Positions 1 through 64,000 of a stretch of 64,000 nucleotides of DNA are shown here, piece by piece (the stretch's first letter is position 1; each line of letters starts with the position of its first letter). The notes beneath the pieces were generated by a model that saw only the letters and a program-made list of their open reading frames with translations, had not been told where the DNA came from and did no database searches. This stretch comes from Levilactobacillus huananensis (GTDB lineage Bacteria; Bacillota; Bacilli; Lactobacillales; Lactobacillaceae). Made by a program: the position numbers and the translations under genes. The DNA is taken from assembly GCF_003946145.1 (NCBI RefSeq), contig NZ_RHOC01000002.1, positions 124,001 to 188,000 on the forward strand, in the 5' to 3' direction.

Positions 1-140
1 GTGACGATTAAGCCGTGTTTCTGAATGGCAGTAACGTGCTCCTGCCAATTATCGATCAGGGTAACTTGGTGCCCAGCATCCTGGAGCTTGACCCCGAAAC
101 GACACCCCATGGCGCCAGCACCCGCAATTGCGATTTTCAT
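1..140 (-). CDS. panE: 2-dehydropantoate 2-reductase, N-terminal part (gene runs off the left edge)
   Basis: The 46 visible residues start MKIAIAGAGAMGCRFG, a textbook Rossmann NADP-binding glycine motif (GxGxxG) at the extreme N-terminus, as in ketopantoate reductases (PanE/ApbA family). These reduce 2-dehydropantoate to pantoate with NADPH in the pantothenate and CoA pathway. The ATG at 138-140 (reverse strand) is preceded by AAGGAGTGA, a good ribosome binding site. The catalytic C-terminal domain lies outside the window, so another member of the ApbA superfamily, such as a 2-hydroxyacid reductase, cannot be excluded. The gene diverges from the S9 peptidase at 303. Confidence 0.75.
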   Translation of the reverse strand, partial: MKIAIAGAGAMGCRFGVKLQDAGHQVTLIDNWQEHVTAIQKHGLIV

Positions 141-221
141 ACTTGCTCACTCCTTATCACATTAGTTACTTTTAGTGTAGCGGTTTTCCGCTGTGGACGC
201 ACGTGAAGGCTGTAATTGCGT

Positions 222-251
222 TTGACAGGGGCCAAAGTGGGAGCGTAAGAT
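222..251 (+). promoter_or_regulatory. sigma-A type promoter for the S9 peptidase gene
   Basis: A perfect -35 TTGACA at 222-227 and a -10 TAAGAT at 246-251 are separated by 18 bp, about 50 bp upstream of the probable start codon at 303. Confidence 0.6.
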
Positions 252-302
252 AAAACGCAACCGTTTAATGAGAAAATAATGAGAAATTCAAGGAGTGGTG
301 AG

Positions 303-2267
303 ATGACCCAGAGCGTGCAAGCACAGGATTTATTTATCTTAAAATCAGTCACACAACCAATCGTGGCTGGTGATCGGATCTTCTTTGTAGAAAATAGCGT
401 CGATCAGGCCAGTAATGCGTATCGAGCGGAGGTTCGCGGTGTGAGTGACGGCGAGACCTGGCCGGCTGGAAGCATTGGTGATCAGAACACCCGACCGGCG
501 GTGGCCGGTCAGCGGCTTTACTTTGCCGCGAAGGTCGGTCAGGCCAAACCACAACTTTTTACAACGGCGCTCAATGGTGGTCAAGCGCTGGCGGTGACGC
601 TCTTAATGCCAGACCAAGCGGTCAGCACCGTGTTAGCGAGTGAGGACCAGCAGACAATCTTTTTTAAAACAACTGAGACCACGGAACAACCTAAATTCCT
701 GAAGACCGAGACTTTTCCACAAACGCGGCACATTTCTCGTTTGGTTAATAAAGCTGATGGTCACGGTTGGCTGCCACAACACGCGGTCTATCGTGTCTGG
801 CGTTATCGGCCGGAGACGGATCAGCTGCGAGAGGTTTTGAGCCAGGGGACGGACTTTGAGTTAACCAGTGCCAGTGCGGATGGTCGCTGGCTCACCTTGA
901 TTCAAGATAGTCAGCCGGATAACGACCGAGACTTCACTCGCCACGCCTATTGTTTGGATACTGCCGTTCACGAGCAAATCGATCTGACCAGTGACCTTAA
1001 AGGCCAGGTAGCGGATGCCACGATCTCCGCCGATGGTCGCCGAGTGCTTGTCGTGGGTAACGATGGATCGCATGGGTTACATACGGTGGCTAACGTTTAT
1101 ATTTCCAATCGAGAGACCGGAGAGTTAGTCAATCAGACAGCATCTTTGGATGCAGACCCCGTGCCGGAATTTGCGGCTGATTTTGCTCAGAATCCAAGTG
1201 GTAAATTGGCACAGTGGCTGGATGGCCAGCACTTTGTCTTTACCGCAGCCTTTCATGGGCATAGCCAACTTTACGTTGGGGATGGTGAACGGGTTCGCTT
1301 ACTGGATAATCAGGCAAGAGAAATCGTTGATTTTGCGGTTATCGATGATGATTCTGTGGTTCTCGCCGTTTCTGCACAGGATCGGCCCAGCTTGTTAGTT
1401 CGGCACACACTGAGTGATAGTAATGAACGGATTCTGGTGAATCCTAACGCTGCTTATGAAGATACGCATGTTTACGCGCACCCGAAGCATTTCAACTTTG
1501 AGGCCACTGATGGTCAGGACTTGGAAGGGTGGTACCTTCCAGCCCAAACGACTGCTAAGAAGACGCCAGTCCTACTCTACGTTCATGGGGGACCACATGC
1601 GAACTACGGGGAGACCTTCTTCCATGAGTTCCAGGTACATGCCAGTCGCGGGTATGGCGTCGTTTTCTTCAATCCCCGGGGCTCAACCAGCTACGGTCAG
1701 ACCTATCAGGACGCAGTGATCGGTCACTACGGTGAGCACGATTATCGCGACGTGATGAGTGGCTTGGACGTGGCGCTCGCGAAGTTTCCCGAATTAGATG
1801 CCGACCGGCAATACATAGCTGGTGGCTCATACGGAGGGTTCATGACCACTTGGGCCGTGGGACACACGACACGCTTTGCCGCAGCAGTTGCCCAACGGTC
1901 TGTGACCAACTGGATTAGCTTGTTTGGGACCAGTGATATTGGGTTCTACTTCAATCCGGATGAATTGGCTGGGGATCTCTTCGATGAAGGCGGTGTGAGT
2001 GAGTATTGGCAACGTTCGCCACTCGCTTATGCTCAGAATGTGACGACGCCAATTCGGCTATTACATGGTGAGTGGGACATGCGTTGCCCAATTAGCCAAT
2101 CCGAGGAGTTCTTTACGGCGGTTAAACGGCACGGGGTCGATGCCGATATGATTCGCTATCCTCAGAGCTTTCATGGGGTGTCGCGTCATGGGTTACCAAG
2201 CCTCCGAGTTCAACGAATAGATGATATGACAGCGTGGTTTAATGCGCATCCATCAGTTAAAAAGTGA
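303..2267 (+). CDS. S9 family serine peptidase (prolyl oligopeptidase / acylaminoacyl-peptidase type)
   Basis: A cytosolic serine peptidase expected to cleave short peptides. The N-terminal two thirds has the repetitive blade pattern of a beta-propeller (for example the TSASADGRW and TISADGRRV strands). The C-terminal third is an alpha/beta hydrolase domain. The catalytic triad is visible: Ser about residue 509 in GGSYGG, Asp about 592 in HGEWDMRCP, His about 624 in SFHGVSRHG. The in-frame ATG at 279 lacks a ribosome binding site, whereas the ATG at 303 follows AAGGAGTG by about 7 bp, so 303 is preferred (654 residues). The length is normal for the family. There is no signal peptide. The gene is monocistronic, with its own promoter and a terminator directly downstream. 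The substrate is not predictable from sequence. Confidence 0.9.
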   Translation: MTQSVQAQDLFILKSVTQPIVAGDRIFFVENSVDQASNAYRAEVRGVSDGETWPAGSIGDQNTRPAVAGQRLYFAAKVGQAKPQLFTTALNGGQALAVTLLMPDQAVSTVLASEDQQTIFFKTTETTEQPKFLKTETFPQTRHISRLVNKADGHGWLPQHAVYRVWRYRPETDQLREVLSQGTDFELTSASADGRWLTLIQDSQPDNDRDFTRHAYCLDTAVHEQIDLTSDLKGQVADATISADGRRVLVVGNDGSHGLHTVANVYISNRETGELVNQTASLDADPVPEFAADFAQNPSGKLAQWLDGQHFVFTAAFHGHSQLYVGDGERVRLLDNQAREIVDFAVIDDDSVVLAVSAQDRPSLLVRHTLSDSNERILVNPNAAYEDTHVYAHPKHFNFEATDGQDLEGWYLPAQTTAKKTPVLLYVHGGPHANYGETFFHEFQVHASRGYGVVFFNPRGSTSYGQTYQDAVIGHYGEHDYRDVMSGLDVALAKFPELDADRQYIAGGSYGGFMTTWAVGHTTRFAAAVAQRSVTNWISLFGTSDIGFYFNPDELAGDLFDEGGVSEYWQRSPLAYAQNVTTPIRLLHGEWDMRCPISQSEEFFTAVKRHGVDADMIRYPQSFHGVSRHGLPSLRVQRIDDMTAWFNAHPSVKK

Positions 2268-2279
2268 CTGAAAATGAGT

Positions 2280-2316
2280 CGTTAGTTCCGTTATTAATGG
2301 AAACTAACGGCTTTTC
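2280..2316 (+). terminator. rho-independent terminator after the S9 peptidase gene
   Basis: An inverted repeat (CGTTAGTTCC paired with GGAAACTAACG, allowing one bulge) is followed by CTTTT. Confidence 0.65.
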
Positions 2317-2478
2317 GTGGTAAAGAGAGGAATCCCGTTATTATAAGGTTTGCAACCGATGTTGCCCGTGATACGGGCGCAACTAGCCCGGGCAAAGTGC
2401 GTGATGGATGCCTTTATTTGCTAGTCGCCCCCGGGGGTCTCGACTATAATGTGAGTTAATTAAAAGGGGATGGAGACA

Positions 2479-2811
2479 ATGGAAAATGTATTTAGTCAGC
2501 AGTTAGTGAAGATTCGTCGTCGCCAAAATATGTCTCAGGAACAGTTAGCAAGTCAGTTATTTGTCTCACGACAATCAATTTCAAAATGGGAACAAGGGGA
2601 AACATCTCCAGATATTGGAACGCTGGTTAAACTGGCCAATTTATTGCAGGTTGATTTGAATGAATTGGTTAGTGGTGACGCAATGGGAGCAAGCGATCGT
2701 CATCATGAGGAACCACAACAAAGTCAAATGGCGATGAATTTCTGGGAGTTCCTGTCAAATAACTGGTGGACGGTCATCCCGATCTTGGGAATTGTGTGGT
2801 TGATGCGTTGA
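2479..2811 (+). CDS. XRE-family HTH regulator with a C-terminal membrane segment
   Basis: A 110-residue protein. Residues about 8-62 form a classical Cro/CI helix-turn-helix (SQEQLASQLFVSRQSISKWE), followed by a short polar linker (HHEEPQQSQ). The last about 20 residues are hydrophobic with several tryptophans (FLSNNWWTVIPILGIVWLM), suggesting a membrane-anchored regulator. The ATG at 2479 is chosen over 2470 because AAAAGGGGA lies about 8 bp upstream of it. A -10 TATAAT is at 2445-2450. A G/C palindrome (about 2427-2440) just upstream of the -10 could be an operator. It stands alone, so the target genes are unknown. Confidence 0.8.
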   Translation: MENVFSQQLVKIRRRQNMSQEQLASQLFVSRQSISKWEQGETSPDIGTLVKLANLLQVDLNELVSGDAMGASDRHHEEPQQSQMAMNFWEFLSNNWWTVIPILGIVWLMR

Positions 2812-2828
2812 GCAGTCTTGACTGACTA

Positions 2829-2871
2829 GAGAGTCTTGTTGACCGGAACTTGGTTGGCAAGGCTCTTTTCT
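2829..2871 (+). terminator. terminator after the XRE regulator
   Basis: The arms AGAGTCTTGTTGACC and GGTTGGCAAGGCTCT pair with a few G-U pairs and are followed by a T-rich run. Confidence 0.55.
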
Positions 2872-3013
2872 TGGTTGGCATGAAGTTTATAGGGGGTGTC
2901 CGGCGTTATCGTGTAAGACGGGATCGTCGCTCGCACGGGTGCTGGCAGTCTCTGAGACGTGTTTATTGCGACAGGTCCCTAGTCGGTTCAGGGAGATGCT
3001 GATCAGCAAAAAA

Positions 3014-3045
3014 AATCCCCCATCGCGACGAACGATGGGGGACAC
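3014..3045 (-). terminator. strong terminator of the NlpC/P60 gene
   Basis: On the minus strand a perfect 9 bp stem (CCCCCATCG / CGATGGGGG) with a 7-nt loop is followed by eight T residues. Confidence 0.85.
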
Positions 3046-3081
3046 AGTCTATTTACTTATGAAGGTTAGTCAAAGTTGAAA

Positions 3082-3555
3082 TTATTTAACGTTTGCTACG
3101 CGAGCGTAACCAACAGCGTGCCACCATGGGGCGTGAACCTTTTCAGTCACAACACCACGGTTTTGAGAATCAATCATCTTACCGCCACCAACGTAAAGGC
3201 CAACATGAGAGATGGAGTGCTTTGAACCACCGAAGAAGACCAAATCACCCTTCTTGATGTGCTTGTAACTAACGTGCTTGTAGTGGTTGTATTGGGCTTG
3301 GGCAGTCCGTGGAATAGACTTGCTACCACCCTTTTTGTAAACGTACTTGGTAAAGCCAGAGCAATCGAAGCGGGAAGGACCCACTGAGCCCCAACCATAA
3401 GGCTTACCTAATTGCTTCTTGGCAACCTTGTGTAATTTGCTGTAGGAAATCGTCTTTGCGGATGCACTGACCGGTTGGGTCAAGGCAAAACCTGCCAGCA
3501 CGAATGCGGCCATGGCGATCAGGGATAATGCAATTTTAGCTAACGTCTTCTTCAT
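3082..3555 (-). CDS. secreted NlpC/P60 peptidoglycan hydrolase
   Basis: A 157-residue exported protein. A signal peptide (MKKTLAKIALSLIAMAAF..., probable cleavage after VSASA near residue 33) leads directly into a single NlpC/P60 cysteine peptidase domain. The catalytic Cys is in FDCSGF, the His in HVGLYVGGG, and the third polar residue lies near the WWHAVGYAR strand. Such enzymes cut D-gamma-Glu-diamino acid bonds in wall peptides. There is no LysM or other cell wall-binding domain, so the protein is a minimal catalytic form. The ATG at 3555 is chosen over an upstream TTG because the GAGGAG ribosome binding site would overlap the TTG. A strong terminator follows and the gene is monocistronic. 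Confidence 0.88.
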   Translation of the reverse strand: MKKTLAKIALSLIAMAAFVLAGFALTQPVSASAKTISYSKLHKVAKKQLGKPYGWGSVGPSRFDCSGFTKYVYKKGGSKSIPRTAQAQYNHYKHVSYKHIKKGDLVFFGGSKHSISHVGLYVGGGKMIDSQNRGVVTEKVHAPWWHAVGYARVANVK

Positions 3556-3715
3556 AAATGTAAACAAACTCCTCTTTTTTAATTAGTATTTTTAGTTTTG
3601 AAAACTTGTTCCGTTCGATTCAACAGAACTAATACTATCAGGGAGTTGTTACAGAAGTGTCTCAAACGAATATCAATCACGTTAAAGGTAGCGTTAAGCT
3701 TTGCAACATTCTCGA

Positions 3716-4672
3716 TTAATCAGCTGAATAGACATGGGGGAAACGTTGGTATGACGCTATTTCAGGGGACAAAATAATTTGTTGCAAACGTCGCGATTGA
3801 CGGGACTGAAAAGTGAGCTTTTTTTGCTCTAAATTGAAAATTGCGCGGTAATGTGTGTAATTATGGTTGGATTGCCCCTGTCTTTTCGGATCAAATGGGA
3901 GGCTAACCTCTGCTAACCATTGGAAGATTTCACGAGTGATGAGCGTGTCATTCTCGGCGATTGGGGTCCCCCAACGACGAATTGCCATGTGAATGAAGCG
4001 ATCGGTGGGAATGGTTTTGGCTGGTAACGGCCGACCTGACGCAATGAATTTTTTGGCAACTTGAATGGTTTCGGAGGTAAAATCGTCGCCAGATACGCCA
4101 AGATAGCGGTTGAGATTTTTTAAGTGGATAGCCAGTGTTGGGGTATTGGTGAGAATGCCGGCCGAATCGATCTGGGATTGAAGCGGACCGCCAGTGGGTT
4201 CAATGACGATCGTTTGCCCGGTGGGATCGCTTAGAATCCAGTGGAAGGGATACACGGTCGTCGCTTGGCCCCAACGGCGGTTGAGAAGTGTGACCCGCGG
4301 AAGATCGGCGATAACTTCGGCTAAAGTGGCATGTTCACCTAAGGCCCAGGTGATGAAGTCCTGGGGCCCCAGGTTAATCTGACCGATGATTGGTTGGTCG
4401 ACGTAGGTTGCAGCACCAGGCAGATACAGTTCGGCGCAGCTCAAACCGGTCTCGTTGACACCGTCCCCGAGGAGAAAGGCATGGTCATCACTAGCTTGAC
4501 GACCACCGCCCAGCATGGCGTACTGGCTAGTTCGCGTGGAGCCAACGGCTGGCTGCCAGTGATACCATCGGGGTAGAAAGAGGGGGCGCCAAGGTGTAGT
4601 GGTTGGAAAATCCATTGTTCGGCCAAAAAAATGGTGGGCAGACGCGGTGGTATAGGTTAGACTAGTACACAC
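3716..4672 (-). CDS. choloylglycine hydrolase family Ntn hydrolase, penicillin V acylase-like
   Basis: A 318-residue cytosolic Ntn hydrolase translated from GTG (AAAGGAGG, 8 bp spacing). The nucleophile Cys2 becomes Cys1 after Met removal. In mature numbering the family residues Arg17 and Asp20 (in FGRTMDF) and Asn175 (in ILTNTPT) are present, with an Arg in DRFIH near position 224 matching the conserved Arg228. Position 82 is Tyr (AELYLPG). From known family structures, Tyr82 is typical of penicillin V acylases and Asn82 of bile salt hydrolases. The most likely activity is therefore amide hydrolysis of penicillin V or N-acyl-homoserine-type or N-acyl amino acid substrates rather than efficient bile salt deconjugation. 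The gene stands alone. Confidence 0.85.
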   Translation of the reverse strand: MCTSLTYTTASAHHFFGRTMDFPTTTPWRPLFLPRWYHWQPAVGSTRTSQYAMLGGGRQASDDHAFLLGDGVNETGLSCAELYLPGAATYVDQPIIGQINLGPQDFITWALGEHATLAEVIADLPRVTLLNRRWGQATTVYPFHWILSDPTGQTIVIEPTGGPLQSQIDSAGILTNTPTLAIHLKNLNRYLGVSGDDFTSETIQVAKKFIASGRPLPAKTIPTDRFIHMAIRRWGTPIAENDTLITREIFQWLAEVSLPFDPKRQGQSNHNYTHYRAIFNLEQKKLTFQSRQSRRLQQIILSPEIASYQRFPHVYSAD

Positions 4673-4825
4673 AGGGAACGCCTCCTTTCTAAGATGAGAG
4701 CTACCCTCAGTATAACTTAATTTTCGCCGCTGTGGCTTGTATTCCCGGCGTGAATCTCGTAAGCTAATAGAGAACAGAAATACCCATAATAGAGGGGTCT
4801 ATTTTTGGAAGGGAATTGGGAAACT

Positions 4826-5452
4826 ATGAAATCAACTTGGAACTTAGTGGGGATGACCTTGTGGGTCCTAGTCCTGGTCGCGTTGGTCTGGATGGTCCAC
4901 GACATGCGGGTTCGCCGCATTCACCTTATCGTGACGGAACATCACAGCTTTTCGTGGCGTAATTTCACCATTTCGACTGTTGAGTTAGTGGTGTGGCTGT
5001 TGTTCTTTGGTGGAATGAGTTACACGACGTTCTTTCAAAATGTGAACCAGTTGGGCAATCGAGTCAGCGAAACGACGCGATATGAACCCCTGGTAATCAC
5101 CACGGGAACTAGTAATGGCTCCGCTTATTATGTTGTGGTCCACAACAGTGACGGTCAAAAACCGGTCCAACAGTATACGTATCTGACCGAGGGCGAAAAA
5201 TATCAGGTTAACAGTACGAATGCGACGGTTGCGACAGGGAAGAAGGCCATTAATCTGCCAGCCTCGGCCTACCGATGGGACGAGAAGAAGGTCAAAAAGT
5301 ATGATCAACGACACCAGAAGGCTTGGGTCGGGGTCATCGAGACGACCTACAAAAAGTCCTTCGTCAATGGAATTGGGTTGCATGCCGGCCGATTGGCCAA
5401 TCGCTTCACGTTGATCCGGATTCCGGATCATTCATTTATGTTAAAGGAATAA
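4826..5452 (+). CDS. membrane protein of unknown function (LVIS_2131-like)
   Basis: A 208-residue protein with two N-terminal membrane segments (about residues 6-24 and 45-66). A soluble domain of about 140 residues follows, probably extracellular, containing beta-strand-like stretches (PLVITTGTSNGSAYYVVVHN). I recall a lactobacillus family of this length and layout named LVIS_2131, but this is from memory only and no function is known. The ATG at 4826 is preferred over the TTG at 4805 because a purine-rich GAAGGGAA stretch lies upstream. A strong terminator follows 6 bp after the stop codon, so it is transcribed alone. Confidence 0.7.
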   Translation: MKSTWNLVGMTLWVLVLVALVWMVHDMRVRRIHLIVTEHHSFSWRNFTISTVELVVWLLFFGGMSYTTFFQNVNQLGNRVSETTRYEPLVITTGTSNGSAYYVVVHNSDGQKPVQQYTYLTEGEKYQVNSTNATVATGKKAINLPASAYRWDEKKVKKYDQRHQKAWVGVIETTYKKSFVNGIGLHAGRLANRFTLIRIPDHSFMLKE

Positions 5453-5458
5453 TGAGTT

Positions 5459-5494
5459 GTAGCCGAGACCTTAACGTCTCGGCTATTTTTGTGT
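5459..5494 (+). terminator. strong terminator
   Basis: A perfect stem TAGCCGAGAC / GTCTCGGCTA is followed by TTTTTG. Confidence 0.85.
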
Positions 5495-5637
5495 CTCGCA
5501 GCTTGTCTTGGCCACTTAGTGTGGCGATAACTGACTTATGAAGGCCAACCGGAAACGTGCAGTGCCTCCAAACTGGTGACGTGGGTCTCGTTCGGGTGTT
5601 GCGAGTCTGATTCATTTAGTTTGCAGAAAAAAGTTAA

Positions 5638-5684
5638 AATAGGTATCAAACGATTATCTTCAAGATAACTGTTTGATACCTATT
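5638..5684. repeat. long near-perfect palindrome (47 bp)
   Basis: The arms AAATAGGTATCAAAC / GTTTGATACCTATTT continue through a short mismatch into TTATCTT / AAGATAA, giving a hairpin of about 22 bp with a 1-nt loop. It lies alone between the terminator at 5494 and the convergent gene ending at 5781. It may be a bidirectional terminator or a remnant of a short mobile hairpin element. Confidence 0.7.
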
Positions 5685-5780
5685 TGTAGCTGAGAGATAA
5701 AGTTATGGACTCAGTATGACTAACGAGCGAGCATGTGGTGAGTCCGACAAACCGTGACCTGACGCTTAAAGCAAGGCCAA

Positions 5781-6353
5781 CTAGGCTCTTTCATCTAACT
5801 GATAGTCGTTAGGATTTGCCGCCAAGGGGCCGTAGTCGTCCATCTGGCTGTCGCGGTAGTCCCACCATTCATTGCTGTAGCCCACGAAGCCAGCCGCAGT
5901 CATGGCATCATCTAGGATGCGATAATGATGTTCTTGGATCGCCGTACGGCGGGCGTCACGATGGGCGGCTGCCGTGAAATCATCGAACGGGGTTTGCATG
6001 TCGAGTTCATTGCCGTTCAAGTCACAGAGCGTGAGGTCAAAGGTCACGCCTTTCTGATGTGAGAAGTTAGGGTTGGGTTTTGCAACGAAAGCCGGGTCCG
6101 GGTAGACTTCGAAGAGCCGCTCCTGAGCTGTCACAGGACGATAAGCATCCCAGACCTTAAGCCGATAACCTTGGTTACGGAGTTGTGCACTGGCAGTCAC
6201 GAGCTTCTTAGCCGTACCAGTACGAGCGATGGCGGTAGTAAAGTCGTAGACAATTTGGCTGGTAAAGTTATTTGTGGTGGCGTAGCGCAGGTCGACTAGG
6301 ATGCTGGGATCTAGCGCTTGAATATTGCTAAAACCAGTTTCGAGTTGAGACAT
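5781..6353 (-). CDS. D-alanyl-D-alanine dipeptidase-like protein (VanX/DdpX, peptidase M15D)
   Basis: A 190-residue cytosolic protein. Family landmarks are LVDLRYAT near the N-terminus, AYRP (the transition-state Arg), the zinc motif SHQKGVTFD (SxHxxGxxxD, first two ligands His and Asp), and the C-terminal EWWDY. In VanX the last motif is EWWHY, with Glu as catalytic base and His as third zinc ligand, so this protein has Asp where His is expected (bases 5856-5870). The role would be hydrolysis of D-Ala-D-Ala or related dipeptides in wall turnover. The Asp could still ligate zinc, or activity could be changed. The ribosome binding site GGAGGTG supports the ATG at 6353. There are no van genes nearby, so vancomycin resistance is not implied. 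Confidence 0.82.
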   Translation of the reverse strand: MSQLETGFSNIQALDPSILVDLRYATTNNFTSQIVYDFTTAIARTGTAKKLVTASAQLRNQGYRLKVWDAYRPVTAQERLFEVYPDPAFVAKPNPNFSHQKGVTFDLTLCDLNGNELDMQTPFDDFTAAAHRDARRTAIQEHHYRILDDAMTAAGFVGYSNEWWDYRDSQMDDYGPLAANPNDYQLDERA

Positions 6354-6431
6354 GGGGCACCTCCAATAAGAATTATGTTCAGTATATCGGGTTTGTTATC
6401 GAAAAGCTTGTGAAAAGGCTTACCGATGACA

Positions 6432-6464
6432 CAAAAAAGAAGCCCGATTAGTGACCGGACTTCC
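6432..6464 (-). terminator. terminator of the MarR-nnrE transcript
   Basis: On the minus strand GAAGTCCGG pairs with CGGGCTTC (with one bulge) and is followed by TTTTTT. Confidence 0.7.
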
Positions 6465-6572
6465 CGTCAAGAAACACGAAAGTCACTCAGCTTTCGCATC
6501 ATCTAGTGTCGCATATTTTAAGGCCCACCTGGCATGATTAGGTGGGGTTAGGATCGTTGCATAACCAAGTGT

Positions 6573-7223
6573 TTACCGCGCATGCTCAAGATGATCTTGC
6601 GCATAAATCCCAATGTCGGCAACATGAACCGTCCCACTGTGACGTTTTCCAGTAGCCGTCAGCAGGCCGATCTTGTTGTAGGCCATAGTGACCGTACTGT
6701 CGGCAACGACGGCGACGCCCATGACCTCACCGGTGTCGGCATTGATGCCTGACGGTACATCGATAGCAACGGTCTTGGCATCGGCGGCATTGATCGCATT
6801 GATGGCGTCGGCGAACTTACCGTGAACCTCGCGGGAGAGGCCTACACCGAAGATAGCGTCGATGATGACCGTCGCATTGACCACGTGGTTCAGGTCAGTG
6901 GTAAATGGAATGTGATAGTAGTTGGCAATCTTGAGCTGTTGTTGCGTCTGAGGGGTCGCCTTATCGGGGTCGCCCAGCAAGTAGACCTCAACGTCAATGC
7001 CCCGGATGTGTAGGAGGCGAGCGACTGCAATACCGTCACCACCATTGTTACCAACGGCGGCGACGACAACGACACGGCTGAGATCGAAATCGTCATTTAA
7101 AATGTTATTGAACGTTGCCAAGGCGGCGCGCTCCATGAGAACCAACGCGGGAATACCGATCTCGTTTGTGGTGTGCGCGTCGTAGCGTTGGGCTTCGGCA
7201 ATGGTAATGGCTTTACTCATCAT
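6573..7223 (-). CDS. nnrE: NAD(P)H-hydrate epimerase
   Basis: A 216-residue YjeF_N domain protein that interconverts R- and S-NAD(P)HX so that the matching dehydratase can repair the damaged cofactor. Visible landmarks are the N-terminal MERAA helix, the VGNNGGDGIAVARLL nucleotide-binding loop, IIDAIFGVGL (metal/phosphate site), and VAIDVPSGINADTG. It is the stand-alone epimerase form: there is no C-terminal dehydratase (NnrD) domain, and no nnrD is seen nearby. AAGGAGG lies upstream of two consecutive ATGs at 7223 and 7220. The gene follows the marR gene by 29 bp on the same strand and is probably co-transcribed with it. Confidence 0.9.
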   Translation of the reverse strand: MMSKAITIAEAQRYDAHTTNEIGIPALVLMERAALATFNNILNDDFDLSRVVVVAAVGNNGGDGIAVARLLHIRGIDVEVYLLGDPDKATPQTQQQLKIANYYHIPFTTDLNHVVNATVIIDAIFGVGLSREVHGKFADAINAINAADAKTVAIDVPSGINADTGEVMGVAVVADSTVTMAYNKIGLLTATGKRHSGTVHVADIGIYAQDHLEHAR

Positions 7224-7252
7224 TGATCCCCTCCTTAGGTGGGTATGAGAAC

Positions 7253-7708
7253 TTATGAGTGCTGTTCCGTGACTGGACCGGATTGCAGAACCCGACTCGA
7301 GAGATACTGGAGTTGGGTGGTGATGCTGGCATAGTCAAAGTCAGCATCTGGGGTCACCTGTTGCCACCAATCATGTAGGACGGCAATGGCCTGTGTAACT
7401 AATCTCTGGCCGGCCTCAGTGAGGGTCAGTCGACGGTTACGACGGTCATGGGGGTCAGTTTCTTTTTCAATCAAGGACAGTTTAACTAGATGTTGAACCA
7501 TTCGAGCCATCAGGCCTTCATCAACAGCCATGGTCCAAGCTGCCTTGCGTTGATTTAACTGACTAGTTTCGGAAACGAGCACTAATAAGTAGAATTCAGT
7601 GATATTTACCGGCATCGCATCGGCTTCCAGAATCTGGTTCATCGCCCGCTGAAATTGCCGGTGGAGAATGGCCAAATTCGTGGTAAAGTCTAGTATCGAG
7701 TCTTCCAT
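7253..7708 (-). CDS. MarR-family transcriptional regulator
   Basis: A 151-residue winged-helix protein. The recognition region spans about residues 55-85, and the wing DPHDRRNRRLTLTEAGQ is diagnostic for MarR. The ATG at 7708 follows AGGAGG by 6 bp and is preferred over an upstream in-frame start. It is the first gene of a two-gene unit with nnrE, which it may control. No clear operator palindrome was identified. Confidence 0.85.
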   Translation of the reverse strand: MEDSILDFTTNLAILHRQFQRAMNQILEADAMPVNITEFYLLVLVSETSQLNQRKAAWTMAVDEGLMARMVQHLVKLSLIEKETDPHDRRNRRLTLTEAGQRLVTQAIAVLHDWWQQVTPDADFDYASITTQLQYLSSRVLQSGPVTEQHS

Positions 7709-7846
7709 GAGCCACCTCCTCAATCGTCGTTATGGTGCTTACTCTTAGTTTACACCAGATCGTCAATGGGGATGAAGTCAGCCACTTATCTGGGACAAAG
7801 AAGTGCTAGAATAGCAGTAAACCTAATTTATGGGAGGCACTATCGC

Positions 7847-8173
7847 ATGTACATTCAAATTCCAACTGATATGGATGAGGTTCAAATGCGTCAGTTACAA
7901 TTGAAGCAACAAGGGGAGACCTGGAGTGAGGATCAGATTATTCATCAGGCCGTTCTGGATACCTTCCAGGCATACTTGGATCAGATCGAAGATGGCCACT
8001 ATGACACGGCAACCTGGCATGGTGAGGCTTTGATCGTGACGGATATCAATGGGGATCAGACCGCTACGGTTCAGCCACAGGGAGCCACATTCATTGCGGA
8101 TTTTCGTAAGGATGCCGATCAGATGTCTTCCGATCTGGAGCAGGCGGCTATTAAGGCGGCCGGTGCTCGCTAG
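7847..8173 (+). CDS. small conserved-looking protein of unknown function
   Basis: A 108-residue acidic, soluble protein starting MYIQIPTDMDEVQMRQL. The first half is predicted helical, the second half beta-rich (ALIVTDINGDQTATVQPQGATFIADF). GGGAGG lies 8 bp upstream of the ATG at 7847, which favours this start over an upstream ATG at 7766. I do not recognise the family. It ends 45 bp before the tRNA-Arg gene and is therefore the last chromosomal gene before the integrated element. Confidence 0.6.
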   Translation: MYIQIPTDMDEVQMRQLQLKQQGETWSEDQIIHQAVLDTFQAYLDQIEDGHYDTATWHGEALIVTDINGDQTATVQPQGATFIADFRKDADQMSSDLEQAAIKAAGAR

Positions 8174-8218
8174 AAAATTGGCCATTTGATAATTTTTGTA
8201 CTAAAATAGAGGTGTTGT

Positions 8219-8290
8219 GCGCCCTTAGTGTAATGGATAGCACATGAGATTTCGGTCCTCATGATCCGAGTTCGACTCTCGGGGGGCGCA
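8219..8290 (+). tRNA. tRNA-Arg (anticodon TCG)
   Basis: The 72-nt sequence folds as a cloverleaf: acceptor GCGCCCT/GGGGCGC with one G-U pair, D stem GTGT/GCAC, anticodon loop TTTCGGT with TCG reading CGA, T stem CCGAG/CTCGG with loop TTCGACT, discriminator A, and CCA not encoded. The last anticodon stem pair is A-C. Its 3' end faces a decayed integrase gene, so it is the likely attachment site of the adjoining element. Confidence 0.9.
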
Positions 8291-8396
8291 ATTGTGGTCG
8301 TGAATAGCCGTGATAGAACGTGATAAACGTTGCTATTACGGCTTTTTTTGATAATGATAGAAGCGGATTAATTAAGGGACAAAGCTAAACCAGAAG

Positions 8397-8819
8397 CTAA
8401 ATAATATGGCTAATCGTATATACGTTTGCGGTGGCTTCTTTTTGAGTGAAGTGTGTGTAAATATCGAGTGTTGTTTGAATGTCAAAGTATCCTAGTTGAA
8501 GTTGAAGAGTCTTCACGTTGATGTTATTAGCAACCTGAATCGAGGCAAAGGCATGACGTAGACCATGAACAGTAATATGTGGGAGACTGGTCTGCATCAG
8601 GACTGAGTTTAGCCAATGGTAGGGAAGAATGTGATGTTTAAACACACTCACAATTCGATTGAGGGTGCTTTCTTTTATGCCTAATCGATAAGACCGTTTA
8701 TATATCTCTCGATATGTGAAATGAGCAGTAACAACCGTTGGTGTATCAGTCAGGTGTTTACCAAATGATTGTTTGACCTCATCAAAAGCGAGCTTTGCAG
8801 CATGGCTGGAAGTGAGATT
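8397..8819 (-). pseudogene. int: decayed site-specific tyrosine integrase
   Basis: The frame is open from 8819 to 8397 without a start codon at its upstream end. It encodes an internal piece of the core-binding domain (AAKLAFDEVKQSFGKHL ... YREIYKRSYRLGIKESTLNR) and then jumps directly to the C-terminal catalytic part with HGLRHAFAS (the HxxR box) and the Tyr in TLDIYTHFT. The approximately 100 residues with the first catalytic Arg and the N-terminal arm-binding domain are missing, consistent with an in-frame internal deletion plus 5' truncation. Its position 107 bp from the 3' end of tRNA-Arg and its orientation are classical for an integrase next to attL. It is not expected to be functional. 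Confidence 0.85.
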
Positions 8820-8882
8820 TCATCGATGAAAGTTTTTCTATTTCAGTTGACCATGTGTGTCAGTATTAGCAGCCAAGGTACC

Positions 8883-8928
8883 CAGTAACTTCATAGAGAC
8901 GCTGACTGCCTGTCTTTATGAAGTCACT
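8883..8928. repeat. imperfect inverted repeat in a gene-free stretch (8820-9227)
   Basis: Arms of about 17 bp (AGTAACTTCATAGAGAC / GTCTTTATGAAGTCACT, two mismatches) are separated by about 11 bp. The surrounding 400 bp, between the integrase remnant and the ImmA gene, contains no ORF with a ribosome binding site or recognisable protein. It probably holds the deleted 5' part of the integrase gene and scrambled flanks. Confidence 0.4.
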
Positions 8929-9227
8929 AATTTTCATTTAATGATGGGTCTCTCTATTCTGAATTAAATTGTATAAAGAATGATAAGTTGCTTTTTTATT
9001 TTCCTAATCGGAGTCACCCCAATTCTAAGTTCCAAGGAGGGAAAACATAGCCAACTTTTTTATAGTCAGCTTTTAACGTTATCGGTTTTGGACGACTACG
9101 GTATAAGGTTTGTAGGACCATTTTTCTCTGAATTATTTCAGCACTTTAATATAATTTTTAAGTTAGATTAGTATTACCACATAAGGAGAACCAACCCGTT
9201 CAAGCGAATGTATGTTCTTTTGAATTC

Positions 9228-9707
9228 CTAAATATTGCTGCTGGTCTGATTGATCAGCAGCTTTTTTACATGGGCCCAGTCTACATACTTGGCAGCCCAT
9301 GTAGGGATGGAAACAGAACGTAACACGCCTTCCTGAGTATCAATAGACTCATCAATATCAGTTCTAGTCAGCATTAACTCGACCATGAAACAGTTGGCTT
9401 CATACTCCGTTCCATAAACCTTAGTATAAAGAGATGATTTTTTAAGAAAGTCGGTATTTTCATCATGGCTACAGCGATCATGACCTAATTCGTGGCCACA
9501 CGTGATTCGCTGCGTCTGACTATCGCTCCTAGAATTTAGGACTATTGAGGAGATACCGTACAATGATGTACGAAACCCCAGTATCTCATCACCTAATTCA
9601 TGGTAATAAACAGGAATTCCAAGGTATTTACATAGTTTAATAGGATCATTAGTATGGTACTTTTTGACTAATGACCAAGCGTTTTTTCTGATTAATTGTC
9701 TTTTCAA
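9228..9707 (-). CDS. ImmA/IrrE family metallopeptidase of the element's immunity region
   Basis: A 159-residue protein with the zinc peptidase signature HELGH in CGHELGHDRCSH (HExxH), followed by EANCFMVELML, the usual downstream Glu region. In ICEBs1 and many phages ImmA-type proteases cleave the CI/ImmR repressor to trigger induction. It lies 14 bp downstream of the repressor gene on the same strand, the standard immR-immA order. The start is probably TTG at 9707, as no ATG fits the N-terminal MKRQLIRKNAW. Confidence 0.88.
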   Translation of the reverse strand: MKRQLIRKNAWSLVKKYHTNDPIKLCKYLGIPVYYHELGDEILGFRTSLYGISSIVLNSRSDSQTQRITCGHELGHDRCSHDENTDFLKKSSLYTKVYGTEYEANCFMVELMLTRTDIDESIDTQEGVLRSVSIPTWAAKYVDWAHVKKLLINQTSSNI

Positions 9708-9721
9708 AAAGGGTCACCAGC

Positions 9722-10129
9722 TCACTCGTTATTTTTTTTGTTGCGTTGTCTAGAGAGAATGAGAGACTCTCGCGCAACTACTTCAAGTGAGGATCTGAGT
9801 AACTCGGCATCGTCGTCAGAGATTTGTTCACCGCCGTTCTTCATAAAAGCGAGGGCACTTTTATTTGAAAGACCACTAATCATATCGTTAACGGTCTTTT
9901 GAATATCCTTCTCATCCGCTTCTGTAAAGGAAGGTGTGTTCGTTCGGCTCAGAAGATAATCAGTAGAAACGTGGAAATAGTCAGCAAGTTCTTCTAATTT
10001 TTTTGCGCTGGGATTGGTTCGTTTTAAACGGTAAAGCGTGTTTTTAGAATATCCAAGGTCATTTTCCACATCATTTATAGATTTTTTTTGGTTTTCAGCT
10101 AATAATTTAATTCTATCAAATAGCGGCAT
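9722..10129 (-). CDS. CI-like repressor (XRE family)
   Basis: A 135-residue protein with an N-terminal HTH (residues about 8-60, including SINDVENDLGYSKNTLYRLK and ADYFHVSTDYLLSR) and a helical C-terminal part. The ATG at 10129 follows GAGGA and is preferred over an upstream in-frame start. It is transcribed divergently from the replication genes, across the palindromic operator at 10162-10211. It probably maintains silence of the element and is inactivated by the adjacent ImmA-like protease. Confidence 0.85.
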   Translation of the reverse strand: MPLFDRIKLLAENQKKSINDVENDLGYSKNTLYRLKRTNPSAKKLEELADYFHVSTDYLLSRTNTPSFTEADEKDIQKTVNDMISGLSNKSALAFMKNGGEQISDDDAELLRSSLEVVARESLILSRQRNKKNNE

Positions 10130-10161
10130 AGAGCCAGTCCTCACAATCTCAAGGAAAAATA

Positions 10162-10213
10162 ATTAAAACATAAGTGTAAAATCGTTGACTAAATTATACT
10201 TATGTTTTAATAT
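10162..10213 (+). promoter_or_regulatory. divergent operator and rightward early promoter
   Basis: Two 18-bp arms in inverted orientation (10162-10179, starting ATTAAAACATAAG, and 10194-10211, ending CTTATGTTTTAAT) match except at one position and lie 14 bp apart. They overlap a promoter with -35 TTGACT (10185-10190), a 17 bp spacer and -10 TAATAT (10208-10213) reading toward the replication genes. A further half-site ATTAAAACAT occurs at about 10322. This is the probable CI operator. Confidence 0.7.
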
Positions 10214-10219
10214 GGTCCT

Positions 10220-10384
10220 TGTAAGCTAATTCAATAGCCAAATGAGCGAATATTAAAGGCTAATCAACGTCGTTCCCAACGAAAGATTGCCTATAAGCGG
10301 CTTATTTAGCTATGTCTTGATATTAAAACATTTGCATAAAAAAGTCAACGAGTATTAGCAAATTTGGTAACGAATTAGCTTACA
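10220..10384. repeat. long inverted repeat in the early leader
   Basis: The left arm 10220-10252 (TGTAAGCTAATTC ... CCAAAT ... AATA) and right arm 10353-10384 (TATT ... ATTTGG ... GAATTAGCTTACA) are complementary over about 30 bp with small interruptions. The outermost 13 bp are perfect. The arms enclose about 100 bp, all within the untranslated leader between the early promoter and the first early gene. Confidence 0.65.
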
Positions 10385-10408
10385 TCCTTATGGAAGGGAG
10401 GCAACAGA

Positions 10409-10609
10409 ATGCCAGAGTTATTAGCAGGACGTGAGCTAGTCAACACATATTTGCATGACAACAATATCAGTATTACAAGTCTGGGTGCAACTTATGGTAA
10501 AGGCCGTATGTACATGGCTGAAGTGCTGAATGGTAAAAAGAAGAATCCGGCAGCCAATCAATTAATTTTGAAAATTATTAATGATTTCCATATTCGGCCA
10601 AAAGAATAG
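10409..10609 (+). CDS. small phage-type DNA-binding protein (Cro-like position)
   Basis: A 66-residue protein with an HTH-like pattern (ITSLGATYGKGRMYMAEVLNG). It is the first gene after the divergent operator, where phages carry Cro. The ribosome binding site GAAGGGAGG precedes the ATG. The family is not firmly identified. It is likely a regulator of the early operon. Confidence 0.65.
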   Translation: MPELLAGRELVNTYLHDNNISITSLGATYGKGRMYMAEVLNGKKKNPAANQLILKIINDFHIRPKE

Positions 10610-10626
10610 GAGATATTTGGCTTGTC

Positions 10627-10698
10627 ATGACTTTAGCAATCGAAACCCTATTATTGTTCATACTCGAGTGGCCATTGTGGTTGGGAGAATGTATTTGA
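10627..10698 (+). CDS. possible 23-residue hydrophobic peptide
   Basis: An ATG at 10627 opens MTLAIETLLLFILEWPLWLG and ends at a TGA before the next ribosome binding site. AGGAGAT lies about 12 bp upstream. It is too short to assign and may be chance, but it fits a compact early phage operon. Confidence 0.25.
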   Translation: MTLAIETLLLFILEWPLWLGECI

Positions 10699-10713
10699 TT
10701 AGGAGAGATGGTA

Positions 10714-10896
10714 ATGAAGTTAGATATTCCGGAAAGTGTAATGGATCAGCTTTTTATGGAATTATTGCCAATTGCTTCCAAGGCATTTAAACAAGCGGCT
10801 CAGCGCGAGGGACTTCCCTTCTGGATGAAAAAGGGAGAAGCCGTGTATGCCAACATTGCTCCAATTACCTTGCGCAATTATATCAAAAGGGACTAA
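10714..10896 (+). CDS. DUF771/excisionase-like phage protein
   Basis: A 60-residue protein that ends with a motif typical of the MerR-like fold in phage DUF771 and AlpA-type proteins (LPFWMKKGEAVYANIAPITL, then RNYIKRD). Such proteins sit early in Gram-positive phage operons and bind DNA as accessory replication or excision factors. The ATG at 10714 follows AGGAGAG by 6 bp and is preferred over 10708. Confidence 0.6.
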   Translation: MKLDIPESVMDQLFMELLPIASKAFKQAAQREGLPFWMKKGEAVYANIAPITLRNYIKRD

Positions 10897-11004
10897 TTAA
10901 AATCACCATGGAGGGTGGTGGTGCAGAGTGAATTTCAAAAACAGGCAGTTGATGATTTTTACCATAGCAATGAATATTAAAGATCTGTGCGAGGGATGAA
11001 TTGA

Positions 11005-11085
11005 ATGGAAGCAACATTAATTTTTATTTTAGTCTTTGGGCTAGGCGGCATACTGAGAGTTGCCTATGAAAGGTGGCGAAAATAA
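11005..11085 (+). CDS. 26-residue single-span membrane peptide
   Basis: The ORF MEATLIFILVFGLGGILRVA plus six residues has a hydrophobic helix followed by a basic tail, and GAGGGATG upstream of the ATG. Similar tiny membrane peptides are common in early operons of lactobacillus phages; the function is unknown. Just upstream, a GTG-started 19-residue ORF (10921-10980, MQSEFQKQAVDDFYHSNEY) is a weaker candidate. Confidence 0.4.
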   Translation: MEATLIFILVFGLGGILRVAYERWRK

Positions 11086-11243
11086 TTATTCAAACTAAAA
11101 AGACAGTTACTAGATTGTGGAAGGTATTATTTCAAAATTTTAAGCCACAGGCAAAAGAAAATCCCATTAGCGTTGCAACGCTAACGAGCTTATCAACTTC
11201 ATGGATAACTGGAAAAGCCGGGCACCCAATTAATACGATTTAG
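11073..11243 (+). CDS. 56-residue basic protein candidate (GTG start)
   Basis: The ORF starts at GTG 11073, overlaps the previous small ORF by 13 bp and encodes MAKIIIQTKKTVTRLWKVLF followed by a Ser/Thr-rich tail ending at TAG 11243. It is basic and amphipathic. No good ribosome binding site is visible, so coding status is uncertain. From 11244 to 11384 I see nothing beyond the ribosome binding site of the primase gene. Confidence 0.35.
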   Translation: MAKIIIQTKKTVTRLWKVLFQNFKPQAKENPISVATLTSLSTSWITGKAGHPINTI

Positions 11244-11384
11244 ATGGTTTTCAATATATCCTCCAGGCAACAGGTGCACCAGCTAAAGCCACTCCTAAAC
11301 GAATCCTCGTAACCCATTCGCTAATGCTAGTGGTTCCATTGGAATTTCGGACAATGATTTGCCGTTATAGAAGGGAGTGTCAAA

Positions 11385-13679
11385 ATGTATGAACGAATTC
11401 CACAGGAGCTCAAGTCCCTGAAACGGTGGGGGCTTTATAAACTCGAGTGGCAACCAGAACGAGGAAAGTATACCAAATACCCCAAAGATCCATCCAATGG
11501 TGGGAATGGAAAATCTAATGACCCGGCTACCTGGTCAGATTTTGAGACCGCCCTGCAAGCGATGGGTGATTATGGTATGGATGGATTGGGATTTTATTTT
11601 CAGCCCCCATACGTTGGTATTGATGTTGATCACTTAGACCAAGATCTTGATCGCTGGCGCGCAGGAGAGGTTGATGAAAATGAAGTTCAACACTTTCTTA
11701 CCATCACGAAATCTTATGCTGAAACCAGTGTATCAGGAACGGGAATTCATATCATTGTTAAGGGAGAAATTCCGGGTGATCGGCGTCGTAAAGGTAATGT
11801 TGAGATGTACACGTCAGGGCGTTTCTTTGCCATGACAGGTAACCAAATCGGTCCATACAACGAAATCAATCGGCCAAAACCTAAGCTAATGGAATTGTTG
11901 TATGACCGCTATTTAAGAACCAGCAGTGAGGTGCCTTTAGCAAATAATCAGTTACCACAGTTGAATAATTTGTCAGAAACGGAAGTTATAGCGCGAGCTG
12001 AGTCCTCACGAACTGGTCAGCGATTCCGGATGTTCATGGAAGGTGGTTGGGAACAGTTCTATACTTCCCAATCTGAAGCTGACCTAGCATTCGCTAATGA
12101 TTTGGCTTTCTGGACCGGTCGAGATTTTGCGAAGATGGACAGTATCTTTCGGCAGTCGAATCTGATACGTGGAAAGTGGGATGAGAAGCATGGCAAAACG
12201 ACCTACGGGGTTGCGACACTGAACAAAGCGATTAATGAAACGCATGATGTATTCAATCACCCTAAAGCACCGTTGAAATACAATTCTGAATTTGGTACCC
12301 AAACTGAAGGAAAGAAAGACACACCGCCTCGTAGTTATGATGACACAGGGAATGCGGATCGCTTTATAGATCGATATGGTGGACTGGTCAAATATTCTTT
12401 CACGGACAAGACTTGGATTGTGTACAACGGTAGCTATTGGGTGACAGATGAAACCGGCCAAGTCCACAGTTTAGTAGATAATGTTGTGGAAAATATGAAG
12501 AATGAAAAAGTAGGCATTCCACCGAATAGCGAATTATCTGAAAAACATGCTACTGAGAAATTTCAAAAACATATCCAAAGGTCTCGTTCTAATTCTGGAA
12601 AGAAGGCCATGATGGAAGAGCTGAAACACCGGGTTCCCGTTCTTCATGGTGAGTTTGATAATGATAAGACATTGCTTAACGTGGCAAATGGTTATATTGA
12701 TCTTTCAAATGGAATTTTGAATGATCACGATATTAAGAAGCTGTTCTCACGGCAGGCATCGGTGGCGTATAGCGAGACGATTGATGCCCCAAAGTGGAAA
12801 CTGTTTCTCAACCAGATCTTCAACAATAATCAAGAACTTATTGATTACGTTCAAAAGGCAGTGGGTTATTCACTAACTGGTTCCACAAAAGAGCAGGTTA
12901 TGTTCATTCTTTATGGGAATGGTCGCAATGGTAAGTCAATATTTATTGATACGATTGTTGACACTTTAGGAAACTATGCACGTTCGATGCAGGCTGATTC
13001 AATTATGGTTAAGAACAATAGCTCCACAGTTAACTCAGACATTGCTCGTCTTGAGGGAGCACGATTGGTTGCTTCTAGTGAACCCAACGATGGACTACGA
13101 CTAGATGAGGGACTAGTTAAGCAATTGACTGGTGGCGATACGGTGACAGCACGCTATTTATACGGAAAAGAGTTTGAGTTCAAACCGGAGTTTAAATTGT
13201 GGCTAGCGACTAATCACAAGCCATTCATTAGGGGAACCGATGATGGTATTTGGCGGCGACTGATGTTAATCCCATTTGCTGTGAAGATTTCAGATAATCG
13301 TGTTGATAAGGATCTCAAGTATAAGCTTCAACGTGAAGAAGTTGGAATTCTTAATTGGGCTGTTGAGGGAGCAATCAAATGGCAACGTGAAGGGCTTAAG
13401 CCACCAGAAAGTGTGGTTCAAGCAAGCCAAGACTATCGAAATGAGATGGATGTAACTGCAGGATTTATGGAGGAGTGTTGCACGGTTGGTAAAGGTGAAC
13501 TGGTTCGGGCCAGCCAATTATATCAGCGGTATAAGCAATGGACTAATGACAATTCTCAATACTTGATGAATTCAACCAAGTTTGGTACAGAAATGGGTGA
13601 TAAGTATATCAAGAAACGAGATTCACGAGGCGTTTATTATGTGGGTCTTAGCTTGAGAATGAATGCAAAGCCTTTTTGA
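11385..13679 (+). CDS. phage/satellite primase-helicase (PrimPol-like N-terminus plus D5/SF3 helicase)
   Basis: A 764-residue replication protein. Residues about 1-170 resemble the primase-polymerase or DUF-type domain of phage primases (GLGFYFQPPYVGIDVDHLD, with the acidic DxD pair, and SVSGTGIHIIVKGEIP). Residues about 230-290 look like the primase C-terminal helical domain. A D5_N-like region follows, then an SF3 helicase with Walker A YGNGRNGKSIF (about residues 510-520), an acidic Walker B-like region (RLVASSEPNDGLRLDEGLVK) and a sensor region (LWLATNHKPF). It is expected to recognise the adjacent iterons and initiate replication, as in P4-like and SaPI Rep proteins. The ribosome binding site GAAGGGAG supports the ATG at 11385. 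Confidence 0.9.
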   Translation: MYERIPQELKSLKRWGLYKLEWQPERGKYTKYPKDPSNGGNGKSNDPATWSDFETALQAMGDYGMDGLGFYFQPPYVGIDVDHLDQDLDRWRAGEVDENEVQHFLTITKSYAETSVSGTGIHIIVKGEIPGDRRRKGNVEMYTSGRFFAMTGNQIGPYNEINRPKPKLMELLYDRYLRTSSEVPLANNQLPQLNNLSETEVIARAESSRTGQRFRMFMEGGWEQFYTSQSEADLAFANDLAFWTGRDFAKMDSIFRQSNLIRGKWDEKHGKTTYGVATLNKAINETHDVFNHPKAPLKYNSEFGTQTEGKKDTPPRSYDDTGNADRFIDRYGGLVKYSFTDKTWIVYNGSYWVTDETGQVHSLVDNVVENMKNEKVGIPPNSELSEKHATEKFQKHIQRSRSNSGKKAMMEELKHRVPVLHGEFDNDKTLLNVANGYIDLSNGILNDHDIKKLFSRQASVAYSETIDAPKWKLFLNQIFNNNQELIDYVQKAVGYSLTGSTKEQVMFILYGNGRNGKSIFIDTIVDTLGNYARSMQADSIMVKNNSSTVNSDIARLEGARLVASSEPNDGLRLDEGLVKQLTGGDTVTARYLYGKEFEFKPEFKLWLATNHKPFIRGTDDGIWRRLMLIPFAVKISDNRVDKDLKYKLQREEVGILNWAVEGAIKWQREGLKPPESVVQASQDYRNEMDVTAGFMEECCTVGKGELVRASQLYQRYKQWTNDNSQYLMNSTKFGTEMGDKYIKKRDSRGVYYVGLSLRMNAKPF

Positions 13680-13701
13680 GATGGTGACTAACAAGTAACG
13701 A

Positions 13702-13935
13702 ATGTAGGGTATGTAGGGGTGTGTCGGCAGCTGTAGGCCCCCTCAATCGCTTGGCCCCGTTGAGCTGTGTACAGTTATGCATACTTTCTTCTATATACCA
13801 TCAATTAATATAAATAAAGATATATAAGAAAATGGATAAAAGTGCCTACATTTACTACATTGCCTACATATCCCACGTGTATCAAGGGATGGGAAGCAGT
13901 GTAGATGTGAAAATGCCCCTGCATAACACCTACAG
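13702..13935. other. candidate replication origin with iterons flanking an AT-rich core
   Basis: Directly after the primase-helicase gene, three copies of (A/C)TGTAGG lie on the plus strand (13702, 13711, 13731). Four inverted copies, (C/A)CTACA(T/G), lie at 13845, 13854, 13863 and 13929. Between the two groups is an extremely AT-rich stretch (about 13775-13840). This symmetric layout, short iterons on both sides of an AT-rich core just 3' of the replication gene, matches the known SaPI origin layout. The rest of 13936-14170 contains no gene that I can support. Confidence 0.6.
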
Positions 13936-14170
13936 GCAATGGAGATAACTTTATAGAAAGTGAATACAAAATACAAAACGGAAATTAGGTTTTTTCCTAG
14001 AAATTTTACTGCTCTTTGTGGTTTTGGACCTTCAGATGGATGATTCCTATGTTTAGAAGAGGGCGAGTAACTAGCTAGAAGAGATTCACACCATTTATTC
14101 AACTCTTTTTAGTTTTATATGGCGTTGTTAGGAGTGTGGATGAGGCAGTGAGAATTGTGAGGTAATTACG

Positions 14171-14545
14171 ATGACACTAAATAAGCCACTATTATCACGG
14201 CTTAGAGAAGTTGAAGCAAGATATGGAAGTAATGAATGGCCGCCTAAAGTTACCAAAGAGTTAAATAGGCTGGCTAATAGAATTCGAGATCCAGTTAGTG
14301 TAGGTCTCATCAAAACGATTTGGCTATATAAGCGTGGATTTGTGGAGTCGTACATTGAGAAAAGAATGGGTAAAAGTCGAATATGGGTTAATCAGAAACA
14401 TCCGAAAGAGACGTTTTATGTATTGACGCAAGGGGATCGAAAGCACTTATCACATTTGATTGAATCAGGGACCACGTTTAAAGATATTTGTCAGGAAATG
14501 CGGCGTAAGCCAAGCTGGCTACGAGAGATGATGAAGCGGTTATGA
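14171..14545 (+). CDS. hypothetical element-encoded protein, HTH-like C-terminus
   Basis: A 124-residue, basic protein. The C-terminal region (THFKDICQEMRRKPSWLREMM type pattern, residues about 98-122) and the segment SYIEKRMGKSRIWVNQKH each resemble helix-turn-helix units. It lies between the candidate origin and the late regulator, so a regulatory or replication-accessory role is plausible, but I do not recognise the family. A weak GAGG lies upstream of the ATG. The 14546-14792 gap after it shows nothing I can identify. Confidence 0.6.
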   Translation: MTLNKPLLSRLREVEARYGSNEWPPKVTKELNRLANRIRDPVSVGLIKTIWLYKRGFVESYIEKRMGKSRIWVNQKHPKETFYVLTQGDRKHLSHLIESGTTFKDICQEMRRKPSWLREMMKRL

Positions 14546-14801
14546 AAAAACATAGTTGTACGCAAAAGGGAGGCAACAATTTATTTGACCATTCTATGCA
14601 GATATTCCTGCGCCAATGGTTCAGAGGTTTTATAGTCGAAGACGCTATTAGAGTCCCTGAAAAAATTTAGAGAAAACGAACGCCTATATTGAGCGCTTGA
14701 TTCAGTTTGAGAAAGCCAGAGAAGTATTCTATGTTCTTAGGTTAGCAAAGGTTAGTTAAGGTTGAAAAATAAAAGTAAATAACGATGAAAGGGTGATGCT
14801 T

Positions 14802-15221
14802 GTGAGGACAGCTACGTTTCATTTTGTAGAGGAAATTCTGAGAGACTATCCTGAAACAGAAAAAAACATTCGATATATTCAACAAGAGGTCCTTGGCCCA
14901 TTTAATCTCGAACCTGATGTGGGCATTGGTGGTCGGCGAAAACAGAATAGAAGCTCACGAGGTGTCGAATACCAAGCCATGACAATTGCGACTAGTAAAG
15001 CAATTCATAATTTGCGTATTAATCAATACGTCGTTGAAGTTACTTTGGCTGAGTCTGATGATCTTACGCAGGAAATCATTACCGAGCTGTATTTCAAGCG
15101 TAATTCGACGTTGACAATTACGGGGGTCGCAATGAAACTTCATATTGGACGAACAGTTGCTAGTCGTAAGCGAACGAGCTTTTTCGAGAAGGTAGTCCAT
15201 CAATTAGGTATTAGACCCTAG
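14802..15221 (+). CDS. ArpU-family phage late transcriptional regulator
   Basis: A 139-residue protein with the size, charge pattern and C-terminal HTH layout of ArpU/autolysin-regulatory family proteins (late-gene activators of Gram-positive phages and satellites). The C-terminal part VAMKLHIGRTVASRKRTSFF resembles a sigma-region-4-like HTH. The probable start is GTG 14802, 7 bp after AAAGGGTG; ATG 14796 and GTG 14793 overlap the ribosome binding site. It ends 40 bp before the late promoter motif at 15261, whose second copy lies before the helveticin gene. Confidence 0.7.
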   Translation: MRTATFHFVEEILRDYPETEKNIRYIQQEVLGPFNLEPDVGIGGRRKQNRSSRGVEYQAMTIATSKAIHNLRINQYVVEVTLAESDDLTQEIITELYFKRNSTLTITGVAMKLHIGRTVASRKRTSFFEKVVHQLGIRP

Positions 15222-15260
15222 AACAAATCAAATGTGTAGCTGAAAGAATATACAAAATTT

Positions 15261-15299
15261 GCACGCACGACAGTTCAAAGCCACATATACTTGTAATAT
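15261..15299 (+). promoter_or_regulatory. putative ArpU-dependent late promoter, copy 1
   Basis: GCACGCA at 15261-15267, then 17 bp, then ATATACTT at 15285-15292, then TAATAT at 15294-15299. The same elements with exactly the same 17 bp gap recur at 17394-17425 before the helveticin gene. There is no -35 consensus, as expected for an activator-dependent promoter. Confidence 0.6.
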
Positions 15300-15325
15300 G
15301 GTAATTCCGTCAAGGGATTGCCGGT

Positions 15326-15388
15326 GAGTCATGTCTATGATGGTTCTTCCGGTTATGCCGTGATGGGTTCGATTCCCATCATGACATT
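15326..15388 (+). other. tRNA-like sequence, not a complete tRNA
   Basis: The 3' part has a perfect T-arm (ATGGG / TTCGATT / CCCAT) followed by CATGACA, which pairs with TGTC(T)ATG or GTCATG upstream. Only about 23-28 nt lie between acceptor and T-arm, too few for both D and anticodon arms. It lies just downstream of the late promoter motif, where lactobacillus phages often carry tRNA genes. It could be a degenerate tRNA or an RNA structural mimic. Confidence 0.45.
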
Positions 15389-15483
15389 AGCGGTGTAATT
15401 CAATATGCTGCGACTACTTCCTAGGTGCTCCGATTATATTTTGTCTCTAAACAACTAGTTTTTTCTTTCCTTATATACACAAT

Positions 15484-15509
15484 TGGCGTAGCTGGTGCTG
15501 CGCCTTTTT
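15484..15509 (+). terminator. rho-independent terminator in the late region
   Basis: GGCGTAGC pairs with GCTGCGCC (one G-U) around a TGGT loop and is followed by TTTTT. Together with the late promoter motif it brackets a transcript of about 190 nt containing the tRNA-like sequence. From 15510 to 15700 I see no gene. This is the place where packaging and structural genes would be expected. Confidence 0.65.
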
Positions 15510-15711
15510 GCTGTAGAGAGTGGGATTAAATATGATTTGGTTGTTTTCGTGACTTGGATGGTGATGAGAAAGCGATTATGGCCGATACATTGGTAAAGAT
15601 TTTTTTGATTTAAGATTCCCGACTAAAGTATTTGAAAAGTAGTCCGACAAAGCGCACACACTACTGATGCTGGTTTGTAGAAATTTAAAAAATGAAGGGG
15701 GGGTGTTACCT

Positions 15712-16122
15712 ATGATGAAAGGAACTTTTGATATTGCGTCCGTGCTGACTTTTGTATTGACTATTGTACCGGCAATTTATAAATTGTTACGTCCACTGAT
15801 TACAGCCAAGATTGAGACCCAGAAGAGTGAAAATACAAGACATGATTTAGAAATCGCTGATGACTACGCCGCTGCTATTGTTGCAGAAATGGCGGTCATG
15901 GCTAACTTGTCTAGTGCCGATCGAAAAACTGAAGCTGTGCGATTCGTTATTAATGCGATGCAGGATCTTGGCAAGACAATCTCTACCGAAACTGCGGGGG
16001 CAAAGGTTGAAGCGGCCTATCAGAATTACAAGAATAATATTGGCGGAGATGTGCATAAAGTATCGAAAACAATTGAAGCCACAGCTGATCCTGACCCGGA
16101 TGATCAAAGTGAAGTCAATTAG
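15712..16122 (+). CDS. phage holin, LLH family
   Basis: A 136-residue protein with one N-terminal membrane span (VLTFVLTIVPAIYKLLRPL, about residues 10-28) followed by a long charged helical domain and an acidic C-terminus (DPDPDDQ). This layout matches the LLH-type holins of lactobacillus phages. AAGGGGGGG lies upstream of the ATG at 15712. It is followed 15 bp later by the lysin gene, a typical lysis cassette. Holins form membrane lesions that release the lysin at the end of the lytic cycle. Confidence 0.7.
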   Translation: MMKGTFDIASVLTFVLTIVPAIYKLLRPLITAKIETQKSENTRHDLEIADDYAAAIVAEMAVMANLSSADRKTEAVRFVINAMQDLGKTISTETAGAKVEAAYQNYKNNIGGDVHKVSKTIEATADPDPDDQSEVN

Positions 16123-16137
16123 AAAGGGGTACTGAAA

Positions 16138-17039
16138 ATGAGTTTTAAAGAAGTAGCAGATATTGCCTCCTATCAAAGCGATAGCTTGAGCTATATGAAG
16201 CAACTTCGTCAATACGCAGGCGCTGTCATTATTAAATTAACTGAGGGGTCAGAGAGTGGTAGTGCATACTTTAATCCCAAGGCACCAACACAAGTGGCTA
16301 ATGCCTTTAAGGTATTTCCGACCGTAGGCGTTTACCATTATTTTTTAGGTAACTCGCAAAATATGGGGATAATGATCCGGTCAATGAAGCTAAGTGGTTT
16401 TACAAAAAGATACGGGCACTTGGTTTGGATAAAACAACGGTCTGTGTAATTGATGTTGAAGACAAGGTGTTACAAAAGTACGTGACTCATGACATCAATT
16501 TGTTTTTAAAATACCTATCGGGGAAAGGCTATGCAAATCTCATGGTCTACGCGTCAGGTAGTTGGTTTACCAGTGGCCGGATTAATAAGAGTGCTTTATA
16601 CAACAATACACCCATCTGGGTAGCCGCATACGGAACTAACCAGCCTGGCGTTAATGGGGCCTCAGCCTGGCAATATACCGATAACGGCCACGGACTCAAT
16701 ACGGATTTTTCATATGATTTCACTGGCGCTTTGAGTGGGACAATTGAGGCCTCAAAACCGGATATCGGAACTGATGAAGTGCCTGACTCTAATAAGAATG
16801 AAGTACCAATCGAAAATGACATTGGTAAGTTTGTACAAGAAAGTGGGCGATATACGATTACAGCGGACTCTGTCCCCGTATATACCGATCCTACGCTGAC
16901 CGGCACAGCTGGTGAGTCATTGTCTAAGGGGAGCTCACTAGTTTGTGTTCCTGCCGACAGAGCTGCTCATAGCCTCATGATTAGCCGTGATATGTACATT
17001 ACAGCTGATACGGCAAAGGTCAAATACGAAAAGGGGTGA
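16138..17039 (+). pseudogene. GH25 muramidase endolysin, frameshifted
   Basis: Two overlapping frames together encode one GH25 lysin. The first (from 16138) carries the N-terminus VADIASYQSD, AVIIKLTEGS (catalytic-face strand) and VGVYHYFLGNS. The second continues with DNDPVNEAKWFYKKIRALG, CVIDVED (catalytic Asp/Glu strand) and IWVAAYG, then a C-terminal wall-binding-like domain ending at 17039. The break is at about 16360-16370. Restoring one T (AAT TAT GGG GAT in place of AAT ATG GGG AT) would rejoin the frames, so a 1-bp deletion or a sequencing error is the simplest explanation. No convincing slippery heptamer was seen. As written, the lysin would be truncated after about 100 residues. 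Confidence 0.85.
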
Positions 17040-17045
17040 TTTAAT

Positions 17046-17339
17046 TTGCGTTTACTCGGTCTGACTATTGAGGATATTGCGAGCCTATTAGGTATTATTG
17101 GGACTATTTGCGGAGGAATTTTTTACCTATTTCGCGTGATTGTCGTTAAGCCCATGCGTGATGAAAATCGCAACCTAAGTGATGCACTCAACGCCTTAAC
17201 ACATGAATTTCATGCGATGCGTGAAATTGAAGATCGGGAGCACCGAACCATAGACGACAAGTTACATGAGCACGATATTAAGATTGCTCGGCACGATGAA
17301 GAACTAAAAACCTTGTTCAAAGTGGATAGAGATATCTAA
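17046..17339 (+). CDS. small holin-associated membrane protein (XhlA-like)
   Basis: A 97-residue protein with an N-terminal membrane span (IASLLGIIGTICGGIFYLF, about residues 11-29), then a long charged coiled-coil-like helix rich in Asp, Glu and His. The topology is like XhlA-type lysis proteins. The start is TTG 17046, with AAGGGGTGA upstream overlapping the lysin stop codon. The gene is translationally close to the lysin, and a strong terminator follows. Confidence 0.6.
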   Translation: MRLLGLTIEDIASLLGIIGTICGGIFYLFRVIVVKPMRDENRNLSDALNALTHEFHAMREIEDREHRTIDDKLHEHDIKIARHDEELKTLFKVDRDI

Positions 17340-17371
17340 AAAAGAGTCGAGCATTATGCTCGGCTCTTTTG
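17338..17371 (+). terminator. terminator of the lysis cassette
   Basis: AAGAGTCGAGCA pairs with TGCTCGGCTCTT and is followed by TT. Confidence 0.85.
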
Positions 17372-17393
17372 GTTTTCAAAAAGCACGAAAGTC

Positions 17394-17430
17394 GCACGCA
17401 TCAAGGTTTGAGCCCGAATATACTTAATAT
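17394..17430 (+). promoter_or_regulatory. putative ArpU-dependent late promoter, copy 2 (helveticin promoter)
   Basis: GCACGCA at 17394-17400, 17 bp, ATATACTT at 17418-17425, with TAATAT at 17425-17430. Spacing and elements match copy 1 at 15261. It lies 47 bp upstream of the helveticin start codon and after the lysis terminator, so the bacteriocin gene probably has its own late promoter. Confidence 0.6.
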
Positions 17431-17476
17431 TGTTATCAGCGCTGATGGCAAATAAATTTATTCGGAGGGTTTTATT

Positions 17477-18526
17477 ATGTCTGTTACTCCTCATTTGCTA
17501 TCTGATTTTGGAACTTCTGATCTTACTCCTGAAAATGCCTTACAAAGCTTTGTGATTGATAAGGATGATCCTGGTGTTGGGTATGGTGTCTTTCAACATA
17601 ACCACAGTACCGAGTTATGGCTCGTTAAGTATAATTATGATGTATCTAGCACAGAAGCTACAGAAAATCATATTACACCAGTATCTAATTATAAGATTAC
17701 TGGTAGTCTCGATGGAGGACATCCTGTTGGGCACTCTGGATCACTACAAGTGTACCATCGGAATGGACAAACTTATCTAATTGTTGCGACCAAGAAGACT
17801 GCTACGGTGAAGAATAACTATGCGACACAACTCACTCGAGTTTCGGTTAAGGACTTTGGTAACAACAATCCCGCTGTTCATTATGATCAGTTGAAGCGAA
17901 TTGGTTCTCTTCAAAACGTTGGTGGAGCGAGTCTTGGTACACCCGATCGTGTTGAATTTGCAATTGATTACTATGAAAAAAATATTGCAGTGTGGGTATT
18001 TGATCCTGATACTAAGAGCCGTATGGCACTTTACAATCTTGATGATATTGACGCACTGTTTAATAAGGCTAATCCAGAAGTTACCATTAAGGGTACCAAA
18101 CAGGGCCTTGTAAGTAACTTCATGAAATATACAAAGGCAAAAATGTTCGACCTGTCTACGTCGACAGGTGAAAATTGGCCACACCGTTCCTTGCAAGGGT
18201 TGGCATTAACAAGTGCAGGGTCTGTGTACGTAGTTTGTGAAAATGGTATTGGCGATCCAAAGAAGACGTCAGGCGCTAAAGGGATCTGGAAGTTTAAGGT
18301 TGGGGTGGATAAGAGCGGTAATCCTACCCGTCTTTATAATGGTAAATGGACACAGTTTGTGGATAAATTAACGCCGAAGGGCATTAAGGATACTGGTGTT
18401 GAAACTGAAAACATTCAGATTATCGGTGGTGATATTTACTTGAGTGTTACCTACCATGATGTGAAGAATGGTGTTTCACATATGGCGAAGAATCGACTTT
18501 ACCATTTTGATAAGACGCTTATCTAA
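17477..18526 (+). CDS. helveticin J family class III bacteriocin
   Basis: A 349-residue protein. Its C-terminal region (ETENIQIIGGDIYLSVTYHD) closely follows the end of helveticin J as I remember it, and internal segments (HPVGHSGSLQVYHRNGQTY, RVEFAIDYYEKNIAVW, ALYNLDDIDALF, SLQGLALTSAGSVYVV) fit the beta-propeller pattern of that family. Helveticins are large heat-labile bacteriocins that kill related lactobacilli. No classical signal peptide is present, as in helveticin J; release by the phage-type lysis genes is an attractive inference. GGAGGG precedes the ATG by 9 bp. It is convergent with a secreted protein gene 40 bp away, and a truncated copy of its 3' end recurs at 20849-20932. Confidence 0.82.
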   Translation: MSVTPHLLSDFGTSDLTPENALQSFVIDKDDPGVGYGVFQHNHSTELWLVKYNYDVSSTEATENHITPVSNYKITGSLDGGHPVGHSGSLQVYHRNGQTYLIVATKKTATVKNNYATQLTRVSVKDFGNNNPAVHYDQLKRIGSLQNVGGASLGTPDRVEFAIDYYEKNIAVWVFDPDTKSRMALYNLDDIDALFNKANPEVTIKGTKQGLVSNFMKYTKAKMFDLSTSTGENWPHRSLQGLALTSAGSVYVVCENGIGDPKKTSGAKGIWKFKVGVDKSGNPTRLYNGKWTQFVDKLTPKGIKDTGVETENIQIIGGDIYLSVTYHDVKNGVSHMAKNRLYHFDKTLI

Positions 18527-18542
18527 TTAATTGCAAAATAAA

Positions 18543-18569
18543 AGGGCTACCTTGAGGTAGCTCTTTTTA
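18543..18569. terminator. bidirectional terminator between helveticin and secreted paralog 1
   Basis: GGGCTACC pairs with GGTAGCTC around a short loop. It is flanked by A-rich and T-rich runs, so it serves both convergent genes. Confidence 0.75.
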
Positions 18570-19529
18570 GTACAGTCCTTGAATATAATTAGTAGCTATT
18601 TGAGCCTCTTCAGCTGTCACGGAATTCGCGCCTGTCAAACCAACGACTGAGCCGATGTACTTCCAACCGAGATCTCCAAGATAAAAGAAGAATTCTTGTT
18701 TACCATTATTGATAGTAAGGTTATAGCCATCAGTGTCATTGTCGGTATACATCATTTGGAAAACGTGTCCCATTTTGAAAGTTACGCGATAAAGGTGAGA
18801 CTTACCCGATTTAACTTTTTTAGTGGCAATACCCTTAATCGGTTTAGATAAATAATAGGTTGTTGTTGAGTGGGTTCGCTTGAATTTCTTAATCTTGGCG
18901 TATCGTGTGGGTTTAAACTTCGATCCCTTAGTATGATAGACAAGCTGACTATCTGCTGAGACAGAAATGAATGGTAATGAGACATAGCCACTATAAGCCG
19001 GCTTATTTGATTTTACGGAAAGAAAAGGAAAACTAGCAAGTGAGTTGTAAGAAAAAGCGGTATTCCTAGTATAGGGGTGTTTAGCACCACCGTTGTTCTT
19101 TGAAACCAGATAACTTTGATTCCAATTTCCCAAAGTCTTGAAGACTTTTTTCTGATTTTTGAGGCTTAATGAAGGATTGTTAACGCCGATGAGGTTGCCG
19201 TGACCATCACTAAGGCCAGACACAACAGCTCCTTTGGGGAGTGTTACCACCTTGTGTCTAGATTCATTGGTCAAGTTGAGTGGTTCTTTCAGTTTATATG
19301 TTTGAAATGGATTTTGATGTTCTGGTGTGATGGGGTTGGTTGAGTAGTCGTAAAGTGTTCCCAAATAGGAGAGTTTTCGAATGTCAACCTTATGGATTAA
19401 GTTATCCACATGTTTCCCCGTATTTACAATTCTTGCCGTTTCGGCTGATGCACTGGTGAACCCTAAGCTGCCAGCAATAATGCCAGCCAATGTGAGCAAT
19501 AAAGCATTTTTACCGTTTAGTTTAAGCAA
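18567..19529 (-). CDS. secreted protein of unknown family, paralog 1
   Basis: A 320-residue exported protein with a signal peptide (LLLTLAGIIAGSLGFTSASA, cleavage after ASA near residue 29). No recognised domain is present. Conserved features shared by the three paralogs are ARIVNTGKHVD..IHK, GAKHPYTRNTAFSY, PFLSVKSN, SQLVYHTKGSKF, the Lys-rich KIKKFKRTHS..TYYL, KSGKSHLYRVTFKM and the C-terminal TAEEAQIATNYIQGLY. The protein is strongly basic. The start is TTG with AGGAGG 7 bp upstream. Its convergent pairing with a helveticin gene suggests a partner or self-protection role, but this is inference. Confidence 0.75.
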   Translation of the reverse strand: MLKLNGKNALLLTLAGIIAGSLGFTSASAETARIVNTGKHVDNLIHKVDIRKLSYLGTLYDYSTNPITPEHQNPFQTYKLKEPLNLTNESRHKVVTLPKGAVVSGLSDGHGNLIGVNNPSLSLKNQKKVFKTLGNWNQSYLVSKNNGGAKHPYTRNTAFSYNSLASFPFLSVKSNKPAYSGYVSLPFISVSADSQLVYHTKGSKFKPTRYAKIKKFKRTHSTTTYYLSKPIKGIATKKVKSGKSHLYRVTFKMGHVFQMMYTDNDTDGYNLTINNGKQEFFFYLGDLGWKYIGSVVGLTGANSVTAEEAQIATNYIQGLY

Positions 19530-19572
19530 TCTAATACCTCCTAATGGTTTCCCCTGAAGATCCTACATTGTT

Positions 19573-19608
19573 ATTATAACGCCATTTGAGACTCATTGGA
19601 AAGCGCTA
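19573..19608 (-). promoter_or_regulatory. promoter of secreted paralog 1
   Basis: On the minus strand a -35 TTTCCA and -10 TATAAT are separated by 18 bp, preceded by TAGCGC. The block TAGCGCTTTCCA-N18-(-10) is shared by all three paralogs. Confidence 0.55.
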
Positions 19609-19628
19609 CCTTTAAGTAGATAGCACTT

Positions 19629-20588
19629 TTAGTACAAGCTTTGAACATAGTCGGTAGCGATTTTTGCGTCAGTAGGTGAAACAGTATCTGCGCCTGTCAA
19701 GCCAACAATTGAACCGATATAATTCCAACCTATTTCACGGAGATTAATGAAATAGGATTGCTTGCCATTGTTAATCGTGAGACTGTAACCGTCGGTGTCG
19801 TAATCAGCGAACATCATTTGAAAGACGCGGCTCATTTTAAATGTCACGCGATAAAGATGAGACTTACCTGATTTAACCTTTTTAGTTGCAACACCCTTAA
19901 CTGGTTTTGTCAAATAATAAGTGATGCTAGAATGAGTCATTTTAAACTTCTTAATTTTGGCATAACGCTTTGGCTTATATCTTGAGCCTTTGGTGTGGTA
20001 AACAAGTTGACTATCTGCTGAAATCGAAACGAAAGGCAACGAATACCCACCAGCGTCGTATACAGGGTTGTTTGACTTAACCGATAAGAATGGAAACATA
20101 GCTAAAGATTTATAAGAAAATGCGGTGTTTCTAGTGTAAGGTTGTTGAGCACCACCATTGTTCTTGGATATCGGTATACTCCCATGCCAATTCCCGAGGG
20201 TCTTGAAAACCATCTTTTGATTTTTAATACTTAGAGAGGGGTTCTCAATAGAGATTAGATTTCCTTTGCCATCGCTAAGTCCAGTGACAACAGATCCCTT
20301 AGGTAAGGTAACTTCTTTATGTTTGTTTTGATTAGCAATTTTCATTGATTTTTTTAATTTATAAGTTTGACAACGACTGTTATTACGCATAGTGGATGGA
20401 TTAGTTGAATCATACGGTGTATCGAAGTATGAGAGATTTCGAATATCAATCTTGTGGATTAAACTATCAACATGCTGTCCCGTATTTACGATCCTTGCTT
20501 TTTCCGCAGATGCACTGGTAACACCTAAACTCCCCATAATAGCACCTAGTAGCGTGAGCAATAAGGCACTTGTTTTTATTTTAAACAA
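19629..20588 (-). CDS. secreted protein of unknown family, paralog 2
   Basis: A 319-residue homolog of the proteins encoded at 18567 and 20974, with a signal peptide (ALLLTLLGAIMGSLGVTSASA) and all conserved blocks, including GAQQPYTRNTAFSY, SQLVYHTKGSRY and GKSHLYRVTFKM. TTG at 20588 is preferred to TTG at 20594 because AGGAGG lies 8 bp upstream of the former. There is no helveticin gene at its 3' end, where the next gene is the promoter of paralog 1. It follows the small ORF at 20675-20833 on the same strand but has its own promoter. The function is unknown. Confidence 0.75.
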   Translation of the reverse strand: MFKIKTSALLLTLLGAIMGSLGVTSASAEKARIVNTGQHVDSLIHKIDIRNLSYFDTPYDSTNPSTMRNNSRCQTYKLKKSMKIANQNKHKEVTLPKGSVVTGLSDGKGNLISIENPSLSIKNQKMVFKTLGNWHGSIPISKNNGGAQQPYTRNTAFSYKSLAMFPFLSVKSNNPVYDAGGYSLPFVSISADSQLVYHTKGSRYKPKRYAKIKKFKMTHSSITYYLTKPVKGVATKKVKSGKSHLYRVTFKMSRVFQMMFADYDTDGYSLTINNGKQSYFINLREIGWNYIGSIVGLTGADTVSPTDAKIATDYVQSLY

Positions 20589-20636
20589 TCCCAATTCCTC
20601 CTAATAATGATCTCTCCTGGAGATTCCTATGAGTCT

Positions 20637-20672
20637 AATATAACGCAATTGGAAGCCTGTTGGAAAGCGCTA
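20637..20672 (-). promoter_or_regulatory. promoter of secreted paralog 2
   Basis: Minus strand: TAGCGCTTTCCA, 18 bp, TATATT as -10. It has the same element and spacing as the promoters at 19573 and 21984, and it overlaps the end of the small ORF that stops at 20675. Confidence 0.5.
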
Positions 20673-20674
20673 TT

Positions 20675-20833
20675 TTAATCGTTAGGGTGTCGTCCTGACA
20701 GGTATGTCTCACGTTGGCCAATAAGTCCTCTAAGCTCTTGTAAGTCATCTGTAGTAGCATAATTTCGGGTAAAACTTCTTGTCGCCGAACGTGTATTAAT
20801 GACTTTTCTAGCATCTTTGTTTTTTTGTCCCAT
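20675..20833 (-). CDS. 52-residue basic small protein, paralog A
   Basis: A short ORF starting MGQKNKDARKVINTRSATRS, then FTRNYATTDDLQELRGLIGQ and a 12-residue tail. A second copy lies at 22046-22180. The conservation of reading frame between copies, with DNA differences concentrated at third positions in the DDLQEL region, suggests it codes or recently coded. No clear ribosome binding site is visible, and it may be the C-terminal remnant of a longer gene. The family is not recognised. Confidence 0.45.
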   Translation of the reverse strand: MGQKNKDARKVINTRSATRSFTRNYATTDDLQELRGLIGQRETYLSGRHPND

Positions 20834-20848
20834 TTTTTGTTAGCCCGA

Positions 20849-20932
20849 AGTGCCACTTATCGTGATACGGTCAATCATACTGCTCACATGCAGAAGAACC
20901 GACTTTACCATTTTGACAAGACGCTTATTTAA
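20849..20932 (+). pseudogene. 3' remnant of a second helveticin-family gene
   Basis: The last 27 codons read SATYRDTVNHTAHMQKNRLY HFDKTLI then stop, matching the helveticin C-terminus (SVTYHDVKNGVSHMAKNRLY HFDKTLI). The DNA stays similar past the stop codon (TTAATTGCA, then the terminator). The stop lies 41 bp from the stop of secreted paralog 3, while the intact helveticin stop lies 40 bp from paralog 1. This shows a duplicated convergent gene pair of which the upstream helveticin body was deleted. Confidence 0.85.
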
Positions 20933-20943
20933 TTAATTGCATA

Positions 20944-20975
20944 TAAAATAGCTACCTCAAGGGTAGCTATTTTTT
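20944..20975. terminator. bidirectional terminator between helveticin remnant and paralog 3
   Basis: AAATAGCTACC pairs with GGTAGCTATTT and is followed by TTT. It is the duplicated counterpart of the terminator at 18543. Confidence 0.75.
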
Positions 20976-21939
20976 AGTACAATTTTTGGATAAAGGCTGC
21001 GGCTATCTTTTCATCAGTAGGAGAGACATAATCAACGCCTGTAACACCCATTTTAGGTCTAATGTAGTTGCTTCCAAGATATCCTAATGGGAAGAAGAAA
21101 GCTTGACGACCATTATCTATGGTAATGTTATAGCCATCACTGTCGCCAGTAGAATTGAAAAATGCTTGGAAAACATTTCCCATTTTAAGAGTGACACGGT
21201 ATAGATGAGTTTTACCAGACTTAACCTTTTGGGTTGCAACGCCTTTAATTGGTTTAGCAAGATAGTAGGTTACTGCAGAGTGAGTTCGCTTATACTTTTT
21301 AATTTTGACATAACGTGTTGGCTTGAATCTTGAGCCTTTTGTGTGATAAACAAGTTGACTATCCGCGGTAACTGAAATGAATGGTAACGGTGCACCACCA
21401 ACGTCAAATCTGTTATTAGATTTGACAGATAAAAAAGGAAAAGTTGCGAGTGACTGGTAAGAGAAGGCTGTATTTCTAGTGTAGGGTTGTTTAGCCCCTC
21501 CGTTGTTCTGTTCTAGAGGATAACTCAAACGCCAATTATTTAAGGTTTTAAATACCTTTTTTTGATTTTGGATACTCAAAGCCGTACTATTAACGTTAAT
21601 CAGGTTTCCATGGCCGTCATTCATGCCTGCAACGACAGTTCCCTTGGGCAAAGTGACCGTTTTACGTTTCGATTGGTCAGTTAACTTCATTGACTTTTTA
21701 AGTTTATAAGTTTGATACATATTATGTTTGTACAGTACTGAGGGCTTTGTTAAATAATCATAATCAGTCCTAAAATAGGAAAGTTTATTAATATCAACCT
21801 TATGAATTAAATTATCGACGTGCTTTCCTGTGTTTACAAGCCTTACTTTTTCAGCAGCTGCACTCGTGATACTCAAACTGCCAGCAATGATGCCAGCTAA
21901 TGTGAGCAATAAAGCATTTTTACCGTTTAGTTTAAACAA
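20974..21939 (-). CDS. secreted protein of unknown family, paralog 3
   Basis: A 321-residue homolog of the other two, with a signal peptide (LLLTLAGIIAGSLSITSAAA) nearly identical to that of paralog 1. The same blocks are present (GAKQPYTRNTAFSY, SQLVYHTKGSRF, KSGKTHLYRVTLKM). The C-terminal third is the most divergent, ending EKIAAAFIQKLY. The start is TTG, as in the other paralogs. It is convergent with the helveticin remnant and downstream of the second small ORF. Confidence 0.75.
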   Translation of the reverse strand: MFKLNGKNALLLTLAGIIAGSLSITSAAAEKVRLVNTGKHVDNLIHKVDINKLSYFRTDYDYLTKPSVLYKHNMYQTYKLKKSMKLTDQSKRKTVTLPKGTVVAGMNDGHGNLINVNSTALSIQNQKKVFKTLNNWRLSYPLEQNNGGAKQPYTRNTAFSYQSLATFPFLSVKSNNRFDVGGAPLPFISVTADSQLVYHTKGSRFKPTRYVKIKKYKRTHSAVTYYLAKPIKGVATQKVKSGKTHLYRVTLKMGNVFQAFFNSTGDSDGYNITIDNGRQAFFFPLGYLGSNYIRPKMGVTGVDYVSPTDEKIAAAFIQKLY

Positions 21940-21983
21940 TCTAATACCCCCTAATAATTTCCCCTGACAATCCCTACAATCCT

Positions 21984-22019
21984 ATTATAACGCCATTTGA
22001 GTCGTGTTGGAAAGCGCTA
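21984..22019 (-). promoter_or_regulatory. promoter of secreted paralog 3
   Basis: Minus strand: TAGCGCTTTCCA, 18 bp, TATAAT. The whole region, including the downstream GGCGT, is nearly identical to the paralog 1 promoter. Confidence 0.55.
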
Positions 22020-22045
22020 TTTTAATCAGTAGGGTATGTCGCACA

Positions 22046-22180
22046 CTAACAAATGAGCTTCCTAAGCTCTTGTAAATCGTCTGTGGTAGCATAATTTCGG
22101 AGAAAACTTTTTGCCGCCGAACACGCATTAATGACTTTTCTAGCATCTTTGTTTTTTAGCCCAAGCTTTTGCCGCGGCAT
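22046..22180 (-). CDS. 44-residue basic small protein, paralog B (shorter)
   Basis: It starts MPRQKLGLKNKDARKVINAC, continues SAAKSFLRNYATTDDLQELR and stops early at KLIC. It aligns with the 52-residue ORF at 20675 over NKDARKVIN and RNYATTDDLQELR. A weak AAAGA precedes the ATG. It is likely a decaying copy. Confidence 0.4.
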   Translation of the reverse strand: MPRQKLGLKNKDARKVINACSAAKSFLRNYATTDDLQELRKLIC

Positions 22181-22213
22181 TCTTTTTCAAAGAAATGAAC
22201 AGTATCGCAGATT

Positions 22214-22242
22214 TGACGCCATTTTAAAGTGGCGTCTTTTCT
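22214..22242 (+). terminator. orphan plus-strand terminator
   Basis: GACGCCA pairs with TGGCGTC (loop TTTTAAAG) and is followed by TTTT. No intact plus-strand gene precedes it; it may be the right border of the phage-derived region. From 22243 to 22480 I see no gene. Confidence 0.6.
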
Positions 22243-22483
22243 TCTGTTAAATAGTTGCGAGTCAGTAAGCTAATGGCTCAGTATCTGTGCATGAAATTGG
22301 TGACAGATTGAAACTGGTTGCGGGTTCTGGTTGGATAATGATTTTTGAAGAATGCGGCTATTTTAGTGACTTGTAGAACCTCCTGGCGAGTGATGTAGAG
22401 TCTTCGGAAGGTGCCAATTGCAGTTGGAAGTAGTCGGTGTAGCGCGAAATTTTTGTTATGACAACCTCGTTTAGTAACAGATT

Positions 22484-22530
22484 AAAAGGGGCTGCATCCC
22501 GTAATTATGGGATGCAGCCCCTTTTAATAG
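22484..22530. terminator. strong bidirectional terminator
   Basis: A perfect palindrome, AAAAGGGGCTGCATCCC / GGGATGCAGCCCCTTTT with a TAATTAT-type loop, ends the minus-strand NlpC/P60 gene. Confidence 0.85.
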
Positions 22531-22580
22531 CTATCTAGCTAATCGTTTTTGTTCATTGTGGCTGACAGTCAAAGACTCAG

Positions 22581-23627
22581 CTAGTGAAAGACCCGAGCGA
22601 TGCCGGCAATATCTGAGCGTTGGCCGTTTCGAATATTGGCGACCATGATGCGTGGTGGCCAACTTTCAATAACTTTCCCCTTACCTAGATAGATGGCAAC
22701 ATGCCAAATGGTGTGGGTACCAGGTTGGTAGTAGAAGACCAGATCACCGCGACGTTTGTGGCGGTAGGCAACGTGCATGAATTTTTTACTTGCCCACATG
22801 TTACGGGAATTCCACTCATTGCCGGGGTAGGCGTGGTGCATAGAGCTGATGGACTTCATGTTAATCCCACCAGCGTATAGCGCTTGCATGACGAGTCCAG
22901 AACAGTCCGTGCCATAGATTGGTTTAGAAGATGAACCCACTAAGTATGGTTTGCCCTTATACTGATAGGCTTGGTGAATCATTGCTTCAATATGTGCTTG
23001 ACGACCATCCCAGGCATGGGCTTTTAATGGTGCGATGTAGGAATCAATTCCGGTCCAGCTGGACTTGGAGAAACCTAACTTGACCCAGGTTTTTTCGTTA
23101 ACGTTTCCCGTCACTTTTAAGTGATGCTTGCGTTGGAAATTCTTAACGGCATAGTAGGTTGCTGAATTGTACTTATTGTAGCCATTGGCAGTTCCCAGCC
23201 GACGCATGATTTTCCAAGTCTTAATGCCTTCATAATTGCGTTTGACGGTATAGCCGACTTTTCCGCGGGTTTGGGAAGCCTTGATCTGACGGTAGTTAAC
23301 CTGATAGTAACGCTTAGGGTTTTGATAACCTGACGTCTTGGCAACATATTTCTTATTGGCGGTGATGTATCTGCCCTTGGCGGTCTTTAAAACGGGAGAT
23401 TGACCGTTTTTTACGATCACCTTTGAGATTTTAGCAAATTGGCCCTTGTGAACGGTCGAGGCCCGATGTTTCTGAGCCGCATCTTTGAAGTAGGTTGCGG
23501 TTCGTTTGACCCGGATAATACCAGGATTAGTTGTATAGTAACTAGCCTTGGCTTGAGCCGAGATAGGGTGCGCGAAGCCCAAGGAAAGAAGGGCACCAAG
23601 GGTCAGAAGTAATGTTGAACGATGCAT
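22581..23627 (-). CDS. secreted NlpC/P60 hydrolase with a peptidoglycan-binding domain
   Basis: A 348-residue exported protein. In order it has a signal peptide (residues 1-26, ending SAQAKA), a surface-layer/DUF5776-like repeat (about 30-100, GRYITANKKYV), a PG_binding_1 domain (about 145-190, ATYYAVKNFQRKHHLKVTGN), and a C-terminal NlpC/P60 peptidase (about 210-348). The last has the catalytic Cys in GTDCSGLVMQ and the His in WHVAIYLGKG. It probably cleaves wall stem peptides while docked on the wall. AGGAGG-like GGAGGCTTC precedes the ATG. It lies beside another surface protein gene and the GH20 gene, forming a small envelope-associated cluster. Confidence 0.88.
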   Translation of the reverse strand: MHRSTLLLTLGALLSLGFAHPISAQAKASYYTTNPGIIRVKRTATYFKDAAQKHRASTVHKGQFAKISKVIVKNGQSPVLKTAKGRYITANKKYVAKTSGYQNPKRYYQVNYRQIKASQTRGKVGYTVKRNYEGIKTWKIMRRLGTANGYNKYNSATYYAVKNFQRKHHLKVTGNVNEKTWVKLGFSKSSWTGIDSYIAPLKAHAWDGRQAHIEAMIHQAYQYKGKPYLVGSSSKPIYGTDCSGLVMQALYAGGINMKSISSMHHAYPGNEWNSRNMWASKKFMHVAYRHKRRGDLVFYYQPGTHTIWHVAIYLGKGKVIESWPPRIMVANIRNGQRSDIAGIARVFH

Positions 23628-23784
23628 AATTGAAGCCTCCGATTGCGTATGAGTTTGTAAAGTGCGATTACGAGTGCGTGGTCACGATGGCTAGACGGTA
23701 ACCGTATCAATAGTTTGATTATAGATCAATTGAAAGAGATTAGGAAGTGCTGCTCTTAGGGGAGACACTGCAATAACGGAAAAG

Positions 23785-23834
23785 TCAAAAAACGTCCAAT
23801 TTCGCGATGAATCATCACGGACGTTGGACGTTTT
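23785..23834 (-). terminator. terminator of the MucBP protein gene
   Basis: AAAACGTCCAA and TTGGACGTTTT form a long stem with an internal hairpin region. Confidence 0.6.
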
Positions 23835-23844
23835 AAAGCATTAA

Positions 23845-25680
23845 CTATTTTATTTTTTGAACGTATCGAGAGTTTCCGGTCACATAGCCACCGCTAACCT
23901 TATAGCGCAAGGTATCACGCTTCTTGAAATTGTTGGCATTGGAGTAGGTCCAGCCGGTGACCTTGATCACGGTGTTTTTGCGATAATGACGGGTACGAGA
24001 GTGCTTTGTCAGATTGGTTGACCGATACCGGTTAATCCCGGTCTTGGTGACAATTCTCTTAGGCATGGTCTTCTTTCCGGCGATGACTAACTTCTTATTA
24101 GCCGTCACGTAGCGACCGTTCTTTAGGACAAAGCGGGTTGTTAATTTGTAGTGGACAATTTTCTTGACCTTGAGAACTTGTCCCTGGCGGTAGTGTGTTT
24201 TCTTCTTGGTCAGATCCTTTTTAGCGTAAGCATTGATTCCCTTGGGATTAGTCACCGTTATTTTGGGAGGTGTCTTCGTATAGTAGGCTGGGGCGACAAC
24301 GGATTTCTTAGCTGTGATGTAGCCGGTCATGCCTGCAGTTTTGCTGTGATGGTTCACATCACGAACTTTGTAGCGAGCAGCACCACTGGCTGATTTTGTA
24401 TAGCCGGTCACGACAAACCTAGGCCGATTCTGACGTGATTTTTGGGCATATACGGTGAGTCGATTTTTCTTAGTAAAAGTTGGCTTTTTGTATAGACCCA
24501 GTTTCTTGATGCCATATATGGTCTTCCCCTTAGGAGAAACCGTTGCACCGGACCCACCAGTCTGAGTCTCGGGTTTGTAGATATAGGTGACGGTCTGTGC
24601 CTGGCTGGTAAAAATCCCCTTGGCATTAGCGGGCACCTTTGAAAGCTTGTAGCCCTTGATGGTAAGACCAGAAGTTGTATAGGAACTTCCTAAATTACCC
24701 GTTAACCGTTTAGCCGGAGCGAGCGACTTTCCTTTGACGTCAACGTAGTGGACAGTCACCGGTTGGCTTGTCACTGGTGTGGGATCGGGGTCAGGATCTG
24801 GCGTGACGGCGTCTTCAAACCAGGAACTGAAGTTTTGAAATTCAGAACTGACCAAACCGTCTATTTCATAGGTTCCATCGCCTAAAGGATGAAGATAATT
24901 GGCCATCGGTGCGGTGATGAGTGCTCGTGTTTGTTTGGCACCGGCTTCCGGATCGATTGTGGCCAGCTGTTCGTTCGACTGGCTGCCAAGATGAGCGCTC
25001 ATTAAGCTTCCCCTCATTAATCCCTGAGCGTTATTAAGGAAGAGGTCATCGTCCTCAATTTTGAAGAGATTATCATAAACAGACAGGATGGCTTCCATAC
25101 CGGCAATGCCGACTATTTTAGGACGGAAGTTCGTTTCATAACTCGTTTGCATCTCTGAACGCGTGATCTGACCAGTAATAAATTTAGCCGTTGTGCCAAT
25201 TATCCAGGCGGGTAGATAGGCAGTTAGCACTCTATTGTCGATAAACTCGGCTTTGGTCATACCAGCCTCTTCTTCGCCGCCCACTTCTCGGAACTGATAG
25301 TCAACGATGGACTCACCGGGCAGGATGCTGATGTCAACCATGCTATCTGCGAAGGTTCGCGTGAGATTTTCAATATCCGTAATCTCCGGATAGAGGTCAT
25401 TGAGACCTTGAATAAATTGCGGATCTTGAGCTTGTTTTTGCGTGATGCTGGTGGGCCACTTGGGGTACCAATAAAGTTTTTCGTTGCCGTTTTTGCCACT
25501 CATGAGGGTATACATCATTTCCATGGCGCGGATCGGATAGACTTGTTGGTTATCCGCTTTGGCGGTGACAGTTGGTGTTGGGCTAGTTGTGTCGGCAAAA
25601 GCTACGCTGGGGCTGACGACGCCGCCTAGTAACAGCAACGTCAGCCCGGAAATAGTGAGTTGATGGATTAGTCGATTCAT
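23845..25680 (-). CDS. secreted surface protein with MucBP and DUF5776-like repeats
   Basis: A 611-residue exported protein with a signal peptide (cleavage after VAFA near residue 29). Residues about 40-285 form an N-terminal domain of unknown function. A proline/aspartate linker (TPDPDPDPTP) leads to one MucBP domain (about 300-375, VTVHYVDVKGKSLAP through TVTYIYKPE), and three to four DUF5776-like repeats follow (about 390-611, with repeated GRYVTANKKLV and NAYAKKDL-type motifs). MucBP domains bind mucin or extracellular glycans; the basic repeats likely bind the cell wall non-covalently. There is no LPxTG motif. The gene is monocistronic, and adhesion is the most likely role. Confidence 0.8.
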   Translation of the reverse strand: MNRLIHQLTISGLTLLLLGGVVSPSVAFADTTSPTPTVTAKADNQQVYPIRAMEMMYTLMSGKNGNEKLYWYPKWPTSITQKQAQDPQFIQGLNDLYPEITDIENLTRTFADSMVDISILPGESIVDYQFREVGGEEEAGMTKAEFIDNRVLTAYLPAWIIGTTAKFITGQITRSEMQTSYETNFRPKIVGIAGMEAILSVYDNLFKIEDDDLFLNNAQGLMRGSLMSAHLGSQSNEQLATIDPEAGAKQTRALITAPMANYLHPLGDGTYEIDGLVSSEFQNFSSWFEDAVTPDPDPDPTPVTSQPVTVHYVDVKGKSLAPAKRLTGNLGSSYTTSGLTIKGYKLSKVPANAKGIFTSQAQTVTYIYKPETQTGGSGATVSPKGKTIYGIKKLGLYKKPTFTKKNRLTVYAQKSRQNRPRFVVTGYTKSASGAARYKVRDVNHHSKTAGMTGYITAKKSVVAPAYYTKTPPKITVTNPKGINAYAKKDLTKKKTHYRQGQVLKVKKIVHYKLTTRFVLKNGRYVTANKKLVIAGKKTMPKRIVTKTGINRYRSTNLTKHSRTRHYRKNTVIKVTGWTYSNANNFKKRDTLRYKVSGGYVTGNSRYVQKIK

Positions 25681-25876
25681 TTAATACACCCCTTATACGT
25701 TTTGCACTGTTACTATAAGTGTAGTATATCATATAAACAAACTAATATGGTGGAAGTAAGCCCGCTATTACAACGTTTAAATTATTGGACGGTACTCAGT
25801 AAATCAAGTGGTCTAACGAATTAAACAAGACTCACAGATTTAAGTATGTGACTCGCTCATGCCGGAATGTCGTGAC

Positions 25877-26953
25877 CTATTTAGGGACAACTAAACGGTG
25901 AATGAAAGTGACAATTGCGGTCGTCGAAGTGTGCTGAGAGTCGTGGCCCCAGAGGCTGATGAGGGTCCCTCGAGTCATAACGGTTGGTTCAAGGCGGCGA
26001 TTGTCATTTTGATGGGTCTGATCGATCTCATTAAACATATTGGGTGTGTAGTCATTGCGTAGATAGTTTAAGAAGTAAGTGTCGTAGGCGGCGTTGCCGA
26101 TGTATTGTAATTGATAATAGGTCGCATAGCTATTGCAATTGACGACTTGGCGATGTTGGCGGATTAGGTCGGGAACTGAAACCCGCTTTGATCGACGATT
26201 GACGAGTTCGGCACGCTCGGTGTGATTACCAGACTGGGACCAGTAGGTGATCACGATGTTGGCATCTAATTTAGGCAACTGTTTCTTTAAAACTGAGTCA
26301 TTCCATACGACGGTGGTAAAGCCGCGTTGGTTTTGATCGCGATTGAGCTGATTGACGAACTTAGTTAGGTAGCGGTAATCGCCGTCTGTTCCCGGAACTT
26401 CATCGGCACCGATAATGAGGTCGTGCAATGGTTGATTTTTAAAGCTCGCATCGAGTTCATGATAGATTTTTTTGGCGACGGCGATGGTCTTGGGATTTGT
26501 GTAATCGAGGGTTTTACGATCAAGCTTGACGGCACGGTATGTTTTGCCATGCTTGCGTTTAAGCTGCCTGAGAATTGCGCCCGCATGAGAAGGTAAATCG
26601 ACGTCTGGGACCAATTGGACTTGGCGATGGTTGGCATAGGTGACCAGCCGTTTAAGCGCCTTGGGTGACAAGACCGTCTTCGAGGCCCGGTTTCCCAGAT
26701 AGGCCGACTGAAAGCTGAGATGCTCGTTGTCGCTGAGGTGAAGGACTACGTAGGTAAAATGCTGATCGGCCGCGGCCGAAATGACCCGTTTGAGGGCGTT
26801 CTCGGAAAGAGGGTGCCGGCCGAGATCGATGAGGAGTCCTTGTTTTGTATCCAGCTGGGAACGCCGCGTCGCGTGAGCGGTAGTGGCTATTGGTGGAATG
26901 AGCGCTAAACAGAAACTGATTAGAATAATCATGATGAATGAACGACGCTTCAA
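25877..26953 (-). CDS. secreted GH20 beta-N-acetylhexosaminidase, dispersin B-like
   Basis: A 358-residue exported protein (signal peptide about 1-28, ending AHA) with a stand-alone GH20 catalytic barrel. Family landmarks are YVVLHLSDNEH, LVPDVDLPSHAGA, the catalytic Asp-Glu pair in IIGADEVPG, VVWNDS and the C-terminal SLWGHDS. Size and single-domain layout resemble dispersin B, which degrades poly-N-acetylglucosamine biofilm polysaccharide, but chitobiase or lacto-N-biosidase activity cannot be excluded. The ribosome binding site GAGGAACCCC precedes the ATG. It shares the region with two other exported envelope proteins. Confidence 0.82.
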   Translation of the reverse strand: MKRRSFIMIILISFCLALIPPIATTAHATRRSQLDTKQGLLIDLGRHPLSENALKRVISAAADQHFTYVVLHLSDNEHLSFQSAYLGNRASKTVLSPKALKRLVTYANHRQVQLVPDVDLPSHAGAILRQLKRKHGKTYRAVKLDRKTLDYTNPKTIAVAKKIYHELDASFKNQPLHDLIIGADEVPGTDGDYRYLTKFVNQLNRDQNQRGFTTVVWNDSVLKKQLPKLDANIVITYWSQSGNHTERAELVNRRSKRVSVPDLIRQHRQVVNCNSYATYYQLQYIGNAAYDTYFLNYLRNDYTPNMFNEIDQTHQNDNRRLEPTVMTRGTLISLWGHDSQHTSTTAIVTFIHRLVVPK

Positions 26954-27557
26954 TGGGGTTCCTCCTCTGGTGAGTCACTGATAATACAGTTGCCCCTAGC
27001 ATACTGTTTATGACTTAGTGGGGTCAATGAAAGGATGATTACTGAGTCATATTTGGTAGAAAATTTGTGAGGACGTGTTGGGGAGGATGGTTACGGGGAT
27101 AGACAACGACGATTTTTACCTAAATACAATCGCTAATCAAAGGACACTGAGACAATCGGTGAGATACAGTTCAGGGCATAGGGCATAATAGGGGGCAACT
27201 GTAGGACTGAATAATACGGCTGCTTTTAGAAATTGGGGATTTAGCTATACAGGTACAGTCGGCACGGCTGGTGATCAGGTAGTCAGCGGATATTCGGTAG
27301 GCTGTGACCCTAATGTAAAGGTCACTGTTAGCGGGGTCTAACTTGCAGTTTGACCATATGAGGAGGTACTTGGTAGTTTGGAGATCAGCTTCAAGTAGGG
27401 ACAGCCGATGACCTCACCCAGGAGGAGGGGATGAGAATTTTCAAGAACAGGTTTACTTGATTGGTCGTAAATCGTATAGCGGTTCTGATTTTACAGGTAG
27501 TCGTTGTCACTATTTAGGGCTGGAATATCGGCAGTGTCGATCGGTCGCGATGGCCAG
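26954..27557. other. gene-free stretch, probably eroded DNA
   Basis: No ORF with a ribosome binding site or family match is seen. On the minus strand from 27557 to about 27340 one frame remains protein-like (NRYTIYDQSSKPVLENSHPL) but is interrupted by a TAA and is out of frame with the ORF at 27558-27872, so it probably continues that broken gene. Confidence 0.5.
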
Positions 27558-27872
27558 TCACGGTGAAGCCCAGATCGTTAAGATTGGTGATTGCGGTGGG
27601 ATGTATTGCAAATTCGGTGAGCCATCGGTAGGCGTCGAGAGAACCTGTTCGAGGTCACGTAGCTTTAGATAAGACGTGTAGTTGGCGTTGTTCTCACCGA
27701 TCAGTTGATAACGGGCAGCGTGATGGGGTGATTCGTCAGGAGTGATGGAGAAAAGTGAAGTCGCATTTGAAGTAGTGACGCGGTGCGAATCGTCGTGCGC
27801 ATAAGTTCTACACAGGACGTTAAGATCGGCATCGTAAAGATTTTGAGAGAGTTTCGCATAGGATAGAATCAT
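27558..27872 (-). pseudogene. unidentified gene, probably truncated by frameshift
   Basis: An ATG at 27872 follows AGGAGGTTTTTCA, a strong ribosome binding site, and opens MILSYAKLSQNLYDADLNVL with 104 residues in total. The reading frame ends at 27558. Protein-like sequence appears to continue in another frame further left (see the 26954-27557 entry). I do not recognise the family. The intact translation start indicates that a real gene stood here; it lies immediately left of the truncated DUF262 gene at the edge of the BREX island. Confidence 0.45.
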
Positions 27873-28057
27873 TGAAAAACCTCCTGGTTAAAGTGAAGGA
27901 GAAACGCGATGACTGGTTGTTATTTAAGTTGATAAAGTAAGTATAGTGGGGTGGTGTGTCATAATATGTCAGTTTTGTGGCAATTAAAAAATAATTGCAA
28001 GGAATCGTGACTTTTCATGTTACCTATTTGCAAGGCTAGCGTGAAAATAGGAAATGA

Positions 28058-29725
28058 AATGTTTGGAACACAGTTAAAGTACGTGATCTGATTGATTCGT
28101 TGTACCACGGGTACCCGATTGGATACATCATTACGTGGGATAATCCGAAGGCTCGCTTGAAAGATGGGCGTATCGGTCAGGGCAAACGGATTATTATTGA
28201 CGGTCAGAAACGAATTACCGCTTTACGGGCGGCCTTAATGGGGGATTCGGTTGTCACTAAGAAATTCGAAAAGCGGCGAATTAGAATTGCGTTTAAGCTG
28301 GAGACGAGTGAATTTCAGACACTGACTAGTCCGATTGAAAAAGATAAGCGGTGGATTTCCGACATCTCAGTACTGTTTGGTGAAGGAAATTTTTTCGAAT
28401 TTGTCTCACAATTCGCAGAAGACAATGGATATGATGCAATGGAAATTTCACGCCCGATCCAGCATTTAAAAGATCTAGTCAATAATGATGTTGGTAACAT
28501 TATGTTGTCATCTGATTTGGATATCAGTGCGGTTACGGAAATTTTCAATCGCATTAATTCTAAAGGAACAGAGCTTAGTTCCGCCGACTTTATTATGTCA
28601 AAGTTAGCTGCCGACACTGAACATGGCGGTAATGATCTACGTAAAACAGTCGAATATTTTGTCACCCTGCTGGAGGATCCAATGATTCTACAGAACCTGA
28701 TGGTGAACGACATAGAATTCAGCACGTCAGACTATTATGCCAAGATTAAGTGGGCGACTAAGGAACGAACCAACCTCTATAATCCGCGATTTGGTGACAT
28801 TTTTCATGTTATCTTGGGATTTGAGTTTGGGCGAAGCCGTCACGCGGATCTAATTAGTTTGGTCTCTGGCCGTGACTTTAACAAGAAGACGTATACAGAA
28901 GAGGCCATGCAGACGGCGTATGCTAAATTGTCAGAAGGGGTTCTGGCCGTTGTTAATCAGTCCAACTTTGAACGTTACTTAATGATTCTGAAGAGTCTTG
29001 GCATGCTAACGCGGGATACGCTTGTATTGAATGGACTAGGTGTTTTGAATTTTGGCTACTCGCTATACCTCTTATTGAAACGACAGGCACAAGCGGCAAT
29101 AACCAATTCCCAAATTGAAATGATTGTTAAAAAATGGATTATTATGTCGGCTCTAACCCATCGCTATGCTGGGTCAAGTGAATCTCAGAGCTGGCAAGAT
29201 ATTACTCGATTCATTAAAGAAGATCCACTGGCTGTATTGAAAGATGTTTTACGTCAGAAACTTTCAGAGGATTTCTGGGCAGTAAAGCTGCCACAACAAT
29301 TAGTGACATCTTCCACACGGTCAAATTCTTGCCGTGTCTTTGAAATGGCTCAAGTTAAAGGTGGAGACATAGCGTGGTTGGAAAAAGACCATACCGTAGA
29401 AAGTGTTTTGAATCAGCAGGGGAACGTGCACCACATCTTTCCACGGGCCTATCTTAAGCGTGAAGGATTAACCCAGAAACAGTATAACCAGGTGGCAAAC
29501 TATACGCAGATCACACAGCCACGGAACCTACAAGTAAGTGACCAGATTCCGCGGGACTATTTAGCAAATCCCCATATTACGGAGTTTGTGACTTTAGATA
29601 ATTTTAGAAAAAATGCCATTCCGGAAGAAGTTCGCCAATTCGATGCTTCGAATTATGATGAATTTCTAAGGATGAGACGGCAGTTAATGGCACAGAAGAT
29701 TCGTCGCTATTTCGAAAGTTTATAA
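28058..29725 (+). pseudogene. 5'-truncated DUF262/DUF1524 (GmrSD/BrxU-like) restriction protein
   Basis: The frame is open from just after a TGA at 28055-28057. It starts abruptly inside the DUF262 domain (NVWNTVKVRDLIDSLYHGYP), at the position right after the QRxFVW-type motif of intact relatives. The first about 45 residues and the start codon are missing; the only start-like codon is TTG 28100, without a ribosome binding site. Downstream motifs are intact: IIDGQKRITAL, EIFNRINSKGTELSSADF, and a C-terminal DUF1524 HNH-type motif VHHIFPRAYL with NLQVSDQIP. GmrSD/BrxU enzymes cut DNA carrying modified cytosines and are known companions of BREX. Here the copy is probably inactive. Confidence 0.8.
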
Positions 29726-29877
29726 TCATCGTAGAGCGTATTGGTCATTCGGCCAGTGGGCTCTATTTTATTGGACTTACCTGGGAATGTTGTCATAAGT
29801 GAGGTAATAGGGAATTTGACCGATTATCAAAATTAATGCGAAAAATTAGTGGCAAATTTCGTTTGTATGAAAGTAGA

Positions 29878-29913
29878 AGGATTCTTGTAAAAAGAGATTT
29901 CACAAGAATTCTT
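29878..29913 (+). terminator. hairpin in the gap before brxA
   Basis: AGGATTCTTGT pairs with ACAAGAATTCT (one G-T) and is followed by TTTT, so it probably ends the DUF262 transcript. The 29914-30132 leader contains a TATAAT at 29980-29985 that may be the -10 of the BREX promoter; no good -35 is visible at 17 bp. Confidence 0.55.
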
Positions 29914-30132
29914 TTAACCGATTCGATCGGAAAAGCAGTATATTTCGTTGAATCTATCGCGTCCGAGTCCCTAATCTTATATAATTAGTGAAGGTTTCGC
30001 ATTAATTGCTAGCGGTAAAGATTAGGTTCCGAATAGATGATAATGCGTGAATCTGATTCAAGCTGTTTGAATGAACTGCAAGTCAGGTGAGAGGCTTGTC
30101 AACGAAATGACTATGATGGGAGGAACTAGCCG

Positions 30133-30726
30133 ATGAAACAATATAGCGCCGCAATGGTGGCACATTCTTTTTGGTTCAATGAATTTTCGCAATATTTAGA
30201 TCTACGCGAACAAGGGAATGCTGATGCAGATATTCGGTATTTAGCTGTAGAGGGAAACTATTTTCAGCAGCAGACAACGTCACGCTCACTAAGAATGGTT
30301 CAAACACTAAAGCGACGCGTGAATATTCTTGATGAAGATTACTTTGATCTGTTTCCGTCACTAGATCTGACCAATCAGAAACTGATGAATTTATCGGCTA
30401 TCCTACAACTGGATTCGTTATTTGATGATTTTTTGTACGAAGTCTACCGAAATGAATTAATTTTGGGGGATGCTAAGCTTTATAGTTATGAGATTGAAGC
30501 CTTTTTCAATCAGAAACAGGTTGAGAGTTCCAAGGTTGCCTCATGGACTGAGCAGACAATTAGGCGATTGGCCGGAACCTTCAAGACGTTCTTACGTGAG
30601 GCAGGCCTACTAGAAGAACAAGATGATTATGATCAAGTGAAGCGACCACTACTGGATACGCGACTAGAGATTCTATTACATACAAAAGGGCAGACCCGCC
30701 AGTTAGCGGCATTTTTGGGGAGATAG
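30133..30726 (+). CDS. brxA: BREX protein BrxA (DUF1819)
   Basis: A 197-residue protein with the DUF1819 features of BrxA: N-terminal YSAAMVAHSFWFNEF, central RYLAVEGNYFQQQTTSRS, and the winged-helix-like C-terminal half (TIRRLAGTFKTFLREAGLL). BrxA is a small DNA-binding protein and the first gene of type 1 BREX operons. GGGAGG lies upstream of the ATG. The stop is separated from brxB by 1 bp, indicating translational coupling. The gene is preceded by a 400 bp regulatory gap. Confidence 0.92.
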   Translation: MKQYSAAMVAHSFWFNEFSQYLDLREQGNADADIRYLAVEGNYFQQQTTSRSLRMVQTLKRRVNILDEDYFDLFPSLDLTNQKLMNLSAILQLDSLFDDFLYEVYRNELILGDAKLYSYEIEAFFNQKQVESSKVASWTEQTIRRLAGTFKTFLREAGLLEEQDDYDQVKRPLLDTRLEILLHTKGQTRQLAAFLGR

Positions 30727-30727
30727 C

Positions 30728-31306
30728 ATGACAAAAACAGCAGAAAAACTCAAACATTTACGAGAAAAGGTAGCTGATCCAGCCTTTCAACAGAGCCGAG
30801 GTCTATCAAATGAAGTGTCGTATTATATTTTAGCTTTTGACCCACAGGATCAACCGTTGGTTATTGAAGAGGTTAGTAACATGCGCCAACAACTGAACCG
30901 TGAAACGGTTGGCATGGATATTGTTGAGTTCAATCTCTACCAGATTATGTGGGAATTGCTAGATGGTATGGGAATTAAAGAGGATGTTCTAGAAATGGAA
31001 GCCAGTGATGGTATCGACTACCTGACGGAGCAGCTGAATAATGCCTTGGAGATGACGAGCTCTGAGAACCTACTGGTTCAGTACATGCAGCAGCATCTAC
31101 CTGAGGACCCAGTGATTGTCTTTGTTACAGGAATTGGGGATATCTTTCCGTTAATTCGAGCCCATAAAGTTTTAAATACCATGCATCAGGTGATAACTGG
31201 CATTCCCGTTGTCTTCTTTTATCCGGGAACCTATGACAGTCTAAGTCTCAGTATGTTTGGTGAATCCAAAGAGGATAACTACTACCGAGCATTTCAAATC
31301 AATTAG
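30728..31306 (+). CDS. brxB: BREX protein BrxB (DUF1788)
   Basis: A 192-residue protein matching BrxB by position, length and motifs (SNEVSYYILAFDPQDQPLV, VIVFVTGIGDIFPLIRAH, PVVFFYPGTYD). The last two are the usual conserved strand-loop elements of DUF1788. Its molecular role is still unclear in the literature that I know. It is translationally coupled to brxA and followed 12 bp later by brxC. Confidence 0.92.
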   Translation: MTKTAEKLKHLREKVADPAFQQSRGLSNEVSYYILAFDPQDQPLVIEEVSNMRQQLNRETVGMDIVEFNLYQIMWELLDGMGIKEDVLEMEASDGIDYLTEQLNNALEMTSSENLLVQYMQQHLPEDPVIVFVTGIGDIFPLIRAHKVLNTMHQVITGIPVVFFYPGTYDSLSLSMFGESKEDNYYRAFQIN

Positions 31307-31318
31307 GGGAGAGCCGTA

Positions 31319-34300
31319 ATGAAGGTTAAAGATATTTTTGAAAAATCGATTGATCGTAATATCAAGGGTGTTATTACCATTGGTGATGAACAAGATGCTA
31401 ATGTAAAACAGGAACTTGAAGAATATGTAGTTACCAAAGAGCTGGACGGTCATTTTAAGGATTTCTTTTCAGCATATGCTGAAGGCATTCAGCATGATAC
31501 GACGAATATGGGTGTCTGGATTTCTGGGTTCTTTGGGTCTGGGAAATCGCATTTTCTGAAGATTTTAGCCTATCTTTTGGAGAATCGAGAGGTAGCCGGA
31601 AAATCGGCATTAGATTACTTTATTGATGATGCCAAGGTTCATGATCAAGGGACACTGGCAAACATGAAGTTAGCCGCATCTATTCCAAATGAGGTAATGT
31701 TATTTAACATTGATTCCAAAGCCAAGAACGGTAATAAATCTCAAAAAGATGCTATTTTGAACGTCTTTCTACAGGTATTTAACGAACAATTAGGACTGTT
31801 CGGGGCTGACTTTTGGATTGCTGATCTCGAACGAGACTTGATTGCTCAAGGAAAGTACACAGAATTCCAAGAAAAATTCAAGGAATTGGATCGGCAAAAT
31901 CGGGACTGGCTTGATGCGCGGAATGCATATGCTTTTCTGAAGGGGACAATTCGAGACACGCTAGTTGCAATTGGGTTTATGTCGGAAGCTGATGCCAATG
32001 GATTCATTGATCAACTTAAGAAAGAGTATCCCATCAGTGTTGAGAGTTTTGCCAAATTAGTCAATCAGTATATTGAGAGTCAGAACGAAAATTACCACAT
32101 GGCATTCTTGGTGGACGAGGTTGGTCAATATATCGGATCTAGTCAACAGCGGATGCTTAATCTCCAAAGCATCGTTGAGGATCTGGGAACCTATACACAT
32201 GGTAAAGCGTGGGTGATTGTTACCAGTCAACAAGCCATTGATAAGGTGACCAAGAATATTAATGGGCAAGACTTTTCCAAGATTCAAGGACGATTCAGTA
32301 CCCGGATTGCCATGTCCTCTGCCAACGTAGATGAAGTTATTCAGAAACGATTACTGGCGAAGACGGCGTCTAGCGAGAAGTTATTGGAAGCCACCTTTGA
32401 TGAAAACCAACATGTCATTAATAATCTGATTAGCTTTGATGGTAAGGAAGAACGGAAACGGTACGACGATGCTAAGATGTTTGCCGATCTTTATCCGTTC
32501 GTTCCCTATCAAGTCGTGCTCTTACAGGATACATTGACGGCCATTCGTGAGAATGGGTCTGATGGGAAGCATTTGGCTAACGGGGAACGTTCAATGTTGG
32601 CAGTCTTCCAAGAATCTGCCCGGCGTTTGGAGAACGAGGATACACGGGCATTAGTGCCGTTCAGTATCTTCTTCCAGGGACTCAGTCACTTCCTGGATCA
32701 CACGCATATGATTGTGATTCAACGGGCACAGAATAATGAATTGATTAATCCTAGCGGTGAGGACAATCCCTTTGCTGTTCAAGTTCTAGAGACGTTATTC
32801 ATGATCAAATACGTTCAGGACTTCGATGGAACTTTGAATAATTTAGTGACGCTTATGATTGATTCAATTGATACTGATCGAATTGAGTTGGAAGCTAAGG
32901 TTAAGCAAGCCTTACAGGTCCTGCAAGAGCAGAACATCGTAGAGAAGACCAGCAAAGGGTATGAGTTCTTAACCGATGCTGAACAGGACATTAGCAAGCA
33001 AATTCAGCGACAAGGAGTGGATTCTGGAGAGGTTTCTCAAGCAATTGGGGATTACCTCTTCAGCACAGCTGCTATTTCGCGGCGGTACACATACCCTAAG
33101 TTAAATCAGCAGTATACGTTTGTCTTTAATCAATGGGTTGATAATCGACCAGTGGGTAAAACCAATCAAGATATCAATTTGAAGATTGTTACGGCAGCTA
33201 ATGACGATAACCGAGACGACAGTGAGTTGCGGCGACAGTCTAATTCACCAGAACAGCCCCAAATCATTATTGATTTACCGGGTGAATCACAATACGTCGA
33301 TGACCAACAGCAGATTTTGCGGATACAGAAATTTATCCTGAATCCGCAAGAACAATCCCAAGATGCTCGCTCACAGCGAATTGTGAACGTTAAGAAGACG
33401 GAACTAGGTGTATTGAAGGAACGGGTGGCTAAGGAATTACTAGATGTTCTCCAACAGGCCAATATTTACGTTCAAGGTGATCGGCTCGATGCTGGCAAGA
33501 AGGATTTCTTTACCAGTTTAGGGCAAGCGGAAGAACAATTAATTGATGAAATCTATCGGAATTTAAGTTATATCGATGTCGTTAAGCAAGAGAATGACAT
33601 TGTGGCGCTGTTCAAGGACAGCAGTGAATTAGTCAAAACCACTGAAAATGAACGTGCCCTTCAGGCGGTTTTAGAACGCATTAGTCGCGATTACACTGGT
33701 CACAGCAAGATTTCGTTTAAGTCGGTGCTGGAACGTTTCAATAAGATTCCATATGGTTATCGTGAAATCGATACCAGGTGGCTCGTCGCAAAACTTTTCG
33801 CTGATGCTAAGCTAAAAGTCTACGTCAACGGTGAGGCCTTGAGTTTGCAGGCGAGAGTGCCAGCCAATGAAATGGCGAAGTACTTCTTGAAACGACAATA
33901 TTTGGATGCGGTTCAAATGGAACCACGCCATGCCGTGAGTGAGAGCAAGAAGAAAGACCTGAGAGACATTGCACTAGAACTGTTTAAGAAGCAGATCTTT
34001 AGTGATAATGAAGATGACACGTTGATGCGTGAACTTCAAGATAGTTTGAACAAAGCGCGCAAGACTTTAAACATTTACCTGCAAAAGCCGAGTTACTATC
34101 CCGGACAAGATGTTTTGGAGACTGGGCGAGAGCTAATGGATCTTTTATTGGCACAAACTGATACGGACCGATTCTATGGTTTAGTGAGCCAAAAGCATGA
34201 TGATTTACTAGACTGGCATGATGATATGGATGAGGGTGGCATCAACGAATTCTATCAGAGTCAGACGCAACAAGAGATCTGGGAATCAGGGTACACGCAG

Positions 34301-34942
34301 CAAGTTGTTTATGATCGCTCACAAAAATTTGTCACCGGTACAGCAGTTAAGGGCTTAATCGTTAAAATTGATGAGTTGATGAAGAAACGTCCACAAGGAA
34401 ACATTAAGCCACTTAAAGACTTGGTTATCGCATTTCGTGAGGCTTTCAGTGATGAATTTGATGCTGGCCTGAGTCAGGTACAACAAGACATTCAAACTGA
34501 ACAGGTTGCGACAGAAAAATATTGTGCGGATGAGCACCTCACAGAGGAGTTCGGTGACCAGATCCGACGTGAATTTGCAAGTTTACTGAATGATGCGCAG
34601 GACGCGACAACCTTAAATGGATTGTTTATTATTCCACAACAGGCGGGTTCTGTCCGAATGCGCTTAGTTCATAGCATGGACCGATTATTGGAAGAACGCA
34701 ATCGCAATAAAAAGGTGATCCATATAACACCACCAACCATTGGAAAAGAAAATGATGATGGCGGTTCCGATCAAGTTAAACCTGTCATCATGCAACGAAA
34801 GACAATCAGTGCTAGGGCGTTAGGAATTAACCAGTCGTGGGATTTGAATAATTCGACGGACATTGATGTTCAGATTGAGAGTCTGAGAGCTGCTCTTAAA
34901 CAGCAACTAGAAGAAAACGGCAAAATTAATTTTGAACTGTAA
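31319..34942 (+). CDS. brxC: BREX P-loop ATPase BrxC
   Basis: A 1207-residue AAA-like ATPase, the typical BrxC length. The N-terminal KVKDIFEKSIDRNIKGVI is the usual BrxC opening. Walker A is SGFFGSGKSHFLKIL (about residues 66-80). A Walker B-like strand is MAFLVDEVGQYIGSS (about 262-276). A long C-terminal helical region is followed by an acidic linker and the C-terminal tail. BrxC is essential for BREX defence and is thought to power the PglX/PglZ complex. GGGAGAG precedes the ATG. It sits in one operon with brxA, brxB and pglX. Confidence 0.93.
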   Translation: MKVKDIFEKSIDRNIKGVITIGDEQDANVKQELEEYVVTKELDGHFKDFFSAYAEGIQHDTTNMGVWISGFFGSGKSHFLKILAYLLENREVAGKSALDYFIDDAKVHDQGTLANMKLAASIPNEVMLFNIDSKAKNGNKSQKDAILNVFLQVFNEQLGLFGADFWIADLERDLIAQGKYTEFQEKFKELDRQNRDWLDARNAYAFLKGTIRDTLVAIGFMSEADANGFIDQLKKEYPISVESFAKLVNQYIESQNENYHMAFLVDEVGQYIGSSQQRMLNLQSIVEDLGTYTHGKAWVIVTSQQAIDKVTKNINGQDFSKIQGRFSTRIAMSSANVDEVIQKRLLAKTASSEKLLEATFDENQHVINNLISFDGKEERKRYDDAKMFADLYPFVPYQVVLLQDTLTAIRENGSDGKHLANGERSMLAVFQESARRLENEDTRALVPFSIFFQGLSHFLDHTHMIVIQRAQNNELINPSGEDNPFAVQVLETLFMIKYVQDFDGTLNNLVTLMIDSIDTDRIELEAKVKQALQVLQEQNIVEKTSKGYEFLTDAEQDISKQIQRQGVDSGEVSQAIGDYLFSTAAISRRYTYPKLNQQYTFVFNQWVDNRPVGKTNQDINLKIVTAANDDNRDDSELRRQSNSPEQPQIIIDLPGESQYVDDQQQILRIQKFILNPQEQSQDARSQRIVNVKKTELGVLKERVAKELLDVLQQANIYVQGDRLDAGKKDFFTSLGQAEEQLIDEIYRNLSYIDVVKQENDIVALFKDSSELVKTTENERALQAVLERISRDYTGHSKISFKSVLERFNKIPYGYREIDTRWLVAKLFADAKLKVYVNGEALSLQARVPANEMAKYFLKRQYLDAVQMEPRHAVSESKKKDLRDIALELFKKQIFSDNEDDTLMRELQDSLNKARKTLNIYLQKPSYYPGQDVLETGRELMDLLLAQTDTDRFYGLVSQKHDDLLDWHDDMDEGGINEFYQSQTQQEIWESGYTQQVVYDRSQKFVTGTAVKGLIVKIDELMKKRPQGNIKPLKDLVIAFREAFSDEFDAGLSQVQQDIQTEQVATEKYCADEHLTEEFGDQIRREFASLLNDAQDATTLNGLFIIPQQAGSVRMRLVHSMDRLLEERNRNKKVIHITPPTIGKENDDGGSDQVKPVIMQRKTISARALGINQSWDLNNSTDIDVQIESLRAALKQQLEENGKINFEL

Positions 34943-34974
34943 TTAAGTTCCCAGTCAGAGTGAAGGAAGAGATT

Positions 34975-37900
34975 ATGGATAAAACAGCAATTAAAAAATT
35001 TGCAGTTAACGCGCGCCGATCGCTCATTGAGGACATTAAGCTTAAAGCGGCTTCGTTGGGGATCTCTGAAGCAGGTGTGGCAGATAAGTTACCGATTTCA
35101 ACGTCTGAAGTTGAATACTATAAGGATGAACTAGGCGGGATTACAGGTCAGAACATCGTTAAGCGGCAACGGTTCGTCGATGAGTTAGAACGACGAGCAA
35201 CGAAAAGTGACTTTAAAACAGCCTTTCATGATTTAGTAGAAGAAGTTGCCTATACGTGGTTTAACCGAATTATTGCGATTCGTTTTATGGAAGTGAATGA
35301 CTATCTGCCGAGTCGGACACGAGTCTTATCCAGTACTGAGAATCGAAATGAACCAGATATCATGGTCCATGCATTAGATGTCGAAAGTGACTTGGGTGGG
35401 TTTTCCTCCACAGAACGTGATCTGATCAATAAAGCTTTAGATACTGAGCAACCGACAGACATGGATGCCGAGTATCATATGTTATTTATTAAACAGGCCA
35501 ATGCTTTGAACAAGAACCTGCCATATTTATTCGAAAATACTAATGATTATGCAGAATTATTGTTCACTCCCAACTATCACGACGGGGTAATCCAGCATTT
35601 GATTACTGATGTTAGCGAGGATGATTTTAACGTGGCTGTTGGTGGTCAGGTGGAGATTATTGGGTGGCTGTATCAGTACTATAATACGGAACCTCATGAT
35701 CAAGTCGTCAATATCACCGGTGGCCCGGTTAAAAAAGCTGACATTCCCGCAGCAACTCAGCTTTTTACAACGGACTGGGTTGTTAAATATATGGTTGATA
35801 ACTCCTTGGGAAAGTATTGGCTGGAACGCCATCCTGAGAGTAGCCTCCAAGATAAGCTGGAGCTTTTACTTCCTGGTGATATCGAAATTATTAGCGATGG
35901 CGAATCTGTTGAAGATTTAAAAGTCATTGATAATGCCATGGGATCAGGTCATATTTTGGTGTATGCCTTTGATGTCTTAATGCAGATCTATCAAGAACAA
36001 GGTTATTCTGTCAGAGATGCCGCTATCCTGATTATCAAGAATAATTTATTCGGGCTGGAAATTGACCAGCGGGCGTATCAACTGTCCTACTTTGCGTTGA
36101 TGATGAAGACTCGTCAATTTAATCGTCGCGCCCTATGGAATGGTGATTTTGAACCGAACGTTTTTGTCTTTGAAGATACTGACGATATTTCAGAAGAATT
36201 TATGATGCGAATACCCGAGAAATTTCAAGCGGACTTGAAGGATATCATAGATAAATTCAGTAATGCCCGTGAATTGGGGTCAATCATTGACTTTGGCAAT
36301 AAGGACTATGATTTTCAAGATTTACGAAAGGCCATTGCATCGGTAGATGTTGAGGGATTGGATGTTTTTGGTTTACGAGAAACTAAAGAGAAGCTATTAC
36401 GAGTTCTGTCAATTGCTGAAGTTTTGACGAATCACTATGAAGTGGTTGTGACGAATCCACCATACATGAACAAGATGGATGCGGCGCTGAAAAAGTATGT
36501 TAAGAAGCACTATGCAGACTACTCTGGAGACTTATTCTCAGTGTTCATTTTTAATAACAGTAATCTAGCTAAATCGGGTGGTTATTCCGCCTTCATGACG
36601 CCATTTGTATGGATGTTCATCAAAACCTATGAGAAATTACGAAAGTATTTGATTGAGACGAAAAAAATTGATAGCCTCATTCAGATGGAGTATTCTGCAT
36701 TTGAGGAGGCAACGGTACCAATTAATACGTTTGTGATGAAGAATGTGACAAATGAATCCATTGGTACTTACGTAAAACTTTCTGCTTTCAAAGGTGGCAT
36801 GGATGTCCAGAAGGATAAGGTTCTTGAGGCAATCGCCAACCCTGATATTAACTACCTTTATCGAACTAACCAAGCGAACTTTGCGAAGATTCCCGGAATG
36901 CCGATTGCTTATTGGGCTAGTCGAAAATTATTCTCGTTGTTTTCAGAAGATATTAGACTTTCTAAATATTTCCGAGGAAAAGAAGGTCTTGGAACCGGAA
37001 ACAACGCGAAATTTTTGAGATTCTGGTTTGAACTTGCTGAAATACATGGAGGTTGGCATCCATATCAAAAGGGCGGATCGTATAGAAAATGGTATGGAAA
37101 TAATGAATATTTCGTAAATTGGCAAAATAATGGTGCATCGATGAAAGCAATGCCTAAATCTAATATTAGAAATTTGGATTTCCAAAATAGAGCTGGCATA
37201 ACATGGTCCGCCATTTCATCTGGTAAGCCCTCTTTTAGATACACTATTCAAAAATACTTCTTTGATTCTAAGGGACCAATGATGTTTTCTACGATCAATA
37301 GTCCTTATCAAATAGCCTTAGCATTGCTAAACTCTAAAGTTTCAGAATTCATTCTTTCTTTTCTTTCACCAACATTGGACTATCGACTTGGTCAGATACA
37401 AATGATTCCGTGGTTACCTGTAGTGAATAATGCATCAATAGTCATTGATTTGGTTGACAATGCTATTTATTTATCAAAATTCGATTGGGACTCTTTCGAA
37501 ACCTCCTGGGACTTCACCACCCATCCACTTTTAATTCACATCGCTGACGATAAGCAAAATAAAATAGATGGTAAGGTTAAAAACGCATTTAGCTTATGGC
37601 AAGGTGAGACCCGAGAGCGGTTTGCTCAGCTCAAGTCGAATGAAGAAGAGTTAAATCGAATCTTTATTGATCTGTATGGACTGGACGATGAACTAACGGC
37701 AGAAGTAGCTGACAAGGATGTTTCTGTACGGTTGGCTGATGAAGAACGCGACATTAAGTCGTTTCTGTCGTACTTTGTAGGTGTTGTATTTGGTCGTTAT
37801 TCATTAGATATTGAAGGATTGGCTTTTGCTGGTGGCGAATGGGATCAAAGCAAATATCAGTCATTTGTGCCAAACGAAGATAACCTATTGATGCTAAACG

Positions 37901-38472
37901 ATGCTGACTACTTTGGTGATTCACGCGATATTATTTATCGTTTGAAGACATTCTTAGCGGCTACTTTTGGGTCAAAAACAGTTGACGAGAACGTTGCCTA
38001 TATCGCCTCTGTGATTGGTAAAAAGGCTGATTCAGATGAAACAGCCATTCGTCGCTATTTTGTGGAAGACTTCTTTAAGGATCATAAGAAGATCTATCAA
38101 AAGCGGCCAATATACTGGGAATTTAGTAGTGGCAAGAACAATGGTTTTAAGGCATTGATGTATCTCCATCGCTACGATTCTGATGAACTGGCAATGATTC
38201 GGACGAACTATCTACATCCACTGCAGGGAAAGTATGAATTACGAATTGAGCAGCTGACTCAGCTAGCAAGTAGTGAGACGGTAGCAAGTCAGAAGAAACG
38301 CTATGAAAAAGAACTCAAGCATTTAAATCAGCAACTGACTGAAATTATTAAGTATGATCCATTGATTCAGCATATTGCTAACCAGAAAATCAAACTTGAT
38401 TTAGATGACGGGGTTGTCGTCAATTACGATAAACTTCAAGATGGCAGCGCCATTTTATCTAAGCTGAAATAA
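34975..38472 (+). CDS. pglX: BREX adenine-specific DNA methyltransferase PglX (expressed copy)
   Basis: A 1165-residue m6A methyltransferase that marks host DNA at an asymmetric site; in type 1 BREX it also guides exclusion of unmarked phage. The SAM-binding motif I is DNAMGSGHIL (about residues 319-328). The catalytic motif IV is TNPPYM (about 492-497). The specificity region spans about residues 648-833, and there is a helical C-terminal domain (about 860-1165). ATG 34975 follows GAAGGAAGAG and is preferred to an upstream GTG. Three segments are repeated inversely in the silent copy at 39673-41836: residues about 196-238 (IR1), 623-647 (IR2) and 834-860 (IR3). Between them the two copies differ strongly, so this gene is the expressed half of a recombination cassette. 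Confidence 0.94.
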   Translation: MDKTAIKKFAVNARRSLIEDIKLKAASLGISEAGVADKLPISTSEVEYYKDELGGITGQNIVKRQRFVDELERRATKSDFKTAFHDLVEEVAYTWFNRIIAIRFMEVNDYLPSRTRVLSSTENRNEPDIMVHALDVESDLGGFSSTERDLINKALDTEQPTDMDAEYHMLFIKQANALNKNLPYLFENTNDYAELLFTPNYHDGVIQHLITDVSEDDFNVAVGGQVEIIGWLYQYYNTEPHDQVVNITGGPVKKADIPAATQLFTTDWVVKYMVDNSLGKYWLERHPESSLQDKLELLLPGDIEIISDGESVEDLKVIDNAMGSGHILVYAFDVLMQIYQEQGYSVRDAAILIIKNNLFGLEIDQRAYQLSYFALMMKTRQFNRRALWNGDFEPNVFVFEDTDDISEEFMMRIPEKFQADLKDIIDKFSNARELGSIIDFGNKDYDFQDLRKAIASVDVEGLDVFGLRETKEKLLRVLSIAEVLTNHYEVVVTNPPYMNKMDAALKKYVKKHYADYSGDLFSVFIFNNSNLAKSGGYSAFMTPFVWMFIKTYEKLRKYLIETKKIDSLIQMEYSAFEEATVPINTFVMKNVTNESIGTYVKLSAFKGGMDVQKDKVLEAIANPDINYLYRTNQANFAKIPGMPIAYWASRKLFSLFSEDIRLSKYFRGKEGLGTGNNAKFLRFWFELAEIHGGWHPYQKGGSYRKWYGNNEYFVNWQNNGASMKAMPKSNIRNLDFQNRAGITWSAISSGKPSFRYTIQKYFFDSKGPMMFSTINSPYQIALALLNSKVSEFILSFLSPTLDYRLGQIQMIPWLPVVNNASIVIDLVDNAIYLSKFDWDSFETSWDFTTHPLLIHIADDKQNKIDGKVKNAFSLWQGETRERFAQLKSNEEELNRIFIDLYGLDDELTAEVADKDVSVRLADEERDIKSFLSYFVGVVFGRYSLDIEGLAFAGGEWDQSKYQSFVPNEDNLLMLNDADYFGDSRDIIYRLKTFLAATFGSKTVDENVAYIASVIGKKADSDETAIRRYFVEDFFKDHKKIYQKRPIYWEFSSGKNNGFKALMYLHRYDSDELAMIRTNYLHPLQGKYELRIEQLTQLASSETVASQKKRYEKELKHLNQQLTEIIKYDPLIQHIANQKIKLDLDDGVVVNYDKLQDGSAILSKLK
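35562..35690 (+). repeat. IR1 left arm of the pglX cassette
   Basis: 129 bp, identical as read to the inverted copy at 41708-41836. Identity begins abruptly at GTTCACTCCC and ends after TAATACGGA. Confidence 0.95.
36842..36915 (+). repeat. IR2 left arm of the pglX cassette
   Basis: 74 bp with two mismatches to the inverted copy at 40411-40484. It encodes NYLYRTNQANFAKIPGMPIA in both copies and lies between the catalytic core and the specificity region. Confidence 0.95.
37475..37553 (+). repeat. IR3 left arm of the pglX cassette
   Basis: 79 bp with five mismatches to the inverted copy at 39704-39782. It encodes FDWDSFETSWDFTTHPLLIH in both copies and marks the start of the constant C-terminal part. 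Confidence 0.95.
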
Positions 38473-38530
38473 GCTAAAGGGGACTTCTCAAATCAATGAG
38501 AGGTCCCCTTTGTGCCAAGTTATGTGCCAA

Positions 38531-39619
38531 CTATTTTGAAATATTATTCAAGATTGAGATGATCTTTTCTTGGTCCTGAGATTCAAGTTCTTTGATGATG
38601 TGTAAGTACGTTGATTGCGTAGTTGTGATGTTACTGTGACCTAATCTACGAGAGACTGATAGGACACTAACTCCTTTGTAGAGCAGGATTGATGCGTGTG
38701 TATGTCGTAGGCCATGAAAGGTGATTCGGGGAATCCCAAGTTGTTCTAACTTTTCTGTCAGCATCTTATTGATTTCAGCACTAACCAAAATGTGACCAGC
38801 CATGTTCATGAAGATGGGGCGATTTGAATTCAGAAAGTGAAGATTTAAAAAGTTTTGAAGTTTTTGAACGGTCTGCTGGTCGATGGCAATGTCCCGGACC
38901 GAGGATCGAGTTTTGGTCTTCATAAACCCAGTCTTATACTTGTAATCCCAGGCTTTGTTCACAGTGATTAGATTATCTTTTAGGTCGATGTCACTTGGTG
39001 TGAGCCCTACGATTTCACCATAACGCATGCCAGTGACAGCCGCCAGGTAAACAATCATTTCGCCAATTTGTGATGTGTCGAGATTGAGCAGTAGCGTCTT
39101 CCAATCATCATAGTTCAAGGCTTTTGCAATCTTAAGTCGTTCTTTACCAGTTATCACAGCTTTTCTAGTTGGGTCGGTAGTAATGATCTTTTCATCTAAC
39201 GCTTCCAAAATGCAGGCACGAAGCTGTTTGTGGAAACAAGAGACGGTTCTTTTAGCGTGGTCTTCGGCGAACTTATTTAACTGTTCTTGGTAGATCAGCT
39301 TGGTTAAATCTTTTAACTTGAGATCGCCAAATAGCTCGTTGGCATGCTTAGCAGTATTTTGATATTTATTATAGGTAATTGGTGTTACGGCATTTTGTTT
39401 GTAAACTCGAATCCAGCGCTGGTAGTAGGAGACTAAAGATTCACTACCTGACTGGACAGTTGTGAGGTTAGGGTGCTCTGTCTGAACTTTACTAGCAGCC
39501 AGAATGGCTTCAGATTTGAGCAGAAAGCCTGATTTACGAAGCTTCTTGTACTTTCCATTGTGATCCTTATAGGAGATTTCATACTGCCAAGAATTACCAC
39601 GTTTACGATAACTTACCAT
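38531..39619 (-). CDS. tyrosine site-specific recombinase of the pglX cassette
   Basis: A 362-residue phage-integrase-type recombinase. The N-terminal AP2-like arm domain is KRGNSWQYEISYKDHNGKYK, followed by a SAM-like core-binding domain (about 60-160). The catalytic domain has Arg in TGMRYGEIVGL, HGLRHTHAS (HxxR), LGHSNITTT and the nucleophile Tyr in STYLHI. It lies between the two pglX copies, inside all three inverted repeat pairs, so it is the obvious candidate to invert the segment. It has no tRNA or phage genes beside it. The ribosome binding site GAGGGAAA precedes the ATG at 39619. Confidence 0.9.
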   Translation of the reverse strand: MVSYRKRGNSWQYEISYKDHNGKYKKLRKSGFLLKSEAILAASKVQTEHPNLTTVQSGSESLVSYYQRWIRVYKQNAVTPITYNKYQNTAKHANELFGDLKLKDLTKLIYQEQLNKFAEDHAKRTVSCFHKQLRACILEALDEKIITTDPTRKAVITGKERLKIAKALNYDDWKTLLLNLDTSQIGEMIVYLAAVTGMRYGEIVGLTPSDIDLKDNLITVNKAWDYKYKTGFMKTKTRSSVRDIAIDQQTVQKLQNFLNLHFLNSNRPIFMNMAGHILVSAEINKMLTEKLEQLGIPRITFHGLRHTHASILLYKGVSVLSVSRRLGHSNITTTQSTYLHIIKELESQDQEKIISILNNISK

Positions 39620-39703
39620 GTTTTTCCCTCCATTGCGTGTTTATTGGCACAATTTTGTCACAGATTGACTAGTTAGCCAACGGGAGAACGACAGTGTGAT
39701 AGA

Positions 39704-39782
39704 TTATCGTCAGCGATGTGAATTAGGAGTGGATGGGTGGTGAAGTCCCAGGAGGTTTCGAAGGAATCCCAATCAAATTTTG
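39704..39782 (-). repeat. IR3 right arm of the pglX cassette
   Basis: Inverted partner of 37475-37553; five mismatches over 79 bp. Confidence 0.95.
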
Positions 39783-40410
39783 CTAAACTATTTGATGCAC
39801 TACTAAGCATAGTCACAGTTTCTGTATTCTTAACTTTCAAGGGAATATTCTTAATATTTACAACTTGAAAATTTAATGTAGGATTTTGTACTTGCAAAAT
39901 ATAAAATGCAACTTTTGTGTTCAATAGTGCTTCTAAATAGAAAAGAACATCATTACTGTCTGAAAATAAGGATGAACCTGCTACATCAAAGATCGATCCC
40001 ATTGTTGAAAATCGCACACCAAAATTACTCGAACTAATAAACGACCAGGTTAGTCCTTGCTTGAAGTAGAAATTTTCATTGGTGATTTTCCATCCTAAAT
40101 TGTCCCCTAATTGTGGATATTTTCTCTTTGTGTCATCTTTGATTTCTTTGCCATCATTGGCCCAATTGACGACATACTCATTATTACCATACCATTTACG
40201 ATAGTTTCCCCCTTTATCATAAGGTACCCACTTTACATAATCGAAAGTCTTATCAGGGTTAGTTAGATGTGGATCGAATGAAGAAATTCTGATTTCGTAC
40301 CATAGCCTTAAGAAACGACTATTATTTCCTGTACGCATACCTAGTCCCACGAAAGATATGTTCGAGACTGAGGGGTTGTTTTTAAATTGGTTAGTTAAAG
40401 ATTTAGGAAT

Positions 40411-40484
40411 CCAATAAGCAATCGGCATCCCGGGAATCTTCGCAAAGTTCGCTTGGTTAGTTCGATAAAGGTAGTTAACATCAG
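40411..40484 (-). repeat. IR2 right arm of the pglX cassette
   Basis: Inverted partner of 36842-36915; two mismatches over 74 bp. Confidence 0.95.
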
Positions 40485-41707
40485 TGTTTTTAACTGCGGC
40501 TAGATAGGCCCGTTCCTTTTTTTGCTGTGAATCGAAACTAACTAATCGCTCATAAGTACCAATATAATTAGCAATAGTCTGGTGCTTGAACACGAAGGTT
40601 GTAGATTGAACAACCTCTCCACCAATTTCTTCAAATGCTCGTGTACCCAAATGTGCCATGTTAATCAGCGTATCTGCCTTCAGAACTGAACGTAATTTTT
40701 TAAAACTCGAAAGAAACATCCAAGCGTGTTGTGTAATCATGGCATAATAGCCATCCCTATCAGTTAAACTACGTAGTCGTTCTATGAACACCGCAAAGAG
40801 GTCAGACTTACTATTAGGAAAATGTTTTTTCACATATTTTCCAAGGACTGAATCCATCTTACCGGAACCCATGTACGGTGGATTCATCGCACCAATAGTA
40901 AACTGTCGTGACAGTATTTCCCCAACGGTACTAATTTCACGCAACTTATCCTGATTCTCTACTAACACAATAGAATTCAATGACAGTTGTCCTGCACTTA
41001 ATTTCTGATTACTAATCCGCGTAATCATTGACCAATCCACGGGCTTAGCCAACTGGACTAACGAACCATACTCGTTTCCATAACGAAATTTGTCCAACAA
41101 ATAATCCAGCTGCTTTTCTTCATCCTCAGACTGAAGAAATTCTTGAAAATCTGCACTTGATAATTCGCCTGATTCTGGAATATCAAATACATTTGGGCGA
41201 ATGTTCAAAGTTAAAAAGCGACGATTAGCGCCACGAGCCTTCATCATTAACGAGAAGTAAGCCAATTGGAAGGCACGAGTATCAATATCCAATCCATAGA
41301 TGTTTTTTTGAATAATTAGCTTTGCTGCATCTCTACGTGAGTAACCTTCACGTTCATAGATTTGCATAAAGACTTCGAAAGCATAGATCAGGATGTGACC
41401 GGAACCCATTGCAGCATCGATAAGGGTAACCTTCTCAATGTTTTCAGCTGACAGTTTAGTTGATTCAGACTGAATCGAAACTTGTTCCGTTTGATTAGCG
41501 GCTGGCATGAAATAGCGCCAACCAAAATCATCTGCAATTTCTTTGTCGGAGCGGTAATCTCCTCTAGCTTTCAGGACATCAATCCAGTAACGTCCCAGTG
41601 AATTATCTACCATGTACTTTACAATCCAGTCAGGTGTGAAAAGCTGGGTCACAGCAGGGATATCGGATTCAAGATATTTTTTCTTCTTGAATGCCTGATC
41701 TTTCGGC

Positions 41708-41836
41708 TCCGTATTATAGTACTGATACAGCCACCCAATAATCTCCACCTGACCACCAACAGCCACGTTAAAATCATCCTCGCTAACATCAGTAATCAAA
41801 TGCTGGATTACCCCGTCGTGATAGTTGGGAGTGAAC
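41708..41836 (-). repeat. IR1 right arm of the pglX cassette
   Basis: Inverted partner of 35562-35690; identical over 129 bp as read. Confidence 0.95.
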
Positions 41837-41924
41837 GATTAATTTCATAAATTCTGCTGCAGGTCGTATGGGTTTACGTTATGATTAGGCTATATCATAA
41901 AACGACTAAAAGGGAGTAAGCATC

Positions 41925-44465
41925 GTGGCAGATGTCGACACTAATCAAATTATTAAAACCTTGAAAAAACGATTCACCGATCAACAGCAATTTGTTTTCT
42001 GGTACGATGACAACGGTGATTTTACGACGAGTATTGCTGAGATTCAGGAAGCCTTAACGGGGATTGCAGATGTTATCGTTATGGCCCCAGGTCATCAGCT
42101 GGAAACAAAGCAACAGTTATTGGCCTTACCATATCAGACGAAGGCATTGGTCTATTCGCCGGTCCCCGAACCAGCACTTGAGGAAGACCATTTACGAAAC
42201 ATCGTGCTGTATTCTGGCATTTTTACAGCTGATTCCAAAGAAATCTTACGTAAGGAGCTAGGATTACCAGAGAGCCTAAAGCCTTTCATTAAGCAATATG
42301 CTAGTTTCTTCGCTAATGCACGCCGGCGGGCCGTCTTTTCTCGGTATGACGTTGACAGTTATAAAGCTAAACCAGAGTTAGCGATCATGGCTGCTTTGAC
42401 ACCTTTGAATCAACCGATTGTGGACTTCTTTGATCTTCTACAGGAACTACTGGTTAAAGGCATTAAAGACAATCCTGTTTTAAAAGAGTTTGCGCGGTAT
42501 GGGGTCTTGCAATCGTTCTGGGAAGAGATTGCGGTTCGTTTCGGATATACTGAGGAAGCGCCAGAACTTGAGGGACTAGTTGCAGATCTCTATGTAACCA
42601 TGGCTTATCAGCAAATGGAAAAGTCAGTACCGGTTAGTTTGAAGAAGTATGACCTTAGTGAATACGCGGCGAATGTCCAGACCTTCGTTCAGCAGTTCGG
42701 CCATCGTAGCGAGACGAAAGAGTCTAGTGAAGATACTTTCGACAGCATTGCTGAATTAGTCTGGCAACTGGTAGATAGCGATCGTCTCTTTAGAAACACT
42801 AAGATCGATGATTTGGCCAAGTCTGACATATTTCCACGTTTCGACCAACTGATCTTGTTGTGGATTCAAGAGCGGTTACAGCTTGAGGATTTGGATAGCC
42901 GGTTGAATGATCAAACGATAGCGGAGCTCACCCGCCAGCGATTGAATACGCACTATGGCAGTCAACCACGTTTTTCTCGACTTTACCGCATGATGCGTAG
43001 GGCCTGGAACATTGTCCGGAAAGGTCATCAGCAGCCTGCTGAGGGGCAGCAGGCGATGATAGACCGGTATGTGGCACAAGACTATCGTATGGATACCGAT
43101 TATCGGAAGTTTACCTATGACTACCAACTTACCGGGCAACCGGAGGCCTTTTCCAAAACCAAGACGTTAATCGAGTCGATTTATATCAATAATTACCTAG
43201 ATAAGTCTATTTATGCGTGGAATGAAGCATTCGATGTGACTGAGGTTAAACCGCAACACTTACAACGTAATTTTTACCGTTTCTACATTGCACCAAAACG
43301 GAATCGAATTGTCGTAATTATTTCCGATGCTTTTCGATTTGAGGCAGCTAAAGAATTAGAGAAACGTTTGAGTCGAGAGGATCAGGTGACGTCGCTGTCG
43401 ATGGATTATTTGGTGACAGGGTTACCTTCTGTGACTTATATGGGGATGCCCTTTATGCTTCCTAATCGCAAATTAGACCTGCAGGCACGGCAGAAAGAAT
43501 TAATCGTTGATGGCCAGAAGACCGGTAATCAACAACAACGCCAGGCCATTTTACGGCATCATAATCCTAAGAGTGCCGCGTACAGTTTGAAGGAACTGAA
43601 GGGGGACATGTCCAAGGAGTTGCGGGAGAAGTTTGCCGGACAAGAGGTTGTGTATATTTACCACAACAAGGTCGATGCGGTTGGTGATAATCAGAAGACG
43701 GAAGATGATGTGTTCAAGGCAACCGACGAGGCCATAACTGAGATCCACCAGTTGATTACGCGGCTACGAACGTTGGGAATTGCGCATATCTACGTGACGG
43801 CTGACCATGGGTATATCTATCGACATGATCAATTGGAGGCCACCGATAAGATCGAAATTGAGACGGATGAAAATGATGTGAAGTCCCAACGTTACTTGGT
43901 GACGGCACGAGATTTTGACTTACCAGGGATCGGTCGACAAAAGCTAAGTGATATTTTGGCAGATAGATCTGATCAGCGGTATGTTTACTATCCAAAAACA
44001 GCGAATGTTTTCAAGGCAGTCGGGTCATTTAACTATGTTCACGGGGGCTCCTCACTGCAAGAAATGATAGTACCGCTGCTGGAAGTGAAGACGACTTCTA
44101 ACCGTTCAGCTGCACAAGACGTGACGTTAGAACTCTTCAGTATGAACCGGCAGATTACGGCATTGACGGTGCCCCTAGTTTTACGCCAGTCACAACCGAT
44201 TAGTGCGACAGTTATCCCGGTTGAATTTACTCTGTATTTTGTCAATGAGCAGGGCCAACAGATCTCCGGCCAACAGACGATCAACGCCAATAATCGTTCG
44301 GAGTCAGTAAAGGATCGCATGCAAAGTATTCAGTTGATTTTAGCCGATAAGCCTTATGACAAAACCCAGATGTATTCTTTGGTAATTGAAAATCAACGTA
44401 GTCACGAGAAAACGAAAATTCCATTTACAATGGATATCGCCGATCTTAATGACTTTAATTTTTAA
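41925..44465 (+). CDS. pglZ: BREX alkaline-phosphatase-like protein PglZ
   Basis: An 846-residue protein of the type 1 BREX PglZ type. The alkaline phosphatase superfamily core is visible in IVVIISDAFRFEAAKELE (metal and nucleophile region, about residue 465) and YVTADHGYIYRHD (about residue 625). The C-terminal region is beta-rich (LELFSMNRQITALTVPLVL). PglZ is essential for BREX and binds metal; it may be a nuclease or phosphodiesterase. The start is GTG 41925 with AAAGGGAG 8 bp upstream. It is separated from brxABC-pglX by 3.4 kb of oppositely transcribed cassette, so it probably needs its own promoter in 41837-41924, although no consensus promoter is obvious there. Confidence 0.93.
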   Translation: MADVDTNQIIKTLKKRFTDQQQFVFWYDDNGDFTTSIAEIQEALTGIADVIVMAPGHQLETKQQLLALPYQTKALVYSPVPEPALEEDHLRNIVLYSGIFTADSKEILRKELGLPESLKPFIKQYASFFANARRRAVFSRYDVDSYKAKPELAIMAALTPLNQPIVDFFDLLQELLVKGIKDNPVLKEFARYGVLQSFWEEIAVRFGYTEEAPELEGLVADLYVTMAYQQMEKSVPVSLKKYDLSEYAANVQTFVQQFGHRSETKESSEDTFDSIAELVWQLVDSDRLFRNTKIDDLAKSDIFPRFDQLILLWIQERLQLEDLDSRLNDQTIAELTRQRLNTHYGSQPRFSRLYRMMRRAWNIVRKGHQQPAEGQQAMIDRYVAQDYRMDTDYRKFTYDYQLTGQPEAFSKTKTLIESIYINNYLDKSIYAWNEAFDVTEVKPQHLQRNFYRFYIAPKRNRIVVIISDAFRFEAAKELEKRLSREDQVTSLSMDYLVTGLPSVTYMGMPFMLPNRKLDLQARQKELIVDGQKTGNQQQRQAILRHHNPKSAAYSLKELKGDMSKELREKFAGQEVVYIYHNKVDAVGDNQKTEDDVFKATDEAITEIHQLITRLRTLGIAHIYVTADHGYIYRHDQLEATDKIEIETDENDVKSQRYLVTARDFDLPGIGRQKLSDILADRSDQRYVYYPKTANVFKAVGSFNYVHGGSSLQEMIVPLLEVKTTSNRSAAQDVTLELFSMNRQITALTVPLVLRQSQPISATVIPVEFTLYFVNEQGQQISGQQTINANNRSESVKDRMQSIQLILADKPYDKTQMYSLVIENQRSHEKTKIPFTMDIADLNDFNF

Positions 44466-44490
44466 AATTAGAAAACAATTAAAATGTCCA

Positions 44491-44519
44491 TTGACCTCTA
44501 ATCTTTGCACGCCTATAAT
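44491..44519 (+). promoter_or_regulatory. promoter of the brnQ T-box leader
   Basis: -35 TTGACC (44491-44496), 17 bp spacer, -10 TATAAT (44514-44519), just after the pglZ stop codon. Confidence 0.75.
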
Positions 44520-44526
44520 CAATCTC

Positions 44527-44786
44527 AATACTTCAAAAACGTTGAGGAAAACAGTAACCGACGGGTCGTTGCCAAGTGAGTCACATCAAGTGGAAAGTGA
44601 TCAATAACTGCCGGTGAAAATCATTTCCGAGTTCGCGACTGAATCAGTAGGCACGCGTGGTGGCCACCATTATCTGGCTAGCGGATGTTCGTCCGTGATG
44701 AGCGTTGCGGGTAACCGCAACATAAAAGGTGGTACCGTTCTACTCGTAGAGCCCTTTTCCCGTAATGGGAGAGGGCTCTTTTTGAC
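44527..44786 (+). promoter_or_regulatory. T-box riboswitch, isoleucine type, upstream of brnQ
   Basis: The conserved antiterminator box AAAAGGTGGTACCG lies at about 44728, followed by a terminator hairpin AGAGCCCTTTTCCC / GGGAGAGGGCTCT with TTTTT. The specifier codon in stem I is read as ATC (44620-44622, within GAAAATCATTTCC), i.e. tRNA-Ile. The TGGT of the box pairs with an ACCA tRNA end. Uncharged tRNA-Ile would allow transcription of the transporter gene. Confidence 0.85.
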
Positions 44787-44825
44787 GCTATGACGATTAA
44801 ATTGACTAGCTATGGAGGCATCGAT

Positions 44826-46208
44826 ATGGAAAATGCAGACGTCACCCCCAAGAAGAGTTGGGGGCAATTACTCGTGGTGAGTTCCTTGATTTTTGGCATG
44901 TTTTTCGGGTCCGGCAACTTGATTTTTCCCGTGCATCTCGGGCAACTGGCTGGTCACAATTGGTTCCTGGCCGCGTTGGGATTCGCCATCTCGGGGTCAC
45001 TGTTTCCATTGCTGGCGATCTTAGCGGTCGTAGTAACCAAAAGTGATGGACTCTTCGATCTCGCCAAGCCCGTTGGTCGGCACTATGCGGCACTCTTTCT
45101 AGTCCTGGTTCACCTGACCATCGGGCCATTCTTTGGGACCCCCAGAACGGCAGCCACGGCTTATGAAATGGCCGTGCAGCCTTTTCTGCCAACGCGTTTC
45201 AATCCAGTGGGGATGCTGATTTTTACGGCCCTCTTCTTCGGGGCGGCCTACGTTTTGGCCACGCATCAGAACAATCTAGTCAAGGTTGTGGGGAAGTATC
45301 TCAACGCTGGTTTTCTCCTGATGTTAGCGGTCATCTTCGTCGTGGCATTTCTCAATCCTATGGGAAACCTTCAGCATGCTGCCACGGTAACCTACCAGAC
45401 GCATGCGACGGTTCATGGCTTTCTTGAGGGTTACAACACCGTTGACGCAGTGGCTTTATTGGCTCTGAGTGTCACCTTCGTTCATGCCGTTCGGGGCCTG
45501 GGTTATCACGACCGTGCACTTACTAAGCTGACTGCTCAGGCGGGGGCTTTAAGTATTGGTCTGGAAATTCTCATCTATTTTGGCCTGGTTCTATTGGGGG
45601 CCTTCAGCCTCAGTCGACTCAGTCTATCCGACAATGGTGGGGTGGCACTGTCTCAGATTGTGGGCCACTACTTCGGCAACTTTGGGACGCTCTTTCTCGG
45701 TGTTCTAGTAACGCTGGGTGTCTTCACCACGGCGCTGGGACTGGTCACCTCGTTTGCCCAAGACTTCCACAAACTCTTTCCCCGAGTCAGTTACTTGGCG
45801 TGGTTACGTGTCACGACACTGGTTTCCTTCCTGGTCGCCAACGCTGGTCTCAACACCATTATTGACTGGTCGTTGCCAGTGCTCATGCTGCTCTATCCAT
45901 TGTCATTAGCCCTCATTCTCGTTGCGCTAACGGTTTCGAATCGGCCTTACGCGGGGATTGTCTACAAGTTGACGATTGCGTTCACCATGGTTCCCGCCGT
46001 CTTAGATATGTTAAATCATTCGCCAGCCGTTGTAACACAGTTAGCGCCAATCCATACCGCGTTAATGGTCTACCATCAAGTTGTGCCATTTGCCAGCTTG
46101 GGGTTAGGCTGGATCTTGCCGACCTTCCTGGGGTTTGTCCTGGGAATCGCTTGGGGGCGCCTACGTTGGGCGTTGGTGCCTATAAGCGTGGTTGATCAGG
46201 ACCGTTAG
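44826..46208 (+). CDS. brnQ: branched-chain amino acid transporter BrnQ (LIVCS family)
   Basis: A 460-residue polytopic membrane protein with about 12 hydrophobic spans. The LIVCS signatures are the N-terminal FGMFFGSGNLIFPVHLGQLA, GPFFGTPRTAATAYEMAV, and SVTFVHAVRGLGY. It imports leucine, isoleucine and valine with sodium or protons. ATG 44826 has GGAGG 8 bp upstream and is preferred to ATG 44790, which lies within the terminator side of the T-box. Isoleucine-type T-box control fits the substrate. It is transcribed alone or with the downstream rarA. Confidence 0.93.
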   Translation: MENADVTPKKSWGQLLVVSSLIFGMFFGSGNLIFPVHLGQLAGHNWFLAALGFAISGSLFPLLAILAVVVTKSDGLFDLAKPVGRHYAALFLVLVHLTIGPFFGTPRTAATAYEMAVQPFLPTRFNPVGMLIFTALFFGAAYVLATHQNNLVKVVGKYLNAGFLLMLAVIFVVAFLNPMGNLQHAATVTYQTHATVHGFLEGYNTVDAVALLALSVTFVHAVRGLGYHDRALTKLTAQAGALSIGLEILIYFGLVLLGAFSLSRLSLSDNGGVALSQIVGHYFGNFGTLFLGVLVTLGVFTTALGLVTSFAQDFHKLFPRVSYLAWLRVTTLVSFLVANAGLNTIIDWSLPVLMLLYPLSLALILVALTVSNRPYAGIVYKLTIAFTMVPAVLDMLNHSPAVVTQLAPIHTALMVYHQVVPFASLGLGWILPTFLGFVLGIAWGRLRWALVPISVVDQDR

Positions 46209-46264
46209 CCCTTTTGTTCCAAAGCTAAACGGGTTATCATTAACCTAAAAGGGTGGTGAGTCTC

Positions 46265-47599
46265 GTGGAGCAGGAATCTCTATTTGCAAATCAACAACAG
46301 TCGCCGTTGGCTAGCCGAGTACGCCCGCGGTCATTGGCGGAATTTGTCGGTCAGACTCATCTGTTGGGCCCGGGCAAGATTCTCCGCGAGTTGATTGAAA
46401 ATGACCAAGTCTCGTCGATGATTTTCTGGGGTCCACCAGGTGTCGGAAAGACGACGCTAGCTGAGATTATTGCGCGTCAGACGCAGGCTAAATTTCTTCA
46501 ATTTAGTGCTGTCAACAGTGGAATTAGTCAGATTAAAAAAATTATGAAACAGGCTGCTAATGACCTTTCGGTGGGGGAAAAGACGATCGTTTTCGTTGAT
46601 GAAATTCATCGGTTTAACAAGGCCCAACAGGATGCTTTTCTCCCATATGTGGAGCGCGGAAGTATCGTCTTGATTGGGGCGACAACCGAGAATCCGTCAT
46701 TTGAAATCAATTCTGCCCTGTTGTCTCGATGTAAGGTCTTTGTGCTTAAGGCGCTTCAAAACGATGATATTGAACAACTCTTGAAGAATGCCTTGGCCAA
46801 TCCGGCCGGGTTTAAGGGCCAGGTTACGATCGGTCCCGATGAGATTCGCGCTATCGCAGAGTTTGCCAACGGAGACGCCCGTTCAGCGTTGAATACGCTG
46901 GAAATGGCGGTCCTAAACGGTGATAAACAAGGCCAAAAAGTGACCGTAACCATGGATGACTTGAAACAGCTTATTAATCAGAAGTTCGTGCTATATGACA
47001 AATCTGGTGAGGAACACTACAACATCATCTCCGCCTTGCATAAGTCGATGCGTAACAGTGATCCGGATGCGGCGATCTACTGGATGTCACGGATGCTAGA
47101 AGGCGGCGAGGATCCTTTATATATTGCCCGACGACTAGTTCGATTTGCCAGTGAAGATATCGGGCTGGCCGACACGAATGCCTTGAACGTGGCCGTGAAT
47201 GTCTTTCAAGCCTGTCAATTTCTTGGGATGCCGGAGTGCGATGTTCACCTGACTGAAGCCGTGACTTATCTGGCGTTAGCGCCCAAATCAAATGCCGTCT
47301 ATAAGGCAAGACTAGCAGCTAAGAAGGACGTTCAGGAGACACGAGACGAACCGGTACCACTACAGATCCGTAATGCACCAACCAAGCTTATGAAGGACTT
47401 GGATTACGGTAAGGATTATCAGTACGCCCATGACACCAAGGACAAGTTAACCACGATGCAGACGCTTCCCGATGATCTGGTGGGTCACACGTACTATGAT
47501 CCCACCGATCAGGGGCGCGAGGGGCTCTTCAAGAAACGCCTGAATTACGTGAAGAACTGGCGTAAAGAGCATGCCGCCGATCAGGCGGATCACTCATAG
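46265..47599 (+). CDS. rarA: replication-associated recombination protein A (RarA/MgsA)
   Basis: A 444-residue AAA+ ATPase of the clamp-loader group. The N-terminal PLASRVRPRSLAEFVGQTHL is the RarA/RuvB-type start. Walker A is WGPPGVGKTTLAE (about residues 55-67). Walker B is TIVFVDEIHRFNKAQQDAF. Then come ATTENPSFEINSALLSRC (sensor 1 and arginine finger) and the C-terminal tetramerisation domain with YLALAPKSNAVYKA. It acts at stalled replication forks. The start is GTG 46265, with AAGGGTGG about 9 bp upstream. It lies 56 bp after brnQ. Confidence 0.92.
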   Translation: MEQESLFANQQQSPLASRVRPRSLAEFVGQTHLLGPGKILRELIENDQVSSMIFWGPPGVGKTTLAEIIARQTQAKFLQFSAVNSGISQIKKIMKQAANDLSVGEKTIVFVDEIHRFNKAQQDAFLPYVERGSIVLIGATTENPSFEINSALLSRCKVFVLKALQNDDIEQLLKNALANPAGFKGQVTIGPDEIRAIAEFANGDARSALNTLEMAVLNGDKQGQKVTVTMDDLKQLINQKFVLYDKSGEEHYNIISALHKSMRNSDPDAAIYWMSRMLEGGEDPLYIARRLVRFASEDIGLADTNALNVAVNVFQACQFLGMPECDVHLTEAVTYLALAPKSNAVYKARLAAKKDVQETRDEPVPLQIRNAPTKLMKDLDYGKDYQYAHDTKDKLTTMQTLPDDLVGHTYYDPTDQGREGLFKKRLNYVKNWRKEHAADQADHS

Positions 47600-47650
47600 C
47601 CATTAGCAGAAATTAACGACTGGGTAGACCCAGAAATGAGGCGCTTTATT

Positions 47651-48070
47651 ATGACGCAACTTTATTTTCTTTGTACCGGAAATGCTTGTCGTAGCCAAAT
47701 GGCCGAGGGATTTGCCCGTGCACTAGCGCCTAAAGACTGGCAGATTGCTAGTGCCGGTGTCGAAGTGCATGGTCTAAATCCACTAGCCGTGAAGACCATG
47801 GCCGAAAAACAGATCGACATTAGCCAGCAGGCTTCCAAGTTAATTGACAGGGACTACTTGCTGAGTAGTGATGTCGTCGTGACACTCTGTGGGGATGCCC
47901 GCGATAAGTGTCCCATGACGCCGCCTTCTGTGGAACGTCGTCACTGGCCATTCATCGATCCAGCACAAGCCACCGGGAGTGAAGCTGAACGTCTAGTGGT
48001 CTTCCGTGAAGTCCGCGATGAGATTGAGCAACGGGTCACCGACCTTGTGGCCGAACTGCAAGCGAAATAA
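47651..48070 (+). CDS. arsC: arsenate reductase ArsC (thioredoxin-coupled, LMW-PTP fold)
   Basis: A 139-residue protein. The P-loop [16 protein letters not shown] (Cys8 nucleophile, Arg14) is followed by the redox cysteines in [15 protein letters not shown], and [11 protein letters not shown] carries the general acid Asp. Three catalytic cysteines identify the thioredoxin-coupled ArsC rather than a plain phosphatase. It reduces arsenate to arsenite in the cytosol. No arsB, acr3 or arsR is adjacent, so it acts as a single housekeeping copy. ATG 47651 is preferred to an upstream in-frame start. Confidence 0.88.
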
Positions 48071-48078
48071 ACTTTTTA

Positions 48079-48107
48079 GGAAGTCTCAATTATTGGGGCT
48101 TCTTTTT
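48079..48107 (+). terminator. terminator after arsC
   Basis: GAAGTCTCAA pairs with TTGGGGCTTC (three G-U) and is followed by TTTTT. Confidence 0.75.
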
Positions 48108-48126
48108 CTCGCGGCCAAAAAGGTTT

Positions 48127-48212
48127 TGCAAGCGTTTCAAAAAGATTGAATAAGTGGTTGAATTCTTTTCATTTATAGGGGATACTGATGTTGGTTGGTT
48201 CATTAAACCAAT
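48127..48212 (+). promoter_or_regulatory. xylR control region: cre-like site and XylR operator
   Basis: A cre-like sequence TGCAAGCGTTTCAA lies at 48127-48140 (one mismatch to the consensus on the reverse strand). The palindrome GTTGGTT-N9-AACCAAT at 48190-48212 is the first of four matching operators in the xyl cluster. This suggests that xylR is autoregulated and subject to CcpA control. The remaining leader to 48348 contains no gene. Confidence 0.65.
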
Positions 48213-48348
48213 GTGAGACCAATTGGAGGTCCACTGGATGCTGGCGACTCATGGTTAGTCGCGGCGACAGGTTGGTTTGGGAACGCGATTATCACTTTAA
48301 GTGAAGGGCAATCGTTTCAATATAAAATGACTATTTAGGAGTGATTGG

Positions 48349-49548
48349 ATGGTTCAACGCAGCATGAATCGGAATCAATTACATGATCAGAATTTAAGAC
48401 TAGTGTTACAACAAATTTTCAACAACCACCCCACCTCACGAATTGAGATCTCACATCAGTTGCATTTGAACAAGTCGACCGTCTCCTCACTCTATAACAC
48501 CTTAATGGCAGAAGGCTATTTGACGGAATTAGGTCTAGGAGAGGCATCGACGGCTGGGGGACGTAAGCCAACATTGATCGAAATCAATCGGAACTATGGT
48601 TATACGTTGACATTTGATCTAGGGTATCGTCATTTACACGCTTTGGTTACCGGGATTGATGGTCACGTTCGCCAGTACGATCGAATCAAAATGCAGGGAA
48701 AAACAATCCATGAAATGGTCGATCAAATTAATCAGTACATTGGGCAGGTGCAACACAGCGATACGACCAGTCATGGCCTGCTGGGGATTTGCTTCTCCAT
48801 TCACGGAATTGTAAATAATAATCAAGTGAAGACATCTCCATTTATTGAGATGGACGGGGTTGATTTGGAACAAGTCTTTGGGACAGCTTATCAGGTCCCC
48901 GTGATTCTGGAAAACGAAGCCAATCTTTCCGCTATTTATGAACGGGATTTCAACGGAGCCCGACACTTGAATAGTGCGGTTACCATCAGTATTCACAGTG
49001 GGATTGGAGCCGGAATTATTCTGCACCGCGATCTTTTTCGTGGCGAACACGGGGACGCGGGTGAAATTGGACGATCAGTGGCTAGCATTCAGATGGACGG
49101 TGCTGGAGACTCACATCCGGTGCACGCGGAAGATGTGAGTTCAGAGGATGCTGTTATCCGTCAGGTAGAAGAACGCAAAGGGCTCAAAGATCTTAATCGC
49201 CAAGCGATTGTCAAGCTTTACCGAGCTGGTGATCCGGAAACGACGGCAATCCTAAAGTCTTTTACGACAGCAATTGCAGGGCTCATTTACAATACAATGC
49301 GTACTTTGGACCCAGATGCTTTTTACCTGAACTCACCGTTAGTAGAGGAATTACCAGTCTTATTAGCGTCGATTAAAGCAACGTATCAACAACTGGCGTC
49401 AAATGATTTGAGTATAGCAATTACACCTAATGCCAGACTGGCCACAGTTTTGGGGGGCTGTTCGCTCATTACACACCGGGTATTAGAACTGGATGGGTAT
49501 GAACTGAACTTTGCGCAACCAACTGAAGAACAGACTGAAAGTCATTAG
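48349..49548 (+). CDS. xylR: xylose operon repressor XylR (ROK family)
   Basis: A 399-residue ROK regulator. The N-terminal winged HTH (about residues 10-75) contains SRIEISHQLHLNKSTVSSLY. The sugar-kinase-like ROK domain follows, with FDLGYRHLHALVTGIDG, a glycine-rich segment GIGAGIILHRDLFRGEHGDA and GEIGRS. The usual zinc-binding CxCGxxGC is not obvious, as in other XylR proteins. D-xylose is expected to release it from the GTTGGTT-N9-AACYAAC sites. TAGGAGTG precedes the ATG. It stands directly upstream of xylA with its own terminator. Confidence 0.9.
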   Translation: MVQRSMNRNQLHDQNLRLVLQQIFNNHPTSRIEISHQLHLNKSTVSSLYNTLMAEGYLTELGLGEASTAGGRKPTLIEINRNYGYTLTFDLGYRHLHALVTGIDGHVRQYDRIKMQGKTIHEMVDQINQYIGQVQHSDTTSHGLLGICFSIHGIVNNNQVKTSPFIEMDGVDLEQVFGTAYQVPVILENEANLSAIYERDFNGARHLNSAVTISIHSGIGAGIILHRDLFRGEHGDAGEIGRSVASIQMDGAGDSHPVHAEDVSSEDAVIRQVEERKGLKDLNRQAIVKLYRAGDPETTAILKSFTTAIAGLIYNTMRTLDPDAFYLNSPLVEELPVLLASIKATYQQLASNDLSIAITPNARLATVLGGCSLITHRVLELDGYELNFAQPTEEQTESH

Positions 49549-49566
49549 CTGAATTCACCTAACGAA

Positions 49567-49600
49567 AGATCTGAGAACTTGTTCTCAGGTCTTTTTGATC
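49567..49600 (+). terminator. terminator after xylR
   Basis: AGATCTGAGAAC pairs with GTTCTCAGGTCT and is followed by TTTTT. Confidence 0.85.
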
Positions 49601-49619
49601 TAAAAAGAAAGTCCGTTTT

Positions 49620-49690
49620 AGAAAACGCTTGCAAAAATAAAACAACTCTGTATAATGAACCTTGTGAGTTGGTTGTCGCAACGAACTAAC
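49620..49690 (+). promoter_or_regulatory. xylA promoter with cre site and XylR operator
   Basis: The cre site AGAAAACGCTTGCA (49620-49633) overlaps the -35 TTGCAA (49629-49634). The -10 TATAAT is at 49651-49656 (16 bp spacing). The operator GTTGGTT-N9-AACTAAC at 49668-49690 lies just downstream of the start site, a roadblock position. Both carbon catabolite repression and xylose induction are therefore visible. Confidence 0.9.
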
Positions 49691-49709
49691 CGGGAGGGTT
49701 TAATAAATT

Positions 49710-51065
49710 ATGGACACGAAAACAAATTACTGGAATGGGATCGACAAGATCCAATACGTCGGTCATCAAGATAAAAAGTCAAGCTTTGGATTTCAATACT
49801 ACAATCCTGAAGAAGTGATTGCTGGCAAGAAGATGAAGGACTGGTTACGGTTCTCTGTTGCCTACTGGCACACCTTTGACCAACGTTTAGTGGACCCATT
49901 TGGTGATGGGACCGCACAACGGCCATACGATAACTACACAGATCCAATGGACTTAGCTTTGGCTAAGGTGGATGCTGCTTTTGAATTTTATGACAAGTTG
50001 GGTGTTGATTACCTTTGTTTCCATGACCGGGACTTAGCCCCCGAAGGTGATACGTTACGTCAAACCAACGCCAATCTCGATAAAGTGGTTGACAAGATCG
50101 TTGACTATCAAAAAACAACCGGGATGAAGGTTCTCTGGAACACGTCTAATATGTTCTCCAACCCTCGTTTCGTTGATGGTGCCGCAACGTCACCATTCGC
50201 TGATGTCTTTGCTTACAGTGCCGCTCAACTCAAGCACAGTTTAGAAATCGGTAAGCGGGTTGGTGCCGAGAACTACGTCTTCTGGGGTGGTCGTGAAGGC
50301 TACGAATCACTTTGGAACACCAACATGAAGCAAGAACAAGAACACGCTGCTAAGTTGTTCCATTTGGCTAAGGATTACGCTAATGAAATCGGCTTCGATG
50401 CTCAGATGATGTTAGAACCAAAGCCTAAGGAACCAACCACCCACCAATACGACTTCGATGCCGCAACCACGATCGCCTTCATGAAGGAATACGACCTGGA
50501 TAAAGACTTCAAGTTGAACTTGGAAGGAAACCACGCCAACTTGGCTGGTCATACTTACCAACATGAAATTCGTGTTGCGCGTGAAGCTGGTTTACTCGGT
50601 TCCTTGGATGCCAACCAAGGGGACAAGTTAATCGGTTGGGATATCGATGAATTCCCTTCAAACTTGTACGAAACTACGGCCGCAATGTATGAAGTTATCG
50701 AAAATGGTGGCATCGGGCCTCATGGTGGGTTAAACTTTGATGCAAAGCCTCGTCGTTCATCCTTCGAAGCGAATGATCTCTTCAGAAGTCATATCGTAGG
50801 GATGGACAGCTTCGCTGCCGGCTTGCGGATCGCAGCGGCTATGAAGGAAGACGGCTTCCTGGATAACCTGAAGGCTGACCGTTACAGCTCATACAAGTCT
50901 GGTATTGGTGCCGATATCGAAAGCGGCAAGGCTGACTTGAAGAGTTTGGAAGACTATGCCTTGGACAAGACCCAAGCTGACTTGGTTGGTGCAACGCACT
51001 CCGATCACTTGGAACAAGTTAAGGACACGATTAACCACTACATCGTTGAAACGTTAAGCAAATAA
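49710..51065 (+). CDS. xylA: D-xylose isomerase
   Basis: A 451-residue TIM-barrel enzyme that converts D-xylose to D-xylulose. Family signatures are visible: [34 protein letters not shown] (catalytic His and Asp), [28 protein letters not shown] (metal ligand Glu and Lys), [19 protein letters not shown] and LDANQGD. The length is normal for group II xylose isomerases. GGGAGGG precedes the ATG by about 13 bp. It is the first gene of the xyl operon, followed by a terminator-like hairpin and xylB 93 bp later. Confidence 0.97.
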
Positions 51066-51071
51066 TGAGTA

Positions 51072-51110
51072 ATAAGGGACGAACGGACGAGAGTTCGTTC
51101 GTCCCTTTTG
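51072..51110 (+). terminator. hairpin between xylA and xylB
   Basis: AAGGGACGAACG pairs with CGTTCGTCCCTT, followed by TTG. No promoter is obvious between it and xylB, so it probably attenuates xylB relative to xylA or stabilises the xylA message. Confidence 0.75.
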
Positions 51111-51158
51111 TAAATCATGACTAGGCGGAAAATTCCGTCGATTGAGGAGGAATGACCG

Positions 51159-52676
51159 ATGGGTAAGTATGTACTTGGTGTCGATCTGGGCACGAGTGCC
51201 GTAAAGGTCTCTGCCGTTGACCATGCGGGACAGATCGTTGCGCAAGAGAGTTTTGACTATGATTTGATTCAGAAACAACCCGGTTACAACGAACAGAATC
51301 CAGAGGATTGGGTATCCGGCACAACTGTGGCGATTGTTCGACTGATTTTGAATGATCACCTGGCAGCCGAGGATATCGAGGGCCTGAGCTTCTCTGGCCA
51401 GATGCATGGGTTGGTCTTGCTTGACGAAAATAATAAAGTCCTGCGGCCGTCAATTCTCTGGAACGATACGCGGAGTACACCGCAACGCGAAGAGATTGAA
51501 GCTAAGATGGGCGATCGATTTGTCGACATCACCCGTAACCAACCATTAGAAGGGTTTACACTGACGAAGCTACTGTGGGTGAAAGAAAACGAGCCTGAGA
51601 TCTGGGCGAAGGCCAAGACCTTTGTCTTACCCAAAGATTATGTGCGCTACCGGATGACGGGTAATCTGGCGATGGATTACTCTGACGCGACCGGGACAGT
51701 CTTATTGGACGTGGCTAAGGGTGTATGGAGTCAGGAGGTCTGTGAGGCCTTTGCTATTCCACTGAGCCTCTGTCCACCGCTGATTCAGTCGATTGACTTC
51801 GCTGGCACGGTCACGCCGGCCTATGCCGAATTCTCAGGTCTGACCACGGCCACTAAGGTCTATGGTGGGGCTGCCGATAATGCTGCTGGTGCTGTTGGCG
51901 CAGGGATCTTGCACCCTAATATGGTGCTATCCAGCATCGGAACATCCGGGGTCGTTTTAAAGTATGAAGATAACGCCGACGTGAATTATCATGGTGTGGT
52001 TCAATTTGAAGATCATGCCATTCCCAATAAGTACTATTCGATGGGTGTGACGCTGGCTGCTGGCTATTCGCTGAGTTGGTTCAAGAAGACTTTCGCACCA
52101 GCAGAGGACTTTACGGACGTGGTGGCGAGTGCGGGTCGATCAACGGTCGGGGCCAATGGGCTGTTGTACACCCCCTATATCGTCGGTGAGCGGGCGCCTT
52201 ACGCTGACGCGGACATTCGGGGAAGCTTTACCGGAATTGATGGGACCCACCAGCGCTACGACTTTGTTAGAGCTGTTTTAGAGGGGATCGTCTACTCCTT
52301 TAAAGACCTCTTTGATATCTATGAAGAAAACGGTGGTGACTTTGATACGGTCGTTTCCATCGGGGGTGGGGCGAAGAGTCCTCTCTGGCTGCAGATGCAA
52401 GCGGATATCTTTAATCGTAAAGTGGTCAGTCTGAAGAACGAACAAGGTCCTGGCTTGGGTGCCGCCATGATTGCGGCTACCGGTCTGGGCTGGTTCGACT
52501 CGCTTCAGGACTGTGCCGAGACCTTCGTTCATTTCGGGAAGGCTTACGACCCAAACCCTAAGAACGTTGTAAAATATGCCAAGATGCACGCGATCTACAG
52601 CCAGGTTTACCAACAAACGAAGTCGATTAGTGCTCAGTTGTTGGACTACCGGCGGACGGAATTGGCGTCTCTTTAG
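51159..52676 (+). CDS. xylB: xylulokinase
   Basis: A 505-residue FGGY-family kinase that phosphorylates D-xylulose to D-xylulose 5-phosphate for the phosphoketolase pathway. Motifs are the N-terminal [13 protein letters not shown] (phosphate 1), [11 protein letters not shown] (the MHG signature of xylulokinases), [25 protein letters not shown] and the FGGY signature 2-like [28 protein letters not shown] precedes the ATG. It is the second gene of the operon, and a clear terminator follows. Confidence 0.96.
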
Positions 52677-52689
52677 ATTTCCTTTACAG

Positions 52690-52717
52690 AAAACTCGGGT
52701 GATCCGAGTTTTTTTAG
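52690..52717 (+). terminator. terminator after xylB
   Basis: AAAACTCGG pairs with CCGAGTTTT around GTGAT, followed by further T residues. Confidence 0.85.
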
Positions 52718-52726
52718 AGAAGATTT

Positions 52727-52796
52727 AGAAAACGCTTCCATTATTAAACTAAACATGCTATGCTATCGTCATGGTTGGTTGTATAACTCAACCAAC
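52727..52796 (+). promoter_or_regulatory. xylT1 control region: cre site and XylR operator
   Basis: cre AGAAAACGCTTCCA at 52727-52740. -10 candidate TATGCT at about 52759. Operator GTTGGTT-N9-AACCAAC at 52774-52796, a perfect palindrome in its arms. The layout is the same as upstream of xylA. Confidence 0.85.
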
Positions 52797-52886
52797 TCAA
52801 AAATTGACCAACTTACAATTCAGCACAACTTCCACATACTGCACTTTTTAGAATTTATGGCGTGAGCCGTATAAGGAGCGATATCT

Positions 52887-54257
52887 ATGCGTAAAGTTTC
52901 GACCGGATTTGTTTATTTTTTTGGAGCCCTTGGGGGATTACTCTTTGGTTATGATACCGGGGTTATCTCTGGTGCTATCTTATTTATTCAAAAGCAGATG
53001 CACTTGGGTTCATGGCAACAGGGATGGGTCGTGAGTGCCGTTCTGCTGGGTGCCATTCTTGGGGCTGCCATCATTGGACCGTCCTCTGATAAATATGGGC
53101 GGCGGAAGCTCCTCTTATTATCGGCTATTATTTTCTTTGTCGGGGCATTAGGTTCTGGGATGGCACCAGAGTTCTGGACACTCATTATTTCTCGAGTAGT
53201 CTTAGGGATGGCAGTGGGGGCGGCTTCCGCTCTAATTCCGACCTATCTCGCAGAATTATCACCTGCCGATAAGCGGGGAACGGTGTCTAGTTTGTTTCAA
53301 CTGATGGTGATGACGGGGATTCTATTGGCCTACATCACTAATTACGCCTGGGCGGATATTTACACCGGCTGGCGTTGGATGTTAGGATTTGCCGCAATTC
53401 CTGCTGCACTGTTGTTTTTAGGGGGATTAATTTTACCTGAAAGCCCGCGTTTCTTAGTGAAGACTGGGCATGTTGATCAGGCTAAAGCGGTCTTAGATAC
53501 GATGAACAAGCATGATACGGCAGCCGTCGAGGCTGAACTGAGCCAGATTCAGGAGCAGGCTCAGATGAAAAATGGTGGCTGGAACGAACTCTTTGGTAAG
53601 ATGGTGCGGCCATCACTAACAATTGGAATCGGATTAGCGATTTTCCAACAAGTCATGGGCTGCAATACGGTTTTGTACTACGCGCCAACTATCTTTACTG
53701 ATGTTGGTTTTGGAGTCAACGCAGCGTTACTCGCACACATTGGTATCGGGGTTTTTAACGTGATTGTAACGGCGATTGCCGTGATGATTATGGACAAGGT
53801 CGACCGAAAGAAGATGCTGAATATTGGATCCGTTGGGATGGGGATTTCTCTGTTTGTCATGAGTGCCGGAATGAAGTTCTCCGATGGGTCACAAGCAGCG
53901 GCCATTATCTCCGTGATTGCCCTGACAATCTATATTGCCTTCTTCTCTGCAACCTGGGGTCCTGTGATGTGGGTCATGATTGGAGAAGTTTTCCCACTGA
54001 ATATTCGAGGATTAGGGAACTCCTTCGCGTCCGTGATTAACTGGACAGCAAACATGGTGGTTTCTCTGACTTTCCCTGCATTATTGAACTTTTTTGGAAC
54101 GGGGAGTCTCTTTATCGGTTATGGCGTGCTCTGTTTCGTGGCCATTTGGTTCGTTCAGAAGCATGTCTTTGAGACTCGAAACCGTTCATTGGAAGAAATT
54201 GAAGCAACCTTACGAAGTAAGGCTGGCGAACCAGCTGCTATTAGTGCTACAGAATAA
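52887..54257 (+). CDS. xylT: D-xylose:H+ symporter, MFS sugar porter (copy 1)
   Basis: A 456-residue protein with 12 membrane spans. Sugar porter signatures are GYDTGVISGAILF (span 1), SDKYGRRKLLLLSA (loop 2-3), LIPTYLAELSPADKRG (PESPR-type context before), LILPESPRFLVK, and GWRWMLG; QQVMGCNTVLYYAPTIF is the sugar-binding span 7. In L. brevis, XylT is the known D-xylose proton symporter, which this closely resembles. It has its own promoter region with cre and XylR sites, and a near-identical second copy follows. AAGGAG precedes the ATG. Confidence 0.93.
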   Translation: MRKVSTGFVYFFGALGGLLFGYDTGVISGAILFIQKQMHLGSWQQGWVVSAVLLGAILGAAIIGPSSDKYGRRKLLLLSAIIFFVGALGSGMAPEFWTLIISRVVLGMAVGAASALIPTYLAELSPADKRGTVSSLFQLMVMTGILLAYITNYAWADIYTGWRWMLGFAAIPAALLFLGGLILPESPRFLVKTGHVDQAKAVLDTMNKHDTAAVEAELSQIQEQAQMKNGGWNELFGKMVRPSLTIGIGLAIFQQVMGCNTVLYYAPTIFTDVGFGVNAALLAHIGIGVFNVIVTAIAVMIMDKVDRKKMLNIGSVGMGISLFVMSAGMKFSDGSQAAAIISVIALTIYIAFFSATWGPVMWVMIGEVFPLNIRGLGNSFASVINWTANMVVSLTFPALLNFFGTGSLFIGYGVLCFVAIWFVQKHVFETRNRSLEEIEATLRSKAGEPAAISATE

Positions 54258-54271
54258 ATGAATTTGGTTTG

Positions 54272-54300
54272 AAGCCGAGAATTTTCTCGGCTTTTTATTT
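54272..54300 (+). terminator. terminator between the two xylT genes
   Basis: AAGCCGAGAA pairs with TTCTCGGCTT and is followed by TTT. Confidence 0.85.
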
Positions 54301-54302
54301 TT

Positions 54303-54372
54303 GGAAAACGCTTCCAACAGGATGAGGAAAGTGTTATTCTAATATCATGGTTGGTTGTGACAATCAACTAAC
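54303..54372 (+). promoter_or_regulatory. xylT2 control region: cre site and XylR operator
   Basis: cre GGAAAACGCTTCCA at 54303-54316, the most symmetrical in the cluster. Operator GTTGGTT-N9-AACTAAC at 54350-54372. The second transporter therefore keeps full independent control. Confidence 0.85.
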
Positions 54373-54442
54373 CTAATGACTAGCCAACTTACAAAAAACT
54401 TCAAAAAACTACGGCGATGAACCGACAAAAGGAAGTCAGAAA

Positions 54443-55813
54443 ATGCGAAAAGTTTCAACGGGATTTGTTTACTTCTTCGGCGCCCTAGGTGGGTTGCTCT
54501 TTGGGTATGACACTGGGGTTATCTCAGGAGCCATCCTCTTTATTCAGAAGCAAATGCACCTAGGCTCATGGCAACAAGGATGGGTTGTAAGTGCCGTTCT
54601 ACTGGGGGCCATTCTAGGAGCCGCTATTATTGGTCCATCGTCTGATAAATATGGTCGTCGTAAACTACTCTTATTGTCAGCTGTCATCTTCTTTATTGGT
54701 GCCTTGGGGTCAGCTTTCTCGCCGGAATTTTGGACACTGATTATTTCTCGGGTCATTCTTGGGATGGCTGTGGGGGCCGCATCGGCCTTAATTCCAACTT
54801 ACTTGGCTGAATTAGCACCTGCCGATAAGCGGGGAACAGTTGCCAGTTTGTTCCAACTGATGGTGATGACCGGAATTCTATTAGCCTACATCACAAACTA
54901 TGGGTTTGCAGGCATTTACACCGGATGGCGGTGGATGCTCGGCTTTGCCGCAGTGCCAGCAGCCTTACTTTTCTTTGGTGGGTTAATCTTACCGGAGAGT
55001 CCCCGTTTCTTAGTTCGAACGGGCCGCCTCGATGAAGCCCGTGCCGTTCTTGATACCATGAACAAACATGACACGGCAATCGTGAACCGAGAAGTTGAAC
55101 AAATTCAATCACAGGCGCAAGTTGTCAGTGGGGGTTGGTCCGAACTCTTTGGTAAGATGGCCCGGCCTTCTCTAGTGATTGGGGTTGGACTGGCTATCTT
55201 CCAACAAGTCATGGGGTGTAATACGGTGCTTTATTACGCGCCAACCATTTTCACGGATGTTGGTTTCGGTGTTAGTGCAGCACTCCTGGCCCACATTGGA
55301 ATTGGGGTTTTTAACGTGATTGTCACGGCGGTTGCCGTATCTATCATGGATAAGATTGACCGAAAGAAAATGTTGACTATCGGGGCTGTGGGAATGGGAA
55401 TCTCCTTGTTCATTATGAGTTTCGGGATGAAATTTTCTGGTGGGTCGCAAGTTGCGGCTATTATCTCTGTAATTGCTTTAACCATCTACATTGCCTTTTT
55501 CTCCGCAACTTGGGGTCCTGTGATGTGGGTCATGATTGGGGAAGTCTTCCCATTGAACATTCGGGGACTAGGGAATTCATTTGCCTCCGTAATTAACTGG
55601 ACGGCGAATATGATTGTTTCCCTAACGTTTCCCTCATTGTTGGATTTCTTTGGAACTGGTAGCCTCTTTATCGGATATGGTATTTTGTGTTTCGTTTCCA
55701 TCTGGTTCGTCCAGAAGAAGGTCTTCGAGACTCGAAACCGTTCATTGGAAGATATCGAAGCTACTTTGCGGGCCAAAGCTGGTGACGAATCCGCAGATTT
55801 AGCAACAAAATAA
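54443..55813 (+). CDS. xylT: D-xylose:H+ symporter, MFS sugar porter (copy 2)
   Basis: A 456-residue paralog of the protein encoded at 52887, identical over the first 80 residues although the DNA differs at many third codon positions. Differences cluster at residues about 81-95, in the loop around 190-225 and at the C-terminus. All sugar porter signatures are kept (GYDTGVISGAILF, QQVMGCNTVLYYAP, LILPESPRFLVR). The duplication is therefore old and both proteins are under selection. The copies may differ in affinity or in expression. Confidence 0.93.
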   Translation: MRKVSTGFVYFFGALGGLLFGYDTGVISGAILFIQKQMHLGSWQQGWVVSAVLLGAILGAAIIGPSSDKYGRRKLLLLSAVIFFIGALGSAFSPEFWTLIISRVILGMAVGAASALIPTYLAELAPADKRGTVASLFQLMVMTGILLAYITNYGFAGIYTGWRWMLGFAAVPAALLFFGGLILPESPRFLVRTGRLDEARAVLDTMNKHDTAIVNREVEQIQSQAQVVSGGWSELFGKMARPSLVIGVGLAIFQQVMGCNTVLYYAPTIFTDVGFGVSAALLAHIGIGVFNVIVTAVAVSIMDKIDRKKMLTIGAVGMGISLFIMSFGMKFSGGSQVAAIISVIALTIYIAFFSATWGPVMWVMIGEVFPLNIRGLGNSFASVINWTANMIVSLTFPSLLDFFGTGSLFIGYGILCFVSIWFVQKKVFETRNRSLEDIEATLRAKAGDESADLATK

Positions 55814-55828
55814 GGAGTTTAATCTTTG

Positions 55829-55858
55829 GAGTCGTTCCTGTGAGGACGGCTCTTTTGT
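55829..55858 (+). terminator. terminator of the xyl cluster
   Basis: GAGTCGTTCC pairs with GGACGGCTC (with G-U pairs) and is followed by TTTTG. Confidence 0.7.
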
Positions 55859-55951
55859 TATCTCGAGGACCGGAGAATAGATTCGAGTGGTTTCGACATA
55901 CCATGCTATACTAATGACAACTAAGTTCAAGAATCGTTAAGGGGTGTTCAC

Positions 55952-56326
55952 ATGATCCAAGACTTCGAAGAATTCGTTGATAAGATTGAGAACCCGGACC
56001 ATCAAGTGCGGATGCGGCACGTATTGGAATGGGTTCAATCGGAATTTCCACAGTTGAAACAGCGATATGCTTGGAATCAACCGATGTTTACCGATCATGG
56101 GACCTTTATCATTGGCTTCAGTGTGGCCAAACCACACCTGGCCTTTGCGCCAGAGGGCGTGGCCATGGAACGCTTTGCGGCGGAGATTGCTGCTGACAAG
56201 TATAATCCAGGTAAGAAGTTTGGCCGGATCAAATGGACGCAGGACGTCGATTACGAGTTGCTCCACCAGATCATTGCTTTTAACATTGCGGATAAGGCCG
56301 ATTGTACGACGTTTTGGCGTAAGTAA
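55952..56326 (+). CDS. DUF1801 family protein (YdhG-like iron chaperone family)
   Basis: A 124-residue soluble protein. Typical family segments are HVLEWVQSEFPQLKQRYAWN (as in DUF1801 proteins), QPMFTDHGTFIIGFSVAKPH, and IKWTQDVDYELLHQIIAFNI. Some members are described as frataxin-like iron chaperones (Fra/YdhG) in Bacillus; the role here is inferred from that family. AAGGGGTG precedes the ATG. An IS200-type element begins 4 bp after its stop codon. Confidence 0.82.
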   Translation: MIQDFEEFVDKIENPDHQVRMRHVLEWVQSEFPQLKQRYAWNQPMFTDHGTFIIGFSVAKPHLAFAPEGVAMERFAAEIAADKYNPGKKFGRIKWTQDVDYELLHQIIAFNIADKADCTTFWRK

Positions 56327-56412
56327 TTATCCACCAGCGTAGCTGGTGGCTTTGTATCCGCCCTAGAAGGGCTTATCACACGCAAAAAGCCCCTTAAAGG
56401 GGCCCAGCAAAA

Positions 56413-56455
56413 GACTACCAACCGCTGACTCTCGTTTCCTTGGTAGTTTTTTTAC
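56413..56455 (-). terminator. terminator of the IS200 transposase gene
   Basis: ACTACCAA and TTGGTAGT form the outer stem. On the minus strand, as written, T richness is limited; on the plus strand TTTTTTT follows, so it also insulates against read-through entering the IS. Confidence 0.5.
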
Positions 56456-56916
56456 TTCTTAAATGGATCTCGATATTCACGCTTCGTCATACTGTCATTT
56501 ACACGATCTTCAGCTTCTTGATTGCGAATATATTTTTCTATTGTCTTTTGGTTCAAACCAACTGTACTCACGTAATATCCACGAGCCCAAAAACTTCGAT
56601 TTCCATAATTGTACTTTAAATTCGCATGGCGCTCATGAATTATCACGGCACTTCGCCCTTTCAAATACCCCATAAAACTAGCGACACTCATCTTAGGTGG
56701 AATTCTAACCAGCATATGGATATGGTCTGGCATTGCATGCGCTTCAATAATCTCAACATCTTTTAACTCACACAATCTTCTTAATATATGGCCAATATCT
56801 GCTCTTAACTCTCCAAAAATAACTTTTCGCCGATACTTGGGGCAAAAGATTATGTGGTACTTACAATTCCATCTAGTATGTGCTAAGCTACTATCGTCTT
56901 TGGACTTCTTAGACAT
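56452..56916 (-). CDS. tnpA: IS200-type Y1 HUH transposase TnpA
   Basis: A 154-residue single-strand transposase. Motifs are WNCKYHIIFCPKYRRKVI at the N-terminus, the HUH metal motif in MPDHIHMLVRIP, and the nucleophile Tyr in RGYYVSTVG. Length is normal and the frame intact, so it may be active. ATG 56916 follows AAAGGGTG by 6 bp and is preferred over an upstream GTG. Confidence 0.92.
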   Translation of the reverse strand: MSKKSKDDSSLAHTRWNCKYHIIFCPKYRRKVIFGELRADIGHILRRLCELKDVEIIEAHAMPDHIHMLVRIPPKMSVASFMGYLKGRSAVIIHERHANLKYNYGNRSFWARGYYVSTVGLNQKTIEKYIRNQEAEDRVNDSMTKREYRDPFKK

Positions 56917-57046
56917 GTAAAACACCCTTTCGATACTATTTTTGGTTGGTAGCCGTTAAATAGTATATCGAAAGGGTGTTTTGGGCTAAAGCCTTTTTCA
57001 CCCCCACAAGTAAAACTTGTGGTTGTATTTAACCTATTAATAATAA

Positions 57047-57088
57047 GACAAGGAGGACCGGCCATCTGCCGGTCCTCCTTGTCTTATT
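57047..57088 (-). terminator. terminator of the uspA-type gene
   Basis: A perfect stem, AAGACAAGGAGGACCGGC / GCCGGTCCTCCTTGTCTT with loop CATCT, lies beside T- and A-rich flanks. Confidence 0.85.
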
Positions 57089-57607
57089 TTAGAATTTGGG
57101 TTGTTCCTGATTTTTTTGAACGAGTTTCTTGGGATCGATTGGCGTGCCTGCTACTGAAGTGCGGACAACAAAGACATCGATATCGGCCATCCGGCTGACA
57201 TATGCCGTGACAGAACCTTCGACCATCCGGGCAACAGCGCTCATCCCAGTAGCCCCCAGCATGATTAAATCATTTCCATGGTCGCGAACGAATTCGTGGG
57301 CGATGACGGTTTTGGGATTTCCAAAGCGAACGTGAATGTTAAGATCCTTGAAACCGGTGGCTGCTGAAGTCGTTTCAACCAATGAAGTCAGGTAAGATGT
57401 CGCGTCGGTTGCCAATTCATGGATAACGTCACCCGGCATGGACCCGCTGGCATAAAAGCCGTAGTGGTTAATTCGGAGGACGTTGAGTAGGTCAATCGTC
57501 GCGTGATTCTGTTGCGCCACGGTGACAGCTTTCTTCAAGGCCAGTTCAGCTTGAATCGAGCCATCGACTGGGACCAAGATGCGTTGATAATCGTGTTCAA
57601 TTTCCAT
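57089..57607 (-). CDS. universal stress protein UspA family, ATP-binding type
   Basis: A 172-residue cytosolic protein. The N-terminal strand ILVPVDGSIQAELALKKAV and the C-terminal nucleotide motif LGATGMSAVARMVEGSVT (G-2x-G-9x-G-S/T) mark an ATP-binding UspA. The tail DPKKLVQKNQEQPKF is charged. AGGAGGG precedes the ATG. The gene is next to the PEBP gene on the same strand with a 30 bp gap, so the two are probably co-transcribed. Confidence 0.9.
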   Translation of the reverse strand: MEIEHDYQRILVPVDGSIQAELALKKAVTVAQQNHATIDLLNVLRINHYGFYASGSMPGDVIHELATDATSYLTSLVETTSAATGFKDLNIHVRFGNPKTVIAHEFVRDHGNDLIMLGATGMSAVARMVEGSVTAYVSRMADIDVFVVRTSVAGTPIDPKKLVQKNQEQPKF

Positions 57608-57637
57608 AATGAACCCTCCTATTGCCGATGATGACCG

Positions 57638-58150
57638 CTAGGCGCGTCCACGTAAGGTGCATGTGGCGGTGGCCAGAGTATGGTCGGCTGCGTGGTGCAT
57701 GAGATCATTTAGCCAGAAGCCTTCCGGTAGATCAAGGGTCTGGTCCAGAGCGTAGACGGTCAGGGTGTAATCGTGATCGGCGTCGGGTGGGAAGGGCCCT
57801 GTGTAATTTTGGAAAATCTGTGGATCAGTGTTCCCAACTAATGAGCCGGCATTGCTGTTGCGACCGTGAACGTGAGCAATCTGGTTAGTTCGAGATACAT
57901 CGGCCGGAATCTCGCGTGTCATGCCAGGAAAGTTAGCAGCAATCCAATGAATCCAAGGGAAACCACAGACGGGAACGGCGTCGAAGTCGACGAGGCTTAA
58001 TGCCAGTGTTTTAGTGCCAGCTGGCACATCCGTGAGGCTGATCGGAAACGACTTAACGGGATTACCACCATAAACGTTAGCCCCCGTCGCCTGCTTACTA
58101 TATTCGGCAGCCAGAAAGCCGCCCTGTTCGGTTGGTACTGAAATCTTCAT
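57638..58150 (-). CDS. YbhB/YbcL family (PEBP) protein
   Basis: A 170-residue phosphatidylethanolamine-binding-protein fold. Landmarks are LVDFDAVPVCGFPWIHWIAAN (the D-P-D and H-W region of the anion pocket) and YTGPFPPDADHDYTLTVYAL (GPxPP...H-Y). The cellular role of the bacterial YbhB family is undefined; binding of small phosphorylated or anionic ligands is likely. AGGAGGG precedes the ATG. It is the first gene of a unit with uspA. Confidence 0.9.
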   Translation of the reverse strand: MKISVPTEQGGFLAAEYSKQATGANVYGGNPVKSFPISLTDVPAGTKTLALSLVDFDAVPVCGFPWIHWIAANFPGMTREIPADVSRTNQIAHVHGRNSNAGSLVGNTDPQIFQNYTGPFPPDADHDYTLTVYALDQTLDLPEGFWLNDLMHHAADHTLATATCTLRGRA

Positions 58151-58338
58151 CCGAATCCCTCCTAAATGAAACCTAACTTCATTATACCGCAGGGAGAAAA
58201 ACGACGCGAATATGCATTTGTGATGTATAAAGATACGTATGAGTGGCTTTTTACTAATAAAGTTTCAAAAAAGATTGTTATTTGGATAGAATGGCGTATC
58301 CTAAGACTCATGATGAACTCAGTGAAAGGAAGATGCCC

Positions 58339-59484
58339 ATGACACCCCAGCAGAAAATTGAAATTTTACAACATTTGATTCAGATTCCTTCGGTCAATGA
58401 TCACGAGACCGAGGTGGCAGATTACTTAGCCAGCCTGTTTGCTCCGTATCCGCAGGCTCAGGTGGAAAAAGTGCCTTACGCACCAGGAAGAGATAATCTG
58501 GTCGTAACGATCGGTGGCGCTGGACCCCAGTTGGGGTTGAGCGGCCACATGGATGTTGTGGCCCCCGGTGATGTTTCGGCCTGGCATCACGATCCATTTG
58601 GGGGTGAGGTTGTCGGCGACCAGCTCTTTGGTCGCGGCACCTCCGACATGAAGAGTGGTTTAGCGGCAATTACGATTGCCATGCTGGAGCTTTTGGAACA
58701 GAAGACGGCGCTCAAAGGGAGCGTTCGGTTGCTGGCCACGGTGGGTGAGGAGACTGGGGAATATGGCGCAGCGACACTGACCGATGCTGGTTATGCCGAT
58801 CAACTTGACGGCCTGGTAATTGCTGAGCCCAGTGGTCTGGATCAGGTCGTCTATACGGCGCGGGGCGTCATTGATTACAAGGTCGTGTCGACTGGTAAGA
58901 GCAGTCATAGTGCCGAACCAGAAAAAGGCATCAATGCTATTGATAATCTCATGCAATTCTATAACGCTGTGGGGCCGTTGATGGCGCAGCATACCGAGGA
59001 AGATCTGGTCTTAGGCCACCTGTTACACAACGTCGATCTGATTTCCGGTGGCGAGCAGATTAACTCGATTCCGGCGCATGCCGAATTGATGGCAAACATG
59101 CGGACAATTCCGGCCACTCCCAACCAGGTCATCTATGATGAGCTAGAGAGCTTGATTGCCAAATTGAATCAACAGGACGGCGTCGATCTTAAATTAACCT
59201 ATAGCTATCCTGAGGAGGCTATTCCGGGTGATCCCAATGCACCATTGGTTCAACTGGCCAAGCAAATCAGTGAAGCGGTTTGCCAACGACCAGTTCATGT
59301 CGTGGGATCTGGTGGAGCCAACGATGGTGCCGAATTTTTACGAGCCAAGGCCGACTTTACCAGCATCGAAATGGGGCCGGGAAGTGACACGTCCCATCAA
59401 GCCGATGAATATATCTCGATTACCGAATACTTACAAGCAATCACAGTTTATAAAAAACTAGTATCAGCGTTTTTTGACCAATGA
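58339..59484 (+). CDS. M20 family metallopeptidase, ArgE/DapE type
   Basis: A 381-residue zinc enzyme. Metal and catalytic motifs are GLSGHMDVVAPGD (His, Asp), GRGTSDMKSG (bridging Asp), ATVGEETGEYGA (Glu-Glu) and IAEPSG. The dimerisation domain starts about residue 175 (KSSHSAEPEKGINAI) and the last zinc ligand region is EMGPGSDTSHQADE. The likely reaction is hydrolysis of an N-acyl amino acid (succinyl-diaminopimelate desuccinylase or acetylornithine deacetylase-like). Absence of lysine or arginine genes nearby leaves the substrate open. ATG 58339 has AAAGGA 8 bp upstream and is preferred to ATG 58333. Confidence 0.88.
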   Translation: MTPQQKIEILQHLIQIPSVNDHETEVADYLASLFAPYPQAQVEKVPYAPGRDNLVVTIGGAGPQLGLSGHMDVVAPGDVSAWHHDPFGGEVVGDQLFGRGTSDMKSGLAAITIAMLELLEQKTALKGSVRLLATVGEETGEYGAATLTDAGYADQLDGLVIAEPSGLDQVVYTARGVIDYKVVSTGKSSHSAEPEKGINAIDNLMQFYNAVGPLMAQHTEEDLVLGHLLHNVDLISGGEQINSIPAHAELMANMRTIPATPNQVIYDELESLIAKLNQQDGVDLKLTYSYPEEAIPGDPNAPLVQLAKQISEAVCQRPVHVVGSGGANDGAEFLRAKADFTSIEMGPGSDTSHQADEYISITEYLQAITVYKKLVSAFFDQ

Positions 59485-59499
59485 CAACCCCAGTAAAAT

Positions 59500-59545
59500 A
59501 GGTCCCGCAATCCGCTTAATTTAAGAGGAGTTGCGGGGCTTTATC
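59500..59545 (+). terminator. terminator after the M20 peptidase gene
   Basis: GTCCCGCAA pairs with TTGCGGGGC (one G-U), enclosing a smaller AT-rich hairpin, followed by TTTAT. Confidence 0.65.
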
Positions 59546-59658
59546 ATTCAGTTAGGCCATTAAAATTAGCAAACTGATTAAGATTGATCAGAAGTCTTGG
59601 CAATTCGATCGAAACGGCTTATATTAATCATTAAATCATTGATGGGGAGCGGGTTCAT

Positions 59659-60495
59659 ATGGAAAAGAAACGACATCATCAGTGGCTGATTGTCTATCAT
59701 TGGATCGTGACAATTCTGACACTCTGGTCGGTTGTCAACCTGGGAGGCCTCCTTTTCAAAATTGGAAATTATGCCCTAGAAATGGGAATTGCCAACGGCT
59801 TGCTGGTGGTTTTTGCCCTCGACTACTTTGTCCGGCTGATCACCACCAAGAATCGAAAAATCTTTCTGATTCATGCGGCTTTCGATCTACTGGGAATTAT
59901 TCCCATGCACCCGGTCTTTGCGCTCTTTCGGCTGAGTCGGTTGGTTCGATTAATTCGATTTCACCATCTTTTTTGGCGCCTGGGAATTTCCGGCAGGTGG
60001 ACGAAGGCCTTTCACCGCTTCATTTATAAAACAGGTTTTATTTATCTCTTTTCAATTAGTGTGGCTATTATTGTGTTAAGCGCCTTTCTTTTCTCACTGA
60101 CCGAGAAGCAGTCACTGGCTAATTCCCTTTGGTGGGCGATTACGACCGCTACAACCGTTGGATACGGGGATGTGACGCCGCAGACAGCATTTGGAAAGAT
60201 TATCGCGGCTATCCTGATGGTCGGCGGGGTTGGCTTTATTGGGTTATTGACCAGTACTATTGTTGATTTCGTCAACAACCGTGTCGCAGCGAGTGAGGAT
60301 ACACAGCAACAAGATGATATGGCCGAGTTGATGGGAGAGATTCGTACACTCACGTCGAAGGTTGATCGCCTACAAACGACGGTTAACCGGCTGAATAAGC
60401 AGACTAAGAAACGAGCGACGTCCAAGAAAACTAAAAAAACAGCGCCGGCAAGGTCTGGTGACGGGGTCGAGAAATACGAAACAACGAGCAACTAA
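59659..60495 (+). CDS. potassium channel family protein (six-span, pore loop present)
   Basis: A 278-residue membrane protein. Six hydrophobic segments are followed by a pore loop with the selectivity filter TTATTVGYGDVTP (about residues 166-178). The fourth segment has regularly spaced arginines (RLSRLVRLIRFHHLFWR), like a voltage sensor. The C-terminus has a coiled-coil heptad stretch (EIRTLTSKVDRLQTTVNRLN) and a very basic tail, probably for tetramerisation in the cytosol. There is no RCK/TrkA domain. A strong ribosome binding site is lacking (GGGGAG upstream). A bidirectional terminator follows. Confidence 0.9.
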   Translation: MEKKRHHQWLIVYHWIVTILTLWSVVNLGGLLFKIGNYALEMGIANGLLVVFALDYFVRLITTKNRKIFLIHAAFDLLGIIPMHPVFALFRLSRLVRLIRFHHLFWRLGISGRWTKAFHRFIYKTGFIYLFSISVAIIVLSAFLFSLTEKQSLANSLWWAITTATTVGYGDVTPQTAFGKIIAAILMVGGVGFIGLLTSTIVDFVNNRVAASEDTQQQDDMAELMGEIRTLTSKVDRLQTTVNRLNKQTKKRATSKKTKKTAPARSGDGVEKYETTSN

Positions 60496-60533
60496 AAAAC
60501 GAGTCTAGGCAGTTGCCTAGACTCGTTTTAGAT
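60494..60533. terminator. bidirectional terminator
   Basis: AAAACGAGTCTAGGC pairs with GCCTAGACTCGTTTT. It serves both the channel gene and the convergent gene at 60535. Confidence 0.85.
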
Positions 60534-60534
60534 T

Positions 60535-61131
60535 CTAATGAATGAACTGTAAATTGTAATTGCCTTGTCCATCAGACGTAATGGTATATGTCGTATAGCC
60601 GGCTTGAAGCCATTGATTCTTGGAAGCCTGTGCCCAATTTTGGGCGTCGGCAACCGAGGAGAAGGTGTGGACGTCATCGAAGGAATTCGAACCGCTACTT
60701 TCCTTAGAGGAACTGGTTTCGGATGATTTGGTCGATGCCCGATCGAGGAGCTGTTGCTCGCGGTCTTGAACGGCGTCATTTGATTCGTCGTTGATAATGT
60801 CTTGTAATTTTTGTTTCTGAGTGACGGTAAGGCCATTATCGTTGTACGCGTCATACTTCTTCTTAAAAATGTCGTAGGCCGTCTGTTCCGAGTTGGAAGA
60901 CGACTTAGCGGCAATCGAGGCACTGTCGCTAGAAGAAGCGGCGGTGTTCGAAGCTGAGTTGTTATGATGTGAGATGGCCAGGACTAACAGAATGGCGATT
61001 GCCAGTGTGATTAGTGTCATAACCCAGGGCCACCAACGACGAGGACGCTTACGTCGCTGCCGCGTAGGGTGTTCGGGGTCCTGATTAAAATTATACCGTT
61101 GTACGCGTGATTTTGGTTCTTGGTTGTTCAA
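60535..61131 (-). CDS. membrane-anchored Ser-rich protein of unknown function
   Basis: A 198-residue protein. The N-terminus is short and very basic (RQRRKRPRRWWPW). One membrane span (VMTLITLAIAILLVLAISHH, about residues 37-56) leads to a Ser/Ala-rich low-complexity stretch. A helical segment (YDIFKKKYDAYNDNGLT, then QKQKLQDIIND) follows, then a second Ser-rich linker and a small C-terminal domain (TFSSVADAQNWAQASKNQWL) of the kind seen in DUF-type extracytoplasmic proteins. The start is TTG 61131 with GGAGG 8 bp upstream; the ATG at 61146 contains that ribosome binding site and is unlikely. The function is unknown. Confidence 0.7.
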   Translation of the reverse strand: MNNQEPKSRVQRYNFNQDPEHPTRQRRKRPRRWWPWVMTLITLAIAILLVLAISHHNNSASNTAASSSDSASIAAKSSSNSEQTAYDIFKKKYDAYNDNGLTVTQKQKLQDIINDESNDAVQDREQQLLDRASTKSSETSSSKESSGSNSFDDVHTFSSVADAQNWAQASKNQWLQAGYTTYTITSDGQGNYNLQFIH

Positions 61132-61337
61132 CTGAAAAACCTCCATGTCCAGAACGGTGTGAAAAAACAAGCTTGTCGCCGAGACGACAAACTACCACAC
61201 CTTCCATAGTACCTCAAAAAGTGATCAGAAGAAAATGTTAACGTCTCATTTGCCACATTTCTAATCTTTTGGCCACCGAAAAAGGGACGTGTATTGTATG
61301 ATAGGAGTGGATCAAAGTTTGAAAGGTGGTTTTAATT

Positions 61338-62201
61338 TTGCACAATGAAATTCCAGTATTACCTTTAAATAACAATAACCGCATTCCCCAATTGGGATTA
61401 GGGGTATTCCAGGTGGATAACGCCGAAGATACCAAGGATGCCGTTAAATGGGCCCTGGCTGCGGGCTACCGCCACATTGACACCGCTGCATACTATGGTA
61501 ACGAACAGTGGGTTGGTGAGGCGATTCGCGAGAGTGATGTCAAACGTGAGGATATCTTCGTGACGTCTAAGCTTTGGAACAACGAGCGGGGTTACGATGA
61601 GACCAAGGCGGCCTTCCAACGGACCCTGGACAAGTTGGGCTTTGACTATCTTGATATGTTCCTAATTCATTGGCCAGCACCCGGCTTTACTGAAAGCTGG
61701 CGGGCTATGGAAGACCTCTACAAGGCCGGTAAGATTAAGAATATTGGGGTCTCAAACTTCAACCGCTCACACATTGAGAAATTGATGGAGACCGCCACAG
61801 TTAAGCCAGTGGTCGATCAGATTGAGACGCACCCGTACTTCCAGCAGAAGGAATTGCATGACTACCTGGAGACACAAGGCATCTTGCATGAAGCCTGGAG
61901 TCCACTCGGTGGTGGTCGTAACAACGCACTGACGGACCCAGTTATCAATGAGTTAGCAGCGGCTCACGATGTGAGTGCCGCTCAGATCATCTTACGTTGG
62001 CACGTGCAACGGGAAGAAATTGTGATTCCTAAGTCAACGCATAAGGATCGCATCCAACAGAACCGCGACATCTTTGCCTTTGGTTTGGATGAGGATGAAA
62101 TGCGGGCCATCAGTGCCCTCGATGCTGGCAAACGAGTTGGTCCCGATCCAGCGGATGAGGCATGGTTAAAGCAGTCTCAGACTTACGACGGCCGGAAGTA
62201 A
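61338..62201 (+). CDS. aldo/keto reductase (AKR5-like)
   Basis: A 287-residue TIM-barrel oxidoreductase using NADPH. Catalytic residues are visible: Asp and Tyr in HIDTAAYYGNEQ, Lys in FVTSKLWN, His in FLIHWPAPG. The cofactor loop near the C-terminus is VIPKSTHKDRIQQN. Close relatives are annotated as 2,5-diketo-D-gluconate reductases or glyoxal/methylglyoxal reductases, so a general carbonyl reductase role is likely. The start is TTG 61338, 9 bp after AAAGGTGG. Its stop codon abuts the stop of the convergent gene at 62202. Confidence 0.9.
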   Translation: MHNEIPVLPLNNNNRIPQLGLGVFQVDNAEDTKDAVKWALAAGYRHIDTAAYYGNEQWVGEAIRESDVKREDIFVTSKLWNNERGYDETKAAFQRTLDKLGFDYLDMFLIHWPAPGFTESWRAMEDLYKAGKIKNIGVSNFNRSHIEKLMETATVKPVVDQIETHPYFQQKELHDYLETQGILHEAWSPLGGGRNNALTDPVINELAAAHDVSAAQIILRWHVQREEIVIPKSTHKDRIQQNRDIFAFGLDEDEMRAISALDAGKRVGPDPADEAWLKQSQTYDGRK

Positions 62202-62591
62202 TTATCGGTAAGGCGGAATCTGTTGTTTCTTGGCGAGGGGTTCCAATTGTTCAGTGAGTCGATTAGTCACTGCTAGAGGAATCCCGGCGAAGGGACTAAA
62301 AAAATGAGGATGATCTGGGTCGGGAACGTCCTGGGTCTCCTTTAATTTAGGAACTAAAGCGACTAGGTCATCCTTGTGATAACCTAGTTTTTTTGCGTAG
62401 TAAATGACTTCGCGATAGCTGACGTTTTTAAAATAAAAATAGTAGCAAAGGCCGGCCACAACGACGACCCAAAAGATGGTCCATTCAAGGCCAATTTGGC
62501 TGGGATTTAAAAAGCCAGTGAGAACAGCAGCTAAGATAAAGGCGACGTAAATCACAGTTGAGACGATAGCCCAGGTTTGTTTATGTGTCAT
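62202..62591 (-). CDS. small membrane protein of unknown function
   Basis: A 129-residue protein with two N-terminal membrane spans (about residues 9-28 and 37-55). An approximately 70-residue cytosolic tail contains YYAKKLGYHKDDLVALVPKL and a His/Pro-rich segment (DPDHPHFF). The family is not recognised. The ATG at 62591 is preceded by GAGGAACC. The gene ends exactly next to the aldo/keto reductase stop codon, with no terminator between them. Confidence 0.65.
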   Translation of the reverse strand: MTHKQTWAIVSTVIYVAFILAAVLTGFLNPSQIGLEWTIFWVVVVAGLCYYFYFKNVSYREVIYYAKKLGYHKDDLVALVPKLKETQDVPDPDHPHFFSPFAGIPLAVTNRLTEQLEPLAKKQQIPPYR

Positions 62592-62707
62592 AATAGGTTC
62601 CTCAATTCTCGTTTGGTTTGGTCTAATCTTACGTGGTTTATCAGGTGAATTTCAAGCGATTTTATTAAATGGTCTAGTAAACTTTCCCCATTGAAGGCCT
62701 AGACGTG

Positions 62708-62790
62708 TATAATAACACAGTATTGTTAGATGTGACCGGGTATTTGTGGTCACGGATTGGCGGATACGAGGCGATTGGGCCTTGTCCGTT
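62708..62790 (+). ncRNA. possible structured RNA or leader (two hairpins)
   Basis: A TATAAT at 62708-62713 is followed by GTGACC/GGTCAC (62732-62753) and CGGA-TA-CGAGGC-GATTGG-GCCTTG-TCCG (62761-62788). No poly-T terminator follows and the nearest gene starts at 62942. It may be an untranslated leader of the acetyltransferase gene, a small RNA, or a regulatory element. The class is unknown to me. Confidence 0.35.
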
Positions 62791-62941
62791 ACCGGATTAA
62801 TTGATTAATGGATCGTGTAATTGATTTTATTCAAATTTAGTGAATATATACATGAATGCTGATTTTAGCTGCAGATACATTAATCACAGTAAAGATAGTA
62901 AGCGCAGATGAAAATTGCTTAGAGATTGAGAGGGTGACGAA

Positions 62942-63472
62942 TTGAATTTGAGTTTTGAAACCATTCAGCCGATGGATTACGATCAGGTAGACCAAGTGGT
63001 TGCCGCCGCTTTCGCTCCCGTTGCTGAAAGTACGGGGAACGAGGTCGATCTGATTCATCGAATCCGCGATACCTATGATTATCAACCAAGCCTAGAGGTT
63101 GTAGCCAAGCCTTCAATTGACCATGTGGTGGCTCATGGCTTATTGAGTCCCGTCACGATTCGGGGAAACTGGCACACGACAACGATTGTTGCCTTGGCCC
63201 CCTTAGCCGTTGCTCCGGACTGGCAAGGACAAGCGATCGGCAGTGAACTTTTGAGTGAGCTGGAGGCACGGGCTCGTCAAGCTGGTTTTGGAGCCGTCAG
63301 TGTTGTCGGTGACACGACCTATTATGGTCGTCGTGGCTATGTCATGGCAGAAGATTTTGCCATTCATAACACGTTACCTGTTCCTATGGGGAACAGTTTG
63401 ATTAAGCCCTTGACCCCCGGGGCTCTGGCCCATGTTGGTGGTATGTTGGAATACCCAGCTGCCTTTAACTAA
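62942..63472 (+). CDS. GNAT family N-acetyltransferase
   Basis: A 176-residue protein. The N-terminal FETIQPMDYDQVDQVVAAAF is the usual first strand-helix, and the acetyl-CoA motif A is PLAVAPDWQGQAIGSELLSE (Q/RxxGxG/A variant). GFGAVSVVGDTTYYGRRGYVM is the C-terminal region of the YhbS-type subfamily. The substrate is unknown. The start is TTG 62942, with GAGAGGGTGA upstream. Confidence 0.85.
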   Translation: MNLSFETIQPMDYDQVDQVVAAAFAPVAESTGNEVDLIHRIRDTYDYQPSLEVVAKPSIDHVVAHGLLSPVTIRGNWHTTTIVALAPLAVAPDWQGQAIGSELLSELEARARQAGFGAVSVVGDTTYYGRRGYVMAEDFAIHNTLPVPMGNSLIKPLTPGALAHVGGMLEYPAAFN

Positions 63473-63487
63473 ATTTTGGATTAGAGG

Positions 63488-63516
63488 TTGACGGTCTTTT
63501 CTCATCGTGCTATTAT
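63488..63516 (+). promoter_or_regulatory. promoter of the second T-box leader
   Basis: -35 TTGACG (63488-63493), 17 bp spacer, -10 TATTAT (63511-63516). Confidence 0.7.
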
Positions 63517-63529
63517 CAAATCAATCAAA

Positions 63530-63790
63530 TAACGAACGCTAATTTCCATTACCAAGTAGCGTGTCATCTGTGGGTCAGAAAGTCGGTGGTTGCTGCGAAC
63601 CGATCAGGGTGATTACGACGAAATACAGTGGAATGTCCTGTTACGGCAGGCGGAGAATAACTAGAACCGTTACCTTCTAGTGAGTGGAGTTGACTGGGTC
63701 TAGAACCAGTCTCTCAAGCTGGGTGGTACCACGGTTGAAGTCTAATCGTCCCTGTTGCAATGATGATTGCAGCGGGGGCGATTTTTTTAT
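63530..63790 (+). promoter_or_regulatory. T-box riboswitch, tyrosine type, upstream of an NhaC-family gene
   Basis: The antiterminator box GGGTGGTACCACGG lies at about 63720. The terminator hairpin CGTCCCTGTTGCAAT / ATTGCAGCGGGGGCG is followed by TTTTTTT. The specifier codon is read as TAC (63624-63626, in GAAATACAGTGG), i.e. tRNA-Tyr. Tyrosine-type T-boxes are known upstream of NhaC-family (YheL) genes, predicted tyrosine transporters. Confidence 0.87.
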
Positions 63791-63830
63791 ACTTTAAATT
63801 CAGCATAATTCATAAGAGGAGCGATTTTGA

Positions 63831-64000
63831 TGAGAGAAAACAAAAAAGAATGGCGGGCTGTTAGCTTTGGCGAAGCCCTAACGATTTTATTAGTAATGTT
63901 ATTGGTGATGGGACTGGGTGTCATTAAATTTGGTCTTTCTCCCATGACGCCCGTGCTCCTGGTGATTGCCTTAGTTATGCTTTGGGCAAAGCTACGAGGG
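63831..64000 (+). CDS. NhaC-family transporter, N-terminal part (runs off the right edge)
   Basis: 56 residues are visible, beginning MRENKKEWRAVSFGEALTIL. They contain two membrane spans and the segment GVIKFGLSPMTPVLLVIALV then MLWAKLRG, as at the N-terminus of NhaC-type Na+/H+ antiporters. Because the gene is controlled by a tyrosine-type T-box, it is more probably a tyrosine permease (YheL group) than a sodium antiporter. AGAGGAGCG precedes the ATG. Confidence 0.8.

Follow-up and report, generated by a model that had tools for sequence, protein, structure and literature searches.

The window, i.e. the complete 64,000 nt stretch of Levilactobacillus huananensis DNA analysed here, contains genes in the brxA, brxB, brxC, pglX, pglZ order of BREX type 1, as found in Pfam and PADLOC searches: brxA (30133–30726, + strand; PF08849, 2.9e-44), brxB (30728–31306, +; PF08747, 2.7e-36), brxC (31319–34942, +; PADLOC BrxC, E = 0), pglX, or brxX (34975–38472, +), and pglZ (41925–44465, +; PF08665, 2.1e-42). 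The expressed pglX more likely starts at the ATG in position 34975, giving a product of 1165 aa, than at the GTG of the ORF list, and comprises an N-domain, a type-B core, TRD-1 and a C-domain. This product matched PADLOC PglX across residues 1–1163 (E = 0), contained Eco57I/N6_Mtase domains and was related to BrxX/PglX chains in the PDB (best match, 8.1e-179). Between pglX and pglZ lie two genes on the minus strand, one coding for a tyrosine recombinase (38531–39619; 362 aa; PF00589, PF14657 and PF14659) of the integrase type with an arm-binding domain, and the other a silent copy, pglX' (39673–41836; ORF and PADLOC PglX match, 1.9e-246), containing a type-A core and TRD-2, with neither an N- nor a C-domain. 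Pairing by eye revealed a hairpin between the stops of pglX and the recombinase gene (38476–38511; 15-pair stem with one G-T), which is a possible two-way terminator and is absent from the list of the terminator scan.

As the initial annotation had described, the expressed pglX and the inverted, start-less pglX' share three inverted repeat pairs. IR1 is located at the N-domain/MTD joint (35562–35690, +, in the expressed arm; 41708–41836, −, in the silent arm), with 129/129 identical bases; IR2 lies at the MTD/TRD hinge (36842–36915, +; 40411–40484, −), with 72 of 74 bases identical (2 mismatches); and IR3 is found just past the TRD/C-domain border (37475–37553, +; 39704–39782, −), with 74 of 79 bases identical (5 mismatches). 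Using a minimum of 60 bases, the only other inverted repeat listed in the 64 kb was the weak I4 (37060–37133/40151–40224, 76%), discarded as a fourth pair because it lies in the recognition segment and looks like ordinary protein-level similarity of TRDs. Since the neighbouring segments of both copies are only about 40% identical as protein (40.2% for the core and 38.4% for the recognition region), the identity of IR1 over 129 bases is not due to chance. SAM motif I and NPPY are enclosed by IR1 and IR2 in both copies, in agreement with the first description.

The silent copy lacks the first ca. 200 and the C-terminal ca. 300 residues, and ends 10 residues beyond IR3, with everything after this repeat absent. 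There are stop codons in its frame directly upstream of IR1, and the sole start of the listed ORF (39673–41799) is a TTG at 41799, inside IR1. Compared with L. parabrevis, dN/dS was 0.056 for the silent core and 0.048 for the expressed core; by this measure, the silent core is under purifying selection like its expressed counterpart.

The recombinase gene between the arms, which had also been annotated from the outset, is open at 38531–39619 and its product matches Pfam Phage_integrase (3.5e-24) and is related to chains that carry the name Integrase or Int protein in the PDB; it contains R, HxxR and Y stretches, which we take to be the tyrosine recombinase motifs. A promoter scan of positions 38300–42000, weak in that its seven sites were no excess over shuffles (11.7 expected), found none on the minus strand in 39620–42000, upstream of the recombinase gene. 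Recombination between the two arms of one repeat pair would invert all the DNA between them, and in silico inversions yielded eight configurations, all of them in frame, four full length and four truncated. Because pglX' also lacks the C-terminal ca. 300 residues, any single inversion would truncate PglX, and full-length chimeras would therefore need two inversions. The 2 × 2 chimeric enzymes initially proposed thus stand as the four full-length configurations in silico, but not as products of single inversions. An even number of inversions would generate a full-length PglX with the MTD, the TRD or both from the silent copy. Conversely, an odd number would leave the C-domain on the silent side, with PglX ending 10 residues after IR3 (869–916 aa), and would turn the recombinase gene so that it lies behind, and on the same strand as, the truncated pglX. 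The tyrosine recombinase would make at least some of these inversions, and the truncated state, with the recombinase gene within the operon, would favour flipping back.

Alternative configurations were seen among related species and plasmids. L. wangkuiensis and L. mulengensis are colinear at 93–94% outside the TRD slots, and the TRD that one of them keeps silent is expressed in the other (94.5%), with breakpoints in IR2 and IR3; between L. yonginensis and genome G226 only the core changed slot, the breakpoints lying within IR1 and IR2. The partner allele matched in neither pair and, consequently, these TRD-only and core-only changes are not clean reciprocal swaps. The core and part of the TRD changed slot between G071 and G252, and both cores have traded places between plasmids K25 and TMW 1.2111. 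The block containing the C-domain and the recombinase gene was inverted between G089 and L. plantarum SRCM103426, whose TRDs do not match, and between G047 and G008 (74–75% identity); as judged by this arrangement, G089 and G047 are in the truncated state predicted for an odd number of inversions. On a core tree built from the 32 loci having their two cores in position, the slot changed 20 times, compared with a mean of 21.7 for shuffled labels, and is thus scattered as if labels were shuffled. The methyltransferase and recognition segments, both deemed exchangeable in the initial annotation, each behave as a module in these relatives, although slot changes between species could also have occurred through transfer and homologous recombination or conversion.

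The arms of IR1 show concerted evolution in Levilactobacillus, as judged from sequence comparisons: its own arm was the closest in 11 of 11 loci (one tie), with third-position identities of 93.5% within a locus versus 68.6% between species. For IR2 this was the case in 7 of 11 loci, two of them ties, and it failed for IR3 (4 of 9 loci), a repeat that several relatives have only in weak form or not detectably. IR2 had the highest windowed conservation of synonymous sites in pglX from 11 Levilactobacillus loci, and codon identity between species reached 0.75–0.85 at IR2, IR3 and both ends of IR1, compared with an average of 0.49; nevertheless, this is no specific proof of recognition at the DNA level, because the gene start scores equally high (0.83). 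Codon tables displayed conserved stretches in the three repeats, and no defensible shared motif that could be a single recombinase site common to all of them.

BREX type 1 systems have a six-base, non-palindromic m6A motif, methylated at the fifth base. Taking solved BrxX homologues as the structural reference, in the E. coli enzyme a loop of the MTD reads base 6 and the TRD, which is the most variable part of the protein, reads bases 1–4 (PMC11842806). The corresponding loop is of type B (MEYSAFEEATVPIN; 36685–36726, +) in the expressed core, with its function taken from E. coli (PMC11842806), and of type A (HLGTRAFEEIGGEVVQ; 40606–40653, −) in the silent core, as assigned by loop comparison. 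Cores fall into three deep types, A, B and D, with distinct loops, and the loop sorted with the core type in 64 out of 64 cores. Type A loops resemble those of enzymes reading G6 and type B loops those of enzymes reading T6, a rule resting on four characterised enzymes, two for each base; type D is without a characterised member in this set. The exchanged "catalytic core" is thus probably a second specificity module. A swap of the TRD would change bases 1–4 of the methylated motif, and a swap of the MTD would change base 6, to T with the currently expressed type B or to G with the stored type A, predicting up to four motifs (NNNNmAT or NNNNmAG, for each of two TRDs). The published motifs of L. 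paracasei IMAU70038 and PC804 are GCAAAG and GCAAAT; provided that pglX is responsible for both, the rule would predict one TRD shared by the two strains, joined to a type A core in the former and a type B core in the latter. The early proposal of a swapped catalytic core consequently holds in that the core is exchanged in relatives, although what is swapped would probably be sixth-base recognition and not catalysis.

Nor is the core swap special to this genome, as had been suggested, because 39 of the 41 two-core loci examined in Lactobacillaceae combine unlike core types. Both exceptions pair B with B, at the decaying locus G115 and at G377, whose two loops belong to different B subtypes. 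When the first 64 cores were paired at random 20000 times, the observed 32/32 unlike pairs were never reached, with around 20 of 32 expected; however, this test is too sharp and the counts are not independent events, because the 32 tree loci include near-copies (the plasmid group K25, SRCM103426, TMW 1.2111, G089, G200 and G058, and the pair G272/G311). For the nine additional two-core loci, types were assigned solely from the loop and the closest core; they include G377, with partial cores, and G217, G267 and G338, in which each core lies on a separate contig. Loci where a single core was found (G047, G075, G156, G179, G193, G198, G207 and G254) and G205, where none was found, stayed outside the pairing counts, duplicates of one genome were counted once (e.g. 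L006 = L144) and TMW 1.2108, identical to TMW 1.2111 at this locus, was left out.

The brxL gene is characteristic of BREX type 1 (PMC12707154). The PF13337 profile did not detect BrxL in the genome of origin or in any of 35 genomes of the genus, whereas it matched the control BrxL from an L. plantarum plasmid at 2.4e-144. Using the latter in tblastn, we found no match in the window, in a further 17 locus files from Levilactobacillus (10 genomes, 7 of them in duplicate) extending 2.3–7.3 kb behind pglZ, or at the G071 and C. furfuricola loci, and matches in six loci of other genera. By these searches, the locus is BREX-1-like without a detectable brxL, not a full member of the type. With no BrxL found, its likeliest output is therefore a changing m6A pattern, phage exclusion being uncertain, and the cluster may be a methylation switch. 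A stronger version, which we advance only tentatively, is that Levilactobacillus BREX would have lost the killing component BrxL and turned into a methylation-only epigenetic switch with four motifs, where the TRD sets bases 1–4 and the core base 6 (T or G, with type D unread), selection keeps unlike cores in nearly every locus, and the one-inversion off state drives its own exit through the recombinase gene in the operon.

RecA-dependent homologous recombination between the repeats, or else gene conversion, might produce the same exchanges, with the integrase gene as a passenger; we regard this as possible but less likely. It would fit the long and perfect IR1, the differing lengths and sequences of the repeats, with no common recombinase site found, and the non-reciprocal TRD-only and core-only changes; additionally, of the three kinds of hsdS inversion in pneumococcus, PsrA accounts for a single one, the other two repeat pairs inverting independently of it (PMC4948785). 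Yet a recombinase match is present in all 32 core-tree loci, the synonymous conservation at the repeats, shared with the gene start, suggests recognition at the DNA level, and conversion alone would not yield the inverted C-domain and recombinase block of two loci. Less plausible to us is that only the TRD swap alters specificity, the MTD being neutral baggage of recombination: the variable TRD reads four of the six bases (PMC11842806), loci L134, L135 and L139 have a TRD-only store and two loci pair B with B, but the sorting of the loop by core type and the excess of unlike pairs over random expectation argue against it.

That pglX' might be an expressed partner protein, such as a regulator, and not a module store, seems improbable. 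A regulatory role was suggested for a second methyltransferase gene in L. paracasei Zhang (PMC10164179), and the annotated pglX' of plasmid K25 begins upstream of IR1; however, the stops just before IR1 in the window leave only the TTG inside the repeat, and the distribution of slots over the core tree is practically random. Selection on the silent copy already contradicts a decaying duplication left after integration of a mobile element, which we consider most improbable: the integrase-type gene between the copies and locus G115, with its recombinase in two frames and stops in the silent copy, would fit, but not a silent-core dN/dS of about 0.05, an anatomy conserved in 32 loci and homogenised repeats. 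On balance, these comparisons make it fairly likely that the locus is a DNA-inversion cassette which makes the recognition sequence of a BREX methyltransferase combinatorial.

Such a cassette would turn the puzzle of an exchanged catalytic core into a rule to test, namely that the final base of a BREX motif follows from the type of the MTD base-6 loop, and that Lactobacillaceae loci pair unlike types. It would also offer domain swaps made by nature in an enzyme for which loop grafting in the laboratory failed, the E. coli BrxX variants with exchanged loops having lost defence (PMC11842806), and it suggests points at which BrxX might be split and fused again. Finally, it raises the question of whether BREX loci without brxL are epigenetic switches.

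Invertible pglX loci were already known, and the two-module cassette would be a new variant of them. Phase-variable BREX pglX loci were reportedly described in Lacticaseibacillus rhamnosus/paracasei by Goldfarb et al. in 2015, and pglX inversion reportedly also by Hui in 2019. The literature passages searched did not mention three repeat pairs placed where domains join, nor a separate MTD/TRD exchange, a truncated state or an interpretation of the MTD swap in terms of base 6. A Lacticaseibacillus rhamnosus locus is called analogous to that of strain GG in PMC7513527. The expressed enzyme is homologous to E. coli HS BrxX (GGTAAG), for which four domains are described, S. typhimurium PglX (GATCAG), E. 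fergusonii BrxX (GCTAAT) and Acinetobacter NEB394 PglX (GTAGAT), although the stretches inspected for the last two show one annotated pglX and no cassette. The basic anatomy of an invertible specificity cassette is present here: an expressed gene, an inverted copy without a proper start and inverted repeats. The Spn556II hsdS locus of S. pneumoniae likewise combines an expressed gene and inverted partners, three inverted-repeat pairs, a tyrosine recombinase and combinatorial recognition (PMC4948785). Nevertheless, Spn556II trades the TRDs of a separate S subunit, whereas the pglX cassette would trade the MTD itself as well as its TRD, both belonging to one BREX protein, and, unlike in hsdS, single inversions would truncate the enzyme.

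The expressed pglX gene (34975-38472, plus strand) lies downstream of brxA, brxB and brxC and is followed by a tyrosine recombinase gene (38531-39619, minus), a partial, inverted pglX' (39673 to IR1 at 41836, minus) and pglZ (41925-44465, plus), in a window that is part of contig 12 of a 35-contig draft assembly. The three pairs of inverted repeats that the initial annotation described between pglX and pglX' were borne out, with 129 of 129 (IR1), 72 of 74 (IR2) and 74 of 79 (IR3) positions identical, and they were the only strong inverted repeats in the 64 kb at a minimum length of 60 bases. The proteins are only 40% identical over the core (the methyltransferase domain, MTD, between IR1 and IR2) and 38% over the recognition segment (TRD, between IR2 and IR3), and pglX' lacks the N-domain and everything past IR3. 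pglX and the recombinase gene converge on a hairpin with a 15-pair stem (38476-38511) that lies between them. Immediately 5' of brxA there is a GmrSD_N/DUF262 gene (28100-29725, plus), with a 90% relative at the matching site in L. humaensis; this gene was not found in the approximately 4 kb 5' of brxA in three related loci (L011, L012 and L033).

Exhaustive in silico enumeration of the inversion products at the three repeat pairs gave eight possible configurations, all of which keep the reading frame. Four of them encode full-length proteins (1165, 1188, 1189 and 1212 aa), covering all four combinations of core and TRD, and the other four encode truncated products (869, 892, 893 and 916 aa) that lack the C-domain and instead finish with the 10-residue tail of pglX'. 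The 2 × 2 chimeric enzymes proposed initially are thus possible, but any one inversion alone produces only a truncated PglX, a consequence of the C-terminal loss in pglX' that had been missed. In the truncated configurations, the recombinase gene lies 53 bases 3' of the truncated pglX, on the same strand.

The cryoEM structure of E. coli HS BrxX comprises an N-domain (1-210), MTD (211-650), TRD (651-837) and C-domain (838-1205), with a hinge at 638-675 (PMC11842806). In an alignment to the 1205-aa chain, whose letters 592, 595 and 599 (F, I and V) match the residue names in that paper, we placed by eye IR1 at approximately 184-224, IR2 at 637-660 and IR3 at 851-873. Because these positions lie at or close to the domain borders, the exchanged pieces correspond approximately to the entire MTD and the entire TRD.

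Comparisons among assemblies of related genomes, taken as assembled, revealed exchanges of each kind. The silent TRD of L. wangkuiensis corresponds to the expressed TRD of L. mulengensis (94.5% DNA identity), with breakpoints within IR2 and IR3; the two loci are otherwise colinear at 93-94% (brxC, N-domain, expressed core, C-domain, recombinase, silent core and pglZ), and their partner TRDs do not match each other. Likewise, the silent core of L. yonginensis corresponds to the expressed core of the related genome G226 (94.2%), with breakpoints in IR1 and IR2 and colinear flanks, the partner cores being alike over part of their length only (72%). Between genomes G071 and G252, the change of slot takes in the core plus a portion of the TRD (94.7%), and in the plasmid-borne loci of L. 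plantarum K25 and L. brevis TMW 1.2111 both cores traded places (98% and 91%), with the direction of the C-domain and recombinase unchanged. We also examined 32 Lactobacillaceae loci with both cores in place, near-copies among them. The N-domain is present in 31, the exception, from S. shenzhenensis, being cut, and the C-domain is on the same strand as the N-domain in 30 of these and on the opposite strand in one (G089). Compared with SRCM103426, G089 has the block of C-domain and recombinase inverted (91%) and the rest colinear, with TRDs that do not match; G047, outside this set, also shows the inverted state when compared with G008.

In a tree of the 64 cores, built with a quick method and containing some long branches, the slot label changed 20 times, against a mean of 21.7 after shuffling (132 of 500 shuffles were as low), and the starred branches require at least 10 slot changes. 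Third-position identity in IR1 was 93.5% between the arms of one locus versus 68.6% between species. The closest relative of a repeat was its own partner arm in 11 of 11 loci for IR1 (one tie), 7 of 11 for IR2 (two ties) and 4 of 9 for IR3, and the own-locus partner was closest for 2 of 10 TRDs and 0 of 11 cores. Synonymous-site conservation across pglX in the genus peaks at IR2 (windowed codon identity of 0.85 versus 0.49), followed by the gene start (0.83), the 3' end of IR1 (0.81), IR3 (0.76) and the 5' end of IR1 (0.75). Between the window and L. parabrevis, dN/dS was 0.056 for the silent and 0.048 for the expressed core; by this sequence measure, silent cores are constrained in evolution like expressed ones. 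The draft assembly G205 is interrupted at IR1 and IR2, and one 3.7 kb contig spans IR2 to its silent arm, IR2'; these breaks are compatible with identical repeats or with mixed orientations, and prove neither.

Published data from L. rhamnosus GG (PMC6256098) may hold a trace of this process. Resequencing found third-position variants at codons 24-25 of a partial pglX and 219-220 of the full pglX that mirror each other: if the letters of the table are those of the plus strand, one copy changes from C,G to T,A and the other from T,A to C,G. A third variant, at codon 28, is listed without a partner; evolved clones carried missense changes at codons 459 and 636. By position, these variants sit close to where the counterparts of IR1 and IR2 would be. 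In the paper they appear as SNPs and mutations (Tables 1 and 2); going by published positions rather than sequence, the reciprocal 'SNPs' look like exchange between repeat arms.

Other loci are arranged differently. In four (L127, L131, L133 and L173, from G062, G122, G140 and G234), the C-domain of PglX is encoded by an ORF of its own that adjoins pglZ and lies outside the invertible block, a layout suggesting that inversions would never truncate the protein; L127 and L133 hold an additional TRD. In L134, L135 and L139 (G198, G156 and G179), the silent cassette is a TRD with no core match, and G198 and G179 contain a second N-domain 3' of the first pglX, as if there were two tandem pglX genes.

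A profile model did not find BrxL in the host's own genome or in 34 others of the genus, 14 of these 35 containing pglX-like matches, and no BrxL ATPase was found in the window past 44465. The model did detect an L. plantarum plasmid BrxL, and BrxL lies 3' of pglZ in six of the tested loci of other genera or plasmids (SRCM103426, G089, G200, G272, G405 and G354). Loss of brxL in E. coli HS abolishes protection and barely affects methylation (PMC6326788), and methylation persists without brxL in Acinetobacter (PMC9122589), so the window locus may methylate without excluding phages. Exclusion is nevertheless possible, because a review describes a Salmonella case in which brxL is dispensable (PMC12707154).

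BrxX reads bases 1-4 of its motif with the TRD and base 6, the last, with a loop of the MTD (587-601) (PMC11842806). The L. paracasei methylomes GCAAAG (IMAU70038) and GCAAAT (PC804) differ solely at base 6 (PMC10164179, Table 1); that source names a partial BREX for IMAU70038 and not for PC804, so the tie between motif and pglX is a candidate one. Among the 64 Lactobacillaceae cores, the sequence of the loop follows the deep clades into which the cores fall: HLG(T/S)(R/H)AF..IGGEVVQ, E. coli-like, in all 24 type A cores; EYSAFEE-ATVPI(N/D) or ETHA(Y/F)FDEA(Y/F)VTI(N/D), three residues shorter, in all 29 of type B; and MEN(N/G)V-MGIAFGT in all 11 of type D. Two like cores in one locus would bring no gain in base 6. 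The core types are unlike in all 32 loci, a number reached in none of 20000 random pairings (mean 20.3). Nine further two-core loci, typed by loop and nearest core, raise the total to 39 of 41, with seven unlike and two B+B; of the latter, L130 (G115) has a recombinase split over two frames and a silent copy interrupted by stop codons, and L164 (G377) combines two B subtypes (EYSAFEE versus ETHAYFDE) in partial cores. Of the 29 type B cores in the tree, 17 sit in the expressed slot and 12 in the silent one. TRDs 66-72% identical to the one that the window expresses adjoin a type B core in both L. mulengensis and G214 but a type A core in L. wangkuiensis, indicating that TRDs assort independently of cores.

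From the match of these loop patterns to enzymes with T or G at base 6, we predict that the expressed type B core of the window specifies NNNNmAT now, and the stored type A core NNNNmAG. The E. fergusonii enzyme (GCTAAT) has a markedly shorter loop than E. coli BrxX, and that of S. typhimurium (GATCAG) closely resembles the E. coli loop (PMC11842806). Two enzymes with T at base 6, those of E. fergusonii and Acinetobacter NEB394 (GTAGAT), have the loop EYSGFD-GATVPICTF, the type B pattern, and the loop of E. coli HS, with G at base 6, is LGARAFGQISGEVVQ, the type A pattern.
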